NCBI GenBank assembly: GCA_028706315.1
Contig: JAQWBP010000009.1
Coordinates: forward strand, 11,694-75,693
DNA: 64,000 nt
Reading direction: 5' to 3'
From: Syntrophomonadaceae bacterium
Lineage (GTDB): Bacteria > Bacillota > Syntrophomonadia > Syntrophomonadales > Syntrophomonadaceae
Below, in pieces: positions 1 through 64,000 of the stretch (within the stretch, counting starts at the first letter, position 1; each line of letters begins with the position of its first letter). Both the position numbers and the translations under genes were made by a program. The notes below the pieces were generated by a model. That model was not told where the DNA came from and made no database searches. It was given only the letters and a program-made list of their open reading frames with translations.

Positions 1-1873
1 CAATCTGGCGCATCATATAACGCCGGTTCCATACCATAGTCAGGTGATCTACCAGAGCTTCTTGTTCAGCTTTTTTAATAAAACTATCCAGCTCCCAGAA
101 TATGGCCAGATAGTTGACCATTATCTGGATAGTATCAATATCTTGGTTATTGAAATCATCCTCCTTAATGACCTGGAATACTCCGTACAGATCATCACGG
201 AAAATAATCGGGGCCATTAGCTGGTAATAATTCTCGGGGTGAATTTTTTGCACCTGCCTGGTTCTGGAGCGGGCAATATATTCTAAGGTGCCGTTGCCAG
301 GTTCGATATCTTCCCAATAACAATTAGTGTCATTAGTTCTGCTCAGTAAAGTAAATTGGGGTTCATCGTTATCATTAAAAACGGAATAAACTGCTAGGGA
401 AAGAAAATGCATATCAGCGGCAATTTCAGTCATCAGCTTTGAAACTACTACTTTGTTACGTTCCACGGCCATCTTGCTAACCAGGTCGTGTAAAGAACGC
501 AGCCGCTGCGCTTCATTATTAAGTTGTTTTCTAGCATCCATTTCTTCAAGATGCAGGGCAATACTGGTGGCCAGCAAATCAAGTAATTCAAAATCCTGCC
601 GGGAAAACGCATTGACTTCCTGGTGATCGATAGCAATGAGTCCCCATTTAAAGCTCTTGGAAATAATGGGTATAATCATTGCCGAATTAACTTCCGGGTT
701 ATAGACCCAATCCTTTTGGCCTTCCTGAAGGTGCCCGTTAAAGTAAGGCTCCCCGGTAAGCAGTATCCTTTCCAGCAGATTATTATTCCCCACCGATAAG
801 CCGGCCGGGAAATATTTTAAAAAGTCGCCGGTAACCTCTTTAATTTCAAAATGCTGCGATGTTTTTGAAGTGCGTATGGCTATTAATAAATTTCGGTAGG
901 GGACAATATAAGGAAGCGCAATATTTAATATACGGAAAAGCTCAAAAAATTCCCAGCATTCATTAAGTGACCGGAGTATATTAAAAAGGTCCTTCTGGCC
1001 GTGGGAAAGTTTCTCAACTTTAGTTTTTTCTTTTTTTAATTCCTGGTTATAATTCTGCAGCTTTGTTATAAGCTGGCGGGCTTGCCTATAGACAAATATA
1101 TACAAAAGTAAAGTAATAATCACCACAGAAAAGATGAGGGCAATAATAAATCTAATACCAGCATTACGACCATCCTGGTACAATACTGCATTATTAATAT
1201 CTGCTATGAGTACGGCATCAGCGTGTTCTAAAATTTGCAAATAATAAGTTTTATCATTCTGCTCAAAAAGTCTTTCCCCGACTTTGGTCATTTTATTAAA
1301 GATGAAGGGGAAATCTTCGCGGGGGAAAATTCGATAACTGATTCCATCTGCTTTTAAAGGATTAAGCAGTGGAGATGGGTCATAAATAGCTAGATCAATA
1401 GCTACTATATCTGCATTATGTACGATGGGGGAAAAAATTATAAAAAAAGGTAAAGCACCGCTGCTAAACATACTAATAGTAGGTTTTTCCGCATAATACT
1501 GGGCAATATCGATATTTTTAATTAGTCCTTTATTACCGTAGAGGGCGACTAATTGGCCATTAACAAATCTACCGGCTGCGATACAATTCGTTAGAGTAGT
1601 TGCTTCTGCAAAATACTCGATCTCAGTATTGTCGCCAAATACTGAATAGGTGGGGGTGCTTTTCTTATGTGAAAGTGCGGCCATTTGCTGTAGAGAGTCT
1701 TCCAAAAATTCATTAATTAGCATGCCGGCAGTTTCAGATTTATTGATATAGTTGTCGCGCGCAGTCTTATTCAAATCATGTTTAGCCGGGGTAAAAATAG
1801 CACACATGGATATTACCAGCAGTATAACTATACATATCAGAGCAAACTGAAACTGGTGCAGTAAGTCACGCAT
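1..1873 (-). CDS. membrane GAF-GAF-GGDEF diguanylate cyclase (3' end cut off by the window)
   Basis: The reverse strand is open from an ATG at 1873 to the window edge (624 codons seen). The start is chosen because a G-rich ribosome site lies 6 bases upstream; an in-frame ATG at 1879 abuts that site. The protein has an N-terminal membrane segment (about residues 6-28), an extracytoplasmic region of roughly 200 residues that resembles a Cache-type sensor, a second membrane segment, a short coiled coil, and two GAF-like domains. The last readable residues, DHLTMVWNRRYMM, match the opening D-LT-x-x-x-NRR signature of GGDEF domains. Family knowledge: such proteins make cyclic di-GMP in response to an external or cytoplasmic ligand. 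The catalytic GGDEF loop lies outside the window, so activity cannot be judged. Confidence 0.85.
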   Translation of the reverse strand, partial: MRDLLHQFQFALICIVILLVISMCAIFTPAKHDLNKTARDNYINKSETAGMLINEFLEDSLQQMAALSHKKSTPTYSVFGDNTEIEYFAEATTLTNCIAAGRFVNGQLVALYGNKGLIKNIDIAQYYAEKPTISMFSSGALPFFIIFSPIVHNADIVAIDLAIYDPSPLLNPLKADGISYRIFPREDFPFIFNKMTKVGERLFEQNDKTYYLQILEHADAVLIADINNAVLYQDGRNAGIRFIIALIFSVVIITLLLYIFVYRQARQLITKLQNYNQELKKEKTKVEKLSHGQKDLFNILRSLNECWEFFELFRILNIALPYIVPYRNLLIAIRTSKTSQHFEIKEVTGDFLKYFPAGLSVGNNNLLERILLTGEPYFNGHLQEGQKDWVYNPEVNSAMIIPIISKSFKWGLIAIDHQEVNAFSRQDFELLDLLATSIALHLEEMDARKQLNNEAQRLRSLHDLVSKMAVERNKVVVSKLMTEIAADMHFLSLAVYSVFNDNDEPQFTLLSRTNDTNCYWEDIEPGNGTLEYIARSRTRQVQKIHPENYYQLMAPIIFRDDLYGVFQVIKEDDFNNQDIDTIQIMVNYLAIFWELDSFIKKAEQEALVDHLTMVWNRRYMMRQI

Positions 1874-2136
1874 AAACATCCCCCCTTAGCTTAATGATTC
1901 TATTAATAATATCGTCAATATGAACTGTTACCTTTGGCTTATTATACTGTAAAAAATTGCGATGTTCGACCTAGCGAAAATTATAAATACCGGGAATTAT
2001 TTTACGGCAATGACAAAAGAAATAGATATTTTAACTATTTTTAACTTTCATTACTAAAGAAGGAACTTAACTATAACGGGGTGAAAATAGTATAATAATT
2101 ACTAATGCGAATTAAATAGTTGGGAGGCGAGATGTT

Positions 2137-2703
2137 ATGAAAAATCCAGCAGTTATAGCCCTGGGGGTAATTCTTTCAATAGTAGTAATATTTTTCGGGT
2201 CAGGCATACTTCTTTATAACGGGATGATAAGTGATAACGAAAAAATTGATAGCATGTGGAGCCAGGTGGATAACCAGCTGCAGAGGCGGGCGGATTTAAT
2301 TCCTAACCTGGTTGAAACGACTAAAGGATACGCTAAACAGGAAAAAGAGATATTTACTCAGGTAGCCGAAGCCCGGAGTAAACTGGCAGGAGCCTCGACT
2401 ATAGGGGAAAAGGCTCAGGCAGATACAGAGCTAAGTAGTGCCCTTTCACGGTTACTAGTTGTAGTAGAAAGATACCCGGAATTAAAATCAGATGCTAATT
2501 TCCGCCAGCTAGCTGATGAACTGGCCGGAACCGAGAACCGTCTGGCGACAGCACGGCGTGACTATAATGAAGCAGTTAGGTCTTTTAACACCAGGATTAA
2601 AAAGTTTCCCGGCAGTGTAGTAGCTAATATGGCCGGGTTTGGGGCAAGAGAGTATTTCGAAGCAGAACCAGGAGCCCGGGAAGTTCCGCAAGTATCTTTT
2701 TAG
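2137..2703 (+). CDS. lemA: LemA family protein
   Basis: 188 residues. There is one N-terminal membrane helix (about residues 6-28), then a helical body carrying the LemA signature WSQVDNQLQRRADLIPNLVE and the conserved ending FEAEPGAREVPQVSF. The length is normal for LemA. A good GGGAGGCGA ribosome site precedes the ATG. The next gene, 26 bases on, encodes a TPM-domain protein. This LemA-TPM pairing is common across bacteria and points to an envelope-associated complex, but the biochemical role of LemA is not settled. The pair probably forms one transcript. Confidence 0.93.
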   Translation: MKNPAVIALGVILSIVVIFFGSGILLYNGMISDNEKIDSMWSQVDNQLQRRADLIPNLVETTKGYAKQEKEIFTQVAEARSKLAGASTIGEKAQADTELSSALSRLLVVVERYPELKSDANFRQLADELAGTENRLATARRDYNEAVRSFNTRIKKFPGSVVANMAGFGAREYFEAEPGAREVPQVSF

Positions 2704-2729
2704 CGGGGGGCTAGTTAAAGGAGAAGAAC

Positions 2730-3521
2730 ATGAAAAAAATAGCTTTATTATTAACTAGTATCCTGCTAATGTTATGCTTTACTTCTGCCGTTATGGCGGC
2801 TGACGTCACTGTTCCTGCTCCACCAACTGACTTTTATTGTCTGGATGCAGCAGATATGGTTTCTGATAATCTGGAAAAAGCTTTTATCACCCAGAGCAGC
2901 AATCTGGAGAAAAAAACGGGCGCTCAGATTGTAGTCGTAACAGTTAAGGATATGCAAGGGGCAGGCGTGGAGGATTTCGGGCTAGAAATCCTGCGTTCCT
3001 GGGAGATTGGTGACAGAACCAAGAATAATGGGGTTTTAATCTTAATCGCTCAGGAGGAACATCAGAGTAGAATTGAGGTTGGCTACGGGTTAGAAGGAGC
3101 TATACCTGATGGTAAGGCCGGGAGGATACTCGATGAAAACCTGATTCCGCATTTTAAAAAGGGTGATTTTGAACTAGGCATACTTGATGCCTATAATGCC
3201 GTATTAAAAGAAGTTTGTGCTGAATATGAAGTGCAATATAATCCTGTTTCTCCACAGGGTTTAGCCGAACAGGGACCAAAACCTGCTAGTAAGGATAAAG
3301 TAGTTGACTGGCTGTCAGTTGCCGTAATACTGCTGGTTATTATTCTATACTACTGGTTTAGAAGAAAAGGCGGTGGCGGAGGAGGCTCTTCCGGCGGGGG
3401 CAGTTACCGCGGTGGAGGAGGCTACTACGGTGGTGGCGGTTTTGGCGGCGGCGGAGGTTTTGGCGGTTTCGGAGGCGGTGGCGGCTCCGGTGGTGGCGGC
3501 GGCGCCAGCCGTGGCTGGTAG
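2730..3521 (+). CDS. TPM-domain (YgcG-type) exported membrane protein with glycine-rich tail
   Basis: 263 residues. A cleavable signal peptide ends near AVMAAD (residue 24). It is followed by a TPM domain (about residues 35-160, with the motifs GAQIVVVTV and RIEVGYGLEGAIPD), then a membrane helix near residues 194-210. The tail of about 50 residues is almost only Gly with Ser, Phe and Tyr. The protein partners the upstream LemA gene. In other bacteria TPM proteins have been linked to membrane protein quality control or acid phosphatase activity; which applies here is unknown. The domain should lie outside the membrane, with the glycine tail cytoplasmic. Confidence 0.9.
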   Translation: MKKIALLLTSILLMLCFTSAVMAADVTVPAPPTDFYCLDAADMVSDNLEKAFITQSSNLEKKTGAQIVVVTVKDMQGAGVEDFGLEILRSWEIGDRTKNNGVLILIAQEEHQSRIEVGYGLEGAIPDGKAGRILDENLIPHFKKGDFELGILDAYNAVLKEVCAEYEVQYNPVSPQGLAEQGPKPASKDKVVDWLSVAVILLVIILYYWFRRKGGGGGGSSGGGSYRGGGGYYGGGGFGGGGGFGGFGGGGGSGGGGGASRGW

Positions 3522-3525
3522 ATAC

Positions 3526-3558
3526 AAAAACTCCCCTGTAACTAATATGCAGGGGAGT
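3526..3558 (-). terminator. terminator of the YvrJ gene
   Basis: Arms ACTCCCCTG (3530-3538) and CAGGGGAGT (3550-3558) pair perfectly. On the reverse strand they are followed by a T run (3526-3530). It sits 8 bases after the YvrJ stop codon. It also stands just beyond the convergent TPM gene, although that strand lacks a T tract. Confidence 0.8.
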
Positions 3559-3565
3559 TATCAGG

Positions 3566-3793
3566 TTAGACCCCGGAAAAAATGCGTCCGGGGACTTCCT
3601 TTTCTCCGGGAATAACTACAGCACGGGGTAGATCAATAAACTGTTGGCCATGTATGGAGATGATTGCTTCGCGCAGTTCCCCGATGGCCATTGTAAGTTC
3701 CCCCAGCTTTCCTTCTATCCGAATGAGCAGATAAGCAGAAACAGCTATAGGAAAACCAACATTACCTATAATACTAAGCATTTCATCCATCAT
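3566..3793 (-). CDS. YvrJ family small membrane protein
   Basis: 75 residues. It begins MMDEMLSIIGNVGFPIAVSAYLLIRIEGKL in two pieces: a single hydrophobic helix (residues 5-24), then an amphipathic segment. This fits the YvrJ family of very small Firmicute proteins. A GGAGG site lies 8-12 bases upstream. It is the last of three small genes on this strand (DUF1659, DUF2922, YvrJ). A hairpin terminator separates it from DUF2922 and another follows it. The function is unknown in the family as far as I know. Confidence 0.8.
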   Translation of the reverse strand: MMDEMLSIIGNVGFPIAVSAYLLIRIEGKLGELTMAIGELREAIISIHGQQFIDLPRAVVIPGEKEVPGRIFSGV

Positions 3794-3821
3794 CTGAAGC
3801 CTCCTTCTAGATAACTAGCTA

Positions 3822-3853
3822 TTAAAAAAGGGCGGGGATTAAACCCGCCCTTT
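3822..3853 (-). terminator. terminator between DUF2922 and YvrJ genes
   Basis: Arms AAAGGGCGGG (3827-3836) and CCCGCCCTTT (3844-3853) form a ten-pair stem. Reading the reverse strand, it is followed by a run of T. It lies 8 bases past the DUF2922 stop, so YvrJ is either read through at a lower level or has its own promoter. Confidence 0.8.
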
Positions 3854-3861
3854 GATTCAGC

Positions 3862-4086
3862 TTAAACGAGTGCGAGATCCTGAGTTTCTCTAGTTACTAT
3901 CCGGGCACTGACTTTGCCAATGATTTCTCCACCAGTACCTGAAAAGATATTGCTAGTTACAATGTTATCCATGACAGCGGCTACTTCTAAGCCCGTTACG
4001 TCTTCACGTGCATCGTAAACTCTTATCAGGTGTGACTTATTTCCTTCAGTGGCAAAACTCATTTCCAGATTTTTTTGCATAGCCAT
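3862..4086 (-). CDS. DUF2922 family small protein
   Basis: 74 residues from the ATG at 4086, chosen because AAAGGAGGT ends 6 bases before it; earlier in-frame ATGs overlap that site. The sequence (start MAMQKNLEMSF, then HLIRVYDAREDVTGLEV) fits DUF2922, a short beta-rich family found in spore-forming Firmicutes. It sits 39 bases after the DUF1659 stop, each gene with its own strong ribosome site. No function is established. I found no signal peptide or membrane helix. Confidence 0.82.
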   Translation of the reverse strand: MAMQKNLEMSFATEGNKSHLIRVYDAREDVTGLEVAAVMDNIVTSNIFSGTGGEIIGKVSARIVTRETQDLALV

Positions 4087-4125
4087 ATTCATACCTCCTT
4101 TCATCATAATTTTTCAACGGTTGGT

Positions 4126-4353
4126 TTAGATACCTTCAATCATTTCCACGATGTCCCGGCGTTGTACAGCTATATTAGTTTTGGACTGCAGGCCGATAAG
4201 TCCCTGGGCCACTGTATAAATAGCATCATTTTCGGCGGCCGGTTTAACATTCTTAAAAGTACGGTTCTGAGTGAGAGGCTGACCTGATGCGCCAGTTCCG
4301 TTGTCCATTACCAGGACTAAATCACTGGCTACGGGAGTAGCAATAACTGCCAT
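4126..4353 (-). CDS. DUF1659 family small protein
   Basis: 75 residues starting MAVIATPVASDLVLV. The RTFKNVKP and DAIYTVAQGLIGLQ segments are typical of DUF1659. An AAGGAGGTG site sits correctly upstream. It is the first gene of the DUF1659-DUF2922-YvrJ trio, a recurrent neighbourhood in Firmicutes whose job is unknown. Its small size, strong ribosome sites and dedicated terminators suggest high-level, separately tuned expression (inference). Confidence 0.82.
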   Translation of the reverse strand: MAVIATPVASDLVLVMDNGTGASGQPLTQNRTFKNVKPAAENDAIYTVAQGLIGLQSKTNIAVQRRDIVEMIEGI

Positions 4354-4794
4354 ATTAATTCACCTCCTTAATTTTATTCGAAGCTGCTTTTGCCCTGCTT
4401 CTGACTCTATTCTAAAAGCCAGGCAGCTAAAGACCTAATGCCGGTTTATCGCTGACTAACCTTTATAAGGAAAGGCTTTTTACTTTTATAAAGAAAATAC
4501 AGCCCTAAAAAATAAAAGTTAGCCTGCGGAGCGAAGGATTTTAAGAAATGGTTAAAATTTGCCAGTAATGTTAAGCCATTATAAAATAGTAAGTATAAGC
4601 GGGGGGCCAAAATGTACCTCACATATAGTAGAGAGGGGAATTCATTCCCCGGTGGTGCTCCCATGTGTAGTGTAGAGGGGAATTTACCCTCGGGGGCACA
4701 GGCATTCCCTGCTGTTATCCCCCCATACGTAGAGGGGAATTCATTCCCCGGTGGTGCAGGTTGTACTTAAAAAATCTAAAAAGGAGAATCTTAC
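4354..4794. other. intergenic stretch; no gene seen
   Basis: This 441-base gap lies between divergent genes. Its left part should hold the promoter of the DUF1659 trio. The right part (4630-4755) is filled with palindromic repeats, listed separately. A short open frame on the reverse strand (4446-4664) has no ribosome site and runs into the repeats; I do not count it as a gene. Confidence 0.6.
4630..4757. repeat. GAATTC-core palindromic repeats, cluster 1
   Basis: Two near-identical copies of GGGGAATTCATTCCCC (4635-4650 and 4734-4749) are each preceded by AGA/TAGA and followed by GGTGGTGC. A degenerate copy lies at 4672-4696. Each forms a short stem with a TC loop. The same family recurs at 5583-5806 and 31647-31876. 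It lies in the 5' region of the sirtuin gene. Confidence 0.85.
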
Positions 4795-5556
4795 ATGGAT
4801 AAGAAAGGAATTGAAAAAGTAGTCAGTATCCTGGCTAAATCCAACAACATAGTTGTAGTTACCGGTGCCGGTATTAGCACTGAAGCCGGAGTACCAGACT
4901 TTCGCGGTGAAAACGGAATATACCGTAAACTGGGCGAAAACCGGGTACTGAGCATCTTAAATATCAACTATTTTAATAGTCATCCGGATGAATTTTATGA
5001 TTTTTACCGGCAGTACTTTACCTTCCCCAAGGTAGATCCAGGCAAAGCCCATCGGGTACTGGCAGATATGGAGAAAAAAGGCTGGATAAAAGCCGTAGTT
5101 ACTCAGAATATTGACGGCCTGCACCAGGCAGCTGGTAGCCGCAAGGTAGTAGCTATCCACGGTAATGCAGAGAGTTTTGTATGCCCCGGCAGAAAATGCC
5201 GACAAGTATATGGGGTTGATTACTTACAGCAGTTTCCGCATTCAGCACCTACCTGTGCTAAATGTGGCAGTATATTAAAACCAGATGTGGTCCTCTTTGG
5301 TGAACAGATTCAAAATTATATGGAAGCCAGCGAACTTATAATGGCAGCCAAAACCCTTATAGTTATCGGTTCCTCTCTGACGGTTTATCCCCTGGCCGGC
5401 TTTGTAAAGGAATTCAGTACCTTTTATCAAGACCTCATTATAATAAACCAGGGTTACACCCAGTTAGACCATGCAGCCCTAGTTAAAATTGACGGCGGTC
5501 ATACCGGAGACACCCTGGAGGAGATATATAGACAGTTAACACTTTTAAAGAGCTAA
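4795..5556 (+). CDS. NAD-dependent protein deacylase, Sir2 family (sirtuin)
   Basis: 253 residues, the usual size for bacterial sirtuins. The NAD-binding motif GAGIS is at about residues 24-28, with PDFRG after it, and TQNIDGLH at about residues 104-111. The catalytic histidine lies in the HGNAESFVC segment. Four cysteines in two pairs (CPGRKC and CAKC) form the structural zinc site. GSSLTV near the C terminus completes the fold. It would remove acyl groups from lysines using NAD. It appears monocistronic, flanked on both sides by palindromic repeat clusters. The ATG follows AAAAAGGAGAATC, a good ribosome site. Substrate preference (acetyl or succinyl) cannot be decided from what I can see. 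Confidence 0.93.
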   Translation: MDKKGIEKVVSILAKSNNIVVVTGAGISTEAGVPDFRGENGIYRKLGENRVLSILNINYFNSHPDEFYDFYRQYFTFPKVDPGKAHRVLADMEKKGWIKAVVTQNIDGLHQAAGSRKVVAIHGNAESFVCPGRKCRQVYGVDYLQQFPHSAPTCAKCGSILKPDVVLFGEQIQNYMEASELIMAAKTLIVIGSSLTVYPLAGFVKEFSTFYQDLIIINQGYTQLDHAALVKIDGGHTGDTLEEIYRQLTLLKS

Positions 5557-5928
5557 CTCTATCTACCTCTGTGTCTCCCGTGTGTAGCGGGGAATTTATC
5601 CTCAGGGGCAACAGGTATTCCTCGGTATGCTCACAGCCCCGGTGAACCCGGAATGAATTCCGGGCTACAAGGATGCAAGACGATATGTGTAGCCGGGAAT
5701 TCATTCCCGGGTCCGAGGTACCCCATGTAGAAGGGAAATTACACTTGGGGCACAGTCCTGTAGTGCAACAATCGTCTCCGATGCGTAGAGGGGAATTCAT
5801 TCCCCGTTTTTCTCCAGTTACCCGCCCGGCCAAATATCAAGAAATCTTTATATTTACTTCAAATTTGTTTGAAAATCTCCTGCTAAACTCTAATCAGTAA
5901 GAAAAAACATACAGGAGGGATTAACCTA
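5557..5928. other. intergenic stretch filled with repeats; no gene seen
   Basis: This gap of 372 bases holds palindromic repeat cluster 2 (5583-5806), then an AT-rich stretch that should carry the promoter of the secreted-protein gene at 5929. Open frames crossing it on both strands are by-products of the repeats and lack ribosome sites. Confidence 0.6.
5583..5806. repeat. GAATTC-core palindromic repeats, cluster 2
   Basis: Three good stems: CCCGGAATGAATTCCGGG (5647-5664), CCGGGAATTCATTCCCGG (5693-5710) and GGGGAATTCATTCCCC (5790-5805). Degenerate copies lie near 5583-5610 and 5718-5745. The core is constant, while the outer base pairs differ between copies and remain complementary within each copy. 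GTAG precedes most copies on the strand that reads GAATTCATTC. Confidence 0.85.
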
Positions 5929-6453
5929 ATGAAAAAATCAAAATTATTCAAAGTTAGCATGTTGTTAATGCTCGGGGTATTCTTACTCGGAGCAGCCGTA
6001 CCAGCTATGGCAGACGCGACTAACACTGCTGCCGCTCCTAACGGACCGGGCAATAGTTTTCAGCAAAAAGCCCAGAACATGGTTAAAACTCTGGGTGACC
6101 TCACTGGAATGGATATAAACGACATCCGGGCAGAGCGCCAGGCAGGCAAATCAATTCTTGACATTGCCAAAGAAAAAGGTGTTAGTGAAGATGCGCTAGC
6201 AGCAAAAATAACCGGACAAAACCAGGCTCGTTTAAAAGATCGCCTGGACAACGGAACTATCACCCAGGATCAGTACAACCAGTGTCTACAAAATATGGAC
6301 CAGAGAGTTAAGGAAAGACTAGAAAGAACTACAACCGGTGGTTTTGGCATGGGCCGCAGAGGTGCTGACGGCCAAGCAGCCCAGAGAGGCCAGGGTGGCT
6401 TTGGCCAAAGAGGTCAAGGATGTGGAGCCTGTCCATATGCTCAAGCTAAATAA
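5929..6453 (+). CDS. small secreted protein, DUF2680-like, with Gly/Gln/Arg-rich tail
   Basis: 174 residues. A signal peptide ends at AVPAMADA (about residue 29). The middle is helical (TGMDINDIRAERQAGKSI, then a segment ending LKDRLDNGTITQDQYNQ) and resembles the DUF2680 type of secreted repeat. The tail is rich in Gly, Gln and Arg and ends CGACPYAQAK. An ACAGGAGGG site precedes the ATG. A terminator follows. The last nine codons and the downstream terminator are duplicated at 9597-9690, evidence of an old second copy. Its function is not known. Confidence 0.75.
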   Translation: MKKSKLFKVSMLLMLGVFLLGAAVPAMADATNTAAAPNGPGNSFQQKAQNMVKTLGDLTGMDINDIRAERQAGKSILDIAKEKGVSEDALAAKITGQNQARLKDRLDNGTITQDQYNQCLQNMDQRVKERLERTTTGGFGMGRRGADGQAAQRGQGGFGQRGQGCGACPYAQAK

Positions 6454-6495
6454 AGACATAAAAGGTAATTAACAGAATATAGTAATTAGAAAAAT

Positions 6496-6518
6496 GCCCG
6501 GCTAAGGTCGGGTTTTTC
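6496..6518 (+). terminator. terminator of the 5929 gene
   Basis: CCCGGC (6497-6502) pairs with GTCGGG (6507-6512), including one G-U pair, followed by TTTTT. A diverged copy of this stem survives at about 9661-9687. Confidence 0.75.
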
Positions 6519-6597
6519 TATGATTTTAAACGATTAACATAACACTAAACTCGCAAAATATTTAGAACTTAATAATTACAGCTTAAAGTTCACCCCG

Positions 6598-6648
6598 AAG
6601 GCCGAGGGAGAGGCAGTTCGCTGCGCTCCGGGGGGCCTTTTTCTTTTC
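6598..6648 (+). terminator. branched hairpin with T tract (probable terminator)
   Basis: AAGGCC (6598-6603) pairs with GGCCTT (6634-6639), enclosing an inner GCAG-TTCG-CTGC hairpin. The tract TTTTTCTTTT follows. The forward-strand gene upstream already has its own terminator, so this may be left over from a lost gene or may insulate the toxin gene end at 6654. Confidence 0.5.
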
Positions 6649-6653
6649 TGTAT

Positions 6654-6968
6654 TTATTCTAGCTGTTTTAGAATCCGAATATAGTCCCTGGCACCGTGCA
6701 AGATTCGGTAGATGTAAACCTTACCATCGATAAAACGGTAAAAGGCGACGTAAGGATCAACAATGACCATGCGAAAATCGTAATACTTGAGTGATCTAGC
6801 TGTTAATTTAACACCGGAGTTTGGAAAGTCCTGAAGGCGGTGCAATGAAGTCATGATTCTATCGAGCATACTTTCTGCAGCAGCAGGGTCGTCCAACAAA
6901 ATATAATCAAATATTTCATCAAGATCTTCATAAGCTGCGGGAAGGAGATCAACCTTAAATTTCCCCAT
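6654..6968 (-). CDS. RelE/ParE family toxin
   Basis: 104 residues, typical size. LPAAYEDLDEIFDYI at the N terminus, FPNSGVKL in the middle and YRILHGARDYIRIL at the C terminus match the RelE/ParE fold; the RxLHGxRD segment carries the usual conserved basic residues. It overlaps the upstream Phd-like gene by 14 bases, the standard antitoxin-toxin arrangement. The target (ribosome-bound mRNA, or gyrase) cannot be settled from sequence alone. Confidence 0.88.
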   Translation of the reverse strand: MGKFKVDLLPAAYEDLDEIFDYILLDDPAAAESMLDRIMTSLHRLQDFPNSGVKLTARSLKYYDFRMVIVDPYVAFYRFIDGKVYIYRILHGARDYIRILKQLE

Positions 6969-7224
6969 TGATTTTCTCCCTAATTCTATTTTCAGCTTCT
7001 TCCAGAGAAACAGTGGGGGTTCCGGCGAGACGCTGTTCTTCTGCCAGCAGCAGCTTTTCTTTTAAATCTAACATAGCCTCTCTACGCTCGAAGGCTTCAA
7101 TGCTCATAACAACAAGGTCGCCTTCGCCATTTCTTGTGATGTACACAGGCTCAGCCTTTTCACGAGCAAGTTTTGCAATAGCATTATAGTCATTACGGAG
7201 TGTGGTGGATGATTTAATTATCAT
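6955..7224 (-). CDS. Phd/YefM family antitoxin
   Basis: 89 residues. MIIKSSTTLRNDYNAIAKLA at the start and EPVYITRNGEGDLVVMSIEAFERRE form the Phd/YefM DNA-binding fold. The C-terminal part (residues 50-89) would wrap the toxin. It is the first gene of the pair and probably represses its own promoter. The AT-rich stretch 7225-7300 should contain that promoter. Confidence 0.88.
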   Translation of the reverse strand: MIIKSSTTLRNDYNAIAKLAREKAEPVYITRNGEGDLVVMSIEAFERREAMLDLKEKLLLAEEQRLAGTPTVSLEEAENRIREKINGEI

Positions 7225-7301
7225 TTAAAGCACCTCTAATCAATTATTCTACCATTATTATACCATAATTATTGTAGAATATAAGTAGAGTTTAAAAATA
7301 G

Positions 7302-7335
7302 AGAGTCCCCCTCAGGCGTACCTGAGAGGGACCCT
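7302..7335 (-). terminator. terminator of the 7343 gene remnant
   Basis: GTCCCCCTCAGG (7305-7316) pairs with CCTGAGAGGGAC (7321-7332) around a CGTA loop. On the reverse strand a T-rich tract follows (TCTCTATTTTT). It stands just after the stop codon at 7343, which supports that frame having once been a real gene. Confidence 0.75.
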
Positions 7336-7342
7336 TATGGCG

Positions 7343-7762
7343 TCATTTCCAGGATAACAACCTTATAGGTGTATTCCCGGCCAATTTTTCGTTTAGTGAA
7401 ACTACCATTATTCTTTTCTTCACTTCAGTAATTTCGGTTCCATCAAGCTGATAGAATGTAAGCAGTTCATCTCCTTCATTATAATGGGAGATTAGTCTTG
7501 GCGATATACTAACCCGTTTACCGGAGTCTTTATTATATACACATACACAGTCTGTGTTCTTCTCATTCATGCCCAGAACTCTAAGGTCCTCATCGACAGA
7601 CTTATTATGGAAATAATTTACGTTACTGCCAAAATACAATAGAATCTCCTCTGTGTCCACCGGAACTCGCTGGTTGGTAAACTTATCTCTAAACCCCAGG
7701 CAATTAAAAGATAAACCTGTTTGACCTGTTAATTGAGACTTTTGCATAATGGCAAAAATCAC
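7343..7762 (-). pseudogene. gene remnant fused to the insertion-sequence end; function unknown
   Basis: An open frame of 139 codons, but its first ten or so codons (7733-7762) lie inside the inserted element and its terminal repeat. Only 7343-7732 is host sequence (LTGQTGLSFNCLGFRDKF onward). Joining the host sequence across the insertion gives a stop codon almost at once (TAA in the 9265-9290 stretch), with no ATG/GTG/TTG visible just upstream. The original start is therefore lost or was elsewhere. I do not recognise the product. It has no membrane helix and has two cysteines in VCVYNKD-like context. A terminator follows. Confidence 0.55.
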
Positions 7763-9260
7763 GTTCTTTGAAACTCAAATATGGTATTAGTGCATAAAAA
7801 CCAGTTAAATTTTGGTTAATTATGCCTTTAGCATCAACAAGGTTACTGGATTTATCTAAAAATGAGCAGGCTAACCCCTTTCTTTTAAAAACCTTAATTT
7901 CTGCTTGCTTTAGGCAGCTATATCTGCAGAAGATTTGTCTTTGTTTATGGCGACAACTGATGCAATCATGGTAATAACACTCAGGTAGGCATGAGTTTTG
8001 ACCTTTTTAATGCCTCGCACATTGAGTCCAGTTTCAAGTCCCAGATGCTCCTTTAATCGCCCAAAACATCGCTCTACACCGGTTCTTTTGTTGTATAGCA
8101 GTTTCCAGTTTGAAGTTCCTCGATGAGGCACTGTGAACAATCTGGAATCTTGTCTGGCTCTGGTTTTAACAACCATTCCATAATTGCTGGCTGAGCACCA
8201 GGAGGAACCAAAAGGGCAGTCACATTTGCCCATAACATGAGGGCATCGGAATTTGTTAACCCCATTGCTACCGCCCCAATAAGTCATGCGGTATCCTGCT
8301 GAACATATGGGAGTTGCATCCCAATCCAGACCTTCTGGAGGTTCCTTTGCCCCCCGGTGGTTTAGTGGTATTATTGCCTGTGCTTTGTAGTTCTTGCGGA
8401 TTAGTTCATATATTGACTTTTGATCATAACCTGCATCCATGAGATAATACTGGGGTTTACTGTTCAAGTTACTATTGCATTCTTCAAGGATGCTTTCGGC
8501 CACTATACCATCGTGGATACTAGCTGGGGTTATGCTCAATGCTACTGGTAATTCAGATTTAACGTCAGTAGCTATATGCAACTTGTAGCCAAACCAGGTT
8601 ATCTGATTACCATTGGTATCTAGCTTACTGCCCCAGTTAGCGGATTGGCCATCGTCATTAATATTTTTACGTGGAACTGACTTCTCATTAGCATCTACTT
8701 TGGAAGCATCTATGGCAATGGAACTGGTATCAAGAAGCCCCATGGATTCTGCTGTTTTTACCTGTTTATTGAACAGTTCACTAAGTACTTCTGATTGACT
8801 TAACTGTTCATAGAAACGACTAAAGGTAGCAATACTAGGCAATTTGCCAAAAACATCAAAGCCGCAGTTGTATCTGAGCACTGGGTCATGGGTAAGACGC
8901 TCCACTAACTCAGTAAATGTAGCCATATTGTAAACTCGCATCGCAATTAATGCTTTAAGTTTGTGCTCAACCAAGTAACCAGTCGGCCCTCGATGTTGTT
9001 CATTATTCTTAGAAAGAACAGTGATAACGTCATCAAAATCGAGGGTGGCTAGAATTATCTCTAAACGTGACCGGGGCTGCAAATTTATTGCATCCTCAAA
9101 GGAAAAAACATAGCCTTGTCGAATATTCATAAGTGACTTCGCCTCCTTCGGATTGTTTGTTTAGTCACTTATTAATTCGACAAAATGGGGGGTGAAGTCC
9201 TTTTTCTGTACTACTAAATCCCCATTATTTTCGGTCTTAGAGAATATGCAAAAGTCTCAT
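7733..9260 (-). mobile_element. insertion sequence with DDE transposase, 1528 bases
   Basis: The ends are inverted repeats: TTGAGACTTTTGCATA at 7733-7748 and ATGAGACTTTTGCATA on the other strand from 9260 inward (one mismatch, at the outermost base). Direct TTAA copies flank it (7729-7732 and 9261-9264), fitting a 4-base target duplication. A single intact transposase gene lies inside. The size, duplication and transposase type suggest the IS5/IS1182 area of insertion sequences; exact family uncertain. Confidence 0.87.
7910..9130 (-). CDS. DDE transposase (DUF772 N-terminal domain plus DDE_Tnp_1)
   Basis: 406 residues. The N-terminal third (KLKALIAMRVYNMATFTELV, FGKLPSIATFSRFYEQL) is the DUF772/InsH-type DNA-binding region. 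The catalytic region shows the first acid in SSIAIDASKVDANE, the second in YYLMDAGYDQKSIYEL, and the third in KRTGVERCFGRLKEHLGLE. Between the second and third acids lies a cysteine-rich insert (CPHVMGKCDCPFG). The gene appears complete and in frame, with GGAGGCGAAG before the ATG, so the element may be active. It uses the reverse strand, like the neighbouring toxin genes. Confidence 0.93.
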   Translation of the reverse strand: MNIRQGYVFSFEDAINLQPRSRLEIILATLDFDDVITVLSKNNEQHRGPTGYLVEHKLKALIAMRVYNMATFTELVERLTHDPVLRYNCGFDVFGKLPSIATFSRFYEQLSQSEVLSELFNKQVKTAESMGLLDTSSIAIDASKVDANEKSVPRKNINDDGQSANWGSKLDTNGNQITWFGYKLHIATDVKSELPVALSITPASIHDGIVAESILEECNSNLNSKPQYYLMDAGYDQKSIYELIRKNYKAQAIIPLNHRGAKEPPEGLDWDATPICSAGYRMTYWGGSNGVNKFRCPHVMGKCDCPFGSSWCSASNYGMVVKTRARQDSRLFTVPHRGTSNWKLLYNKRTGVERCFGRLKEHLGLETGLNVRGIKKVKTHAYLSVITMIASVVAINKDKSSADIAA

Positions 9261-9312
9261 TTAAGTATCGATTTTATTTGCAGATTATTTATCTTAAGAA
9301 TAATTTGCTGTT

Positions 9313-9585
9313 TTACACCCTATTAGTTTGCGGATTAACAACCTGGAAAGTACCCCCTATATTACCATAAGGGAAGTTAAAAGTTGTACGGAAGTAACCG
9401 TCCCCGTCAGCCTTGGTCTGCGAATAAAGAACAGATTTATCTCCTGAGTCTACCTGGACTAATACATCGGAATATGGCAGCCTAAAATCACTGTCTTCAG
9501 CTTGCCCGTATAACATGAACACGGACCCGGGACTGTACGCTTGTCGGGCACCGTTTAGAGTAAACAACGCCTCGCATAATGGCAA
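9313..9585 (-). CDS. unknown 90-residue protein, possible fragment of a surface protein
   Basis: MPLCEALFTLNGARQAYSPG at the start, then FMLYGQAEDSDF and TKADGDGYFRTTFNFP. The second half looks like a beta-sandwich segment of the carboxypeptidase-regulatory or macroglobulin-like sort (a D-G-x-Y-F-R-x-T pattern). There is no signal peptide and no clear ribosome site, so it may be a piece of a longer extracellular protein. It lies between the insertion sequence and the duplicated gene end, where fragments are expected. The function is unknown. Confidence 0.4.
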   Translation of the reverse strand: MPLCEALFTLNGARQAYSPGSVFMLYGQAEDSDFRLPYSDVLVQVDSGDKSVLYSQTKADGDGYFRTTFNFPYGNIGGTFQVVNPQTNRV

Positions 9586-9596
9586 TTGAATTGAAA

Positions 9597-9690
9597 GCCT
9601 GTTTATATGCTCAAGTTAAGTAAAGGTATAAAATAAATAACAGAATACAGTAATGAAAAATGCCCAGCCACATATAAAAGGCCGGGTAAT
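9597..9690 (+). pseudogene. duplicated 3' end of the 5929 gene plus its terminator
   Basis: The codons for A-C-L-Y-A-Q-V-K-stop (9597-9623) match A-C-P-Y-A-Q-A-K-stop at the end of the 5929 gene (6427-6453). Similarity continues through the untranslated tail (TAACAGAATA then AGTAAT) to a diverged terminator stem at 9661-9687. Only the end of the second copy remains. Confidence 0.75.
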
Positions 9691-9799
9691 TATTGCCATA
9701 TTTAACCATTTAGTATATACTATTCTATACAAATGAGTAGGTTTGCATACGAGATTAGGGAATTACTATAATATATATAAAATAGGGAAGGTGGCCATT

Positions 9800-10195
9800 T
9801 TGACTAAGGATGAAATTATAGTGTACTGGGTCACTTCTGCAGATCAAGACTATCAAACCATGATACATTTATATGAGAGCAAGGACTATCACTGGAGTCT
9901 ATTTATGGGTCATTTGGTTTTAGAAAAATTATTGAAAGCGGTTTATGTGGCGCGAGTTGATACAGAGATTCCCAGAATTCATGATCTGCTAAGAATATCG
10001 GAAAAAGCTGCTTTGAACCTTAATGATAAACAAAAGGATCAACTGGACCTGGTAAGCAGTTTCAACATTGCAGCTAGATATCCTGATTACAAGCATAGTA
10101 TCTATCAAAAGTGTACTCCGTCGTTTACGAAAGAAAACTTGATGACTATTAAGGAGTTGAGGACGTGGCTTCTAGGAGTATTAGAGAAGAAATAA
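9800..10195 (+). CDS. HEPN domain protein (toxin half of a HEPN/MNT pair)
   Basis: 131 residues from the TTG at 9800, chosen because GGGAAGGTGG lies just upstream; a frame extension to 9743 has no ribosome site. The helical HEPN fold is indicated by YWVTSADQDYQTMIHLYESK and LVLEKLLKAVYVAR. The RYPDYKH motif (an R-x5-H pattern) is the expected active site of HEPN RNases. It overlaps the following nucleotidyltransferase gene by 31 bases. Family knowledge: HEPN/MNT pairs often act as type VII toxin-antitoxin modules in which the MNT partner AMPylates the HEPN toxin. Whether this pair does so is inference. Confidence 0.85.
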   Translation: MTKDEIIVYWVTSADQDYQTMIHLYESKDYHWSLFMGHLVLEKLLKAVYVARVDTEIPRIHDLLRISEKAALNLNDKQKDQLDLVSSFNIAARYPDYKHSIYQKCTPSFTKENLMTIKELRTWLLGVLEKK

Positions 10196-10470
10196 CTGCT
10201 ATTGCAGAAAAATATGCGGACCTTGTCAAGGAAGAAATGAATGTGGAGGCGGTTTATTTATTTGGTTCTTTTGTTAATGGAAACCATGATCAGGATAGCG
10301 ATATAGATATTGCGGTAATTGCAGACGATTTTTCCGGTGATATTATTGAAGATACGTTAAAGTTAATGAGGATACGAAGAAAAGTTGATACCCGAATAGA
10401 ACCTCACCCTTTGAGAAAAGATAACCCTTTTGTTAGGGAAGTAATAACGACCGGTCGTCGTATCGGATAA
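10165..10470 (+). CDS. MNT-type minimal nucleotidyltransferase (antitoxin partner)
   Basis: 101 residues from a GTG, with AAGGAG 8 bases upstream, inside the end of the HEPN gene. The polymerase-beta-type motif GSFVNGNHDQDSDIDIAVI carries the G-S-x(10)-D-x-D pattern, and a third acid follows in KVDTRIEPHP. The size and position fit MNT proteins paired with HEPN partners. It probably modifies or neutralises the HEPN protein. A terminator follows 57 bases later. Confidence 0.87.
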   Translation: MASRSIREEITAIAEKYADLVKEEMNVEAVYLFGSFVNGNHDQDSDIDIAVIADDFSGDIIEDTLKLMRIRRKVDTRIEPHPLRKDNPFVREVITTGRRIG

Positions 10471-10526
10471 TCTGAGGTAGTTGTTAAGTTGGTAAGTCAG
10501 TCAAGGGTGGCGGCAGAAAAGGTTAG

Positions 10527-10560
10527 CACCTCCTGCTTTTCGTAAGCAGGAGGTGTATTT
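10527..10560. terminator. hairpin between convergent genes
   Basis: CACCTCCTGCTT (10527-10538) pairs with AAGCAGGAGGTG (10544-10555), a perfect 12-pair stem, followed by TATTTT. It lies between the MNT gene and the convergent coat-like gene and could end transcripts from both sides. Confidence 0.7.
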
Positions 10561-10576
10561 TAAGGTTTTTCTGAAT

Positions 10577-11050
10577 TTATTGGGGATTGTACATGCCGTT
10601 ATTTTGCATATAGTGGAATATGCCCTCACCGTGTTGCTGCTCTTCTTTTTGAATATGATTTAGAACCTGGCGCACGTTAGTGTCTCTAAATTCAAAAATA
10701 GATGTATTATAGGCAGCTGAAACGTATTTTTCGGTCATAAGCATATCGTTGCACAGGGTAGCATCATTCTGGTTAACCATACCACCAGGAGCAGATGAAG
10801 GTTGAGGGGGAGTCTGCTGTTGGCTTTGCTGCTGTTGCCCTTGGCCTGTTGGTGGTAACTGACCATTGAGCATTTGGTTAATGCTGTTCAGATGTTGTTG
10901 TTCTTGAGCGGCATAACCCTGGAACAGGCTTTTTAGCTGCTGGTCCTGGGCTTGGTTAGTGTAGGTAGTATATTTGTCGACACATACCTGTTCATGAGCT
11001 TTCTGATCTTCTAAGAGCATTCTTTCTTTTTGGGTAAAATTTAACGCCAT
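10577..11050 (-). CDS. spore coat protein CotF-like
   Basis: 157 residues from the ATG at 11050; AGGAGGTG is 7 bases upstream, and the earlier in-frame GTG overlaps that site. Two ferritin-like helical halves (residues 1-60: FTQKERMLLEDQKAHEQVCV; residues 90-157: LCNDMLMTEKYVSAAYNTS) flank a Gln/Pro-rich linker. That layout is the coat-F family. Family knowledge: such proteins are found in the spore coat or made in the mother cell. It implies an endospore former. A sporulation-sigma promoter was not identified. Confidence 0.85.
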   Translation of the reverse strand: MALNFTQKERMLLEDQKAHEQVCVDKYTTYTNQAQDQQLKSLFQGYAAQEQQHLNSINQMLNGQLPPTGQGQQQQSQQQTPPQPSSAPGGMVNQNDATLCNDMLMTEKYVSAAYNTSIFEFRDTNVRQVLNHIQKEEQQHGEGIFHYMQNNGMYNPQ

Positions 11051-11159
11051 TACTAACACCTCCTAACTATATTTTGGTTAGAAAGTGAGTATTTATGCAA
11101 AAGACACATGGCAATAACAATATTATTAATTTGATATTATTAATTTGAAAATATTACCG

Positions 11160-11348
11160 GCGCTGGCAAATGCTTGGGAGGCAAGCTAAAAGCTATAAGT
11201 GAAATTAATTACATGCACAAAATATTCGAATGGGCCAAGGTATTGTCAAAACACATCGAATATAGCACTATTATATAGAACCTTCATTTTCATTTTTAGC
11301 ATAAATCTCTATATTCTTGAGAACCCGTATTTTGCGGGTTCCTTTTTT
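11160..11348 (+). ncRNA. candidate structured small RNA
   Basis: There is a forward-strand intrinsic terminator here with no protein gene in front of it. Upstream there is an inverted repeat ATATTCGA (11222-11229) and TCGAATAT (11256-11263), plus several short complementary stretches. The 5' end is a guess. I could not match it to 6S RNA, tmRNA or a riboswitch class. Confidence 0.3.
11321..11348 (+). terminator. orphan forward-strand terminator
   Basis: GAACCCG (11321-11327) pairs with CGGGTTC (11335-11341) and CTTTTTTG follows. It faces away from the coat-like gene, so something transcribed forward from about 11060-11320 should end here. Confidence 0.8.
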
Positions 11349-11809
11349 GTTTGTATGTACAGGGCGAGGGATTTTTTTGAGATTTAGGAGGTCTATAACA
11401 CCCTGTACACCTATATGTAAATGCCAGATTAACAAATTAAATGTAATTGCTAATTAGCCTGCCTTTAAGCTTGTTAAAAAAGTAACAAGCTCCTTCTAAT
11501 AGTATTATATCGCTATTTGTGCTTTTTGTAACTATCTTTGCGGTATTTTTTATCTGAACCTGATAGTAAATTTTTATGGGGAACAGTGGGGAAAAATAAC
11601 AAGGATAACAGAATTAGATTTTTGCTTAGCAACAAGATAAATAGCGACCATTATCCTATAAAATAAAAGGCCGAAGTTACGAAAACCTGATTTTAAGTCT
11701 ATAATATACACAGGATATATATACCTTTTTAGGGTTTTATGTCATATCAGCACTAAAATAAGGGATAATAGTTGTATTTTCTGTACTATACAATTGGGGA
11801 GAAAAAATA

Positions 11810-12739
11810 ATGAGCAGGCTTATCTCTATTGTTATTCCGTTATTCAATGAAGGGTTACATATCGAAGAAAGTTTAAACAAGATTGAAACGGAAGTTTTAA
11901 AAACTGGATTAAATTATGAATTAATCGTTATAGATGATGGTTCGAGTGATGATACCTGGGAAATTATCACTAACCGTAAAAAGAATTACCCACAGCTAAA
12001 AGCCGTCAGATTTAGCCGGCATTTTGGCAAAGAATCCGCTTTATGTGCTGGGCTTGATGAGGCAGCTGGTGATGCAGTCATAGTTATTGACGGTGATCTC
12101 CAGCACCCGCCGGAATTAATACCTCAAATGCTATTTTTATGGGAACATGAGGGTTATGAAATTGTTGAATGTGTAAAATCTGTCCGGGGGCAGGAGCCAT
12201 CTGTGAAGAAGTTGGGAGCATCTACTTTTTATACCTTGCTTAACAAGTTGTCTGGATATAATCTGAATGGTGCGTCTGATTACAAACTTTTGGATAGAAA
12301 AGTCGTCTCTGCCTGGCAACAGATGGGAGAAAGTAATGTTTTTTTCCGGGGCATGACTGCCTGGCTGGGCTTTAAAACTACTCGCCTAGATTTTACCGTG
12401 GGAGAAAGAGCCGCTGGTAATTCTCAGTGGTCGTTACTGCACCTGTGGAGGTTGGCGATAACTGCCCTCGTTTCTTTTTCCTCTTTGCCTTTACGTATTG
12501 TAACTATTCTGGGGGCAGTTTTCCTGCTGGTATCGATTATCCTGGGTATGCAAACTTTTTATATGAAATTTACCGGCGCAGCGATTACTGGTTTCACCAC
12601 CGTGATATTGCTGCTTTTAATAATTGGCAGCATAGTTATGCTAAGCCTGGGGATTATCGGTGAGTATATTGCGGCTATTTATCTAGAAGTTAAGCGGCGT
12701 CCCCGCTATATTGTGACAGAAAGAACGGATGTAAGGTGA
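11810..12739 (+). CDS. polyprenyl-phosphate glycosyltransferase, GT2 (GtrB/DPM1-like)
   Basis: 309 residues. The N-terminal GT2 domain has ISIVIPLFNEG, VIDDGSSDDTW and the metal-binding VIVIDGDLQHPPEL. Two membrane helices close the protein (about residues 230-255 and 264-290). This is the layout of enzymes that put a sugar on a polyprenyl phosphate carrier. It is the first gene of a four-gene operon with a PTPS-domain membrane protein, an exosortase-like protein and a second GT2. The stop codon sits against the ribosome site of the next gene. It likely supplies a lipid-linked sugar for a surface modification step (inference). Confidence 0.9.
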   Translation: MSRLISIVIPLFNEGLHIEESLNKIETEVLKTGLNYELIVIDDGSSDDTWEIITNRKKNYPQLKAVRFSRHFGKESALCAGLDEAAGDAVIVIDGDLQHPPELIPQMLFLWEHEGYEIVECVKSVRGQEPSVKKLGASTFYTLLNKLSGYNLNGASDYKLLDRKVVSAWQQMGESNVFFRGMTAWLGFKTTRLDFTVGERAAGNSQWSLLHLWRLAITALVSFSSLPLRIVTILGAVFLLVSIILGMQTFYMKFTGAAITGFTTVILLLLIIGSIVMLSLGIIGEYIAAIYLEVKRRPRYIVTERTDVR

Positions 12740-12745
12740 TTGCTA

Positions 12746-15394
12746 TTGGCTGAGAATAAATTTAATATGCTTTATGCCATGTCTTTTTTTCTTTCTGCCA
12801 GCCACTGGGTGGTTTACCAGGGTAAAAAAGGCGAGGTACACCAGCATATCTGGGAACTGGAACTATTAATTAAAAACCAAAATACGGATAACCGGCGCCT
12901 CGAATTGGGTTTTGCTGATATTGATAATTTAATTAGTCCTTATCTTGATACTTATGAAGGTGTATGTCTTAATGATTTTCCTCCCTTTGATAAAATAATG
13001 CCGACTACTGAAAATATGGGACAAGTTTTTTATCAGGGGCTTAATGTAGTTCTTAAACCTTATGGGTTGTTTATTGCGGAACTAAGACTAAAGGAAACAC
13101 CTACCAGGGGTATAATTATCCGGGATTATGAATCTGAGCAGGTTAAGCGCGAAATGCCGCTGTTTATGACGAGCTGCACCGAGCAGGAAGCAGCAGCTGT
13201 GCTCGAAGAACCAGCAGCTAGTGAAACGGTAGTGGCTGCAGGGGAGGTTTTAGAAGAAAGCTATGGTTATGGCAATATCGATAAGAGCGAAAAGGATAAT
13301 GAGCCACAGAGTTGGCTGGTCAGGATGCAGGATGCTATAGAAAAGCATAGTTCTCTTTTTACTTTTATAGCTATTGCAACTGTTTTAGCTGCTAATGCTT
13401 TTGTATATCATGATCTGCTGGTTGATTATCCGGCCCGAGCCTATCCCTGGGGTTCAGATGCCTGGGGCCATCTTTATAAGGCGGAATTTCTCCTGGAGCA
13501 AATTAAACAGGGTAATTTCTGGCCCAGTTATTTTCCCTGGTGGTATAACGGTATTCAGCTGTTCAGGTACTGGGCACCGCTTCCTTACTATGTTCTGGCT
13601 GGGATGGGGCTAATATGTAAGGACATTTTTCTGGCCCATATCTGGTATATTATTGGCTGTTCGCTGTTAGGTAGTATTTCCTGGCTAGCTATGCGAAAAT
13701 ATACGGGTTATCTACCGGTTTTAATTATTGCACTGTTATGGGTCATAGTTCCTGACAATATAAGTGTTACTTTTTCGGAGGGTAACTTGCCCCGGACGCT
13801 TATCATGGCGATTACACCCATAATAGTATACTTGGCACTGGAGATTTATCATGGCAAAGCTGATGCTAAGAAACAGTTTGGTTTTGTTTTACTGCTGGCG
13901 GCTTCGGTACTGACTCATGCTATGATGGGGGCCATTCTAACCGGTAGTATTTGTTTATGGTATATGATTACTGCCTGGTTTGACCGTAAGCCCTGGACGT
14001 TTGTAGTGCGGTTTTTAATATTGAGCGCTTGTGGGATATTAGTAACTTCCTGGTGGTTGTTCCCGGCACTTACGGGAGGAATTACCAGCATTGATAGTGG
14101 GGGTATAAATGAAGCTATTCGCTTTTTCCCCCTTAGTAAGTCATTAAATCCGTTACTTCGCATGAAAGATCCGGAAGTATTTTATCTGGGGTTGTCTTAT
14201 GCAGGACTGCTGGTATTCGGTCTTTTAACCTGGAAATCACGTCGGTCATATCAGAAATCGGCTTTACTTATTGCGGCGCTATTTTTCCTGGCTACTACTA
14301 CGGTTACCAGTTCACTTTATCTTAAACTCCCCCTGCATAACTTGTTATGGCCACAGCGGTTAACTACTGCAGGTATTGCTTTGTTATTGCTGGGAACAGT
14401 TAATTTTGATTTTAATGTAAACCGACCTGCGCTAAAGAAATTAGCCGGAGTTATATTTATTTTGCTGGTACCGGCTCTTTTTATCGATAGTTATTTGTCA
14501 CATAATCTTATTCATCTAAGGGAATACCCCCAGCACGTGGCCAGGGGGATAGAAACAGCAGCTACCCATGAAGGTTTTAAAGTAGCAGCAGTTGATTTGA
14601 GCGAGTTTGGCTCTATGGTTTCCTATTTGTTTAGCAGTGAATTTGAGCGGGAGCAGGTATTCGGGTGGGCCTGGCAGGGAGCACAAACTTCCTCTAATAT
14701 AGCGCTGGCAAATACAGCGATTAAGAGTTCCTGGTATAACTATGCTCTGGATAGGTTGGAAGAACTTGGCGCTACTCAGCTCCTGGTAAAACGGGATACG
14801 ATAAATAATTATAGCTCATTTACTGAGGCTGCACGGGATAAGGGCTACCAACAGGTCTTTATAAATGATATTGCAGCAGTATATAGTGTTAATCGCGGGC
14901 CGTATGCCTGTACGGCAGATTATAAGATTCTGGGTATTGGCCCGGGGGCTAATTTCCTTTCCGTTATATATCCGCAGATCCAGGTGGGGCAGAGTACTAT
15001 TATCGAGGATTACCCTCTGCAGAAGCTTAAGGAGTATGATGCATTAGTATTATCTGGTTTTGACTGGCGTACTAAAGATAGGGCGGAACAGAGAATTGTT
15101 GCTTACCTGCACGGCGGAGGTCGGGTCATTGTTGACCTAAACGGGGTAAAGTGTGATATGTTTTCCAGCCGTCCCTCTTTTCTGGGAGTAGAAGGGGAAC
15201 CTTTAGCGCTAACTACTCCAGTTCCGATTTATCATGATAAACCAGTTAATCTGCAGTCTTTTGATGAAGCTAATCTTCCCTGGATGGCTTTAACCCTGCA
15301 AGGGTTAGACGTGGTAAAAACTCGCATAAATTACCGGGGACAAATAGCTGCCATAGGTGGGTATAAACAAATGGGAGCAGGTAGTTGCCTATAA
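12746..15394 (+). CDS. PTPS-like domain fused to a large multi-pass membrane protein (PTPS_related); frameshifted near the end
   Basis: Start taken as TTG at 12746, 7 bases after AAGGTG. Residues 1-120 resemble 6-pyruvoyl-tetrahydropterin synthase: SASHWV, then HQHIWELEL, LGFADIDNLI, MPTTENMGQ and LRLKETP. The three zinc histidines (about H20, H32, H34) are present. No cysteine stands at the usual catalytic place, so pterin synthesis is doubtful. After a linker come about ten membrane helices (residues 210-560), then a soluble domain with an ALVLSGFDWR segment. This matches the PTPS-related membrane family seen beside XrtG exosortases. The frame stops at 15392-15394, but homologous-looking sequence continues one frame over to 15740. 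Removing one A near 15369-15371 joins the two into one protein of about 997 residues. Confidence 0.85.
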   Translation: MAENKFNMLYAMSFFLSASHWVVYQGKKGEVHQHIWELELLIKNQNTDNRRLELGFADIDNLISPYLDTYEGVCLNDFPPFDKIMPTTENMGQVFYQGLNVVLKPYGLFIAELRLKETPTRGIIIRDYESEQVKREMPLFMTSCTEQEAAAVLEEPAASETVVAAGEVLEESYGYGNIDKSEKDNEPQSWLVRMQDAIEKHSSLFTFIAIATVLAANAFVYHDLLVDYPARAYPWGSDAWGHLYKAEFLLEQIKQGNFWPSYFPWWYNGIQLFRYWAPLPYYVLAGMGLICKDIFLAHIWYIIGCSLLGSISWLAMRKYTGYLPVLIIALLWVIVPDNISVTFSEGNLPRTLIMAITPIIVYLALEIYHGKADAKKQFGFVLLLAASVLTHAMMGAILTGSICLWYMITAWFDRKPWTFVVRFLILSACGILVTSWWLFPALTGGITSIDSGGINEAIRFFPLSKSLNPLLRMKDPEVFYLGLSYAGLLVFGLLTWKSRRSYQKSALLIAALFFLATTTVTSSLYLKLPLHNLLWPQRLTTAGIALLLLGTVNFDFNVNRPALKKLAGVIFILLVPALFIDSYLSHNLIHLREYPQHVARGIETAATHEGFKVAAVDLSEFGSMVSYLFSSEFEREQVFGWAWQGAQTSSNIALANTAIKSSWYNYALDRLEELGATQLLVKRDTINNYSSFTEAARDKGYQQVFINDIAAVYSVNRGPYACTADYKILGIGPGANFLSVIYPQIQVGQSTIIEDYPLQKLKEYDALVLSGFDWRTKDRAEQRIVAYLHGGGRVIVDLNGVKCDMFSSRPSFLGVEGEPLALTTPVPIYHDKPVNLQSFDEANLPWMALTLQGLDVVKTRINYRGQIAAIGGYKQMGAGSCL

Positions 15395-15740
15395 TCCTTC
15401 TGGAAAAGTTACCGTGAGTCTTTTTGATGCTAACCATCGCCTGTTATGGATTGATTCAGGACGCTGGGGAGAAGGTGCACACTTCCCTTCGCGCTGCGAG
15501 TTTTATTTACCGTTTGAGCAGCTAGGAATTATTGCTGGTCAAAATATGCGTGTTTATGCAGAGGCGAGTCAAGCTAATTCTTTTCAGCATTGTGATCGGA
15601 TACCTGATGAGGGTGATATTCAGATTTCCCCTATACCAGCTCTGGGAAAAACGATGTTCTATATTTTATGGGCAGTTATTTTAACCGCCGGGATAGTTTT
15701 GATTAAAAAATCATGCTATAAGGATGTTCCCAGTGTATAG
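15357..15740 (+). CDS. C-terminal part of the PTPS-related membrane protein in a shifted frame
   Basis: The frame reads WEQVVAYNPSGKVTVSLFDA, ending with a membrane helix (MFYILWAVILTAGIVLI) and a short basic tail. It has no ribosome site and overlaps the preceding frame by 38 bases. Fused after ...GGYKQ of the upstream frame it gives a smooth sequence and a final membrane anchor. I treat it as the broken-off end of the 12746 gene. Its stop overlaps the start of the exosortase-like gene, as expected for a tight operon. Confidence 0.75.
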   Translation: MGINKWEQVVAYNPSGKVTVSLFDANHRLLWIDSGRWGEGAHFPSRCEFYLPFEQLGIIAGQNMRVYAEASQANSFQHCDRIPDEGDIQISPIPALGKTMFYILWAVILTAGIVLIKKSCYKDVPSV

Positions 15741-16347
15741 TGATGTTTCGTTAACACTAATTATTATTTTATCTCTAGTCTGGTTTCTGCCAGTTTTGTT
15801 TTTCCGCTATTACAAAATATGGATTCTATATTTTATTACCGGGGTAGGCGGTTTTACAGTTCTAGGGGCATTTATTCTTAATGAAAGCTGGTTTGAGAAT
15901 TTTTTATCTGCTACTGCGGTTGGTATATGTGCCCGGATGGCTGATTACTTAAGTCTTCAGGTGCAGGCTTTTGCTGATGCTGGAATTATGCTTATTTCTT
16001 CGCCGGCATTTTCGGGTTTTACTTCTATGTCTATTGATATTGAATGTTCAGGTATGCTGGAAATGCTCGTTGTATGGGCGTTAATTATATTTTTCCCTAT
16101 ATTCGATCGGGGAGAAAGAGTGTGGTACCTATTCTGGGGTTCTATAATGGTTTATCTGGTTAACCTGGTACGTATTTTAGTTATTCTACTAGCATTAAGC
16201 TATTGGGGCAGAGATAGTATTTTTATTGTTCATACCGTGATAGCGCGGGGGATATTCTTTATCCTGATAGTAATGATTTTCTGGGAAATCTTTACCCGTA
16301 AATCTATAGAGTGTATTCGTAAACTTCATAGCGGGGGAGATGAATAG
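15724..16347 (+). CDS. xrtG: exosortase-family membrane protein, XrtG-like
   Basis: 207 residues with about six membrane helices. The exosortase/archaeosortase catalytic set is visible: Cys108 in IECSGMLEMLVVW, Arg150 in VNLVRI and His170 in HTVIAR. The neighbourhood (GT2, PTPS-related membrane protein, a second GT2) is the one I know for the Gram-positive XrtG group. Family knowledge: exosortases cleave and transfer C-terminal sorting signals. For XrtG the substrates are poorly known; a Firmicutes-specific C-terminal tripartite signal has been proposed. No such target is obvious in this window. It overlaps its neighbours by 17 and 8 bases, so it is translated as part of the operon. Confidence 0.88.
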   Translation: MFPVYSDVSLTLIIILSLVWFLPVLFFRYYKIWILYFITGVGGFTVLGAFILNESWFENFLSATAVGICARMADYLSLQVQAFADAGIMLISSPAFSGFTSMSIDIECSGMLEMLVVWALIIFFPIFDRGERVWYLFWGSIMVYLVNLVRILVILLALSYWGRDSIFIVHTVIARGIFFILIVMIFWEIFTRKSIECIRKLHSGGDE

Positions 16348-17686
16348 TTTGACATCAGAAGTAGTTATAAAGTTCCTGGTTTTTTGGGGAATATGGATAT
16401 TAATCCCCATGATGGTAGATGGTCTCTCCGCTCTGGTACATACTAGTTATGCTATTTTTAAACGGGTAAGAATACGGCGCAATTGTGAAGATGATGATTT
16501 TAGCTTAAACTATTATCCTTTAGTAAGTGTGCTAGTCCCGGTGCATAATTCTGCCTCGACACTATATGAATGCCTGGAATCTATTGCCGCGCAAACCTAC
16601 CCCTGGCAGCGGTTAGAAGTGCTGCTGATTGATAATGGGACTACGGATAATAGTTTTGACGTTTTCAACCAGTTTACTGGAAGATATCCCCGGTTAAGAT
16701 GCCGCTGGGTAAGTTTTAAACAGAGTGGTAAATCAAGGGCGCTTAATGCGGGCATTTGTATGGGTAAGGGGCAGTACCTAGTTACGGTAGATTCGGATTC
16801 TTATCTGGTCCCGGAAGCCATCACGGAAACAATCAAGGCTTTTTCCAGGGATGTTCAGTTGGTCGGTACTACAGGAGTTATTTTAATTAACCATGACAAA
16901 ATAGAAAAAAGTAGAAGTGCACTCCGATTAATGCAGATCTGTGAAGCTTTTGAATATATTGAGGCCTTTTATATTGCCCGGAGTTTCCAAAGCCGGTTTA
17001 ATACCTTATTTACTATGGCTGGGGCTTTTTCTGGTTTCAGAAGGCTGGCATTATTAAAAACATTTCTCTATGATAATCGTACTGTATCAGAAGATACTAA
17101 ACTAACTTTTGACCTGCGGATGCAGAATCCGGGAAAAAATCGCCTGATTATGGTAGAAAAATCAGTTGCCCTGGTAGCGCCAATTAATTCCTTGCAACAT
17201 CTTTATTCCCAAAGACTGCGCTGGCAGAGAGGACAGTTAGAAGTTGCAGCTTATTTTAAAGAGCAGAATTCAGTGAGTATATTTAGATTGCTTTCTTCTT
17301 TTCCGTCGCGGACTTTATTTGCCGACCACACTCTGGCATTTCCCCGTATGGCATGGTTTTTCCTTATTCCCTTGCTTTTTTTCATGGGATATCCACTAAC
17401 GCTCGTACTGGGAGCCAATCTGATTATTTACCTACTTTATGTAATTATTGATTTAATTTATATTTTGATAGCCCTGGCTTATTTAAAACTTGATTATCGG
17501 CAGTTTGTTCGTAAAAACTTCTGGATTGTTATAGTGCTGCCACTATATCGCTTTATAGTATACTGGTGCCGTCTGGCCGGTATTATTACTGCTGTAACTG
17601 TGCATGGCGAGTGGGATAGTTCCGGCCCCATTACTCAAACCCGGCAGGCCTTCAATGACCTAGTGACTCGGATGGGATTCAAGTAG
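16340..17686 (+). CDS. XrtG-associated glycosyltransferase, GT2 with membrane helices
   Basis: 448 residues. An N-terminal helix (about residues 9-36) is followed by a GT2 domain with VSVLVPVHNSASTLYECLE, LLIDNGTTDNSF and TVDSDSYLVPEA (the D-x-D metal site). The processive-type motif QRLRWQRGQ (the Q-x-x-R-W pattern of synthases) is present, and several C-terminal helices complete it. It resembles cellulose/hyaluronan-synthase-like enzymes that build and export a polymer. It begins 8 bases inside the end of the exosortase gene. With the first GT2 of the operon it suggests that the exosortase step is tied to making or attaching a surface glycan (inference). Confidence 0.9.
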   Translation: MNSLTSEVVIKFLVFWGIWILIPMMVDGLSALVHTSYAIFKRVRIRRNCEDDDFSLNYYPLVSVLVPVHNSASTLYECLESIAAQTYPWQRLEVLLIDNGTTDNSFDVFNQFTGRYPRLRCRWVSFKQSGKSRALNAGICMGKGQYLVTVDSDSYLVPEAITETIKAFSRDVQLVGTTGVILINHDKIEKSRSALRLMQICEAFEYIEAFYIARSFQSRFNTLFTMAGAFSGFRRLALLKTFLYDNRTVSEDTKLTFDLRMQNPGKNRLIMVEKSVALVAPINSLQHLYSQRLRWQRGQLEVAAYFKEQNSVSIFRLLSSFPSRTLFADHTLAFPRMAWFFLIPLLFFMGYPLTLVLGANLIIYLLYVIIDLIYILIALAYLKLDYRQFVRKNFWIVIVLPLYRFIVYWCRLAGIITAVTVHGEWDSSGPITQTRQAFNDLVTRMGFK

Positions 17687-17689
17687 GAA

Positions 17690-17794
17690 TTCAAGTGGGG
17701 ACGGGGGGGGACAGGGGGACAGGTTTGCTGTCCCATGCTTGGAAACACATGGGACAGCAAACCTGTCCCCCTGTCCCGAACCGTCCCCGCTTGG
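17690..17794. repeat. long palindrome of the CAAGTGGGGACGG family, copy 1
   Basis: The outer arms CAAGTGGGGACGG (from 17692) and CCGTCCCCGCTTG (to 17793) belong to a family found at 36656, 41927 and 46684. The inner 30-base arms (17708-17737 and 17748-17777) are perfectly complementary around a 10-base loop and differ from the inner arms of the other copies. It lies directly after the XrtG operon and can act as its transcription end. Confidence 0.9.
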
Positions 17795-17797
17795 GTA

Positions 17798-17959
17798 TTA
17801 GTCCATGGGGCCGCCTTCCCAGTATTGTCGGATTTTACGCAGGGCATATCCGCCAAAAAATAAGCCATTAATAAATGCCAGCGGAATCGCCATAGCCCCG
17901 AAATAATGAAATTTTTGTTTTAGATCTTCTTTTCCGTCGGTAGTACGATATCTGGTCAT
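17798..17959 (-). CDS. 53-residue membrane protein, unknown
   Basis: It starts MTRYRTTDGKEDLKQKFHYF, with a hydrophobic stretch FGAMAIPLAFINGLFFGGYA (residues 20-39) and a basic/acidic tail ending EGGPMD. A GGAGGG ribosome site sits 8 bases upstream of the ATG. It follows another very small membrane protein gene on the same strand. I do not recognise the family. Start and stop signals and amino acid make-up support a real gene. Confidence 0.6.
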   Translation of the reverse strand: MTRYRTTDGKEDLKQKFHYFGAMAIPLAFINGLFFGGYALRKIRQYWEGGPMD

Positions 17960-17998
17960 GGCTTTTTCCCTCCTTTATCAATATTTTGAGCTAAAAAG

Positions 17999-18033
17999 GT
18001 GATAATTATTGCCGGATATAATTATCACTTTTT
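17999..18033. terminator. bidirectional terminator
   Basis: GTGATAATTAT (17999-18009) pairs with ATAATTATCAC (18018-18028). TTTTT follows on the forward strand, and CCTTTTT on the reverse. On the reverse strand it begins at the stop codon of the 34-residue gene. Confidence 0.75.
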
Positions 18034-18129
18034 ACTTGTTAAGGAGGGTAATACTTTTACTAGTAATAAATAGAGTAAAGTTCCACCCAATATTAATATG
18101 GAGAAAAAACTTAATATTTTAACAAACAT
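18025..18129 (-). CDS. 34-residue single-helix membrane protein
   Basis: MFVKILSFFSILILGGTLLY is almost wholly hydrophobic and is followed by a short basic end (SLTSKK). A GGTGAT site lies 5 bases before the ATG, and the stop codon is the first part of a terminator hairpin. The arrangement argues for a real micro-protein gene. Unknown function; no relative recognised. Confidence 0.5.
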   Translation of the reverse strand: MFVKILSFFSILILGGTLLYLLLVKVLPSLTSKK

Positions 18130-18169
18130 TAATCATCACCATATTTAATTTGTGATGAAAAATTAATTT

Positions 18170-18730
18170 TTATACTGGTTTCTTGTTACGCGGCATGCAA
18201 ATAATTTCTTTTACCTGAGTTTGGAAGAAATGGTTTGAATGGGCAGGTTCGATTACTATAGCAGAATCAGCGCCATTTCCGCTGCCTCCGATGGCAATTA
18301 TTTCTTCATTAATAGGAATTAAGCCGGCATCAAGTGCCATAGTCGAAATTTCTACGGCGACTTTTATACCCTGGCCGAAAATGCGCAGGGTTTGTGCCAT
18401 GATTTCTGCCGGATATACACCACCGAATTGGTTGCGAATGGCTCGGTCCACACCAGCAAATAAATGGGTGGTAGTTAATACCTGAACACCATCTTGCTGA
18501 AGAATCTTACGCGTAGCATCATCCATCTCGTTTTCACCCGGATTTTTAAAACCACTATGATGAGTTACACAAACAATATTTATGTTTTTTTCGGCACTTA
18601 ATACTTTTTTGACGGTTGCACCACTATGTGAGGCGACTACCATATATTTAATACCTAGTTCTTCAACTTTTTTAAGAGCCAGATCTATAGTTGCATCTGT
18701 ATTGTGACTACCTGCGTCGCTCCAGAACAT
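18170..18730 (-). CDS. stand-alone pyruvate kinase C-terminal domain protein
   Basis: 186 residues. The DATIDLALKKVEELGIKYMV opening, VVASHSGATVKKVL, CVTHHSGF and FGQGIKVAVEIS segments match the alpha/beta regulatory domain of pyruvate kinase, without the barrel that does catalysis. Free-standing versions exist in archaea and Firmicutes; the role is unknown but a small-molecule binding or switch function is often suggested. An AAGGGGG site precedes the ATG. It appears to be a single-gene unit. Confidence 0.82.
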   Translation of the reverse strand: MFWSDAGSHNTDATIDLALKKVEELGIKYMVVASHSGATVKKVLSAEKNINIVCVTHHSGFKNPGENEMDDATRKILQQDGVQVLTTTHLFAGVDRAIRNQFGGVYPAEIMAQTLRIFGQGIKVAVEISTMALDAGLIPINEEIIAIGGSGNGADSAIVIEPAHSNHFFQTQVKEIICMPRNKKPV

Positions 18731-18818
18731 TTTATTACCCCCTTAAAAAATAATTTGCTTATTAAGATTATAATAAGCAAATGCTGATAAGTAAAAGTTT
18801 TCCCGTTATTTGTGCTGT

Positions 18819-19907
18819 TTAAGCGTGGAGATCTTCTATATCTTCCTCGGATAAGGATCTTGATACTACTATAGTAGGCAATTTCGTTAAGTCTACTTCA
18901 TGGGGGTGACATAAACGCCTGCTATTACTGTCATAAACTATTTTAATCACCGGCCTGGTAGGCTGTTGTTTGTTGACGTCAACTACAATTCCTATGTTGC
19001 CAGTATTTAACTGAACAATACTCCCAATGGGGTAGATGGCTATATTACTAATTAATGCAGTAACAAACCGTGAATCAAGATATATATCGCACATACGTTT
19101 TAATATAATAAGCGTCTGGGTTACTGAATAAGAAGAACGATAAGGGCGATCAGCCAGCAGTGCATCATAAACATCAGCTACGGCAACTATCCGTGCATAT
19201 TCATGGATGTTTTCTCCGGCCAGCTGTCGCGGGTAACCATTTCCATCCCAGCGTTCATGATGCTGTAGCGCTACATGGGCAGATAGCAAAGGGACATCGT
19301 CATATTGCCTTAAAATGTTAAAACCGTATACAGTATGTCGTTTTACCTCTGCGAATTCTTCCTTATTAAGTTCACCTGGTTTATTTAAAATGGCTTTATC
19401 GATATTGATTTTGCCAATGTCATGCAGCAGAGCGCCAATGCCCAGTTCTTTAAGCTGCAGATCATTATAGCCTGCTGTAATTCCCGTCATTATAGAAAGG
19501 ATACAGACATTAACCGAATGGGCAAATGTATAGTCATCAAAAGCGCGAATATCAGAAAGGCTAATTAGCACATTCATATTTGATATAAGCTCATCTATGA
19601 TAGTATCAACCATTTTCCGGACTGCTCGTATGTTTAATTTTCTATCTTGTTCCAGGTGGACAAAATTTTCTTTAATAAGCCTAACTGTTGCCCGTCTAGT
19701 TTCTTCGGAGACGATATCTGGTACTTCTATTTCGCCAAAAATCTCATCATTTATGTATATAGAACTAATACCCAATTCCTGTAGACGATTAATAAATATT
19801 TTGTTTAAGACAATCCCATCCTGCAGCAGTACCCGGCCTTCGCTATTAAATACTGAACGAGCGACTATCATACCCGGTTTTAATTTATTTACATAAATAC
19901 GTCTCAA
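18819..19907 (-). CDS. HD-GYP domain protein, probable cyclic di-GMP phosphodiesterase
   Basis: 362 residues from a TTG, with AAGGTGAT just upstream. The N-terminal region of about 110 residues opens with RRIYVNKLKPGMIVARSV and includes LLQDGIVLNKIFINRLQELG, a small beta domain often found before HD-GYP domains. The catalytic part contains FAHSVNVCILS, LLHDIGK, HHERWDGNGYP and VADVYDALLADRPYR, so all metal ligands and the GYP motif are present. It should cut cyclic di-GMP. No membrane helix or receiver domain is seen. It is divergent from the unknown 20173 gene, with 265 bases between. Confidence 0.93.
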   Translation of the reverse strand: MRRIYVNKLKPGMIVARSVFNSEGRVLLQDGIVLNKIFINRLQELGISSIYINDEIFGEIEVPDIVSEETRRATVRLIKENFVHLEQDRKLNIRAVRKMVDTIIDELISNMNVLISLSDIRAFDDYTFAHSVNVCILSIMTGITAGYNDLQLKELGIGALLHDIGKINIDKAILNKPGELNKEEFAEVKRHTVYGFNILRQYDDVPLLSAHVALQHHERWDGNGYPRQLAGENIHEYARIVAVADVYDALLADRPYRSSYSVTQTLIILKRMCDIYLDSRFVTALISNIAIYPIGSIVQLNTGNIGIVVDVNKQQPTRPVIKIVYDSNSRRLCHPHEVDLTKLPTIVVSRSLSEEDIEDLHA

Positions 19908-20172
19908 TTTATCACCTTGTTTATACTATTACATACTTGTATATTTTTATTTCATACCATCTATTACCACCATTCGTATTAATTCTCTGTCTTTTTCCGA
20001 CTTCCTGCCTATATAACGAAATTTTCATCTTTATTACACATTTTCAAACATACTTCTGGCATTTAAGCTTAAAAGTTGAGACAGAATAATGAAAAAATAT
20101 TGCTTATTTGCTATGTGGCAGGTAAAGTGATACATTACAATTAAAGGGATCAATTTAATTTGGGAGATGGAT

Positions 20173-22164
20173 ATGGAAATTAGAAAGCAGCGTTTTCCCA
20201 AGGCTTTATTAAAAAGTCTGGTTAAAGATATTGAAAAATTTATTGCTACTAATGAAGGGCGGCTTTTCCTTTTAGAAGTTGTCGATGATATCCCTTATGA
20301 TGTAAAACCGGCAATTTTAGAGGCGCTTTCTTCTTTTTATGAAAAACCGATGGTACATTTTTTCTACCTGCTGCAATTGGAATTTGGCAAAGAGTTTGCA
20401 GTAATTTGCAACCGGGCCCTGGGTAAATATCGTATGGCCGGCATGGATATTAGCCCGCCTGAGATTTCTAATGGGGTTTTCTATAAAGCTTATGCCAGCT
20501 GTAGCCGTCATACGGGGAAAATAGCTATTGATATTGCCTGGGATACTGGTAGCAGTGGTATTCATGTGGAATCTTTTTATCTTACTTTTAATTACGATGG
20601 AATACATAGTTTCTTTTTAGTAGATAATATGTCGAAAACACATTATGATAACGATCGTGAAACACTGGCTGACATGGTGGAATTAAGCTTTGATGAAGTC
20701 TGTTTTTTAGTTTCTCGGGCTTATGGATTTAACTTGCGCCATATGAATCGGCCGGCTCTGGGCAAGTTTTTGTACCAGAAATATCTTGATGTTTCGGTAC
20801 TATTTTCCCGCTATCAGGAGATAGAACTAATCAGAAAAATATCACAGAAGCTTACCCCCCGTCAGATGGTAAACAGCCTGTTTTACGCTTTTAAGCATCA
20901 GGACGTGGACTATATATCATCGTTGATGGACAACTACCAACTGCCCTCTGGTTTAGATGATTTAATTAATCCGGGAGTAGCTATTCTGGAAGGGCAGGTT
21001 CAGGAAGTGTATGGTTCACAAGATAATGCCCGGGTGCTAACTTATGCTATTTTCGTGGAAGACCGTAATTTATACCGGAGCGAATACTGTTTTTATCTTA
21101 TGAAAAATGAAGTAGGCACCTGGTGGATTAGCGATATTAAGAGATCTAAACGTGAGCAGCTTTATTTAGAAAGTGATCAAAATCCACTAAGTAAACAGGT
21201 TACTTGTCGGGTATATGAAATAACTGATCTAGATGGCTTATTCGAAATGCTTGATACCATGGATAATATCAAGGAAATTGAGGAATTACCTTATGGGATA
21301 CATATGCGGATCACTGAGTATGAAGCTGATTTAAACCATGGGGTCACACTCACCTCCGGGGTAATTGCTGATCTGGTAATTAACGGTGAGGAATTTGTCG
21401 TCATTTCTTCGGATTACGGGGTAGTAATGGAATTTCATCAATTGCTAAGTTTTGATAATTATATGCCCCTAGTTTTGAAGGGTGAATATGAGATACCGCT
21501 GATCAATGCTTGTAATTATATGAGCGGTCAGTATATAAATTTCGAAGATATTTTACTTTATGAAGATACTGATTATATTTATGAAGATGGCATGCGCTTT
21601 ATAAGTGCACGTTATTTAATTAAAGATAAAGAACAGTTTTATAAACGCATTACTAACCTGGACCATGTTAAGTTAGAAATCCCGGGTGATTGCCATATTT
21701 ATTATCAGGGTGAAAGTGATGCTAAGGATGCGGGTTTTTTCGCTGAATACATGGTAGGGCCAGACTGGTTGACTATTTCTACTTTTGGTGATAATGATAT
21801 GAAAGCAGCCCGGCAGAATTTTGAGAACCGGATGTATGATTGTCTGGAATTTGATGGTCTGGAAGTCCGCGATGAAAGTTTATTTGATGTTTTAACTAAA
21901 GATCTAAAAAAACAGTATCCTTCTTTAGAGATTACCTTAAAGGAGCTGTATTTAAATAAATGGTTTCATTCCCATTTGACTACTCTGCGGGGCATGAGTC
22001 CCTCGGAGGCCGTTAAAACTGAGGAAGGAACCAGGTTGCTGTGGAATATGTTTAAAAAACTACGGGAAAAGGATAAGCAAAAATATCTTTCCGGCCGTAA
22101 AAGTTATATTGATTTAAAAGAATATATTCGCACGATAGAGCAAAAAAAAGAGAAAAACCTTTAA
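20173..22164 (+). CDS. unknown 663-residue cytoplasmic protein
   Basis: Start at ATG 20173 because GGGAG lies 6 bases before it (an ATG at 20167 abuts that site). There is no signal peptide or membrane helix. The N-terminal 230 residues are mixed helix and strand (EGRLFLLEVVDDIPYDVKPA, AIDIAWDTGSSGIHVESFYL). The middle is acidic, and the last 70 residues contain LTTLRGMSPSEAVKTEEGTR. That segment resembles the short helical module seen at the C terminus of SEC-C-type and Xre/MbcA/ParS-like proteins. I do not recognise the whole protein. It lies between an HD-GYP gene and the ilv T-box promoter, with no clear partner. Confidence 0.7.
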   Translation: MEIRKQRFPKALLKSLVKDIEKFIATNEGRLFLLEVVDDIPYDVKPAILEALSSFYEKPMVHFFYLLQLEFGKEFAVICNRALGKYRMAGMDISPPEISNGVFYKAYASCSRHTGKIAIDIAWDTGSSGIHVESFYLTFNYDGIHSFFLVDNMSKTHYDNDRETLADMVELSFDEVCFLVSRAYGFNLRHMNRPALGKFLYQKYLDVSVLFSRYQEIELIRKISQKLTPRQMVNSLFYAFKHQDVDYISSLMDNYQLPSGLDDLINPGVAILEGQVQEVYGSQDNARVLTYAIFVEDRNLYRSEYCFYLMKNEVGTWWISDIKRSKREQLYLESDQNPLSKQVTCRVYEITDLDGLFEMLDTMDNIKEIEELPYGIHMRITEYEADLNHGVTLTSGVIADLVINGEEFVVISSDYGVVMEFHQLLSFDNYMPLVLKGEYEIPLINACNYMSGQYINFEDILLYEDTDYIYEDGMRFISARYLIKDKEQFYKRITNLDHVKLEIPGDCHIYYQGESDAKDAGFFAEYMVGPDWLTISTFGDNDMKAARQNFENRMYDCLEFDGLEVRDESLFDVLTKDLKKQYPSLEITLKELYLNKWFHSHLTTLRGMSPSEAVKTEEGTRLLWNMFKKLREKDKQKYLSGRKSYIDLKEYIRTIEQKKEKNL

Positions 22165-22172
22165 AGAGAGTA

Positions 22173-22201
22173 TTGACAGCATGACTAGCTTTAAATATAC
22201 T
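22173..22201 (+). promoter_or_regulatory. sigma-A type promoter of the ilv-leu-cimA operon
   Basis: TTGACA (22173-22178), 17 bases, then TATACT (22196-22201): an almost perfect consensus. Transcription should begin near 22208, just ahead of the T-box leader. Confidence 0.85.
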
Positions 22202-22207
22202 TTATAG

Positions 22208-22504
22208 ATAATAAAGCAGAGGCTATGAAGGGAACTAACATAGGAAATTAATTGATGACAGAGAATCCGGTTTAGGCTGAAAGCCGGTATCAATATTTCA
22301 TATGGCCATCATCCTGGAGCTGCTACCTGAAAAGTCTAAGACTTAGTAGGTGTAGCCGGACGAAAAAGTCTGTTAAAAAGTTAGCATAAATTATTAATTT
22401 TATTATGTTTATGTATGCTGCAAGAGGTCGTAATATTTTACGACAAGCAGGGTGGTACCGCGGGAATTCCCTCTCGTCCCTGATTAAGGATGAGAGGGTT
22501 TTTT
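22208..22504 (+). promoter_or_regulatory. T-box riboswitch leader
   Basis: The T-box sequence AGGGTGGTACCGCGG (22449-22463) is intact, with the TGGT bulge that reads the tRNA acceptor end. A terminator stem follows (arms 22469-22479 and 22488-22498, then TTTTTT). Upstream is Stem I, with CAGAGAATCCGG and the terminal loop GGCTGAAAGCC. The basal pairing AGCAG/CTGCT can be drawn. The specifier codon is not certain: ATC (Ile) at 22308-22310 is my best candidate. Uncharged tRNA binding would favour read-through into ilvE and the nine genes behind it. Confidence 0.93.
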
Positions 22505-22572
22505 ATACTCTTTATTAAGTCGCGGTGCTAAAAACTAGAAGTGAATTTTTTATTAAAATAGGAGTGAGATAG

Positions 22573-23451
22573 ATGGGAATTAAGATTTACCTGGATGGTA
22601 AGTTTGTCGATGAAGAGAATGCGAAAGTATCAGTTTTTGATCATGGTTTTCTTTACGGGGACGGTGTTTTTGAAGGGATTAGGGCTTATCATAACAGCGT
22701 ATTTCGTTTAGAAGATCATGTTGATCGCCTGTATGATTCAGCCAAGGCGATTAACCTGGAAATACCTATAAGCAGGGCAGAAATGGGCGAAGTTATTCTG
22801 GAAACTTGTCGGCAGAATAACTTGCGCGATGCTTATATCCGGACTGTCGTATCACGTGGTAAAGGTGATCTGGGCCTTGATCCCAGGAATTGTTCCACCC
22901 CGACTATAGTCTGTATTGCTTCATCAATTAGCCTGTATCCGCAGGAATTGTATGAAAAAGGGCTGGAAGTTATTACGGTTCCCACACGCAGAAATGGTCC
23001 GGAGGGAGTAAATCCGCGGATTAAATCACTCAATTACTTGAATAATATTATGGCTAAGATAGAAGCTGGTATAGCTGGCGTATCTGAGGCTATTTTACTT
23101 AATCAGGAAGGGTATGTAGCTGAATGTACTGGAGATAATATATTCCTGGTTAAAAACGGAGTATTAAAAACACCGGCTATTCATGTAGGTATGCTGGAAG
23201 GTGTAACTCGTAACGAAGTTATCAAGCTGGCTAAAAAAGCTGGCATTACGGTGGAAGAGACTACCTTTACCAGATATGATCTTTTTGTTGCCGATGAAGT
23301 ATTTCTTACTGGTACTGCGGCTGAAGTTGTTCCGGTATCAAAGATTGATAGCCGTGTAATTGGTAGTGGTAAGCCAGGCCCTGTATTTAACCAGCTTTTA
23401 GCTGACTTTAGAGAACTGGTAAAAGAACAAGAAGCTATTATTTTTAAATAA
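22573..23451 (+). CDS. ilvE: branched-chain amino acid aminotransferase
   Basis: 292 residues, class IV PLP aminotransferase. YGDGVFEGIRAY near the N terminus, the PLP lysine in RIKSLNYLNN (about residue 153), and GTAAEVVPV near the end are family landmarks. It carries out the last, reversible step to valine, leucine and isoleucine, using glutamate. It is the first gene after the T-box leader. An AGGAGTGAG site precedes the ATG. D-amino acid aminotransferase is a related alternative, but the operon makes ilvE the clear choice. Confidence 0.95.
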   Translation: MGIKIYLDGKFVDEENAKVSVFDHGFLYGDGVFEGIRAYHNSVFRLEDHVDRLYDSAKAINLEIPISRAEMGEVILETCRQNNLRDAYIRTVVSRGKGDLGLDPRNCSTPTIVCIASSISLYPQELYEKGLEVITVPTRRNGPEGVNPRIKSLNYLNNIMAKIEAGIAGVSEAILLNQEGYVAECTGDNIFLVKNGVLKTPAIHVGMLEGVTRNEVIKLAKKAGITVEETTFTRYDLFVADEVFLTGTAAEVVPVSKIDSRVIGSGKPGPVFNQLLADFRELVKEQEAIIFK

Positions 23452-23521
23452 ACGAGAAAGCCTGTTAAGGTAGATGAAAAGTATAACCTTACAGAAGATT
23501 TCCATGAAAGGAGACGGGAGC

Positions 23522-25183
23522 ATGAAAAGCGATAATGCCAAAAAAGGACTGGAAAAAGCTCCCCATCGTTCGCTGTTTAGAGCCCTGGGGCTAACTGACG
23601 AGGAAGTAGCCAGACCTATAATAGGGATAGTAAATTCGAAAAACGATATAGTACCCGGGCATATGAATCTGGATAAAATAGGAGATGCAGTTAAAGCCGG
23701 CGTACGAATTGCCAGAGGAACTCCTCTCGAATTCCACACTATAGGTGTATGCGATGGGATTGCTATGAATCATCAGGGAATGAAGTATTCGCTTGGCAGC
23801 CGGGAAATAATTGCTGATTCCGTTGAAATCATGGCTACTGCTCATGCTTTTGATGGCCTAGTCTTTATCCCTAACTGCGACAAGATTGTTCCCGGTATGC
23901 TGATGGCAGCGGCCCGGTTAAATCTACCTTGTATTTTTATCAGCGGTGGACCAATGCTGGCTGGTAGTTTTAAGGGCAAAAAAGTAAGCCTTACCCAGGT
24001 TTTTGAAGGGGTAGGAAAAGTTGCTGCCGGCCGTATGAGTGAAGATGAATTATGCCAACTGGAAGAAAACGCCTGTCCAACTTGTGGCTCTTGCTCAGGC
24101 ATGTTTACGGCTAATTCCATGAATTGTTTAACTGAAGCGCTAGGTATGGGGTTACCTGGTAATGGTACTATCCCTGCTGTTTATTCAGAAAGAATTCGTC
24201 TGGCTAAACAGGCGGGAATGAAGATAATGGAACTGGTGGAAAAAGACATAAAACCAGCTGATATTATGACTACGAAAGCATTTGAAAATGCTATGCGCCT
24301 TGATATGGCGATTGGCTGTTCTACTAATTCAGTTTTGCATCTTATGGCTATAGCTAGTGAAGCCGGAGTTCATGTAGATCTTAACTTGTTTAATGAGGTA
24401 AGTGCAGCTACTCCACACCTGTGCAAGCTGAGTCCGGCAGGAGGCCATCATATGGAAGACTTGTACCAGGCTGGTGGAATTCCTGCTATGTTTAATGAGC
24501 TCGATAAAAAAGGTCTTATTAATACTGATTGTTTGACGGTTACAGGTAAAACGGTAGGCGAGAATATTATGGATAAACCGGTACTTGACTATACCGTAAT
24601 TAGACCAGTAGATAATCCTTATAGTACCAGTGGTGGCCTGGCTATGTTATTTGGTAACCTAGCTGTAGATGGCGCTGTGGTGAAAAAGGGAGCTGTGGCA
24701 GAAGAAATGATGGAACACGTCGGCCCAGCCAGAGTATTCGATTCCGAAGAAGCATCCGTGGCAGCTATTCTAAATAATAAGATAGTTGCGGGAGATGTTA
24801 TAGTTATACGCTATGAAGGGCCTAAGGGAGGTCCTGGAATGAGAGAAATGCTAACCCCGACATCTGCAGTAGCAGGAATGGGTCTTGATAAAGAAGTAGC
24901 TCTCATAACTGATGGCCGCTTTTCTGGTGCTACCCGGGGAGCATCTATAGGACACGTGTCTCCTGAAGCAGCTGCTGGAGGTCTAATTGCTCTAGTGGAA
25001 GATGGAGACCTTATTCGAATAAGTATTCCGGCCTGCCGGCTGGAACTTTTAGTAGATGATGCTCTACTAGCAGAGAGAAGGGAACGGTGGATAGCACCCG
25101 AACCGAAAATAAAAACTGGATACATGAAAAGATATGCTGAGATGGTACAATCGGCCAGTAGCGGTGCAGTTTTCAAAAAGTAA
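23522..25183 (+). CDS. ilvD: dihydroxy-acid dehydratase
   Basis: 553 residues from the ATG at 23522, with AAGGAG 8 bases upstream; the longer frame back to 23474 has no site. Iron-sulfur cysteines appear in NCDKIVPGM and [26 protein letters not shown]-like and [10 protein letters not shown] motifs lie toward the C terminus. It removes water from dihydroxy-isovalerate or dihydroxy-methylvalerate to give the keto acids used by IlvE. It is oxygen sensitive if it holds a [4Fe-4S] cluster. The distance to ilvB is about 230 bases, with a hairpin in between. Confidence 0.96.
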
Positions 25184-25212
25184 TTAAAACACCGTAATAT
25201 AGGCGAATTTAG

Positions 25213-25238
25213 ATAGCGGGCCATCCATAGCCCGCTAT
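25213..25238 (+). terminator. hairpin after ilvD (weak or partial terminator)
   Basis: ATAGCGGGC (25213-25221) pairs with GCCCGCTAT (25230-25238). The T content after it is poor (TAGTTTATT), so it may act as an mRNA end or stabiliser within the operon rather than stop transcription. Confidence 0.5.
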
Positions 25239-25412
25239 TAGTTTATTCAGATTAAGGGAAATATGGCTGAATTTATAGTCACCCATAACGATTATCTACT
25301 ATATAATTAAAGACATGTAAAATAATGGCATACAAAAAATTAGTAATTAAAAATTAAAAATTTATTAGTAAAAAGGCCACAGTTATTTTTATTATTATAC
25401 GGAGGTGGTTTT

Positions 25413-27095
25413 GTGCAATTAAATGGAGCACAGATATTACTGCATTGCTTAAAAGAACAGCAGGTTGATACCGTATTTGGCTATCCGGGAGGAGCAGTTC
25501 TTCCCATATATGATGCCTTATATGATTCTGATATAAGGCATATACTAACACGACATGAACAGGGGGCTGCCCATGCGGCTGATGGATATGCGCGCGCAAC
25601 CGGAAAAGTCGGGGTTTGTATAGCCACCTCTGGTCCTGGTGCCACCAATCTGGTAACTGGTATAGCTACTGCTTATATGGATTCCATTCCTATGGTTTGC
25701 TTTACTGGCCAGGTAGGTACTGCCCTGATAGGAAAAGATGCATTCCAGGAAGCTGATATTACCGGTATTACTCTTCCTATAACTAAACATAATTATCTGG
25801 TAGAAAAAACTGAGGACTTATACCGCACCATTAAAGAAGCTTTCTATATAGCACGGACTAACCGTCCGGGGCCTGTTGTAGTTGATTTACCTAAGGACGT
25901 GATGGAAAGGAAAATTGAATTTGAGCCTTGTCCACAGGAGGTAAACATCAGGGGATACCGGGTTTTAAAAGGATATAATAGCGGGCAAGTAATAGCTGCA
26001 GTTGACTTAATAAATAATGCCCAGAAACCTGTAATCTATGCAGGAGGCGGTGTAATTATTTCTAACGCTGCCGCTGAATTAAGAGAACTGTCAGAACTAA
26101 GGAAAATGCCAGTAACTACTACCTTGATGGGAATCGGGAGTTTCCCCTCCAATAGTTATCTTTCCTTGGGTATGCTAGGGATGCATGGAACCAGGTATGC
26201 TAATTACTCCATAGGAGAGGCTGATTTAATTATTGCCGTGGGCGCCAGGTTTGATGACCGGGTTACTGGTAGGATAGATTCTTTTGCGCCCCATGCCCGG
26301 ATAATTCATATAGATATTGATGCTGCGGAGATTGGTAAAAATGTTGATATTGATGTACCCATTGTAGGCAATGTAAAAGAAGTGTTAAGTGCTATCAACC
26401 AGCGTCTTAGCCAGGTAGAGGAAACATCTGAATGGCATGAGATGATTGGTCGCTGGAAAGATGAGTTTTCGCTACGTTATGGGACTTCTTCCGATGGTAG
26501 GATAATGCCCCAGCATATTATTGAAAAAATCAGCGATATAACCCGGGGAGAAGCAATAATAACTACCGAAGTCGGGCAAAACCAGATGTGGGCTGCCCAG
26601 TATTACAAGTTTAAGCATCCTCGTACTTTCTTAACTTCTGGTGGTCTGGGGACGATGGGATACGGTTTACCGGCGGCTATAGGGGCCAAGCTTGCCCGGC
26701 CGGATTTGCCAGTTATTGATATAGCTGGAGACGGCAGTATTCAAATGAACATTCAGGAGATTGGAACTGCTGTACAGTACAAATTACCAGTTATTGTCTG
26801 TATCTTAAATAACCAGTTCCTGGGTATGGTCAGACAATGGCAGGGTCTTTTCTACGGGGGACGCTATTCTTATACTGATGTTAGCCAACAGCCGGATTTT
26901 GTTAAACTGGCGGAAGCATATGGTGCCGTCGGCATGAGAGTTACTGATACCCAGGAAGTAGATAACGCTTTAAATGAAGCGTTACAAGTTACTGACCGTC
27001 CGGTAATAATGGATTTTTGGGTAGATCGGGAAGCTGACGTTTATCCAATGGTGCCGCCGGGTGGCTCGCTCTTAAATATGCTGGGGGGTGAGTAG
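25413..27095 (+). CDS. ilvB: acetolactate synthase large (catalytic) subunit
   Basis: 560 residues from a GTG, with GGAGGTGG ahead. The N-terminal thiamine diphosphate domain has [14 protein letters not shown] and the key glutamate in [16 protein letters not shown]. The C-terminal domain has GDGSIQMN followed by NN in CILNN, the usual cofactor motif. It condenses two pyruvates (or pyruvate with ketobutyrate), the first shared step to valine, leucine and isoleucine. It works with IlvN, which begins 2 bases after its stop. Confidence 0.96.
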
Positions 27096-27097
27096 TC

Positions 27098-27586
27098 ATG
27101 AATAAAAAACATACTTTAGCAGTTACAGTTGAAAATAAACCAGGTGTCTTAACCCGCGTAACTACTCTTTTCCGTCGGCGGGGATATAATATCGAAAGCT
27201 TGTCAGTAGGCGAAACCGAAAACCCTACTATTTCCCGGATGACCATAGTAGTTGCGGGTGATGAAAAAATAATCGAGCAGGTAACTAAACAGCTTTATAA
27301 GCTGGTCGATGTTATTAAAATAGTAGATTTAACTGAAGAACGTTCAGTTGAAAGAGAACTTATACTTATAAAAGTTAAGGCTGATAATAATGTCAGAGCA
27401 GAAATTGTTCAAATAGTAGATATCTTTAGAGCCCGCATTGTAGATATTGGCCGCAATTCATTAATAATAGAAGCTACTGGTGACGCTGGTAAAATAGATG
27501 CTATTGAAGACTCACTTAAACCATTTGGCATTCTTGAACTAGTTAGAACTGGTAAAGTGGCTATGATCCGTGGGGGTAGGCCATAA
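27098..27586 (+). CDS. ilvN: acetolactate synthase small (regulatory) subunit
   Basis: 162 residues. An ACT domain at the start ([34 protein letters not shown]) binds valine and gives feedback inhibition. The second half ([13 protein letters not shown]...) is the IlvN C-terminal domain that activates IlvB. The gene follows ilvB after 2 bases, suggesting coupled translation and equal amounts of both subunits. Confidence 0.95.
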
Positions 27587-27691
27587 CTAATAAATTAGCA
27601 TGCAGAAAGCAGTTATGTATTAACATATTCTGTATAGAACATAATAGAAAAAGTTTGTTTTTAGGGCAATTATTAAAAGGAGGCTATATTA

Positions 27692-28705
27692 ATGGCAAAA
27701 ATGTATTATGATGCTGATGCAAATCTGGATTTGTTAAAAGGGAAAACTATCGCAGTTATGGGATTTGGGTCCCAGGGGCATGCTCAGGCACAGAACCTGA
27801 AGGAAAGCGGGCTTAATGTAATTGTAGGTATTAGAAAACCAGTTGATGATTTTACTACCAAAGAATGGAATAAAGTTATTGAAGCAGGTATTAAGCCTAT
27901 GACTGTAGCAGAAGCTGCTCAGGCAGCTGATATTATTCAGATTCTACTGCCCGATGAAACTCAGGCCCAAGTATATAAAGAAGAAATTGCTCCCTACCTT
28001 AAAGAAGGTGATGCCCTAGGCTTTTCCCACGGATTTAACATTCATTTTAACCAGATAGTGCCTCCAGAATTTGTGGATGTATTTATGGTAGCTCCTAAGA
28101 GTCCGGGACATTTAGTAAGACGTATGTACACCAAAGGAGCAGGAGTTCCTGGTTTAATTGCTGTAGAGCAGGACTATACTGGCAAAGCTAAAGAAATGGG
28201 TCTAGCTTATGCATGTGGTATCGGCTGCACTAGAGCAGGTGTTATTGAAACTAGCTTTAAGGAAGAGACTGAAACTGACCTGTTTGGTGAACAGTGTGTA
28301 TTATGCGGTGGAGTTACCGAACTAGTAAAAGCCGGTTTTGAAACTCTGGTTGAAGCAGGTTACCAGCCGGAAATCGCTTATTTTGAATGTATGCATGAAT
28401 TAAAATTGATTGTTGATTTGATGTATGAGGGCGGCATGGGTTACATGCGCTATTCCATCAGTGATACAGCAGAATGGGGAGATTATACTAAGGGTCCGGA
28501 TATTATTGGCGAAGAGGCTAGATGGGCTATGTATGATGCTCTGCAGGATATTCAGAGTGGCGAATTTGCCCGCGATTGGCTGTTAGAAAATCAGGTAGGT
28601 CGTCCGAAGTTTAATGCTTTAAGACGCCAGAACCGCGAACATCCGATTGAAACAGTTGGAGCTGAACTCCGCTCTATGATGCCTTGGTTAAAAGAAACCA
28701 AATAA
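27692..28705 (+). CDS. ilvC: ketol-acid reductoisomerase, class I
   Basis: 337 residues, the short class I size. The Rossmann motif [13 protein letters not shown] sits at about residues 25-37. The C-terminal knotted domain contains metal ligands in [11 protein letters not shown] and [19 protein letters not shown]. It isomerises and reduces acetolactate to dihydroxy-isovalerate using NAD(P)H and magnesium. The preference for NADPH or NADH cannot be told safely. It stands 105 bases after ilvN with an AAAGGAGG site. Confidence 0.96.
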
Positions 28706-28720
28706 TACTTATATAAAAAA

Positions 28721-28743
28721 GGATTGGGGGCCTCCCCCAATCC
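28721..28743. terminator. stable hairpin after ilvC
   Basis: GGATTGGGGG (28721-28730) pairs with CCCCCAATCC (28734-28743), ten pairs with a 3-base loop. T-rich sequence follows only on the reverse strand, so on the operon strand it is more likely an mRNA-processing or stability element than a full stop. Confidence 0.55.
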
Positions 28744-28812
28744 TAACCATAATAAAAAATTAAAAATTAAAAATTAAGAATTAGAACCAAAGGTTCGATA
28801 AGGGGGGAAATC

Positions 28813-30360
28813 ATGTCAGGCAACAACAGGGTGTACCTTTTTGATACTACACTTAGAGATGGGGAACAATCCCCGGGGGTTAGCCTTAATGTAGAGGAAA
28901 AACTGGAAATAGCCCAGCAACTTTCTCGCCTGGGGGTTGATGTTATTGAAGCTGGTTTTCCCATTGCTTCACCAGGGGATTTTGCTGCCGTTAAGAGAAT
29001 AGCCGGGACAGTTAAAGGGCCAGTTATTACCGGCTTATGCAGGGCTAAAAAAAGCGATATTGATAGAACCTGGGAGGCGATTAAAGAGGCTGAATCCCCT
29101 CGGATTCATACTTTCCTGGCTACTTCAGATATACATCTTAAATATAAATTGCAAAAATCCAGGGAAGAAGTCTTATTTCAGGCAGCTGAAGCGGTTAAAT
29201 ATGCTAAGAAATACTGTAGTGATGTAGAGTTCTCAGCGGAAGATGCCTCTCGCAGTGACCTGGATTTTCTGGCTCAGGTAGTCGAAAGTGTAATTGATGC
29301 TGGAGCTACAGTAGTCAATCTTCCGGATACAGTAGGCTATGCTGTACCAGACGAGTTTGGCCATTTTATAAAAGAAATTATGTCCAGAGTACCTAATATG
29401 GATAAAGCTATAATAAGTGTGCACTGCCATGATGACCTGGGCATGGCTGTGGCTAATTCCATCGCTGGCCTTTTAAATGGGGCTCGTCAGGTGGAATGTG
29501 CAGTTAATGGCATCGGGGAAAGGGCTGGTAACGCCTCTTTAGAGGAGATTATTATGGCCCTTTATACGCGTCAATCATTTTACGAAAAAGAGATAAATGT
29601 AAAATATGATGAAATTTATCGTACCAGTCGACTAGTAAGTACGCTTACCGGCATGATGATACAGCCTAACAAAGCTATTGTGGGGAAAAACGCTTTTAGC
29701 CACGAAGCTGGTATTCACCAGGATGGGGTATTAAAGGAGCGCTCCACTTATGAAATAATGAGCCCGGAGCTGGTCGGGGTAAGCCGTAGTAATCTGGTAT
29801 TAGGGAAACATTCAGGACGCCATGCTTTTAAAGAAAGAATGCATGAATTAGGGTATGAATTGAGTGTTGAAGAGCTAGATAAGGCTTTTATTTCCTTTAA
29901 AGATATAGCTGATAAGAAAAAGGAAATAACTAATGAGGACCTGGAAGCCCTGGTCAAAGATAAAGTATTAGCTATACCGGAAAGGTTTAGTTTAACTTAT
30001 CTGCATATATCAAGTGGCACGAGTATTGTACCTACAGCAACAGTTAAATTGGCTATTGAAGGGATTGCCTTCGAGTCTGCTGCTACAGGCGATGGGCCAG
30101 TTGCTGCGGCTTGCCGCGCAGTAGATAAGATTACTGATATTTACGGCAAAATGCATGATTATAAACTAAATGCTGTAACTAGCGGTAAAGATGCGTTAGG
30201 GGAAGTTGTTTCCCATATCGAGATTGATGGCAAAATGTATAATGGCCGGGGTTTGAGTACTGATATTATTGAGGCTAGTGTAAAGTCTTATGTTAATGCG
30301 ATTAATAAGTATTATTACGAAAAGCAGCGAAATAGAGAGGGATTTGGTAGTAATCATTAA
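28813..30360 (+). CDS. leuA: 2-isopropylmalate synthase
   Basis: 515 residues. The catalytic barrel begins [18 protein letters not shown]; metal-binding [13 protein letters not shown] and [14 protein letters not shown] follow. The last 130 residues form the LeuA regulatory (dimerisation) domain, where leucine would inhibit. It joins acetyl-CoA to ketoisovalerate, the first committed leucine step. Ahead lies an AT-rich spacer with a short GAACC-AAA-GGTTC hairpin and a GGGGGG site. A homologue of different specificity, cimA, ends the same operon. Confidence 0.95.
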
Positions 30361-30383
30361 CCTTTGCAGGGAGGAGTAAATAT

Positions 30384-31655
30384 ATGGGCATGACTATTAG
30401 CCAGAAAATACTGGCAGAACATGCCGGCAGGGAATTTGTAGAACCGGGTGAATTGATTAACTGCCGGTTAGATGTAGTACTCGGTAATGATGTAACGTCA
30501 CCGGTAGCTATATCTGAATTTAAAAAACTAGGTGTAGATAAGGTTTTTAATCAGGAGAAAATTGTCCTGGTACCTGACCACTTTACCCCTAATAAAGATA
30601 TAAAATCTGCGGAACAATGCAAAATTGTACGTGATTTTGCCCGCGGCTACGGTATTAAAAATTATTTTGAAATAGGTCAGATGGGCATTGAACACTGCCT
30701 GCTGCCTGAGCAGGGTCTAGTACTGCCTGGTGATCTGATTATAGGAGCTGATTCCCATACTTGTACTTATGGCGCTCTCGGTGCTTTTGCTACTGGTGTC
30801 GGGTCAACTGATATGGCAGCAGCCATGGGCACCGGTGAAGCCTGGTTTAAGGTACCGGAGAGTATTAAATTTATCTATTATGGGAAATTACCTCAGTGGG
30901 TAGGAGGTAAAGACCTGATACTGCATACGATTGGCGATATTGGTGTAGATGGTGCCCGGTATATGTCTATGGAGTTTACCGGGGAAGTGATAAAAGGTTT
31001 GAGTATTGATAATAGATTTACCATGGCTAATATGGCAATTGAAGCCGGTGGTAAAAACGGGATAATTGCAGCTGATGATATAACTCTTGAGTATGTGAGA
31101 AAAAGGGCTAAAAGGGATTTTAAAATTTATCACTCAGATGAAGACGCTAAGTATTTTGCTATTAAAGAATACGATGTTTCCAAGTTGGAACCCGTAATAG
31201 CTTTTCCGCACCTGCCGGAAAATACCAAGCCGGTAAGTGAAGCTGCTGATATTATTGTTGATCAGGTAGTTATAGGTTCATGTACTAATGGCCGGATTGA
31301 AGATTTAAAGATAGCGGCTTCCATGCTAAAAGGCAAAAAAGTACACCCGGAAATCAGGGTCATAATTTTACCTGGAACCAGGGAAATTTACCTGGAAGCT
31401 TTGCGCCGGGGTTATATTGAAACGTTTGTGGAGGCGGGAGCAGTAGTAAGCACACCTACATGTGGTCCCTGCTTGGGTGGACATATGGGTATTCTGGCCA
31501 AAGGAGAAAAAGCTCTTTCTACTACTAATCGTAATTTTGTAGGCCGGATGGGGCATCCGGAAAGCGAGGTCTACTTATGCAGCCCAGCAGTTGCTGCTGC
31601 CAGTGCTGTAAAAGGTAAAATTACTCCTCCGTGGGAAGTAGCTACCGGGGAATAA
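30384..31655 (+). CDS. leuC: 3-isopropylmalate dehydratase large subunit
   Basis: 423 residues, the shorter archaeal/clostridial type. Cluster cysteines are in [13 protein letters not shown] and [33 protein letters not shown] is the usual aconitase-family signature. With LeuD it moves the hydroxyl group of isopropylmalate, and probably also of citramalate for isoleucine. The last codons and the TAA stop lie inside one arm and the loop of a palindromic repeat (31647-31662), so the repeat has set the C terminus. Confidence 0.95.
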
Positions 31656-31880
31656 ATTCCCCTCTATATAAATAATACGTTCCCCCATCCATTAGTAGCC
31701 AGGAATTCATTCCTGGTAGGGGAGGTCGGGGAATGAATTCCCCTCTACACATAATACGTTCCCCCATCCGTTGGTAGCCAGGAATTCATTCCTGGTGGGG
31801 GAGGTCGGGGAATGAATTCCCCTCTACACATAATATACGTTCCCCCATCCATTAGTAGCCAGGAATTCATTCCTGGCTGG
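31647..31880. repeat. GAATTC-core palindromes in 79-base tandem units between leuC and leuD
   Basis: About 2.6 units of 79 bases (31672-31750, 31751-31829, 31830-31880). Each carries CCAGGAATTCATTCCTGG (31699-31716, 31778-31795, 31859-31876) and, in the full units, GGGGAATGAATTCCCC (31728-31743, 31807-31822). A further copy overlaps the leuC stop (31647-31662). The array belongs to the family at 4630 and 5583, mainly in the opposite orientation. Confidence 0.92.
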
Positions 31881-31904
31881 GGGTTTTTGAAAGGAGGAGT
31901 TAGA

Positions 31905-32390
31905 GTGAAATTGTGTGGTCAAGTGCATAAGTTCGGTTCAGATATTGATACTGATGCGATCATACCTGCACGTTATTTAAATACTATCGACCCGCAGGAA
32001 CTGGCCAGTCATTGCATGGAAGATGCTGATGCCACTTTCTCAGAGCGGGTTAAGGCAGGGGATATAATCGTTGCCGATAAAAATTTTGGCTGTGGTAGTT
32101 CCCGGGAACATGCACCTATAGCTATTAAAGGTGCCGGGGTATCTTGCGTTATTGCCCGGTCATTTGCTCGTATATTTTACCGTAATTCGATTAATATTGG
32201 ACTTCCTATTATGGAATGTGAGGAAGCCATTGATGCAATAAATGATGGGGATCAGGTCGAAGTTGATCTGGAAACTGGCAAAATTCGTAATTTGAGAACT
32301 GATAAGGAGTACCAGGCGGTTCCCTTCCCGGAGTTTATGCAGGGTATTATAGCTAAAGGTGGCCTGATAAATTACGTTAAAGCAAAGTGA
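31905..32390 (+). CDS. leuD: 3-isopropylmalate dehydratase small subunit
   Basis: 161 residues from a GTG at 31905, 5 bases after AAGGAGGAG; an ATG further upstream (31812) lies within the repeat array and is not credible. The sequence has [19 protein letters not shown] near the start and [17 protein letters not shown], the swivel-domain motif. It forms the active enzyme with LeuC. The 249-base gap from leuC is unusually wide for this pair, and translational coupling must be lost. Confidence 0.95.
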
Positions 32391-32466
32391 TAATGGGGAT
32401 GGTTCAGGATAACGACCAGGTTAATCTTTGGCCCATATTTTAGGTTATGAAAGGATGGAGAAGCGG

Positions 32467-33546
32467 ATGTATAAAATCGCCGTTCTTCCTGGGGATGGAA
32501 TCGGAGCAGAAATAGTACCCGAAGCAGTTAAAGCCTTAAAGGCTATAGCTAGTCGTTTCGGGCATGAATTCCAGTTTACCGAAGCGCTAGTAGGCGGTGC
32601 AGCTTATGATGTAAAGGGTCATCCCCTTCCAGATGAAACTCTGGAATTATGTCAGCAGTCTGATGCGGTATTATTAGGTGCTATTGGGGGACCTAAATGG
32701 GATAATCTCCCGGTAGAATTACGCCCGGAAGTAGGTGCTTTACTTCCTTTAAGAAAAGAGCTGGCTTTATTTGCTAACCTGCGCCCCTGCATGTTATTCC
32801 CTGGGTTGCTACATGCTTCTACGCTAAAGGAAGAAGTTATTACCGGGGTAGATTTTTTAGTTATCAGGGAATTAACCGGGGGGCTATATTTTGGAGAAAA
32901 GAGCCGGGAAAAAACGGCCGACGGCGGGCAAAAAGCGACTGATATGTTAACGTATTCTACCTACGAAATTGAACGTATTGTGCGTTTTGCTTATCAAGCA
33001 GCCCAGAAACGCCGTAAGAAACTATGCTCGGTAGATAAAGCTAATGTAATTGAAACCTCTCGTTTATGGAGGGAAACAGTTACTGATCTCAGTAAGGAGT
33101 ATCCGGATGTAGAAACAACTCATATGTATGTAGATAACTGTTCTATGCAGCTTATCAGGAATCCCAGACAGTTTGATGTTATCGTAACGGAGAATACCTT
33201 CGGGGATATTCTTACTGATGAGGCATCTATGCTTACTGGTTCTATCGGTATGTTGCCTAGTGCCTCCATTGGCGGAGAAGTAGGACTTTATGAGCCTTCA
33301 CACGGAAGTGCGCCTGATATTGCTGGACAGAAAAAGGCTAATCCTCTGGCAACTATATTATCTGCGGCTATGATGCTTAGATTTTCTTTTGACCTAGAAG
33401 AAGAAGCCCGGGTAATTGAGCAGGCAGTCACCGAAGTGTTGGAAGCAGGATATCGTACTCCGGATCTGATGGAAGAGGGCAAAAAGTTATTAAATACTGT
33501 ACAAATGGGAGATATGGTCGCAGATAAAATTCTGGGGCTGAGATAA
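32467..33546 (+). CDS. leuB: 3-isopropylmalate dehydrogenase
   Basis: 359 residues from the ATG at 32467 (GGAG 6 bases before; a more upstream ATG at 32455 abuts a weaker site). [19 protein letters not shown] opens the protein. The substrate-binding [12 protein letters not shown] and metal-binding [15 protein letters not shown] motifs and the NAD-binding [13 protein letters not shown] segment are in place. It oxidises and decarboxylates isopropylmalate to ketoisocaproate. It can also serve methylmalate in the citramalate route (family knowledge). Confidence 0.96.
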
Positions 33547-33602
33547 ATTTTAAGGATTGAAATATTGCTAAGAAATTTAACCGGTGATAGGGGGTTAATT
33601 AG

Positions 33603-35182
33603 TTGGGGATAAGAAACTAGATGTAATAATTTATGATACTACTCTTCGTGATGGAGCTCAGGGAGAAGGCGTATCCTTTTCTGTAGATGATAAAATACAG
33701 ATTGCACAAAAGCTAGATTACCTGGGCATAACTTATATAGAAGGTGGTTGGCCGGGAAGTAATCCGAAAGACCTTGATTTCTTCCGCCAGATCCAGGATG
33801 TTGAATTAAAAAATTCTTGTATAACCGCGTTTAGCTCCACACGAAAACCGGGAATACCAGTTACAAAAGATAGCAATATAAAGGCACTGATTGAATCGGG
33901 CGTCTCGACGGTCACCATCTTTGGTAAGTCATGGGACTTCCATGTTCTGCGGGCCCTGGAGACATCACTGGAAGAAAACCTTAGTATGGTCAGAGATACT
34001 GTGGCCTATCTGAAAGATAAAGGAATGCGGGTTATATTTGATGCTGAGCATTTTTTTGATGGCTATAAGAACAATAGTGATTATGCTTTACAGGTCTTGC
34101 AAGCTGCAGGAGAAGCAGGTGCTGACGGGCTAGTTCTCTGTGACACTAATGGTGGGACTATGCCATGGGAAATCGAGCCTATAGTAAATGGGGTACGCAA
34201 GGTTAATCATCTGCCTCTGGGAATTCATGCTCATAATGATTCTAATCTGGCCGTCAGTAATTCCCTAATAGCAGTTAATAGTGGCTGTACACAGGTACAG
34301 GGGACTATGAACGGTTATGGCGAGCGGTGTGGTAATGTTGATCTTTGTTCCATTATTCCCGCCCTGGAGTTAAAGATGGGAATGACTGCTCTGCCTGAGG
34401 GGAATTTACGTTATTTGACGGAAGTATCACATTATATTAGTGAAATAGCCAACATGCCGCATTATAATAACCAGCCTTATGTTGGTCACGGGGCTTTTGC
34501 CCATAAAGGTGGTATTCATGTGAGTGCGCTTTTAAAAGATTCACTCACTTATGAGCATATTAACCCGGAAGAAGTGGGAAATCACCGGCGAGTTCTGGTG
34601 TCTGAATTGTCAGGTTTATCTAACTTGCTTTATAAAGCTCGGGAGTTAAATCTGGATGTTAATAGTTATGATGCTGAAACTCGTAAAGTTATTAAGCAGA
34701 TTAAAGAAATGGAAAATCAGGGCTTTCAGTTTGAAGGCGCTGATGCCTCACTCGAATTATTCCTGCGCAAGGCTTTTGGCCAGAACGGGGACTTTTTCCA
34801 GTTAAAGAATTTGAAAATAATACTGGAGAAAAATGAAGGTGAGAATATTTCGTCGGAAGCGATGGTCAAAATACAAGTAGGAGATAAGATCTTCCATACA
34901 GCTGCTGATGGTGATGGCCCGGTTAATGCTTTGGATAATTCCCTGCGTAAGGCGCTGACCGAGATTTACCCGGAAATAAGTGAGGTACACTTAAGCGACT
35001 ATAAGGTCAGAGTTTTAAATGGGGATCATGGTACAGCAGCCCGAGTAAGGGTTTTGATTGAGTCGGCTGATAAGAGTAATAAATGGAATACGGTGGGTGT
35101 TTCTGAGAATATTATGGAGGCATCCTGGCAGGCTATAGTCGACAGTCTTAATTATAAGCTCATGAAAAAAGAGCGCGAATAA
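33603..35182 (+). CDS. cimA: citramalate synthase; N terminus needs a frameshift or a non-standard start
   Basis: The frame from 33608 to 35182 is open and encodes IYDTTLRDGAQGEGVSFSVD, IEGGWPGSNPKDLDFF (the citramalate synthase hallmark), HAHNDSNLAVSNS, NGYGERCGN and a C-terminal regulatory domain: about 524 residues, normal for CimA. No ATG, GTG or TTG occurs in that frame before 33986, and starting there would drop the catalytic DTTLRDG. A TTG at 33603, 8 bases after AGGGGG, is perfectly placed but one base out of frame; one more G in the run 33605-33608 would join it. It makes citramalate from pyruvate and acetyl-CoA, giving isoleucine without threonine deaminase. Confidence 0.88.
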
Positions 35183-35207
35183 CTTAATAATACTATCAGA
35201 CACTTTC

Positions 35208-35237
35208 AGCACCTCCAGTTTCGGGGGTGCTTTTTTT
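35208..35237 (+). terminator. terminator of the ilv-leu-cimA operon
   Basis: AGCACCTCC (35208-35216) pairs with GGGGGTGCT (35223-35231), one G-U pair, followed by seven T. It stands 26 bases after the cimA stop. Confidence 0.9.
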
Positions 35238-35331
35238 GACGGATGTTTACTAGAATTGGTAACTTTGCCCGTTAAGTGGTATATTAATTTAAAAAATATA
35301 TGTAATTAACCTCATAAAGTAATGTGCGTTA

Positions 35332-35591
35332 GTTTGAATACACAAATATTCCGGCGACTACTCTCTGCATGGGAAACACCATCTGCTTGTCTTGCGTCTT
35401 CAGGGGTACCGGGCAGATTCACGTCCATGTTCAGCAGCCCGCTCGCGACGTCCGTGTCGCTCGCCCCCTTCCGCCGCGGCGCCTTCGCAGGGTGTTTCGT
35501 CCCTAGTGGTGAGTGTAACGAACATCAGTGGTGCCCCAGAGGGTACTACCATGCTCCGTTAACGTCGCTCTCCATATTTGTGTATTCAAAC
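35332..35591. repeat. 260-base GC-rich element with perfect 18-base inverted ends
   Basis: GTTTGAATACACAAATAT (35332-35349) and its exact complement (35574-35591) bound a GC-rich interior that contrasts with the AT-rich flanks. Inside, GGGAAACACC (about 35369-35378) and GGGTGTTTC (about 35489-35497) give a second, nested inverted pair. GAACATCAGTGGTGCCC (about 35519-35535) is the complement of a repeat core at 47972-48046. A forward frame through it (35322-35654) is not a gene. Most of the 35183-35650 gap is this element; the remainder is the cimA terminator and the next gene's leader. Confidence 0.85.
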
Positions 35592-35650
35592 AGCGCGATT
35601 GAGGTTTTTATAATGACCTATATTAATACGGAAATATCGGAGGGGAAAGT

Positions 35651-36652
35651 ATGAAAGCTATGATTATGGCGGCTGGGGTTGGGTCCAGGCTTATGCCTTT
35701 GACTATGAACATACCTAAACCTATGGTGCCTATGGGCAATCGGCCGCTTATGGAGAATATTGTCAGATTACTTAAGATACATGGATTTGAGCAGATAATT
35801 GCTAATCTACATTACCATGCTCGGGTTATCAGTGATCACTTTGGTGACGGGAGTTCCTTTGGGGTGGAGCTTAAGTATTCAGTAGAAGATGAATTGCTGG
35901 GTACTGCCGGGGGAGTTAAGAACTGTGAATGGTTTCTTGACGATACTTTTGTAATTGCCAGCGGGGATGCTTTAACTGATGTGGATTTGACCAAGTTAAT
36001 GGCAGCGCATCGTAAAAATGGAGCCCTGGCAACTATAGCCCTGAAGGAAGTAGATGAAGTCGAGCATTTTGGGGTAGTAGTTACGGATGATAATGGTCGG
36101 ATTAAAAGATTTCAGGAAAAGCCACGGGCTAGTGAAGCTTTAAGTCATAATGCTAATACGGGTATTTATATTTTTGAACCAGAGATTTTTAAATATATTC
36201 CGGCTCGGCAGTTTTACGATTTTGGCAAACAGGTATTTCCGCACCTGGTAAAGGCGGAAGCTCCTTTTTATGGGGTTCCGATTGATGATTACTGGTGTGA
36301 TGTAGGTAATATTGATACCTATAGGCAGGCCCATGAAGATATCGTTATGGGTCGGGTCAGAGTACTGACATCAGGTCAGCTGCAGCATGGTTTGGATAAT
36401 AAAGCCCACTTACTCATGGGTGAAGGGACTACTTTAGGGGACAATGTTAAATGTTCCGGTATAGTAGTTTTAGGCGCGGGCTGTAAAATTGGCGATAATG
36501 CTGTAATTAATAATGCGGTTATCTGGGATAATTCGGTAGTTGGCGCAGGATCGAATATTAATGAGGCAGTAATTGGGGCAGACTGTGTTATTAGCTCTGC
36601 GGTAACCATAACTGCTGACTCAGTAATAGCCAGCGGTTGTAAAATAAACTAA
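35651..36652 (+). CDS. sugar-nucleotide pyrophosphorylase (NDP-sugar synthase) with left-handed beta-helix tail
   Basis: 333 residues. MIMAAGVGSRLMPLTMNIPK is the nucleotidyltransferase signature; PMVPMGNRPLMENIV and LGTAGGVKNCEWFLDDTFVI follow, and ASGDALTDVD holds the metal site. The final 90 residues show hexapeptide-like repeats (GDNVKCSGIVVLGAGCKIGD). It would join a sugar 1-phosphate to a nucleotide, most like mannose-1-phosphate guanylyltransferase or glucose-1-phosphate thymidylyl/uridylyltransferase; substrate not settled. It is the lone gene between the 260-base element and a palindromic repeat. Confidence 0.87.
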   Translation: MKAMIMAAGVGSRLMPLTMNIPKPMVPMGNRPLMENIVRLLKIHGFEQIIANLHYHARVISDHFGDGSSFGVELKYSVEDELLGTAGGVKNCEWFLDDTFVIASGDALTDVDLTKLMAAHRKNGALATIALKEVDEVEHFGVVVTDDNGRIKRFQEKPRASEALSHNANTGIYIFEPEIFKYIPARQFYDFGKQVFPHLVKAEAPFYGVPIDDYWCDVGNIDTYRQAHEDIVMGRVRVLTSGQLQHGLDNKAHLLMGEGTTLGDNVKCSGIVVLGAGCKIGDNAVINNAVIWDNSVVGAGSNINEAVIGADCVISSAVTITADSVIASGCKIN

Positions 36653-36655
36653 ATA

Positions 36656-36712
36656 TTCAAGTGGGGACGTTTCTTGACTTCCTTAGGAAGTCAAGAAACG
36701 TCCCCACTTGAA
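36656..36712. repeat. long palindrome of the CAAGTGGGGACG family, copy 2
   Basis: Perfect 27-base arms (36656-36682 and 36686-36712) surround a TTA loop. The outer part is TTCAAGTGGGGACG; the inner part is TTTCTTGACTTCC. It lies between convergent genes 3 bases after a stop codon and probably ends transcription for both. Confidence 0.93.
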
Positions 36713-36719
36713 AAATTAT

Positions 36720-37268
36720 TTATTTTGCGTTTAGCAGTTGTTCAAAGCTGCTGTCGAGATCGCTAATATCGCTAGTTTTAATCTGCTCGAGGGTCTCTTT
36801 ATTGACTGGCATAGTGTTAATAATTCGCAGTTGGTTATTTTCCTTTATTAGTATAGCCAGCTCCATTCCCATCGATTCTCCATTTTGTTTAAATTCATAA
36901 GCTGTTACAGCTGATTTTTCACCTACTTGTGTATAAGAGGGTAAAAATTCCATATCGATACCAGAGGGAATAGTAGTTTGTTCCTCGAATTTGGCCAGCA
37001 TAGCACTAGTTTCTTTTTCAATAGCATCTCGTTTTTCTATTAACTGTGCCGGGGTTAAAGTCTGATACTGCGGTAGAAGATTTACTGACCAGAAAACACT
37101 GAGGTTTTCCGCCATGGTATCATAATCATGACTAAAATAAGCCTGGTAAAAGTTTTCTACAGTCTGTTCGGGGTCCGGGGAGTCAACATAGGCTGCATAG
37201 TAATACATTGCCCCAAGAATCAATATAATAAAGACGAATAGAGACCTGGGGACACGCGTTTTCTCCAA
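36720..37268 (-). CDS. membrane-anchored DUF4878-like protein
   Basis: About 182 residues from a TTG at 37268, 10 bases after GGAGG; the longer frame has no site. A membrane helix (about residues 9-29, LFVFIILILGAMYYYAAY) anchors a soluble domain outside the cell. EQTVENFYQAYFSHDYDTMA begins a region of the NTF2/DUF4878 kind common in Firmicute lipoproteins. No function assigned. It is convergent with the nucleotidyltransferase gene. Confidence 0.65.
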   Translation of the reverse strand: MEKTRVPRSLFVFIILILGAMYYYAAYVDSPDPEQTVENFYQAYFSHDYDTMAENLSVFWSVNLLPQYQTLTPAQLIEKRDAIEKETSAMLAKFEEQTTIPSGIDMEFLPSYTQVGEKSAVTAYEFKQNGESMGMELAILIKENNQLRIINTMPVNKETLEQIKTSDISDLDSSFEQLLNAK

Positions 37269-37477
37269 TGTGAATTTACCTCCGTTTCTTTTACAATATA
37301 TAAATAAAATTGTAGCAGATTTGGGGGCTTGTAACAATGGAAAGGTTATTAATCCCAGATAACTGAAAACTTTATCATTAATTTTTTTGTATTATTACTT
37401 ATATGGGAAAAGGTAATAAGGTATTCCTTATTAGTAACAGGACAGGCATTTAAATATAGTTTTGGAGGTAGACTGAT

Positions 37478-38719
37478 GTGGGAAAAGTAATCGTAGTCAT
37501 AGGGGGAGGTCCTGCAGGCATGATAGCTGCTGCTACTGCTGCAGACCAGGGAGCTAGGGTAGTTTTATTAGAAAAAAACGAACGCCTGGGAAAAAAGTTA
37601 GCGATTACCGGCAAGGGACGATGTAATATAACTAATGCTGCTAACCGGGAAAATTTCATGGCCGGTTATGCTGGTAATGGCCGGTTTTTATATAGCGCTT
37701 TTAATGAATTTTCTAATGAAGATGTCATAAAATTTTTTGCCGAACATGGTCTTAAAAGCAAGGTGGAACGGGGTGACCGGGTTTTCCCGGCAACTGATAA
37801 TGCCCATGATGTAGTAAAAGTGCTGGAGCAAAATGTTATCCATAAAGGGGTTAAAGTACAATCAGGCAGTAAGGTTAAATCTATCCATATTACTAATAAT
37901 ATTATTATCGGGGTCAGTACCGAGAAAGAAGAGTTTAAAGCTGATGCAGTAGTAATTGCTACTGGTGGCAAGTCATATCCTGGTACTGGTTCAACTGGTG
38001 ATGGGTATGAGTGGGCTAAAGCAGCCGGTCACCGGATTATTGAACCACGCCCGGGATTAGTTCCCCTGGTGGCTGAGGAAAATTGGGTCCCAGAATTAAA
38101 GGGATTAAGTTTGCGCAATGTTAAGGCGACTTCGTTTCGAGCTAACGGTAAAAAGATAAATGAAGATTTTGGCGAAATGCTATTTACGCATTTTGGGGTA
38201 TCAGGACCGATAATTCTTAGTATGAGCCGGGATATTGGCGAATATCTTTTTAAAAAGCAGCAAAAAGTTAAACTCCAGATTGACCTAAAAACTGCTTTAA
38301 CTGAGGAAAAACTCGATTTACGCTTGCAGAGAGATTTCGAAAAATACACGCGCCGCCAATTTAAAAATGCTCTGGATGATCTTCTGCCCCGCAAATTAAT
38401 TCCTGTAATTATAGAACTCAGTCATATAGACCCCGATAAAGAGAGTAACTCTATAACCAGGGAAGAACGGAAAAGCCTTGGTTATTTACTGAAACACTTA
38501 AGCCTCACTATTACTGCGACTAGACCGATTGCCGAAGCTATAGTTACTACGGGTGGGGTAGATGTAAAAGAAGTAAACCCGAAGACTATGGAATCCAAGC
38601 TGGTAAAAGGGTTATTTTTGGCCGGCGAAATTCTTGATGTTGACGGCTATACTGGTGGCTATAATTTGCAGGCTGCCTTTTCCACCGGTTTTGTTGCGGG
38701 AAAATATGCAGCACTTTAA
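37478..38719 (+). CDS. HI0933/BaiN-type FAD-dependent oxidoreductase
   Basis: 413 residues from a GTG, 9 bases after GGAGG. The FAD Rossmann motif VVIGGGPAGMIAAATAADQG opens the protein, with GKKLAITGKGRCNITN, VIATGGKSYPGTGSTGDGY and GEILDVDGYTGGYNLQAAFS as family landmarks. These are soluble flavoproteins of broad distribution. Some clostridial members (BaiN) act on bile acid intermediates, but most have no proven substrate. The gene stands alone. Confident in family, not in substrate. Confidence 0.9.
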   Translation: MGKVIVVIGGGPAGMIAAATAADQGARVVLLEKNERLGKKLAITGKGRCNITNAANRENFMAGYAGNGRFLYSAFNEFSNEDVIKFFAEHGLKSKVERGDRVFPATDNAHDVVKVLEQNVIHKGVKVQSGSKVKSIHITNNIIIGVSTEKEEFKADAVVIATGGKSYPGTGSTGDGYEWAKAAGHRIIEPRPGLVPLVAEENWVPELKGLSLRNVKATSFRANGKKINEDFGEMLFTHFGVSGPIILSMSRDIGEYLFKKQQKVKLQIDLKTALTEEKLDLRLQRDFEKYTRRQFKNALDDLLPRKLIPVIIELSHIDPDKESNSITREERKSLGYLLKHLSLTITATRPIAEAIVTTGGVDVKEVNPKTMESKLVKGLFLAGEILDVDGYTGGYNLQAAFSTGFVAGKYAAL

Positions 38720-38840
38720 ATGGCTGTAAAACCCGGTATTGGCTGCATATGTGAACATTTACAAGCATTGACTATAACCCTTGTTTCTGCTAACATTTTA
38801 ACTGATTATGGGAATTACCATCTGTGGGGGGAATTAAGTG

Positions 38841-39728
38841 ATGGCTAAAAAAAGGTCTAATCTAAAGTATAAAGGTTCATCAGATTACATTGTCTCCGAT
38901 GAGCTTATGAATAGCGTTAACATTGCTATGGAGTTACATAAGCCGCTGTTAATCAAAGGAGAACCTGGTACGGGGAAAACTATGCTGGCCCAGAGTATTG
39001 CAGATGCCTTGGCTATGGAATTGATCATCTGGAATATAAAATCAACTACCAAAGCCCAGGAAGGATTATATGTCTATGATACGGTGCAAAGGCTTTATGA
39101 TAGCCAGTTTGGCGAAAGTGATGTCGCCGACATTAAGAAGTATATTAAACTGGGTAAACTGGGTGAAGCCTTCTTGGCTAAGGAGCAGGTGGTTCTTTTA
39201 ATAGATGAAATTGATAAAGCTGATATCGAGTTTCCTAATGACCTGTTGTGGGAATTAGACCAGATGAGCTTTTATATTCCTGAGACTAAAGAGACTATTG
39301 CTGCTAAACATAGACCAATTGTTATTATAACTAGTAATGCGGAAAAAGAACTGCCAGATGCCTTTTTAAGGCGATGTATATTTCACTACATCGCTTTTCC
39401 TGAGGCGGAGGCTATGGAGGAAATTGTCCGGGTGCATCACCCAGATCTGGAAAAACGCCTCCTGGAAAATGCCATGGAGACCTTTTATATGTTAAGAAAT
39501 ATTCCTAATATCCAAAAACGCCCCAGCACTAGTGAGCTAATTGACTGGTTACAGGCACTCGTAGTGGGGGGAATAAATCCTAACCGGATCAAACAGGAGT
39601 TGCCATTTATGGGCGTCTTATTAAAGAAAAATGAAGACCTGGATACGTTACTAAACCAGCTCCATGGTAAGACTCAGGCGCGTAATTCGGCTGCTATGCA
39701 TGGTTCGTTAAACAGGTACCGGTTTTAA
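38841..39728 (+). CDS. MoxR-type AAA+ ATPase
   Basis: 295 residues from the ATG at 38841 (a GTG lies directly before it). Walker A GEPGTGKTMLAQSIA and Walker B VVLLIDEIDKAD are clear; sensor 1 is in RPIVIITSNAEKELPDAFLRR, with the arginine finger. The gene is followed after 18 bases by a VWA-domain CoxE-like gene. MoxR-VWA pairs act as chaperone-like machines that insert metals or mature enzymes (for example CO dehydrogenase). No client enzyme gene lies next to this pair. Confidence 0.93.
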   Translation: MAKKRSNLKYKGSSDYIVSDELMNSVNIAMELHKPLLIKGEPGTGKTMLAQSIADALAMELIIWNIKSTTKAQEGLYVYDTVQRLYDSQFGESDVADIKKYIKLGKLGEAFLAKEQVVLLIDEIDKADIEFPNDLLWELDQMSFYIPETKETIAAKHRPIVIITSNAEKELPDAFLRRCIFHYIAFPEAEAMEEIVRVHHPDLEKRLLENAMETFYMLRNIPNIQKRPSTSELIDWLQALVVGGINPNRIKQELPFMGVLLKKNEDLDTLLNQLHGKTQARNSAAMHGSLNRYRF

Positions 39729-39746
39729 AGTACAGGGGGTTTTATA

Positions 39747-40958
39747 ATGTTTACCAGGCTTTTTTACACCCTGAAAGATTTTGGTGTTCCTGTTTCCATG
39801 AATGAATGGCAGACCCTCCTGCAAGCACTGGAGAAGGGTATGGCCGGTTCCAGCCTGACCAGTTTTTACTATTTGTGCCGGGCCATCCTGGTCAAAACCG
39901 AAGCTCATTATGACCGGTTTGATCTGGCTTTTGCCGGATTTTTTGGCGATGTAGAAACTCCAGAAGGGCTGCCGGATAAGATCTGGGAATGGCTTAATAA
40001 GGAATTGCCGGAAATCGAAATAACGGAAGAGATGCGCCGTAACCACCAGCAGCTTGATTTAGATGAGCTAAAACGCATGCTGGAAGAACGGCTGGCGGAG
40101 CAGATGGAAGAACACCACGGTGGCAACCGGTGGATAGGAACCGGGGGAACTTCTCCCTTTGGACATTCCGGCTATCATCCTGGCGGCATACGGATAGGCG
40201 GACAATCGCGTAATTTATCAGCGGTAAAAGTAGCTGGTATGCGTAGATTTCAGGAGTTCCGGACCGATGAAACTCTGGGAGTCAGGCAATTCCAGATGGC
40301 TTTACGTAAGCTGCGCCAGTTTACCACGCGTCTGGAGGGGGCTCGTACCGAGTTAGACCTGGATGCTACTATAAATAAGACTTGTGATAATGCTGGCCGG
40401 CTGGAGTTGGTTTGGGAAAGGCCCCGGGAAAACGGGATCAAAGTTTTGCTGCTAATGGATTCCGGGGGGTCTATGGTAACTTACAGTCAGCTTTGTAACC
40501 AGCTTTTCACGGCAGTTAACCGGGCTAGTAACTTTAAAGATTTGCAGATATTTTATTTTCATAACTGCATTTACGACTGGTTATACCATGATTCCAGCTG
40601 TAGTCGGAATGATTACACTGATACAGAGTATATCCTGCGTACTTATGACACTGACTACCGGCTAATTATTGTAGGCGATGCTAGTATGGCAGCCTATGAA
40701 CTCATGCGGCAAGGCGGGGTAATTGACTGGGGATTATATAATGATAAGCCCGGGATTGATTGGTTGCAGCGCCTGCGCCGGCATTTTGAATATTCAGTCT
40801 GGTTAAACCCTATTTCCCAGGATTACTGGGAGTGGATGGATGGTGCTTTCACGATACGAAAGATAGCAGAAGTTTTTCCCATGGAAGAGCTGACTATAGA
40901 AGGGCTGGAAAGGGCCATCAAGAAACTTAAAAGCAGGCAAGCGATCGTAAACATTTAA
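39747..40958 (+). CDS. VWA domain protein, CoxE-like
   Basis: 403 residues. An N-terminal helical part (MNEWQTLLQALEKGMAGSSL) precedes an acidic linker and the C-terminal VWA domain. Its metal-ion site reads LLMDSGGSM, followed by later residues in VGDASMAAYE. The CoxE form of the domain is expected to pair with the MoxR ATPase upstream, with which it shares a transcript. It likely presents client protein to the ATPase ring. The client is unknown. Confidence 0.9.
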   Translation: MFTRLFYTLKDFGVPVSMNEWQTLLQALEKGMAGSSLTSFYYLCRAILVKTEAHYDRFDLAFAGFFGDVETPEGLPDKIWEWLNKELPEIEITEEMRRNHQQLDLDELKRMLEERLAEQMEEHHGGNRWIGTGGTSPFGHSGYHPGGIRIGGQSRNLSAVKVAGMRRFQEFRTDETLGVRQFQMALRKLRQFTTRLEGARTELDLDATINKTCDNAGRLELVWERPRENGIKVLLLMDSGGSMVTYSQLCNQLFTAVNRASNFKDLQIFYFHNCIYDWLYHDSSCSRNDYTDTEYILRTYDTDYRLIIVGDASMAAYELMRQGGVIDWGLYNDKPGIDWLQRLRRHFEYSVWLNPISQDYWEWMDGAFTIRKIAEVFPMEELTIEGLERAIKKLKSRQAIVNI

Positions 40959-40970
40959 AAAAAGCAACTT

Positions 40971-40998
40971 AAGAGGCGAAAGCCTCTTATATTTATTT
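40971..40998 (+). terminator. terminator of the moxR-VWA pair
   Basis: AAGAGGC (40971-40977) and GCCTCTT (40982-40988) close on a GAAA tetraloop. An AT-rich, T-containing tract follows. Confidence 0.65.
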
Positions 40999-41247
40999 AT
41001 TATCTGGTTAATCTATTAAAAGGAGTTAATTTACTAATAATCGGCATATATTGCTTGCTGGATATCGTAACGGACTGTAACTATGGTATGATTATGCGGG
41101 AGAATTAATGGTAAGTCTCTCGCTAATTTCCTTTAATATATTATTATGGTGTATACAAGTATTTTTAAAAAGAGATATTGAGTTTTCCTGTAACTGAGCG
41201 CTAAAATTACCTAGTAGGAATGCAACTAATGTAAGGAGGTAGAATTT

Positions 41248-41925
41248 ATGAGACATGTTTATGAAGGAAAAACAAAAGGTGTTTATGAACTGGACGATGG
41301 GAATTATCTATTAAAAATCAAAGATGACGTTACTGGTGAAAATGGAAAGATAGACCCGGGGGCCAACTCAATAATAGGTGAGTTAGAAGGGATGGGGAAT
41401 GCCTCCTTACGGATGTCAGCTTATTATTTTGAAATGCTTAACCGGCAAGGAATTCCTACCCATTATATAAATGCCAACTTTGAAGAGAATACTATGACAG
41501 TTAAACCTGCAAAAACTTTCGGTGCAGGGTTGGAAATAATCTGTCGGTATAAAGTATATGGCAGCTTTTTAAGGCGCTATGGCAAATATGCGCAAAAAGA
41601 GCAGGATCTTAACAGCCTGGTGGAGATAACTCTGAAAGATGATGATCGTGGCGACCCACTTATCACCGACGAAGCGCTGGAGCAGTTAGGTATTTTGCAG
41701 GCTAGTGAATGCAAGCAGGTTAAGGAAATGACCCGGAAGATTTCTGATATAATCAGGAAGGATCTGGCGGCTAAAGGGCTGGAGTTATATGATATTAAGT
41801 TTGAGTTTGGTAAGGTCAATGATGAGATTGTATTAATTGATGATATTTCCGGCGGGAATATGAGAGTTTTTAAGGATGGGAAACAAGTTGATCCCCTGGA
41901 ACTCTCCCGTTTGGTAGTAAAATAA
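41248..41925 (+). CDS. purC: SAICAR synthase (phosphoribosylaminoimidazolesuccinocarboxamide synthase)
   Basis: 225 residues. VYEGKTKGVYELDDGNYLLK opens the ATP-grasp-like fold; GLEIICRYKVYGSF and YDIKFEFGK then LIDDISGGNMRVF are the usual motifs. It joins aspartate to the CAIR intermediate of purine synthesis. It stands alone, without other pur genes near, so it could be a second copy kept for a different use. The ATG follows AAGGAGGTAG. A palindromic repeat begins one base after the stop. Confidence 0.85.
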   Translation: MRHVYEGKTKGVYELDDGNYLLKIKDDVTGENGKIDPGANSIIGELEGMGNASLRMSAYYFEMLNRQGIPTHYINANFEENTMTVKPAKTFGAGLEIICRYKVYGSFLRRYGKYAQKEQDLNSLVEITLKDDDRGDPLITDEALEQLGILQASECKQVKEMTRKISDIIRKDLAAKGLELYDIKFEFGKVNDEIVLIDDISGGNMRVFKDGKQVDPLELSRLVVK

Positions 41926-41926
41926 C

Positions 41927-41997
41927 AATTCAAGCGGGGACGGTTCTTGACTTGACTTCCTAGGGAAGTCAAGTCAAGAACCGTCCCCGCTTGAATT
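41927..41997. repeat. long palindrome of the CAAGCGGGGACGG family, copy 3
   Basis: Perfect 34-base arms (41927-41960 and 41964-41997) with a TAG loop. The inner arm contains TTGACTTGACTTCC where copy 2 has TTGACTTCC: a 5-base duplication present in both arms, so pairing is kept. Confidence 0.95.
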
Positions 41998-42000
41998 CAA

Positions 42001-42027
42001 AAAGAGGGGTTAGGCCCTCTTTTTTTG
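42001..42027 (+). terminator. terminator after purC
   Basis: AAAGAGGG (42001-42008) pairs with CCCTCTTT (42015-42022), with T continuing to 42027. Confidence 0.85.
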
Positions 42028-42161
42028 TGGCCTGCAATTGTTATTTATTACTATTTCTGCATAATAAATAGCAGGAGAAATAAAATGGAAGAAGAAGTTG
42101 TTACAGTAACTTAATGTTTAATGTTGAAATGTTAATTAGACATTTTGAGGGGGAAGAGAAG

Positions 42162-43304
42162 ATGAATTTTAATTTAACTAAGGAGCAGTTGTTGATTCAA
42201 AAGATGGCCAGGGACTTTGCGGAAAGGTATATAGAGCCGGTTGCGGAGCAGATCGATAGAGAAAATAAAATACCAGATGAAATAATAGAGGGCCTAGCAG
42301 CACTTGATTTATTCGGCATACCTTTTGCAGAAAAGTATGGAGGAGCCGATGGCGGATATGATGGTTATGTTCTGGCTATGGAGCAAATAGGCAAGGTATC
42401 TGGTGGTGTGGCTGTGACCATATCTGCCCACAGCCTGGCGCTGGGAGCTATATCTACGTTTGGAAATGAAGAGCAAAAAGTAAAGTATATGACCCCGGGG
42501 TGCCAGGGTCAGCATATCCTGTCCTTTGCCTTTACTGAACCAGGCACCGGATCAGATCCGAAACAAATAACTACGACTGCAGTTAAAGATGGGGATTACT
42601 ATGTACTTAATGGAACTAAACGCTTTATTTCTAATGCTAATTTCCCTGGGGCTATAGTAATTTTTGCCAGGGACAATGAAAGTGGGAAAATCACGGCATT
42701 TATTGTTGAAAAATGGACCGAAGGCTATACGGTATCTGAACCCTGGGACAAAATAGGACAGCATGGCGGACAACTCTTAGATGTTTATTTAAAAGATGTT
42801 AAAGTTCCGGTGGAAAATGTTCTAGGTGGACCAGGAATGGGATATCCAATTTTGCAGTTGGGGATTTCTTTCGGCAAGGTAGGAGTTAGCTCAACTGCTT
42901 TGGGGGCTATTCTGGCTGCCTATGAAGAAACACTAAAATACTCGAAAGAGAAAATGCACCGGGACAGCTCGATAGCTAAATTCCAGGCGGTTCAGCTGCG
43001 TATTGCCGATATGGCGATAAAATACGAAGCGGCTCGCTGGCTTACATACCGATTCGGGTGCCTGGCTAATGAGGTAAAAGATCCGCGCCAGTTTGCTAAA
43101 GAAGCAGCTCTGACCAAGACTTTTGTCTGCGAAACAGCGGTAGACGCAGCCCGGGTAGCTATGGATATTCATGGCTCGTACGGTTTGATGAATGATTATA
43201 AAGTGGCCCGGATATATAGGGATGCCATAATCGGCCCGCAGATTGAAGGGGTATCAGATATGCAAAAGATGATAATCGCAGGTGTAGCCCTGAGCAGTTA
43301 TTAA
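42162..43304 (+). CDS. acyl-CoA dehydrogenase
   Basis: 380 residues from the ATG at 42162, after a GA-rich site; a longer frame to 42114 lacks support. FAFTEPGTGSDPKQITTTA binds FAD/substrate, and the C-terminal domain carries YRDAIIGPQIEGVSDMQKM, whose glutamate matches the catalytic base position of the family. It oxidises acyl-CoA to enoyl-CoA and hands electrons to an Etf. FixC, FixX and both Etf subunits follow in the same direction, so electrons probably go Acd to EtfAB to FixCX to a quinone. The substrate chain length cannot be read. Confidence 0.93.
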   Translation: MNFNLTKEQLLIQKMARDFAERYIEPVAEQIDRENKIPDEIIEGLAALDLFGIPFAEKYGGADGGYDGYVLAMEQIGKVSGGVAVTISAHSLALGAISTFGNEEQKVKYMTPGCQGQHILSFAFTEPGTGSDPKQITTTAVKDGDYYVLNGTKRFISNANFPGAIVIFARDNESGKITAFIVEKWTEGYTVSEPWDKIGQHGGQLLDVYLKDVKVPVENVLGGPGMGYPILQLGISFGKVGVSSTALGAILAAYEETLKYSKEKMHRDSSIAKFQAVQLRIADMAIKYEAARWLTYRFGCLANEVKDPRQFAKEAALTKTFVCETAVDAARVAMDIHGSYGLMNDYKVARIYRDAIIGPQIEGVSDMQKMIIAGVALSSY

Positions 43305-43347
43305 TGATTTCGCAGGACAGGCGGGAATGAGAAGGGGGCAGTAACTG

Positions 43348-44634
43348 GTGGAGAAGTTTGATGTGATAGTTGTGGGGGCTGGACTGGCTGGACTTGCTGC
43401 TGCCTATACTCTGGCCTGTGAGGGATTAGAGGTTCTGGTGTTGGAAAGAGGGGACTATGCGGGAGCGAAAAATGTTACTGGGGGGCGCCTTTATGTTAAT
43501 CCGGTGCGGGAGTTTTTCCCCGATTTGTGGGCAAAAGCTCCCTTGGAACGCTTTATAGCTAACGAAGGTTTTACCATGATGGCAGCTGAGCGCTCTTTAA
43601 GTATAAATTATTACGGCAATGAGTTAGCGGATGAACCTTACCAGAGCTACAGCGTACTGCGGGCAAAGTTTGACCGCTGGCTGGCCAAGCAGGCCCAAAG
43701 AAAAGGTGCCGCTGTGGTAACCAGGAGTAGAGTTGATGATGTAATAATGGAGGCAGGTCAGGTTAAAGGGGTATGGGCTGCCGGGGAGGAACTGCGCTCT
43801 GATGTTGTCATTGCCTGTGATGGGGTACTTTCGCTTACGGCAGAAAAAGCCGGGTTGCGCAGTCCCGGGATACCGGAAAATTATGCGGTGGGGTTGAAGG
43901 AAGTTATTGAGCTTGCCCCGGAGTTAATTGAGGCAAGGTTTGGACTGGAGGGAAATGAAGGGGCTGCCCATATGTTTATGGGTGAAGTTACTAAAGGCAT
44001 GTTCGGTGGTGGCTTTTTATATACTAACCAGGCAAGTCTTAGTTTAGGCATCGTAGTTAGTATAAAAGATATGATGGAAAATGAGGCATCTTTAGGGGCT
44101 CCAGTGCTGCTGGATAATTTTAAGCAGCGGCCGGAGATAGCCCGCCTGCTCAAAGGGGGAGAAACAGTAGAATACTCTGCCCATGTGATACCGGAGGGGG
44201 GCTATAAGGCTCTAGGTAAATTATATGGAGATGGTATCCTGGTAGCAGGTGATGCGGCGGGGCTTTCGATGAATATAGGGGTAACTGTTCGAGGTATGGA
44301 GTACGCCCTGGCTTCTGGTTATTATGCGGCCAGGACAGTCATGCAGGCTAAAGAATTAGGGGATTTTAGTGTGGCCACCCTTAAACATTATGAGCTGCTG
44401 CTTAAAGATAGTTTTGTATTAAAAGATTTCGCCAGCTTTAAAGAAACTCCCCGGGTACTTGATAATCCACGCTTTTTTACTACTTACCCGGAAATGCTTG
44501 GAGATATGATGAAAGATATTTATGCGGTTCCTGGCGGCGCTAAAAACAGACTTTATCCCACTATTAAAAAATACATGACTCTGCGTGAAATGTGGCAAAT
44601 GGCCGGGGATGTCAGGCAGGTGATGAAGATATGA
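43348..44634 (+). CDS. fixC: FixC: electron-transfer flavoprotein-quinone oxidoreductase
   Basis: 428 residues from a GTG. The FAD motif VVGAGLAGLAAAYTLACEG begins it, then ERGDYAGAKNVTGGRLYVNP, and GILVAGDAAGLSMNIGVTVR toward the C terminus. This is the ETF-QO/FixC family. It lies between acyl-CoA dehydrogenase and FixX, with which it overlaps by 4 bases (ATGA). The partner FixX supplies the iron-sulfur part absent here. Confidence 0.93.
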   Translation: MEKFDVIVVGAGLAGLAAAYTLACEGLEVLVLERGDYAGAKNVTGGRLYVNPVREFFPDLWAKAPLERFIANEGFTMMAAERSLSINYYGNELADEPYQSYSVLRAKFDRWLAKQAQRKGAAVVTRSRVDDVIMEAGQVKGVWAAGEELRSDVVIACDGVLSLTAEKAGLRSPGIPENYAVGLKEVIELAPELIEARFGLEGNEGAAHMFMGEVTKGMFGGGFLYTNQASLSLGIVVSIKDMMENEASLGAPVLLDNFKQRPEIARLLKGGETVEYSAHVIPEGGYKALGKLYGDGILVAGDAAGLSMNIGVTVRGMEYALASGYYAARTVMQAKELGDFSVATLKHYELLLKDSFVLKDFASFKETPRVLDNPRFFTTYPEMLGDMMKDIYAVPGGAKNRLYPTIKKYMTLREMWQMAGDVRQVMKI

Positions 44635-44915
44635 ACGAGGTTATGGGCCTTAAAGCTAAACTGGGGTTAGATGTTTTTAAACCAGATAAAGAACCTCATA
44701 TCATGATTAAACCGGGAATGGAAAAGGATCCAAGGCTAAAAAAAGCTATGCTAGTTTGTCCAGCGGGACTCTATAGTGAAAATGAAAAAGGGGAAGTAGA
44801 GCTTACTATCGATGGGTGCCTGGAATGTGGAACTTGTCGTATGGTCTGCGGTGCGGAGGTACTTGATTGGGAGTATCCCAGCGGAGGGGCAGGAGTACAG
44901 TTTCGTTTTGGCTAG
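44631..44915 (+). CDS. fixX: FixX: ferredoxin-like partner of FixC
   Basis: 94 residues from the ATG that overlaps the fixC stop. Cysteines lie in MLVCPAGLYS and DGCLECGTCRMVCGAEVLDW, enough for one [4Fe-4S] cluster of the FixX/ETF-QO type. It serves as the iron-sulfur part of the FixC complex. Confidence 0.92.
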   Translation: MNEVMGLKAKLGLDVFKPDKEPHIMIKPGMEKDPRLKKAMLVCPAGLYSENEKGEVELTIDGCLECGTCRMVCGAEVLDWEYPSGGAGVQFRFG

Positions 44916-44969
44916 TGACTCAAGGCAAATAGAGGGGAAGATTTAGATAAAAGCAGGGGGGATGAGAAA

Positions 44970-45722
44970 GTGAATATTGTGGTAGCTATGAAACAGATAC
45001 CAGATTTACACCAGATCAGGATGCGTGACCGGCAGCCGGTATTAGACGATGTGCCTTTAACACTGGGGAATATAGATAAAAATGCTCTGGAGGCTGCGGT
45101 ACATCTTAGAGATACCCATGGGGGAAAAGTAATTGCTCTTTCAGCTGGGAGCGAGGAACTGGAAGATACTATCAAGGAAGCCCTGGCAGCAGGAGCTGAT
45201 GAAGCGTTTATGATACTTGATGATAGCCTGGATAATGCAGATAGCAGTGTTATAGCTGCGGTATTGGCAGCAACTATAAGGAAAATAAATGATGTAGATA
45301 TCATTCTGTTTGGCGAAGGCAGTGGTGATAATTATTCTGGACAGGTGGGCTCCAGGGTAGCAGGCATATTAGGACTGCCCCAGGTCGGCTATGCCAGCTC
45401 TATGGAAGTACAGGGAAATAGCGCTATAGTAACGCGTTCACTGGAGGATGGTGAAGAGATACTGGAAGTAGAGCTTCCCGTGGTGATAGCAGTAATGGCC
45501 GATATTAATGAACCTAGAATACCATCAGTTTCCCAGATATTAAAAGCGGGTAGAAAACCGCAGGAAGTTCTGGAATTAGATGATTTAGCCATAGAAATCC
45601 TGGAAGAGCCGGTAGTTACAGAAAGTAATCTAGCACCAGAAACTCCACGCAAGCAGGTAGTAGTTAAAAGTGTAGATGAACTAATTGCAGTTTTACGTAC
45701 TGAAGGCGTAATCGGGAGGTGA
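44970..45722 (+). CDS. etfB: electron transfer flavoprotein beta subunit (FixA)
   Basis: 250 residues from a GTG, 7 bases after a G-rich site. NIVVAMKQIPDLHQIRM and DKNALEAAVHLRDTHGGKVI open the fold, and LFGEGSGDNYSGQVGSRVAG is the nucleotide-binding segment. FixA-type EtfB subunits bind a second FAD in bifurcating complexes or AMP in others; which one applies is unclear. It is translated just before etfA. Confidence 0.94.
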   Translation: MNIVVAMKQIPDLHQIRMRDRQPVLDDVPLTLGNIDKNALEAAVHLRDTHGGKVIALSAGSEELEDTIKEALAAGADEAFMILDDSLDNADSSVIAAVLAATIRKINDVDIILFGEGSGDNYSGQVGSRVAGILGLPQVGYASSMEVQGNSAIVTRSLEDGEEILEVELPVVIAVMADINEPRIPSVSQILKAGRKPQEVLELDDLAIEILEEPVVTESNLAPETPRKQVVVKSVDELIAVLRTEGVIGR

Positions 45723-45727
45723 TTACT

Positions 45728-46660
45728 ATGGCGGGAATTTTAATATATAGTGATAAAGAAAATTTAGCTCTGGAACTACTTACCGCAGCCCGGATAATAG
45801 GCCAAGAACTTAATCTGGAGGTTAAAGCGGTAACAATTAATAATGATGCTCTGGCCACGGCTCTGGCAGGTGCCGGTGCTGATGTATATGGGGTCAATAA
45901 TGATAACGTAATCCCTGCTGATGTCGGGGCGGTTGCCAGTACCCTGGAACAGGCTGCAGCTAAACTTGATACGAAGATAGTTTTACTAGCATCTGATCGG
46001 CGGGGGAAAGAATTGGCCGGGAGATTAGCCCAAAATATGGGGGCCGGCTGCTTAACTGATGTTACAGATATCCATATTAACGATGATAGGATTAAATGCC
46101 AGCGTAATGCTCTGGGCGGAGCTACAGTTGCTACTCAGTATATAACGACTGATAAACAGGTCATAGCCGTTAGGCCGCGAACGTTTGCTGCAGCTGCCGG
46201 TGGGGAAGGTAAGATTAGTCTTTTTAACATAGAAGCCCGTCCTACGAAAATAAAACTGCTGGAGGTTAAAACTAGGAGCAGTGAAGTGGTAGACATTGAA
46301 GAAACTGAGGTTTTAGTAGTAGTTGGACAGGGATTAAACAGTGAGGGCAATCTGGCCGAAGTAGAAAAACTGGCTAAAGCACTAGGTGGGGAAGTTGCCT
46401 GTTCTAAACCAGTAGCAACTGATAAAAAGTGGTTAGCAGAAGAGAGAATCATCGGCCTTTCCGGCAAGAAATGTAAACCTGAACTGGCCATCATCCTGGG
46501 CATTTCCGGGCAGGTGCAGTTTACCGTAGGTATACGGGATGCTAAAGTTATCGTATCCGTTAACACCGATGAAAACGCTCCTATAAACCGCATGGCTGAT
46601 TACATACTGCCAGCCGATCTACATGAGGTAATCGAGGAGATGAATAAGGCCCTGGGCTGA
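45728..46660 (+). CDS. etfA: electron transfer flavoprotein alpha subunit (FixB)
   Basis: 310 residues from the ATG at 45728, since GGAGGTG lies just ahead and overlaps the earlier GTG. The C-terminal FAD domain shows LGISGQVQFTVGIRDAKVIV and NTDENAPINRMADYILPADL, the family signature. The middle carries VLLASDRRGKELAGRLAQNM. It is the last gene of the acd-fixCX-etfBA operon. A strong palindrome follows. Confidence 0.94.
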   Translation: MAGILIYSDKENLALELLTAARIIGQELNLEVKAVTINNDALATALAGAGADVYGVNNDNVIPADVGAVASTLEQAAAKLDTKIVLLASDRRGKELAGRLAQNMGAGCLTDVTDIHINDDRIKCQRNALGGATVATQYITTDKQVIAVRPRTFAAAAGGEGKISLFNIEARPTKIKLLEVKTRSSEVVDIEETEVLVVVGQGLNSEGNLAEVEKLAKALGGEVACSKPVATDKKWLAEERIIGLSGKKCKPELAIILGISGQVQFTVGIRDAKVIVSVNTDENAPINRMADYILPADLHEVIEEMNKALG

Positions 46661-46683
46661 TAGTGTGAAACAACGGGGGGACG

Positions 46684-46751
46684 GGGATGCGCTGGGGACG
46701 GTTCCTGCTGCATATTTTAATATGCAGCAGGAACCGTCCCCAGCGCATCCC
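46684..46751. repeat. long palindrome of the GGGGACGGTTC family, copy 4
   Basis: Perfect 33-base arms (46684-46716 and 46719-46751) on a 2-base loop. The shared CTGGGGACGG core is here embedded in a new outer sequence (GGGATGCG) and a new inner sequence (TTCCTGCTGCATATT). It sits 24 bases after the etfA stop and can end that operon. Confidence 0.95.
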
Positions 46752-46851
46752 TGGTGCATTTCATGTTATAGTATTATAAAAGAGAGTTAAACTTTTAATG
46801 CGGTAATAGTTGTGATATATTAATCAAGAAATACAAGAAATAATTGAAAGG

Positions 46852-47292
46852 TTGTGTAATTTTGTGACCGTAACCCTGGGAATTTTTGTGGCCCTAATTT
46901 TTATTGTTTATTCATTCTACTTTGCCCGAATAATCAAAGGAAATCCCCGGGACTTTGAGATAGAACTTCTGGAAGCTATGGCTGAATGGATGGTAAAAAG
47001 GGGAGAGGCAAGTCAGCCGCAGATATGGATACTCTTATTCGTATCAGCGGTAATGGAAGCATTATATTTTATTCTGGTATTTGCTTTAATCAATAACCTG
47101 GTTCTGTTAATAATCACGGCCTTCTTTGCCGGTCTGGAAGTCATTCATATTTTAATGGTGAGTAATAGCTTTAAAAAGTTTTTTAAAGGCAAGATTTTGC
47201 TCAAGGAGATATTCAACTGGCGCATGGAACGTTTTAGTGCAATGTTTTTCTTTACCCATTCTTTTCTAGTGCTGGTAAACATCCTGGTATAG
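46852..47292 (+). CDS. four-helix membrane protein, unknown
   Basis: About 146 residues from a GTG (a second in-frame GTG at 46864 is also possible; neither is ideally placed behind GAAAGG). Four membrane helices are evident (about residues 6-28, 57-80, 82-106 and 127-146), with a charged loop (RIIKGNPRDFEIELLEAMAE). I do not recognise the family. It stands alone between two repeats. Confidence 0.55.
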   Translation: MCNFVTVTLGIFVALIFIVYSFYFARIIKGNPRDFEIELLEAMAEWMVKRGEASQPQIWILLFVSAVMEALYFILVFALINNLVLLIITAFFAGLEVIHILMVSNSFKKFFKGKILLKEIFNWRMERFSAMFFFTHSFLVLVNILV

Positions 47293-47300
47293 TAGGTTTT

Positions 47301-47395
47301 GGACGCTGATTTACGCTGATTATTATGATTGTCGCTGATTTCTTCTTTTAAAAAAGATCTGCGTGAATCATATACATCAGCGGTAATCAGTGTCC
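47301..47395. repeat. GGACGCTGAT inverted-repeat element
   Basis: Arms of 20 bases at 47301-47320 and 47376-47395 are complementary with two mismatches (GGACGCTGATTTACGCTGAT against the reverse of the other). The interior repeats CGCTGATT and has AGATCTGCGTGAATCA. It lies between the converging 46852 and 47403 genes. No protein frame of note. Confidence 0.8.
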
Positions 47396-47402
47396 ATTAA
47401 AA

Positions 47403-47858
47403 TTACAAGGTAAGTATCGGTTCGTAGGTGTCGTCTTTGAAACCGAGACTGGCAGTCCAGGATTCGTTGTTGTTGGCTTTAAACTCATAACTGCCATTAA
47501 GTTTTCCCACCGGTATGTCGTATATTCTTTTCATTCTACCTTTTTTCTCCAGACGCAGAATTATAAATCTTTCATCAGGTTCTATTGCTCGTTCGGATAT
47601 ACGCTCTTCCCATTTTTCCTGGCTCAGATTCCATGTTACAATCCGATAACCAGATCTGTTTTGGGCGATTTTTATACTGTCAAAGGGGAGATCAGTATCA
47701 GGCTCCAGGTATTTAAAAAGTTCCTGGGCAGTTTCAAAGTGGTATGATTTAGGATCTTTACGTTTAGGCCTTTCTTGCAAATCAAGGGTAGATAAGATCC
47801 AGTAGAGCAGCAGAACTAGTACAGCAGTTGTTAATGATATGAATAACAACGGAGTCAT
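47403..47858 (-). CDS. single-helix membrane protein, unknown
   Basis: 151 residues starting MTPLLFISLTTAVLVLLLYW, one membrane helix at residues 3-23. The soluble remainder has AQELFKYLEPDTDLPFDSI and SIKIAQNRSGYRIVTWNLS, mixed strand and helix. There is no recognised family. The first residues do not form a cleavable signal, so the protein is probably anchored with its bulk on one face of the membrane. Confidence 0.6.
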   Translation of the reverse strand: MTPLLFISLTTAVLVLLLYWILSTLDLQERPKRKDPKSYHFETAQELFKYLEPDTDLPFDSIKIAQNRSGYRIVTWNLSQEKWEERISERAIEPDERFIILRLEKKGRMKRIYDIPVGKLNGSYEFKANNNESWTASLGFKDDTYEPILTL

Positions 47859-47971
47859 TTATTCTACCCCCATTTCATAGTTCTTTACCTGCTATTATTC
47901 CCTGATAACAGATTAAAAATTTATTGAAAAAATTATCTATTCTAAAAGACCATCTGGCGTTAGTTGGGGTT

Positions 47972-48046
47972 TACCCTTCGGGCACCACTGATGTTCGCTC
48001 CTGCTCACTAATATGGACGTACCCTTCGGGCACCACTGATGTTCGC
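47972..48046. repeat. two identical 27-base direct repeats, 48 bases apart
   Basis: The 27-base unit (TACCCTTCGGGCACC onward to ATGTTCGC) occurs at 47972-47998 and 48020-48046. The core GGGCACCACTGATGTTCG is found in reverse in the 260-base element (about 35518-35535), linking the two places. It lies ahead of the CPBP protease gene. Confidence 0.88.
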
Positions 48047-48125
48047 ATGGCAGTACGACGAAATACAATGTTAGTACCAGCAGTTATACTATAAGGTTAT
48101 AATATAAAAGACAGGGGGTATTTAC

Positions 48126-48851
48126 TTGCTGAATGAAATTAAGCAACCGCGCTGGGGCTTTGTCGAAATAGTATTGACTTACGGGTGTATTCTGGCCATT
48201 AGCGTTGTTTATGCCTTATCCAAGGCAAGGATAGCCGAGCTGGTAAGAGTGCTGGGACTTCCAGATATTATCCTCACTTATTTTAGTATTGGCTTTATTA
48301 TTCAGTTTATATCTACTGTTTTACTAGTGCTGGCCTTTACTATGTTGATTAATAAAGCTGCCCCGGCTGATCTGGGCATTAAAAAGCCTCACCGCGGGAC
48401 CGATTATTTTCGTTATGGTGTGGTGGGCGGTATAATTCTTATGCTGGTGATGATAATTTTAAGTATCCCCATTAATTACCTGCATCCTGAGATTGAGCCC
48501 CAGGTATATGAAGACATACTTCGTGCTGTTCATGGATTTCCGCAGTTTATCCTTATATTTATTATGGGGGCAGTACTGGCTCCTTTATCTGAGGAATTAT
48601 TTTATCGGGGTATGATATATCCTGTTTTTCGCAAATATCTTGGACCAGGATGGGGGATGGTTGTGGCTGGTCTAGTTTTTGGCCTGGCCCATTGGGATAT
48701 CTGGCGGTTGATTCCATTATCAATTGGTGGGGCACTTTTATGTTTGATATATGAAAAGACGGGCAGTATCTTTATTTCAGCACTGGCTCATGGAGTCTGG
48801 AACGGTGTTATGTCTATTTTTATTTATAGTAGTATAATAAGAATTGTCTAA
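48126..48851 (+). CDS. CPBP family intramembrane metalloprotease
   Basis: 241 residues from a TTG, 7 bases after GGGGG. About seven membrane helices. The EELFYRGMIYPVF motif, FGLAHWDIWR and ALAHGVWNG give the glutamates and histidines of the CPBP (Abi/CAAX) active site. Such enzymes cut prenylated proteins or peptides in eukaryotes; in Firmicutes some protect against self-made bacteriocins. No bacteriocin gene was seen nearby. The gene appears monocistronic. Confidence 0.9.
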   Translation: MLNEIKQPRWGFVEIVLTYGCILAISVVYALSKARIAELVRVLGLPDIILTYFSIGFIIQFISTVLLVLAFTMLINKAAPADLGIKKPHRGTDYFRYGVVGGIILMLVMIILSIPINYLHPEIEPQVYEDILRAVHGFPQFILIFIMGAVLAPLSEELFYRGMIYPVFRKYLGPGWGMVVAGLVFGLAHWDIWRLIPLSIGGALLCLIYEKTGSIFISALAHGVWNGVMSIFIYSSIIRIV

Positions 48852-49042
48852 TTTAACTGTTACTAAAAGCTAATTAAAAAATAAAGAACGAAATAGTGGT
48901 AATCATAAAGAACAGCGGCAAGCATTCTTATTGTGTATTACAACTATTGACAAGCAAATGGTAAATGTCTAAAATATATTTTTGTTTACAGAGTTCGTAG
49001 TTATAGGGATTGTTGGAGTGGAGTGAAGGGAGATATTAGGTT

Positions 49043-49342
49043 ATGCCAATCTATGATTATAAATGTGAGAATTGCGGATGTTTTGATAAAATGCAAAAGA
49101 TTAGCGAAGAGCCTTTAAGTGAATGCCCTACTTGTGGGGGGCCGGTTAAGAGAATCATCAGCAAAAACATAGGTATAGTTTTTAAGGGTTCCGGTTTTTA
49201 TAGTACTGATAATAAAATAAAAGATCGGGCCCGCAGTCTGAACAAAGCCCGGCAAACGGATAATAAAGCTATATTAGATGGAGATGTTAAATCTTTTGTA
49301 AAAGAGTCAGAGAATACTACGAAGAAACACCTGGAAGCCTAA
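49043..49342 (+). CDS. FmdB family zinc-ribbon protein
   Basis: 99 residues. MPIYDYKCENCGCFDKMQ and LSECPTCGGPVKRIISKN form the zinc ribbon with two CxxC pairs; GSGFYSTDN is the usual following motif, and the rest is charged and probably disordered. FmdB-type proteins are short putative regulators of unproved target. A strong ribosome site (AAGGGAG) lies ahead and a terminator directly after. Confidence 0.9.
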   Translation: MPIYDYKCENCGCFDKMQKISEEPLSECPTCGGPVKRIISKNIGIVFKGSGFYSTDNKIKDRARSLNKARQTDNKAILDGDVKSFVKESENTTKKHLEA

Positions 49343-49345
49343 TAA

Positions 49346-49363
49346 CCCCCCAGGGGTTTTTTT
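49346..49363 (+). terminator. terminator of the fmdB-like gene
   Basis: AACCCC and GGGGTT form a short stem right after the stop codon, followed by a T run to 49363. Confidence 0.7.
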
Positions 49364-49493
49364 ATTAGAGTTTTTCAAAATAAAGGGTTTTATAGCGCAA
49401 ATGCAGTAGTGATTACAAAAGATGGTTTGAAATAAAGAATTTGAAATTCTTGTGTCAAAGGCAAACAACATTATTCAGATAGTAGGTGTATTT

Positions 49494-49766
49494 ATGAAGG
49501 CGGTTAATATACTGGAAAAAGAGGTTTGGGACGCTCTAGATGAGGTGCTAAACCATAAATCAGGTGCCTGTAAATGTAATAAATGCCGGGCTGATATTGC
49601 GGCCTATGCTTTAAATAAGCTTCAGCCTCGTTATGTAGTGAGTTCGAAAGGTGAAACACTGGCCAGAGCCGAATCATTAACTAATAATTTCCGGGTTACT
49701 CTTACTATTGCCCTGGCTGAGGCGGTAGAGATTGTCAGTTCTAACCCGCGGCATGATAAGGAGTAG
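49494..49766 (+). CDS. ComFB family protein
   Basis: 90 residues from the ATG at 49494 with AGGTG ahead; the frame extends to 49452 without a site. The late-competence ComFB signature is seen in MKAVNILEKEVWDALDEVL, the two-cysteine CKCNKCRADIAAYALNKLQP stretch, and PRYVVSSKGE. ComFB-like domains are known in competence operons and, elsewhere, as nucleotide-second-messenger binders. Here it precedes rnhA by 6 bases; no other competence gene is near. Confidence 0.88.
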   Translation: MKAVNILEKEVWDALDEVLNHKSGACKCNKCRADIAAYALNKLQPRYVVSSKGETLARAESLTNNFRVTLTIALAEAVEIVSSNPRHDKE

Positions 49767-49772
49767 TTTTAA

Positions 49773-50213
49773 GTGAAAGAAATAACCATATATACTGATG
49801 GAGCATGTTCAGGTAATCCTGGTCCAGGGGGCTGGGGTGCCGTTCTTTTTTATAATGATAAACAAAAAGAAATATCTGGAGGGGAAAACCCGACCACTAA
49901 CCAGAGAATGGAGTTAACTGCAGTAATTGAGGCATTAAAGGCGCTGAAAGTTACCGGGTGGAATGTTACTATTTACTCTGATAGTGCCTACATAGTAAAT
50001 GCATTTAAACAAGACTGGATAGCTAACTGGCAGAAAAACGGCTGGAAGAATAGTAAAAAAGATAGTGTTGCTAACCAGGATTTATGGCGGCAGCTCATTG
50101 CTCTGATGGAGAAAAATAGCGTTAGCATTGAAAAAGTTAAGGGGCATGCAGGTGACCGCTGGAATGAGCGCTGTGATGATCTGGCGAGAAATGCTGCCAA
50201 AGAGCAGGCATAA
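49773..50213 (+). CDS. rnhA: ribonuclease HI
   Basis: 146 residues from a GTG that follows AAGGAG. The catalytic acids are in IYTDGACSGNPGPGGWG, MELTAVIEAL and TIYSDSAYIV, and the last, with the histidine, in KVKGHAGDRWNERCDDLAR. It cuts RNA in RNA-DNA hybrids. It shares a transcript with comFB; a terminator follows. Confidence 0.96.
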   Translation: MKEITIYTDGACSGNPGPGGWGAVLFYNDKQKEISGGENPTTNQRMELTAVIEALKALKVTGWNVTIYSDSAYIVNAFKQDWIANWQKNGWKNSKKDSVANQDLWRQLIALMEKNSVSIEKVKGHAGDRWNERCDDLARNAAKEQA

Positions 50214-50288
50214 TCTATAGAGGGTGCTCCCTGACATGGGCAAAGATCAGTATTCTAAGAAAGTTTATCAGAATGTCACCTACAAACT

Positions 50289-50319
50289 CTGTTAAGGTTT
50301 AAATCTTAACAGTTTTTTT
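50289..50319 (+). terminator. terminator of the comFB-rnhA transcript
   Basis: CTGTTAAG (50289-50296) pairs with CTTAACAG (50305-50312), followed by seven T. Confidence 0.88.
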
Positions 50320-50456
50320 ATTTTGGCAGGATTTTGGGCTACAAAGCTGAATATATAATCTGTTATACTTTTTTAAGACTGGAGGTGGATAAGTCTTAAT
50401 ATTAGTTAAGCTATCTGCTTTTAAAGCAAAAGAAAAGGTAAGGGAGGAGACAATAC

Positions 50457-51641
50457 TTGAAATTTCAAGGTAAAGCTAAGTGGGTGCTTTTGCTGTGTTT
50501 TGTAATGATGTTTTCTCTGCTAGCCGGCTGTGGCGGCAGTAATGATAAAACCAGCAGCGGCGGGGATGATCAGGAAACAATTAAATTAGGATTTTTAGGT
50601 GCCTTAACTGGCTCAGTAGCCAATTACGGAATCCCTGGTAAAAAGGGAATGGAAATGGCTATAGACGAGCTAAATGACCAGGGTGGTATCCTGGGCAAAA
50701 AAGTAGAGGGAGTCTACGAGGACAATAAAGGGGACAATTCGGAAATTGCCAACATAGCCATGAAGTATATTACCCGCGATAAAGTTGTAGCTATGGTAGG
50801 CGACCCTTGTACAGGGTTAACTAAAACAGCGGCTAAAATTGCCCAGGATAACCAGATGGTAATTTTCTCATCTGGTGCAACTGGAGATGGTGTCGTAGAG
50901 ATCGGAGATTATGTATTTAGAAATACGCTGCTGGACATTTATGCTGTACCAGCGGTAGTTGATTGGATGATGAATGATAAGGGATGGAAAAACTTTGCTG
51001 TCATAACCTCGCTGGACAACGGGTACAGTACAGCTCTTACCCCCGTATTTAAACAAGTCATAGATGAGAAAGGCGGCAAAATAGTACTGGAAGATAGCGT
51101 TAATGATGGCGAAACTGATTTTACTGCGCAGGTTACTAAGCTCAAAAAGGCTAATGCAGATGTATTAGTTTTCACAGGTTATTATACTGAGGCTGCCCTG
51201 ATATTGAATGAAGCTCAGAAGAAGAATCTTGACATCACCCTGGTAGGCGGCGATGGCCTCTACGGGCAGGACCTGGCTAAATTGGGCAAAAGTGCGGTAG
51301 AAGAAAAGGTAATATTCTACTGTGGCTTTAGCAGTGATGAGCCGGGGGCAGAAACCGCCAAATTCCTGGAAAACTATCGCAACAGATATAAAGAAGATCC
51401 AGATATGTTCTCCGCTCAGTATTATGACGCAGTAATGATACTGGCAAAAGCTATGATAGAAGCTAATAGTACGGATCCCAAGGTTTATAAAGATGAACTA
51501 GCTCAGCTAAAAGACTATCCTGGCGTTTCCGGAAACACCACCTTCCGCGCAGACCGCGAGCCGATTAAGAGCCCGGTATGCCTGATTACCATTAGAGATG
51601 GTAAATTTGCCTTGGTGGATACGCTTCCTGTGCATGAATAA
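50457..51641 (+). CDS. livK: branched-chain amino acid ABC transporter, substrate-binding lipoprotein
   Basis: 394 residues from a TTG, 7 bases after GGGAGGAG. A lipobox (LLAGCGG) ends the signal at about residue 23, so the protein is lipid-anchored outside the membrane. The binding domain begins IKLGFLGALTGSVANYG and includes GDPCTGLTKTAAKIAQD. This is the Leu/Ile/Val-binding (periplasmic-binding type 6) family. The permeases follow after a hairpin that probably trims expression of the rest. Actual ligand (branched-chain or other amino acid, or amide) is unproved. Confidence 0.92.
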   Translation: MKFQGKAKWVLLLCFVMMFSLLAGCGGSNDKTSSGGDDQETIKLGFLGALTGSVANYGIPGKKGMEMAIDELNDQGGILGKKVEGVYEDNKGDNSEIANIAMKYITRDKVVAMVGDPCTGLTKTAAKIAQDNQMVIFSSGATGDGVVEIGDYVFRNTLLDIYAVPAVVDWMMNDKGWKNFAVITSLDNGYSTALTPVFKQVIDEKGGKIVLEDSVNDGETDFTAQVTKLKKANADVLVFTGYYTEAALILNEAQKKNLDITLVGGDGLYGQDLAKLGKSAVEEKVIFYCGFSSDEPGAETAKFLENYRNRYKEDPDMFSAQYYDAVMILAKAMIEANSTDPKVYKDELAQLKDYPGVSGNTTFRADREPIKSPVCLITIRDGKFALVDTLPVHE

Positions 51642-51670
51642 TAACGATAACCGGTAGTATTACTCATACG

Positions 51671-51703
51671 GTAATGGCCCGGCCTTCAGGTGTGGGCCAT
51701 TAC
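51671..51703 (+). promoter_or_regulatory. hairpin between binding-protein and permease genes
   Basis: GTAATGGCCC (51671-51680) pairs with GGGCCATTAC (51694-51703) around 13 bases, no T run. Such stems often protect the mRNA of the binding protein so that it is made in excess over the membrane parts. Confidence 0.6.
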
Positions 51704-51789
51704 CTTAGAGTATACAGAGTTTAACAGCAGAATTATTAGACATCTGTGTTAAACTGTGTATAGTCAAAATGAAACAGGGGAGGAAACTT

Positions 51790-52665
51790 ATGTTCTGGGA
51801 ACAGTTGTTAAATGGGCTTACACTCGGAAGTACCTATGCTTTGATAGCCCTCGGATACACTATGGTTTATGGAATAATTCAATTAATTAATTTTGCGCAC
51901 GGTGAAATCTATATGTTCGGCGCTTTTGTCGGCCTGTTTCTGGTGTCAGTGGCTGGGGTTAATATCTTTATTGCGCTGCTGGGGGCCATGGCTTTTTGCA
52001 TGGTCTTAGGGATGCTGGTGGAAAAGGTTGCTTATCGCCCACTGCGGGGCAAGTCAACCCGTCTATCTGCTCTCATAAGCGCGATTGGAGTTTCGATATT
52101 TCTTTCTACCCTGATGGCCCTAATCCGTGGGACAAATACTACCCGTTATCCGGAAGTAATGCAGATACATACATATAATCTGGGGTTGATAGAAATATCT
52201 TCCCTGCAGCTAATTATTTTGCTGGTATCCGCATTCCTGATGGTTGGTTTGCAGATGATGGTCCAGAGGACAACTATCGGGAAGGCCATGCGGGCCTGTT
52301 CTCAGGATCTAGAGGCTTCCTACCTGATGGGAATTAACGTTAACCGGGTTATTTCTTTTACATTTGCTATTGGTTCGGCACTGGCGGCTGCCGGTGGGGT
52401 AATGGTCGGTTTATACTATAATGCGGTCTGGCCCTATATGGGCATGATGGCAGGATTAAAAGCATTTGCGGCAGCAGTGCTTGGAGGTATCGGTTCCATA
52501 CCTGGCGCTATGATCGGAGGCGTAACCCTGGGTGTACTGGAGATATTTGGGGTTGCTTACCTATCGTCTTCCTATAAAGACGCGATTGCTTTTGCCGTAC
52601 TTATTCTGGTACTTATTATTAGACCTCAGGGGATAATGGGCCAGAAGATATCAAAAAAGGTGTAG
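51790..52665 (+). CDS. livH: branched-chain amino acid ABC transporter permease, LivH
   Basis: 291 residues from the ATG at 51790, which follows GGGGAGG; a frame to 51769 overlaps the site. About eight membrane helices, LGSTYALIALGYTMVYGII and INFAHGEIYMFGAF at the start, and KAFAAAVLGGIGSIPGAM as the loop that contacts the ATPase. It pairs with LivM, which begins 9 bases after its stop. Confidence 0.94.
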   Translation: MFWEQLLNGLTLGSTYALIALGYTMVYGIIQLINFAHGEIYMFGAFVGLFLVSVAGVNIFIALLGAMAFCMVLGMLVEKVAYRPLRGKSTRLSALISAIGVSIFLSTLMALIRGTNTTRYPEVMQIHTYNLGLIEISSLQLIILLVSAFLMVGLQMMVQRTTIGKAMRACSQDLEASYLMGINVNRVISFTFAIGSALAAAGGVMVGLYYNAVWPYMGMMAGLKAFAAAVLGGIGSIPGAMIGGVTLGVLEIFGVAYLSSSYKDAIAFAVLILVLIIRPQGIMGQKISKKV

Positions 52666-52674
52666 GTGAACTAG

Positions 52675-53562
52675 ATGGACTCGTTTTTAGCACAATACAT
52701 TGATCCTTATTATTTAAGAATTCTGGTGTTAATCGGTATCAACTTAATACTAGCACTAGGATTAAACATTATTACAGGGGTAACCGGCCAGTTATCTATG
52801 GGACATGCCGGTTTCATGAGCATAGGTGCATATACCTCGGCTATACTTTCCATGCAGTTTGGTTATCCGTATTTTTTATCGCTTCTAGCCGGGGCTTTAA
52901 TGGCAGCATTATTTGGATTCTTAATCGGGATACCTACTCTACGGCTTGAGGGTGACTATCTGGCTATGGTTACGATTGGTTTTGCCGAAATCATCAAGGT
53001 GTTTTTCCTTAATTTTGAACCGGGTGGTAAAGCGGTGGGATTGTCAGGTATTCCCCAGAATACTACATTTGTCATCGTATGGGTGATAGTTTTAATTGTA
53101 ATCATTCTTAATGCGAGACTTCTGCGTACGCGTATGGGCAGGGCATTTTATGCTATTCGGGAAAATGAAATTGCAGCTGAATCTTGTGGTATTAATACTA
53201 CCCGGCTGAAAGTTCTGGCCTTTACGATAGGATCTTTTCTAGGAGGTTTGGGTGGCGGTCTGTATGCCCATTATATGTACTTTATCCGCCCGCAGGATTT
53301 CGCCTTTATGAAGTCCATAGAGTTACTTAATATGGTGGTACTGGGGGGAATGGGAAGTATACCAGGAACTATATTAGGTACTACGATACTTACTCTGGCC
53401 CCAGAGATGCTCAGGGTAGTTGCTGAATACCGACTTCTATTCTATGGGGCTTTGCTAGTCATCCTAATGATCTTCCGGCCTAATGGTCTCCTGGGAGATA
53501 TCAGGATTTATGATATTAAAAAGCGTTTTCGTAAAAAAGAGGTGGAAACATGCCGATCCTAG
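52675..53562 (+). CDS. livM: branched-chain amino acid ABC transporter permease, LivM
   Basis: 295 residues with multiple membrane helices. GVTGQLSMGHAGFMSIGAYT and RLEGDYLAMVTIGFAEIIK are the LivM signatures; AFTIGSFLGGLGGGLYAH and VVLGGMGSIPGTILG follow. Its end overlaps the livG start by 13 bases. It forms the pore with LivH. Confidence 0.94.
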   Translation: MDSFLAQYIDPYYLRILVLIGINLILALGLNIITGVTGQLSMGHAGFMSIGAYTSAILSMQFGYPYFLSLLAGALMAALFGFLIGIPTLRLEGDYLAMVTIGFAEIIKVFFLNFEPGGKAVGLSGIPQNTTFVIVWVIVLIVIILNARLLRTRMGRAFYAIRENEIAAESCGINTTRLKVLAFTIGSFLGGLGGGLYAHYMYFIRPQDFAFMKSIELLNMVVLGGMGSIPGTILGTTILTLAPEMLRVVAEYRLLFYGALLVILMIFRPNGLLGDIRIYDIKKRFRKKEVETCRS

Positions 53563-54314
53563 AGTTAAAAGATGTCACACAAGAATTTGGTGGGCTAAGG
53601 GCTTTAAACGCGGTTAACCTTACGGTAGAAGAAAAACAAATATTTGGCATTATTGGCCCCAATGGTGCCGGCAAGACCACCCTTTTTAATATTATTACAG
53701 GTATATATGTCCCTACCCAAGGGGAATTGCTTTTTAAGAATGAAATTATCAATAAAACACCCCCTTATACGGTTGCACGTATGGGAATCGCCAGGACCTT
53801 CCAGAATATACGTTTGTTTAATAAACTATCTGTGCTGGATAATGTTAAAGTAGGCAGTCATGGTGTGACCAGAGCTGGGGTTTTTGGCAATATGCTGGGA
53901 TTACCCGCTTCACGCAGGGAAGAAAAGGAACTTACGGAAAAGGCTCAACTATTACTCCACCTGGTCGGTCTTTATGAAAAAAGGTGGGAGTACGCAGATA
54001 GCTTAGCCTATGGTGAGCAGAGAAGGCTAGAAATAGCCCGGGCTTTAGCCCTGAATCCGACCTTGTTGCTCTTGGATGAGCCGGCAGCCGGGATGAATTC
54101 ATCGGAAAAAGTAGATCTGATGGAATTAATACACAAGATTCGGGATGATAAAAACCTTACTATATTACTGGTGGAACATGATATGAACCTGGTTATGAAT
54201 ATTTGTGAACAGATAGCTGTTCTGGAGTACGGCAAGAAAATTGCTGAAGGTCCGCCAGAGATAGTGAAAAATAATAAGAAAGTTATCCGGTCTTATCTGG
54301 GCGTTGAGGCATGA
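53550..54314 (+). CDS. livG: branched-chain amino acid ABC transporter ATP-binding protein, LivG
   Basis: 254 residues. Walker A GPNGAGKTTLFNIITG, the signature SLAYGEQRRLEIARAL (a Liv-type variant of LSGGQ), Walker B LLLLDEPAAGMN, and the switch histidine in LLVEHDMNLVM. It begins inside livM. The family normally has a second ATPase, LivF, directly behind; here a hairpin ends the operon instead. Confidence 0.95.
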   Translation: MPILELKDVTQEFGGLRALNAVNLTVEEKQIFGIIGPNGAGKTTLFNIITGIYVPTQGELLFKNEIINKTPPYTVARMGIARTFQNIRLFNKLSVLDNVKVGSHGVTRAGVFGNMLGLPASRREEKELTEKAQLLLHLVGLYEKRWEYADSLAYGEQRRLEIARALALNPTLLLLDEPAAGMNSSEKVDLMELIHKIRDDKNLTILLVEHDMNLVMNICEQIAVLEYGKKIAEGPPEIVKNNKKVIRSYLGVEA

Positions 54315-54320
54315 GATTTA

Positions 54321-54344
54321 CAGGCTCCCATCAGTGGGAGCCTG
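54321..54344 (+). terminator. hairpin ending the liv operon
   Basis: CAGGCTCCCA (54321-54330) pairs with TGGGAGCCTG (54335-54344) around TCAG. The T run is poor, yet it lies 7 bases past the livG stop and faces a convergent gene. Confidence 0.65.
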
Positions 54345-54374
54345 TAATGTCTCTATAAAGTGAAAGAATTTAAT

Positions 54375-55337
54375 TTACTTATACAGCTTAGTCCACATAG
54401 TTTTAGGGTAGTAGTGTTCAACTATTTGCCGGGCGTTTTTACCTTCTTTAGCCATGGTGTAAGTTCCCCATTGTTCCATGCCTACCCCGTGCCCCCAGGC
54501 GTTTCCTCTAAAAACAATATAATTACCTTCAGCTTTGACACTACTCAAAGCAGTAGAGTAAAGGCGATCAAAACCAACTTTCTCTCTTAAATCAACAGCA
54601 GAAATAGAAGCCTGACCTGCACTTATGGTCATGGCACGGCCGGAAGGTCCCTTTTTGCTGATGTGTATATCATTTAGTGAGCCTGCTTTGCTGCCCATGA
54701 TGGCCTGAACTTCGGAGCGGGGAATTTTAACTGTCCAGTTTTTATATTTGGCCGGAGCATTCTTAAGGCCGTTAGTATCTACCGGGACTAAATAAGGTGC
54801 CTTTTTGGCGAGTTTAGGAAAGCCTTCTGTGATACTGGCAGTTTTATCTTTTGATGCAGCGTGAAAAAGGGCGTAGGCGAACTTACCGTTATATGTCAGC
54901 ACCTCTCCCCGGGTAGCCTCGACTGCTTTAGAAATATTGTCGGTTATCTTGGTCTCATCATAAGCTTGAAATTCAGTGTGGTCATCACTAGCATCAGTAT
55001 TATGCTTACCACGTGTTCCATTCTCGTATTCTAGCAGGGCTAGAGTCATAGTACGCGCTACGATGGCCTGCGCCTTTAAAGCTTCCATGGGGAATTTAGG
55101 GCCAATTTCAGCAGCTACGACACCTTTTAGGTATTGTTCTAATTTCAAATTTTGAGTCGCTCCAGTAGCAGTTCTATACAGGGATATAGTTGGTTCCTGG
55201 GTATATTTCGCTACTTCGGGGGCCTTTTTAACCTGCGGTGGTGTGGTAGGCTTTTTGCTGGTTGGCTGGCATCCTGCCAGGGAGATTAATAGAAAAATAC
55301 TTAATAGTACAGCTGCTACTTTGTTTTTATTAATCAT
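54375..55337 (-). CDS. SpoIID/LytB domain lipoprotein
   Basis: 320 residues. A lipobox LLISLAGCQ (Cys about residue 23) anchors it outside the membrane; a Pro/Lys-rich linker follows. The SpoIID domain runs from about residue 60 to the end, with LEQYLKGVVAAEIGPKFPME, LKAQAIVARTM, and AWGHGVGMEQWG before the C terminus. SpoIID-type enzymes cut peptidoglycan as lytic transglycosylases; the sporulation form acts in engulfment. As a lipoprotein outside a sporulation operon this may instead act in growth or germination (inference). Confidence 0.88.
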   Translation of the reverse strand: MINKNKVAAVLLSIFLLISLAGCQPTSKKPTTPPQVKKAPEVAKYTQEPTISLYRTATGATQNLKLEQYLKGVVAAEIGPKFPMEALKAQAIVARTMTLALLEYENGTRGKHNTDASDDHTEFQAYDETKITDNISKAVEATRGEVLTYNGKFAYALFHAASKDKTASITEGFPKLAKKAPYLVPVDTNGLKNAPAKYKNWTVKIPRSEVQAIMGSKAGSLNDIHISKKGPSGRAMTISAGQASISAVDLREKVGFDRLYSTALSSVKAEGNYIVFRGNAWGHGVGMEQWGTYTMAKEGKNARQIVEHYYPKTMWTKLYK

Positions 55338-55478
55338 TTAAATAAATCGCTCCTTTGCTTTTTGCTATAGTTTTTCCCAGACTGTCTTTGTTATGTGCCA
55401 CAATATTATGTATAATTCTTACCGGGGATAATTTACGTTTAAAAATTATTATTAAAAGTTCCTACGTCAGGAGGATTT

Positions 55479-55940
55479 ATGATGCATATTGTGCTAGTTG
55501 AACCTGAGATACCGCAAAATACAGGTAATATAGCCCGGACCTGTGCGCTGACCAGGACTAAACTTCATTTGGTTAAACCTTTAGGCTTTTCTATTGAAGA
55601 TCGTTATTTAAAAAGGGCTGGTTTAGACTACTGGGATAAAGTAGATATACAGGTGTGGGATAGTTTTTCAGATGTTATTAAAGCTTATGCTAGTAGTAAA
55701 ATTTACCTGGCTACTACTAAAGCAGAAAGAAGTTATCATCAGGTGCAGTATAATCAGGATGATATGCTGGTATTTGGACGTGAAACGCGTGGTTTACCAG
55801 ATGATATTCTCAATGCCTATCCTGAGCAGAGGATCAGGATACCTATGCTAGATATCGGCCGGTCATTAAATCTCTCCAATTCGGCCGCTATTATGATCTA
55901 CGAAGCTCTCCGGCAGCAGCAATTTCCAGGTTTAAGATAG
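55479..55940 (+). CDS. trmL: tRNA (cytidine/uridine-34-2'-O)-methyltransferase
   Basis: 153 residues, SPOUT fold. HIVLVEPEIPQNTGNIARTC opens it; FGRETRGLPDDIL, then IPMLDIGRSLNLSNSAAIMI form the knotted SAM site. It methylates the wobble base of certain leucine tRNAs. The ATG (two in a row) follows AGGAGG. Confidence 0.95.
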   Translation: MMHIVLVEPEIPQNTGNIARTCALTRTKLHLVKPLGFSIEDRYLKRAGLDYWDKVDIQVWDSFSDVIKAYASSKIYLATTKAERSYHQVQYNQDDMLVFGRETRGLPDDILNAYPEQRIRIPMLDIGRSLNLSNSAAIMIYEALRQQQFPGLR

Positions 55941-56201
55941 CCCGGGTTCGAATTGCATAAAGCTACGGATCGCGACAGCGATAGACTGTTTTAATAGACA
56001 CCATAACAAAATATAATATATTTACCTAGCATGCCTATTTATCAGGTGCGAGCACTTGACCAATTAGAGCAAAACCCGCCATATATCACCAATAATTACT
56101 TTTATTATTCCACCAATAAAATTACAAAAGAAAAAGGAAACTAGCAGGAAATCTGCAAGTTTATGGCGAAAGCTATCGTTACATGGGGATGGGGTGTGAT
56201 T

Positions 56202-59200
56202 ATGAAGGTTATTAATAAGTTTTATGGCATCATACTCGCATTTGGTTTACTAATGTTATGCGGTATTTTTTGCCTGTTTCAGCATTTTTTCATACCATCT
56301 CAGGTCAACGATAAGATAGATGAAGCACGAGAAGTTGCCTACTTTTTACAAAAAACTTATCCATTACTAGAAGATAATGAACAACAGGATTTTATCAATG
56401 ATATTATGACCTGGGAAAAGGGACTTTCATATGTGCTATTTATGGATAAAAACGGGAAAGCTCTGGTGCACAGCGAGCCGGAGCGCCAGGGTATGGTATT
56501 TAATGATGAAGGAACTCTGGCTGCTGCTCGGGATCAAAAGGTTATTCAGCAGATTTATACACGTGATGAGTCTCATCCCCGATCTTCGGTTAGTGGGGAA
56601 CAAGTAATAGATATTTTGGTACCGGCCTACGATAATAAAGGCAATCATATTGGTGCCATCAACGTTGGGATTGGGCTTAAACAGCTGGAAAGTTTACGGG
56701 AAAAAAATAACTTATGGCTAGGAATATATGCTAGTATTCTTATCTTATTCCTGATTTTAACGACAACTTTATTTAACCGGGAAGTTGTCAAACCTATAAA
56801 GCAAATTATTGCTGCTATACGGGAAGTGAAAGAAGGTAATTATCGGGGAGTTAAAGCCATAAAAACGAAAAACGAACTGGGGCTGGTGGCAGCCGAATTT
56901 AATAGTATGTCAGGAACTATCTGCCGGTTAATGGGAGAGTCCAAAAAGCGGGAAAATGAATTACAAGAATACATAGACCAGTTAATAACCCTCAATGGGA
57001 AAATTGCACCGGACGGTTCGGTACTAATGATCAATGAGCAGTTGCTTGAAAAGCTCAATATTACTAAAGAGGAATTAATCGGTACCTACTTGTGGGATTT
57101 ACCTTGCTGGTTTTTCGACGAGAGAGGTAAAAAGTACATAAAATCTAGTATAATATCAGCTTTGAACGGGGCGGTTGTTTTTCAGCAGTTAACCCGGGGA
57201 AACCATAAGGGAGATTCTTTCTTCTTAGAGATTAGTATAAATCCGGTTTTTAACCACGACATGCAGGTGGAGTATTTAGTTTTTGAAGGCCGGGATATAA
57301 CTGCTCAAAAGAGGGCAGAAAAAGCTATACATCAAGCTAATGAGGAGTTGGAAATGAGGGTTAATTTGAGAACAGCAGAACTAAAAGATATAAATGAAGA
57401 ACTGCAAAACCAGATAGATGAAAGACAAAGAATTGAATTAGCTTTGCGCGAAAGTGAAGCTAATCTTACCCACAAGGTTAATTACCTTAATATCCTCATA
57501 GATAGCCTTAATGAGATGTTTTATACTTACACACCTGATGGGGTAATAAATTTTGTGAATAGAAAGTCAAGTGAATTATTACAGCATGAACCGCAAGAAA
57601 TGATGGGACATCGGGTGACTGATTTTGTTGCCGAAGAATACCGTCCTCAGAGGGAGCTTGAGGTTTATAAGTGCTTGTATATGGGGAAGGAAAGTACTTT
57701 TGAGACGGTTCTCGTTTGTAAGGATGGTACTCATAAAGCTGTAAGGATAAATGCCTCACCTATTATTGAAGATGGGGACGTTATTGGCGCTATGAGTCTG
57801 GCCGAGGATATAACCGAACGCAAACAATCTGAGGAAGCGCTGCGCAAATCAGAGGATCGTTTTTCTAAGGCTTTTCATTCCAGCCCTGTCATTATGTTTA
57901 TAAGCTCTTTCCAGGATAACTGTTTTATTGATGTTAACGAAAGCTTTGTCCAACTAACCGGGTACAGCTGGGAATATCTTATCGGCCGGAGAATTGAAGA
58001 AATTGGAGACTGGGAAGATGGCAAAATATTAAGAAATATGTTGCTGGTGAATAATGGGGTACTGCGTGACCAGGTTACTATTTTTACTAACGGGTTGGGA
58101 GAAGAACGCTGGTTAAAGTTTTCCACGGAATTAATAGAACTTAAGGATGAGCGTTGTGTGCTGGCAGTAATAATAGATATTACGGAGCGTAAACGGGCAG
58201 TGGAAGCCTTGGCAGCTGAAAAAGAACGGTTAGCGGTAACATTGAGTAGTATCGGCGATGGCGTTATAGCTACTGACTTTGAAGGCAATATTGCCCTTAC
58301 TAATGAAGCTAGCTGTAAGGTACTCGGTATGAATCAGGAGGAATTAGAAGGTAACGATTTCCGCAAGGTCTTACAGCTATTTCCTCTGGAACATAAAGTA
58401 ATTAATCGCATAGCTGATGGGCAGGCAGTATATGAAATAAATAATCATGTCATAGAAGATAAAGACGGGCGCCAAAGGCTAATAGAAGCGAAGGGTTCTC
58501 CTATACGTAATGAAAGGGGTAAATTTTGGGGGCTAGTCTGGGTGTTACGTGATATTACTGAGAAACAGCGTATAGAAGACGAAATGATTAAGGCTAGTAA
58601 ACTGGAATCCCTGGGGGTACTGGCCGGTGGATTAGCCCATGATTTTAACAATCTTTTAACGGTAATCGCCGGTAATATAAGCCTGAGTCAGATTATGGCC
58701 GAAGGAAACAGGGAGGTATGCGGGTTACTCCATGAAGCGGAAAAGGCAGCTTGCCAGGCTAAAGGCTTAACTCAGCAACTGCTTACCTTTGCCCGTGGCG
58801 GGGCTCCCATCAAAAAAACTTATTGCATAGCAAAGCTGCTCCAGGATTCGGTTAATTTTGCTCTTAGTGGAGCTCATATAGTATCAGAATTTCATATCCC
58901 CGATAACTTATGGAATGTAGAGGTTGACGAAGGGCAGATTAGCCAGGTTATAAATAATCTTATTATTAATGCAATTCAGGCGATGCCCCATGGCGGCTCT
59001 ATAAAGGTTATTGCCGAGAATATTAATATTAAGCATTGGGGCTCGGATATACTCTTGGAAAAAGGGAAGTATGTAAAAATAACCATAGCCGATGAGGGTG
59101 AGGGGATCCCAGAAAAGTACCAGAGTAATATATTTGATCCCTACTTCACCAGCAAGGAAAAGGGAACTGGCCTGGGCTTGGCCACAGCTTATTCCATCAT

Positions 59201-59711
59201 TAATCGGCATGGCGGGAATATTACTTTTGATTCAAAACCAAGTGGTGGTACCTCCTTTTATATTTATCTGCCAGCAGTAGATGATGAAAAGGCCACATGC
59301 AAGCATGAGGACAAAAAGGTAGTTAAAGGTAAGGGTAGAATACTGGTGATGGACGACGAAGTTAATGTTAGAAAAGTAGTGAAGGAAATGATAGGATCGC
59401 TGGGCTATGAGGTAGAGCTTACCGGGGATGGGGAAGAGTGTATAAAGTTATATGAGAAATCTCTTTTAGCAGGTGATCCATTCGAAACAATAATAATGGA
59501 TTTAACTATCCCAGGTGGCATGGGAGGCAAGGAAACAGTACAAAAGTTGTTAAAAATAGATCCGAATGTAAAGGTAATTGTTAGCAGTGGGTATTCGAAT
59601 GATCCAGTAATGTCTGAATATCAAAAGTGGGGCTTTAAGGGGATTATTGATAAACCATATGGAATTACGGATTTGAGTAACGTACTGCAGGAGGTAATTG
59701 AAAGCAGCTAA
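56202..59711 (+). CDS. hybrid sensor histidine kinase with HAMP, four PAS domains and a receiver
   Basis: 1169 residues from the ATG at 56202; the longer frame to 56163 has no ribosome site. Membrane helices at about residues 6-29 and 171-191 enclose an external sensor region of 140 residues. A HAMP segment follows, then four PAS/PAC units (about 255-370, 420-545, 550-670, 675-800). The kinase H-box GGLAHDFNNLLTVIAGN has the phosphorylated histidine at 813. The ATPase domain shows NNLIINAIQAMPHGGS and GTGLGLATAY. A receiver domain closes the protein, with the phospho-aspartate at 1100 in IIMDLTIPGG and lysine in DKPYG. No response regulator lies beside it, so its output is unknown. Confidence 0.94.
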   Translation: MKVINKFYGIILAFGLLMLCGIFCLFQHFFIPSQVNDKIDEAREVAYFLQKTYPLLEDNEQQDFINDIMTWEKGLSYVLFMDKNGKALVHSEPERQGMVFNDEGTLAAARDQKVIQQIYTRDESHPRSSVSGEQVIDILVPAYDNKGNHIGAINVGIGLKQLESLREKNNLWLGIYASILILFLILTTTLFNREVVKPIKQIIAAIREVKEGNYRGVKAIKTKNELGLVAAEFNSMSGTICRLMGESKKRENELQEYIDQLITLNGKIAPDGSVLMINEQLLEKLNITKEELIGTYLWDLPCWFFDERGKKYIKSSIISALNGAVVFQQLTRGNHKGDSFFLEISINPVFNHDMQVEYLVFEGRDITAQKRAEKAIHQANEELEMRVNLRTAELKDINEELQNQIDERQRIELALRESEANLTHKVNYLNILIDSLNEMFYTYTPDGVINFVNRKSSELLQHEPQEMMGHRVTDFVAEEYRPQRELEVYKCLYMGKESTFETVLVCKDGTHKAVRINASPIIEDGDVIGAMSLAEDITERKQSEEALRKSEDRFSKAFHSSPVIMFISSFQDNCFIDVNESFVQLTGYSWEYLIGRRIEEIGDWEDGKILRNMLLVNNGVLRDQVTIFTNGLGEERWLKFSTELIELKDERCVLAVIIDITERKRAVEALAAEKERLAVTLSSIGDGVIATDFEGNIALTNEASCKVLGMNQEELEGNDFRKVLQLFPLEHKVINRIADGQAVYEINNHVIEDKDGRQRLIEAKGSPIRNERGKFWGLVWVLRDITEKQRIEDEMIKASKLESLGVLAGGLAHDFNNLLTVIAGNISLSQIMAEGNREVCGLLHEAEKAACQAKGLTQQLLTFARGGAPIKKTYCIAKLLQDSVNFALSGAHIVSEFHIPDNLWNVEVDEGQISQVINNLIINAIQAMPHGGSIKVIAENINIKHWGSDILLEKGKYVKITIADEGEGIPEKYQSNIFDPYFTSKEKGTGLGLATAYSIINRHGGNITFDSKPSGGTSFYIYLPAVDDEKATCKHEDKKVVKGKGRILVMDDEVNVRKVVKEMIGSLGYEVELTGDGEECIKLYEKSLLAGDPFETIIMDLTIPGGMGGKETVQKLLKIDPNVKVIVSSGYSNDPVMSEYQKWGFKGIIDKPYGITDLSNVLQEVIESS

Positions 59712-59810
59712 GTTACTAGCGTATGCAAAAGTACAAATTTCGGTTTCACTGCAAAAAGTTATCTGGCGTTAGTTTAGGAGTTTTCGCAGGGAATTAATAA
59801 TAAAAATAAA

Positions 59811-59836
59811 AAAAACCCAGCAATGGGTTTTTTTTA
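59811..59836. terminator. bidirectional terminator
   Basis: AAACCCA and TGGGTTT pair around GCAA, with A and T runs on both sides. It lies between the histidine kinase gene and the convergent ferredoxin gene and can serve both. Confidence 0.88.
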
Positions 59837-59864
59837 TATCATTAAAATATTTGTTTGCTTGTAA

Positions 59865-60107
<243 letters not shown>

Positions 60108-60294
60108 TCAAAAGAAAAATAATGTCATATCAAATTATGACAAAAAATGAGAAACTAGTTTTAGCTGCTGATCTAGAACTTAATACTTGTATAGGTGTTC
60201 GACAAAATTTATAATTTGCCTCTCGTATCAGTACTGTTATATTATATAGTTGTTAAATATGGACCTTGGCAGGTCCTTATATTAGGAGAAGGCT

Positions 60295-60936
60295 ATGAAG
60301 TGTATAATAATGGCTAACGGGGAATATGGTTCCCTTGATTTGTATAGAGAAATTTTTAATGATACTGAATTAGTATTATGTGCCGACGGTGGGGCAAATT
60401 ATGCTTGGCAGTTAGGAATTATGCCGTCATATATTCTGGGTGATATGGATTCCATTCTTCCTGAAATACGGGAATATTTTCAGGAACATAAAGTCCTTTT
60501 TAAGCGCTACCCAGAGCGTAAAGATTTTACTGATACGCAACTGGCTCTGGAACGCGCGGAAGAGGCCGGTGCCGATGAAATAATTTTTACCGGGACCCTG
60601 GGCAAGCGCCTTGATCATACTTTGAGCAATCTCTATGCTGGCATAGACACGGTTAAGCGGGGTAAAAAAGTAATCCATTTTACTCCGGAATGCATAGTTT
60701 ATCTAGTCACCAGCCAACTGGAATTACACGGGAAACCTGGTGAGCTAGTTTCTATTTTACCTCTTAGTGATAAGGCCCGGGGAGTATGGGCAACCGGGGT
60801 TGAGTATGTACTTAAGGATGCAGAGCTAGAAAAAGCTAATCCTTATGCCATATCTAATGTAATTGCTGCTCCGGATGCGCGTATTAGTGTTAGTGAGGGT
60901 GTACTGGCTGTTTTTCACTATCTGGGTAGTGAATAA
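60295..60936 (+). CDS. thiN: thiamine pyrophosphokinase
   Basis: 213 residues. The family motifs CADGGANYAW, LGDMDSI and KDFTDTQLALE are in order, and GTLGKRLDHTLSNLY follows. It makes thiamine diphosphate from thiamine and ATP, the cofactor of IlvB upstream in this window. The ATG follows AGGAGAAGG. No TPP riboswitch was recognised in the 190 bases ahead, only a short GGACC/GGTCC hairpin. Confidence 0.93.
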   Translation: MKCIIMANGEYGSLDLYREIFNDTELVLCADGGANYAWQLGIMPSYILGDMDSILPEIREYFQEHKVLFKRYPERKDFTDTQLALERAEEAGADEIIFTGTLGKRLDHTLSNLYAGIDTVKRGKKVIHFTPECIVYLVTSQLELHGKPGELVSILPLSDKARGVWATGVEYVLKDAELEKANPYAISNVIAAPDARISVSEGVLAVFHYLGSE

Positions 60937-61079
60937 ACATACATTTGACTTCTCATGTAAAAAGTACTAATTATTAGGCTGTATGGTGTGTTTTCGTTTT
61001 TCGAATATTTTCTACAAAAATGTTATGATTAAAAGCATAGCTAAGATGTCGAGTTATGTTTTATCTGGAGGACTGTATA

Positions 61080-61937
61080 TTGGACTTGAGCTTTCTTTCC
61101 GGTACGTTCGCTAGCCCGTGGGATATATTACGCAGTTTGATTGATATTTCAATAGTTGCTTATGTATTTTATCGAATACTGGGGCTAATTAGGGGAACAC
61201 GAGCAGAACAGCTCCTTAAAGGGCTGGTATTTTTGCTGGTGTTTTCTGCTATTGCCATCTATTTGGAATTAGAGATGGTTAACTGGCTGGTGCAAAAAAT
61301 ATGGATTTTATTTGCTATTACTATTCCTATTGTATTTCAGCCCGAGTTGCGCCGAATTCTGGAACAGCTGGGCAGAGGCAGTTTTTTTACCAGCCACCGT
61401 TCTACACTATTAATGGAGGAGTATGACACCATTATCCGGGAGATTAGTGATGCAGTATCTGTATTATCGCGCAATCAGGTAGGAGCCTTGATTATATTAA
61501 CTCGGGAGACAGGCATAGGTGAGTATATGGAAAGTGGCGTTAATTTGGACTCATTAGTATCTGCAGGTCTACTTATTAATATTTTTGTTCCTAACTCACC
61601 TTTGCACGATGGAGCTACCGTTATATCCGGTGGGAGAATTGAAAAATCTGCCTGTTTTCTGCCGCTCAGTGATAATCCATCACTAGATAAAGAACTAGGT
61701 ACCAGACACCGGGCTGGAATAGGCATTACCGAAGTATCAGATGCACTGTCAGTAATTGTTTCCGAAGAGACTGGTGCTATATCTATAGCCCGGGAAGGCA
61801 AACTGCAGCGCTACCTGGATGCCCAGAGCCTTAAAGAGGTATTAAGTCGGGAACTGGTAACTCAGGAACGCTGGAGAGATACTTTTAAAAGGAGGTGGGC
61901 GGGTGAATCCGAGGAAAAAGAGCACGATAGGGCTTAA
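61080..61937 (+). CDS. cdaA: diadenylate cyclase CdaA
   Basis: 285 residues from a TTG at 61080, 8 bases after GGAGG (an earlier in-frame ATG at 61056 precedes that site and has none of its own). Three membrane helices start the protein. The DAC domain shows PLHDGATVISGG and the LGTRHRAGIGITEVSDA motif (DGA and RHR). It makes cyclic di-AMP. The last 35 bases overlap cdaR. Family knowledge: the complex controls potassium and osmolyte balance and is usually essential. Confidence 0.95.
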   Translation: MDLSFLSGTFASPWDILRSLIDISIVAYVFYRILGLIRGTRAEQLLKGLVFLLVFSAIAIYLELEMVNWLVQKIWILFAITIPIVFQPELRRILEQLGRGSFFTSHRSTLLMEEYDTIIREISDAVSVLSRNQVGALIILTRETGIGEYMESGVNLDSLVSAGLLINIFVPNSPLHDGATVISGGRIEKSACFLPLSDNPSLDKELGTRHRAGIGITEVSDALSVIVSEETGAISIAREGKLQRYLDAQSLKEVLSRELVTQERWRDTFKRRWAGESEEKEHDRA

Positions 61938-62829
61938 AATAATATCCATTCTACTAGCAGTATTGCTTTGGTACTACGTAGTAAATCAGGGAGAACTTAC
62001 TGCCCGGCCTGACTCCGTAGAAGTTGCACTTGAGTACCATAATCTGGCGGAAGGTTTAAGTATAGATGCTCCTGATAAGGTTACGGTAAAATTATGGGGT
62101 TCATTTAAAGAACCCGGGCAGATCAAAGCTTTTGTTGATTTAACTGGATTAGACAAAGGTGATTTTCGGCTGCCGGTAAATGTGGAGCCGGTAAAAGGAA
62201 CTATGCTAACTACTGTTAATCCAGATATAGTTAATGTAACGCTACAAGAAATAAGTGAACACCGGGTACCGGTGAATTATGAGATTACCCGTGACCCCTT
62301 ACCAGGCTACCAACTCCTCGATATAGTAACCGTGCCGGATCATTGTATTATTAAAGGTGAAGAGGAAATAGTTAGCCAGGTAAAATCTGTAGTAAGCCCG
62401 GTTGATTTGAGTAATATTATAGATACTAGTTCATTTTCTACCCGGCTTACCGCTGTAGATGCCCAAGGTAATTATATAAATGGTAATATCAGGATTGTAC
62501 CGGAAAAGGTTACTGTTTATGTGGTAGTAGCAGAAAAAAGGGCGGCGAAAAAAGTACCAGTTAAACCGTTAATTACAGGTAAAGCAGAAGAAGGTTACCA
62601 GGTTCAGAATATCATAGTTGAACCTGAGCTAATTAATTTGCTGGGTAGTGAGAACCGCATAGGCAAAATTACCAGCCTGGGAACAGAAGAAATTAATCTA
62701 GCGGGCAAGAAGGAAACATTTAATCAGGAAATAGCAGTGCAAATTCCTGAAAATTCACGGGTGGCGCCTGCTACGGTAAAGGTAACGGTAGAAATAGTAA
62801 AAATTGATAACAACGAGGTTGAAGAATGA
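61903..62829 (+). CDS. cdaR: CdaR (YbbR-domain) regulator of CdaA
   Basis: 308 residues from a GTG, with AAGGAGGTG inside the end of cdaA. One membrane helix (about residues 9-25), then YbbR repeats with conserved Val/Pro turns such as ISEHRVPVNYEITRDPL. It sits outside the membrane and modulates CdaA. It overlaps the next gene by 4 bases (ATGA). No glmM gene is within the window, although it is the usual next member. Confidence 0.92.
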   Translation: MNPRKKSTIGLKIISILLAVLLWYYVVNQGELTARPDSVEVALEYHNLAEGLSIDAPDKVTVKLWGSFKEPGQIKAFVDLTGLDKGDFRLPVNVEPVKGTMLTTVNPDIVNVTLQEISEHRVPVNYEITRDPLPGYQLLDIVTVPDHCIIKGEEEIVSQVKSVVSPVDLSNIIDTSSFSTRLTAVDAQGNYINGNIRIVPEKVTVYVVVAEKRAAKKVPVKPLITGKAEEGYQVQNIIVEPELINLLGSENRIGKITSLGTEEINLAGKKETFNQEIAVQIPENSRVAPATVKVTVEIVKIDNNEVEE

Positions 62830-64000
62830 AACTAAGAGTACGGGAATTGCGATTGCCTATTGACCATAAAATGGTTGATTTATATAAAGCTGCAGCCAGG
62901 CGACTAGGTATAAGTGCAGATAAATTCCAAGGGTTTAAGCTGGTGAGAAAGTCAGTAGATGCCCGCAGAAAAAACATTTACTTTACTTATACGGTTGATA
63001 TAGAGCTGCCTGATAATCTTAAGCTAAAAGCGGCCCTGATGGAATCGGCTGAAATTTCAGCAGTTAAGCCAGTTCAGACAACTCCGGTGATACCCGGGGT
63101 AGAATCACTTCCCTATTCACCTCTAATAATAGGCTCCGGACCGGCAGGACTTTTTTGCGCGTATTATCTGGCTCAAAAGGGCTATCAGCCGGTGGTAATT
63201 GAGCAGGGTCAGGATATAGACCGCCGGGTGCAAACGGTAAGTGAATTCTGGCAAGCGGGTAAGCTTAATACTCATTCCAACACCCAGTTTGGTGAAGGGG
63301 GAGCAGGTACTTTTTCTGATGGCAAACTTACCACCCGTATTGGTGATGAGCGGGTTAATTATGTTCTCGAAGCCTTTACTAAATACGGAGCAGATGAGGA
63401 GATCCTTTATTTAAAAAAGCCTCATGTAGGTACTGATGTTATCCGCCAGGTAGTCAAAAAAATGCGCCAGGATATTATTAAAATGGGTGGTGAGTTTTAT
63501 TTTGATGCCCAGATGACTGATCTCGATATTAACAATAAGTGTTTAAAAAGCATAATAATAAATAGCCGGGTGACAATACCTTGTGCAGTTATGGTCCTGG
63601 CAGTAGGTAATAGTGCCCGTGATGTTTACCGGCTTTTAGCCGCCCGAGAGGTAAGCCTTATACCCAAAGCTTTTGCCATGGGGGTGCGGATTGAACATCC
63701 CCAGGAATTCATCGATAAAAAACAATATGGCAGATATGCTGGCTATCCACAGCTGGGAGCAGCTGATTATCAGCTAACTTATCAGGACCAGCAGACTGGC
63801 AGGTCATTATATACCTTTTGTATGTGTCCTGGCGGTTATGTCATCGGCGCTGCATCAGACCATGAGCAGGTAGTAACTAACGGAATGAGCTATTTTGCCC
63901 GTGATACTGGTATTGCTAATAGTGCCCTGGTAGCTACGGTAAAACCGGCTGACTGGGAATTTAGTGCTCTAGGGGGAGTTAAACTTCAGGAGGAACTCGA
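62826..64000 (+). CDS. FAD-dependent protein of the COG2509 type (cut off by the window end)
   Basis: 391 complete codons are seen and the frame is open at 64000. An N-terminal region of about 95 residues (MKLRVRELRLPIDHKMVDLY) precedes the FAD motif LIIGSGPAGLFCAYYLAQKG. NTQFGEGGAGTFSDGKLTTR and FCMCPGGYVIGAASDHEQVV are marks of this family of uncharacterised flavoproteins, often next to cdaA-cdaR. No substrate is known. It starts within the cdaR stop, so it is translated with it. Confidence 0.92.
   Translation, partial: MKLRVRELRLPIDHKMVDLYKAAARRLGISADKFQGFKLVRKSVDARRKNIYFTYTVDIELPDNLKLKAALMESAEISAVKPVQTTPVIPGVESLPYSPLIIGSGPAGLFCAYYLAQKGYQPVVIEQGQDIDRRVQTVSEFWQAGKLNTHSNTQFGEGGAGTFSDGKLTTRIGDERVNYVLEAFTKYGADEEILYLKKPHVGTDVIRQVVKKMRQDIIKMGGEFYFDAQMTDLDINNKCLKSIIINSRVTIPCAVMVLAVGNSARDVYRLLAAREVSLIPKAFAMGVRIEHPQEFIDKKQYGRYAGYPQLGAADYQLTYQDQQTGRSLYTFCMCPGGYVIGAASDHEQVVTNGMSYFARDTGIANSALVATVKPADWEFSALGGVKLQEEL

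Follow-up and report, generated by a model that had tools for sequence, protein, structure and literature searches.

The closest known system to the locus described here is XrtG/Firmicu-CTERM (TIGR03110, TIGR03111, TIGR03112, TIGR03766, and TIGR04145) of Lactococcus lactis pBV60 and Lachnospira eligens. Public models already cover XrtG, its associated glycosyltransferases (GTs), its association with PTPS, and Firmicu-CTERM, and the system is named in a paper that only lists its genes (PMC12854382). Our locus shares with it a TIGR03111 GT2 gene placed directly after xrtG, a clustered gene for a PTPS-domain protein, and one target that lies directly upstream of xrtG and carries a C-terminal tripartite signal; the DGxFxDW start of the target is shared with Lactococcus. 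The clade studied here differs in having the motif GDIxxSPxP instead of G-T/S-x-T/S-G/A-P, a target fused behind a PTPS/GT-C protein, an extra GtrB-like GT2, and no TIGR03766 GT. In our sequence, the target is also truncated and out of frame.

Three other systems offer partial parallels. ArtA/PGF-CTERM also combines a membrane Cys-Arg enzyme with a motif-helix-basic tail signal, and a lipid replaces the tail (PMC9263693), but it has many targets, another motif, a lipid acceptor, and no TIGR03111 GT2. PgfS/PgfM and GtrB-type systems place a polyprenyl-phosphate-sugar GT2 beside a GT-C-type membrane protein, to which our locus adds an exosortase and a PTPS domain. GlyGly-CTERM/rhombosortase likewise has one enzyme and one adjacent target, although its protease family is unrelated; the concept of such a dedicated system, with one sorting enzyme for one adjacent target, comes from the same work (PMC3237569). 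A one-enzyme, one-target system bears on the substrates and products of Firmicutes exosortases.

The window is the whole stretch of 64,000 nt that was analyzed, from Syntrophomonadaceae bacterium (GCA_028706315.1, contig JAQWBP010000009.1, 11,694 to 75,693, forward strand). The locus contains the following features:

11810..12739, + strand: GtrB/PgfS-type GT2 (polyprenyl-phosphate sugar synthase) with C-terminal TM helices (PF00535, 99 bits)
12740..15394, + strand: membrane protein of 884 aa with a PTPS-like domain and a PTPS_related (GT-C type) part (TIGR03112, PF10131)
15357..15740, + strand: C-terminal half of the target protein, 127 aa (alignments to relatives; tblastn E 2.6e-15)
15368..15389, + strand: inferred deletion junction, where 22 nt stand in place of about 272-275 codons present in relatives and the frame changes (tblastn)
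15724..16347, + strand: XrtG exosortase, 207 aa, with C108/R150/H170 intact (TIGR03110, alignment, phylogeny)
16340..17686, + strand: XrtG-associated membrane GT2 with the processive-synthase motifs DSD, ED, and QRxRW (TIGR03111)

The genes abut or overlap (the TIGR03111 GT2 gene overlaps xrtG by 8 nt) and so look like one operon. The first-pass annotation had placed the two GT2 genes, the PTPS membrane protein, and XrtG at these coordinates, had assigned XrtG to its family with Cys108/Arg150/His170, and had remarked on its sugar and lipid-carrier neighborhood; we agree on all three points. XrtG scores 109.2 bits against TIGR03110 (curated cut-off 102.75), and its three residues are conserved in an alignment with homologues. 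The TIGR03111 GT2 reaches 442.5 bits (cut-off 363.95), and its D151/D153, D252, Q291, R292, R294, and W295 are invariant among 8 homologues. The first GT2 aligns over its full length with the solved GtrB sll0501 (5ekp; phmmer E 2e-63) and scores 254 bits against NF047588 PgfS, under the cut-off of 500. Together the GT2s of the locus match solved GtrB and processive synthases. The proteins neighboring the locus do not match the second XrtG-associated GT (TIGR03766), of which Lactococcus has one.

The PTPS protein exceeds the cut-offs of both TIGR03112 (80.7 bits; cut-off 69.35) and PF10131 (390.7 bits; cut-off 26.4), the latter a family that we take to be a member of the GT-C clan in Pfam. The invariant residues of the PTPS-like domain include three histidines (H22, H34, H36) and the glutamate of ExPT, presumably the zinc and pterin ligands of PTPS/QueD. 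The position of the QueD catalytic Cys appears to be occupied by another residue, which we treat as a lead only. No PDB match was obtained for the membrane part of the PTPS protein or for the XrtG profile, and AlphaFold models from single sequences had a pLDDT of 38 for the window PTPS protein and 42 for one relative's target (L029).

Several other features flank the locus. Directly 3′ of its last gene is an inverted repeat (17692-17793; 2 x 46 nt, 91% complementary, 10-nt loop) that may be REP-like or a terminator. Genes for HEPN (PF05168) and an MNT-type nucleotidyltransferase (PF18765) adjoin at 9743-10470 and resemble HEPN/MNT toxin-antitoxin pairs. A few kb upstream of the locus lies a gene called transposase-like from its sequence (7910-9130), with a possible link to rearrangement.

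The first-pass annotation described the locus as complete and stated that no target protein lies beside XrtG. Neither statement holds: the C-terminal half of a target is encoded by ORF 15357-15740, between the PTPS gene and xrtG, and it lacks the signal peptide and N-terminal half; the last ~145 residues are missing from the PTPS gene. For the window, the corrected reading is a target that is present but broken. The ORF encodes a beta-rich part, the motif DRIPDEGDIQISPIP, one TM helix (residues 98-116), and a KK tail. Its homology to the target C-terminal half was found by tblastn with the full-length protein of a relative (36% over 139 aa, at the E-value listed above) and was also detected in the search of its own genome (E 7.4e-7 and 1.2e-4).

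At the equivalent position, relatives encode a secreted protein of ~220 aa (L015, L016, L018, L019, L023, and L029, with the L016 and L018 proteins ending at a contig edge). It has a signal peptide, the DGxFxDW start, and a beta-rich domain, followed by DRxPDxGDIQWSPIP, a single TM helix, and a basic tail; our ORF aligns with its C-terminal half, covering the whole tripartite signal. In general form, the class begins with (I/V)xxDGxFxDW and ends with GDI-x-x-(S/T)-P-(I/V)-P followed by a single TM helix and a basic tail. The equivalent position is occupied by an annotated Firmicu-CTERM protein in Lactococcus lactis pBV60 and Lachnospira eligens, and by a target-like ORF in most canonical-clade loci examined; L103 has none at that position.

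The comparison thus yields an unannotated class of XrtG target, with a GDIxxSPxP signal, that TIGR04145 misses. ORF 15357-15740 did not match TIGR04145 up to E 10, and the matches of this model across its genome and family were weak and partial, none above cut-off. Targets of the GDIxxSPxP clade contain no Pfam or NCBIfam domain, and a profile search of the target against PDB gave nothing significant. One further locus, L107 (1477-2756; genome G768), encodes an XrtG with ECTG and a target that ends DRSPDYGRITIAS-helix-KK, a signal intermediate between the canonical and GDIxxSPxP types.

We also searched 54 family genomes with a profile of the C-terminal signal (A1). Because family members and the window are among the sequences that went into the profile, its strong matches (E 1.1e-22 or better; in six genomes with XrtG, each time directly upstream of xrtG, window included) and its weaker ones (6e-8 to 0.018, within fused XrtG proteins) are positive by construction, and the informative part is the lack of second matches. 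Among XrtG-less genomes of this set, nothing was better than 0.003. The signal is convincing only beside xrtG across the 54 genomes, which argues that XrtG is a dedicated one-target enzyme. This profile search stood in for the genome search for tripartite-signal proteins that the first pass had proposed; in the window's genome it gives one candidate, beside xrtG, and no convincing second.

This bears on the idea that a target is missing from the XrtG locus and that the enzyme acts on proteins encoded elsewhere in the genome. TIGR04145 does find nothing in the window's genome at E<=1e-3 (best E 0.18, elsewhere than ORF 15357-15740), as that idea would predict. However, the target remnant adjoins xrtG and the genome holds no other convincing tripartite-signal protein of the GDIxxSPxP type, so we regard the idea as largely refuted and very improbable. 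The earlier argument from a missing target fails as well, given that relatives encode one target directly upstream of xrtG or fused to XrtG or the PTPS protein, and that the window retains half of it in this position.

In the window's closest XrtG relatives, the target is part of the PTPS gene. Single ORFs of 1,287-1,300 aa in L074, L076, and L077 encode PTPS, GT-C, and the whole target, in the order PTPS domain, GT-C part, extracytoplasmic part, TM helix, signal-peptide-like helix, target domain, and signal. The second signal-peptide-like helix (for example, ...LFLPPVVLAAEDIAVDGEFGDW) lies inside the ORF, and the product reads as a polyprotein with the target as its tail. The L076 protein matches the window up to residue 884 (15367) and resumes at residue 1157 (15390) in another frame (tblastn). 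About 800 bp of the fused gene are missing from the window, and the PTPS frame is lost after about codon 876. The lost segment encoded the end of PTPS/GT-C with its last helix and the signal peptide and first half of the target. This truncation and frame change were absent from the earlier reading.

The ~800-bp deletion could be a misassembly artefact. A misassembly in which the lost segment was placed elsewhere is rejected, since the segment is absent from the rest of the 2.5-Mb, 94-contig assembly. The PTPS-target gene is also shortened in L078 (G267), where it begins at residue 468, and in L079 (G073), where residue 28 is joined to residue 1138 with a frame change (a deletion of ~3.3 kb); decay of this gene therefore recurs in the clade. 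In L079, XrtG and a GT2 are also joined in frame, with an internal deletion (7486-9533), and XrtG-GT2 has further deletions. We read it as an independently decayed locus.

With ~800 bp lost and the frame changed, the window locus is probably decaying and probably not fully functional. The PTPS domain, GT-C part, XrtG, and GT2 show no other lesion, so the glycosyltransferase functions may persist. Taking these results together, we think it reasonably probable that the locus is a dedicated XrtG system tied to surface-glycan synthesis whose PTPS-target gene is broken and which is decaying. A coupling of the exosortase to glycan synthesis is a reasonable reading of the gene content, and one already implied by the names of the public models (XrtG-associated glycosyltransferases).

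In the XrtG phylogeny, the window protein clusters with those of L074 and L076-L079 (support 99/97). These belong to other families of the phylum, and the tree places XrtGs from the window's own family apart from them. This pattern suggests horizontal acquisition of the window XrtG, though its branch is long (1.89 for XrtG versus 0.71 for the GT2), a difference that fits relaxed constraint and is weak evidence for it. Sampling of relatives was extended by wider searches around genomes G175, G190, and G137, which yielded few extra genomes; a scan of genome contigs recovered one XrtG relative.

We also considered a functional locus, in which a frame shift, a polymorphism, or a one-base sequencing error underlies a shorter PTPS-target fusion that would remain a substrate of XrtG. 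The homologies in frame 2 and frame 3 lie within 22 nt of each other, preservation of the DRIPDEGDIQISPIP-helix-KK signal is good, and by hydropathy the topology would be right, with the target's C-terminal helix replacing the lost last PTPS helix. However, a +1 shift would be needed at a site where we recognised neither a slippery nor a stop context, the target has lost its N-terminal DGxFxDW half, and the branch lengths fit relaxed constraint. We consider this quite unlikely, and decay of the window locus the most likely reading.

The families, gene order, tripartite signal, single target, and break are shown by the sequence comparisons; for a dedicated system of this kind, we propose the following chemistry and product. 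The GtrB-like GT2 would make a polyprenyl-phosphate sugar, which the PTPS/GT-C protein would use on the outer face, and the TIGR03111 GT2 would make and extrude a polysaccharide. XrtG is predicted to cut the target through Cys108 at SPxP, just before the TM helix, and may join the new C-terminus of the target to an acceptor, either a glycan or a lipid. In the window's lineage, the target would be made as the tail of the PTPS/GT-C polyprotein, with an internal signal-peptide-like helix. As the window's target has lost its signal peptide and first half, XrtG would be without an intact substrate there, and a loss of function is predicted.

Elsewhere in the family of systems, the target is joined to the exosortase itself. 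In L017, L020-L022, L024-L027, L075, and L080, XrtG carries the target domain with its GDIQWxPFP motif as an N-terminal fusion (ORFs of 354-400 aa; L027 ends at a contig edge). The catalytic Cys is gone from all ten of these proteins, replaced by Ser (AGT) in L080 and by Asn (AAT) in the other nine. The Arg is retained, as is the His wherever the sequence extends to it, and the non-fused XrtGs examined keep the Cys. In archaeosortase A, Cys173 is needed for catalysis (PMC9263693). The fused XrtGs form one clade, with L080 outermost, and so represent a single fusion event, not ten independent cases; the Cys was perhaps lost by a stepwise codon path, TGY-AGT-AAT. Two near-identical fused Cys-less systems, L020 and L021, occur in one genome assembly (G023).

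These fusions are a natural experiment, in which a target genetically joined to its exosortase goes with loss of the catalytic Cys. The existence of a clade with fused targets and no Cys suggests that processing is replaceable by permanent tethering of the target, and stable tethering may be the biological end. It becomes testable whether exosortase chemistry is needed only for holding the target at a membrane site of glycan synthesis.

A related view is that XrtG systems are at heart TIGR03111 polysaccharide synthases, with the target as a fixed extracytoplasmic subunit that the exosortase mainly positions and with dispensable protease chemistry. The retention of Arg and GDIQWxPFP alongside the lost Cys is in line with this, as are a GT2 that is always adjacent where the contig extends and the one target per genome. 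Against it, the fused forms amount to one evolutionary event, the Cys kept in non-fused XrtGs argues that cleavage matters there, and the target domain has no Pfam match; we find this view unlikely. A broader version can be put forward tentatively, as possible though doubtful: the systems would be polysaccharide synthases with the single target as an obligate extracytoplasmic partner, fusion and Cys loss would have turned XrtG into a non-catalytic scaffold in one lineage, and in the window's clade the partner would have become the tail of a GT-C polyprotein. In a limited literature search we found no description of the SPxP-type signal or of either fusion, PTPS-target or Cys-less XrtG-target.

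Relatives also carry other genes beside these systems. A DivIVA-like gene is directly upstream of the PTPS gene in L017 (9439-9942; PF05103) and, by sequence likeness, in L019 (17804-18301), L022 (13877-14395), L025 (5164-5682), and L027 (4807-5322). This neighbor could mean that the system is located at poles or septa. There are EamA/SMR-like flippase candidates in L025 (11764-17291), L017 (16074), and L021 (5338); the L025 region is an extended glycan cluster that also encodes additional GT2s, a methyltransferase, and another PF10131 protein. Finally, L081 (6771-9829; G167) encodes a distant exosortase-like protein and, next to it, a protein of 723 aa that ends in a PEFP-helix-RKR tail; the two look like another dedicated exosortase-target pair.
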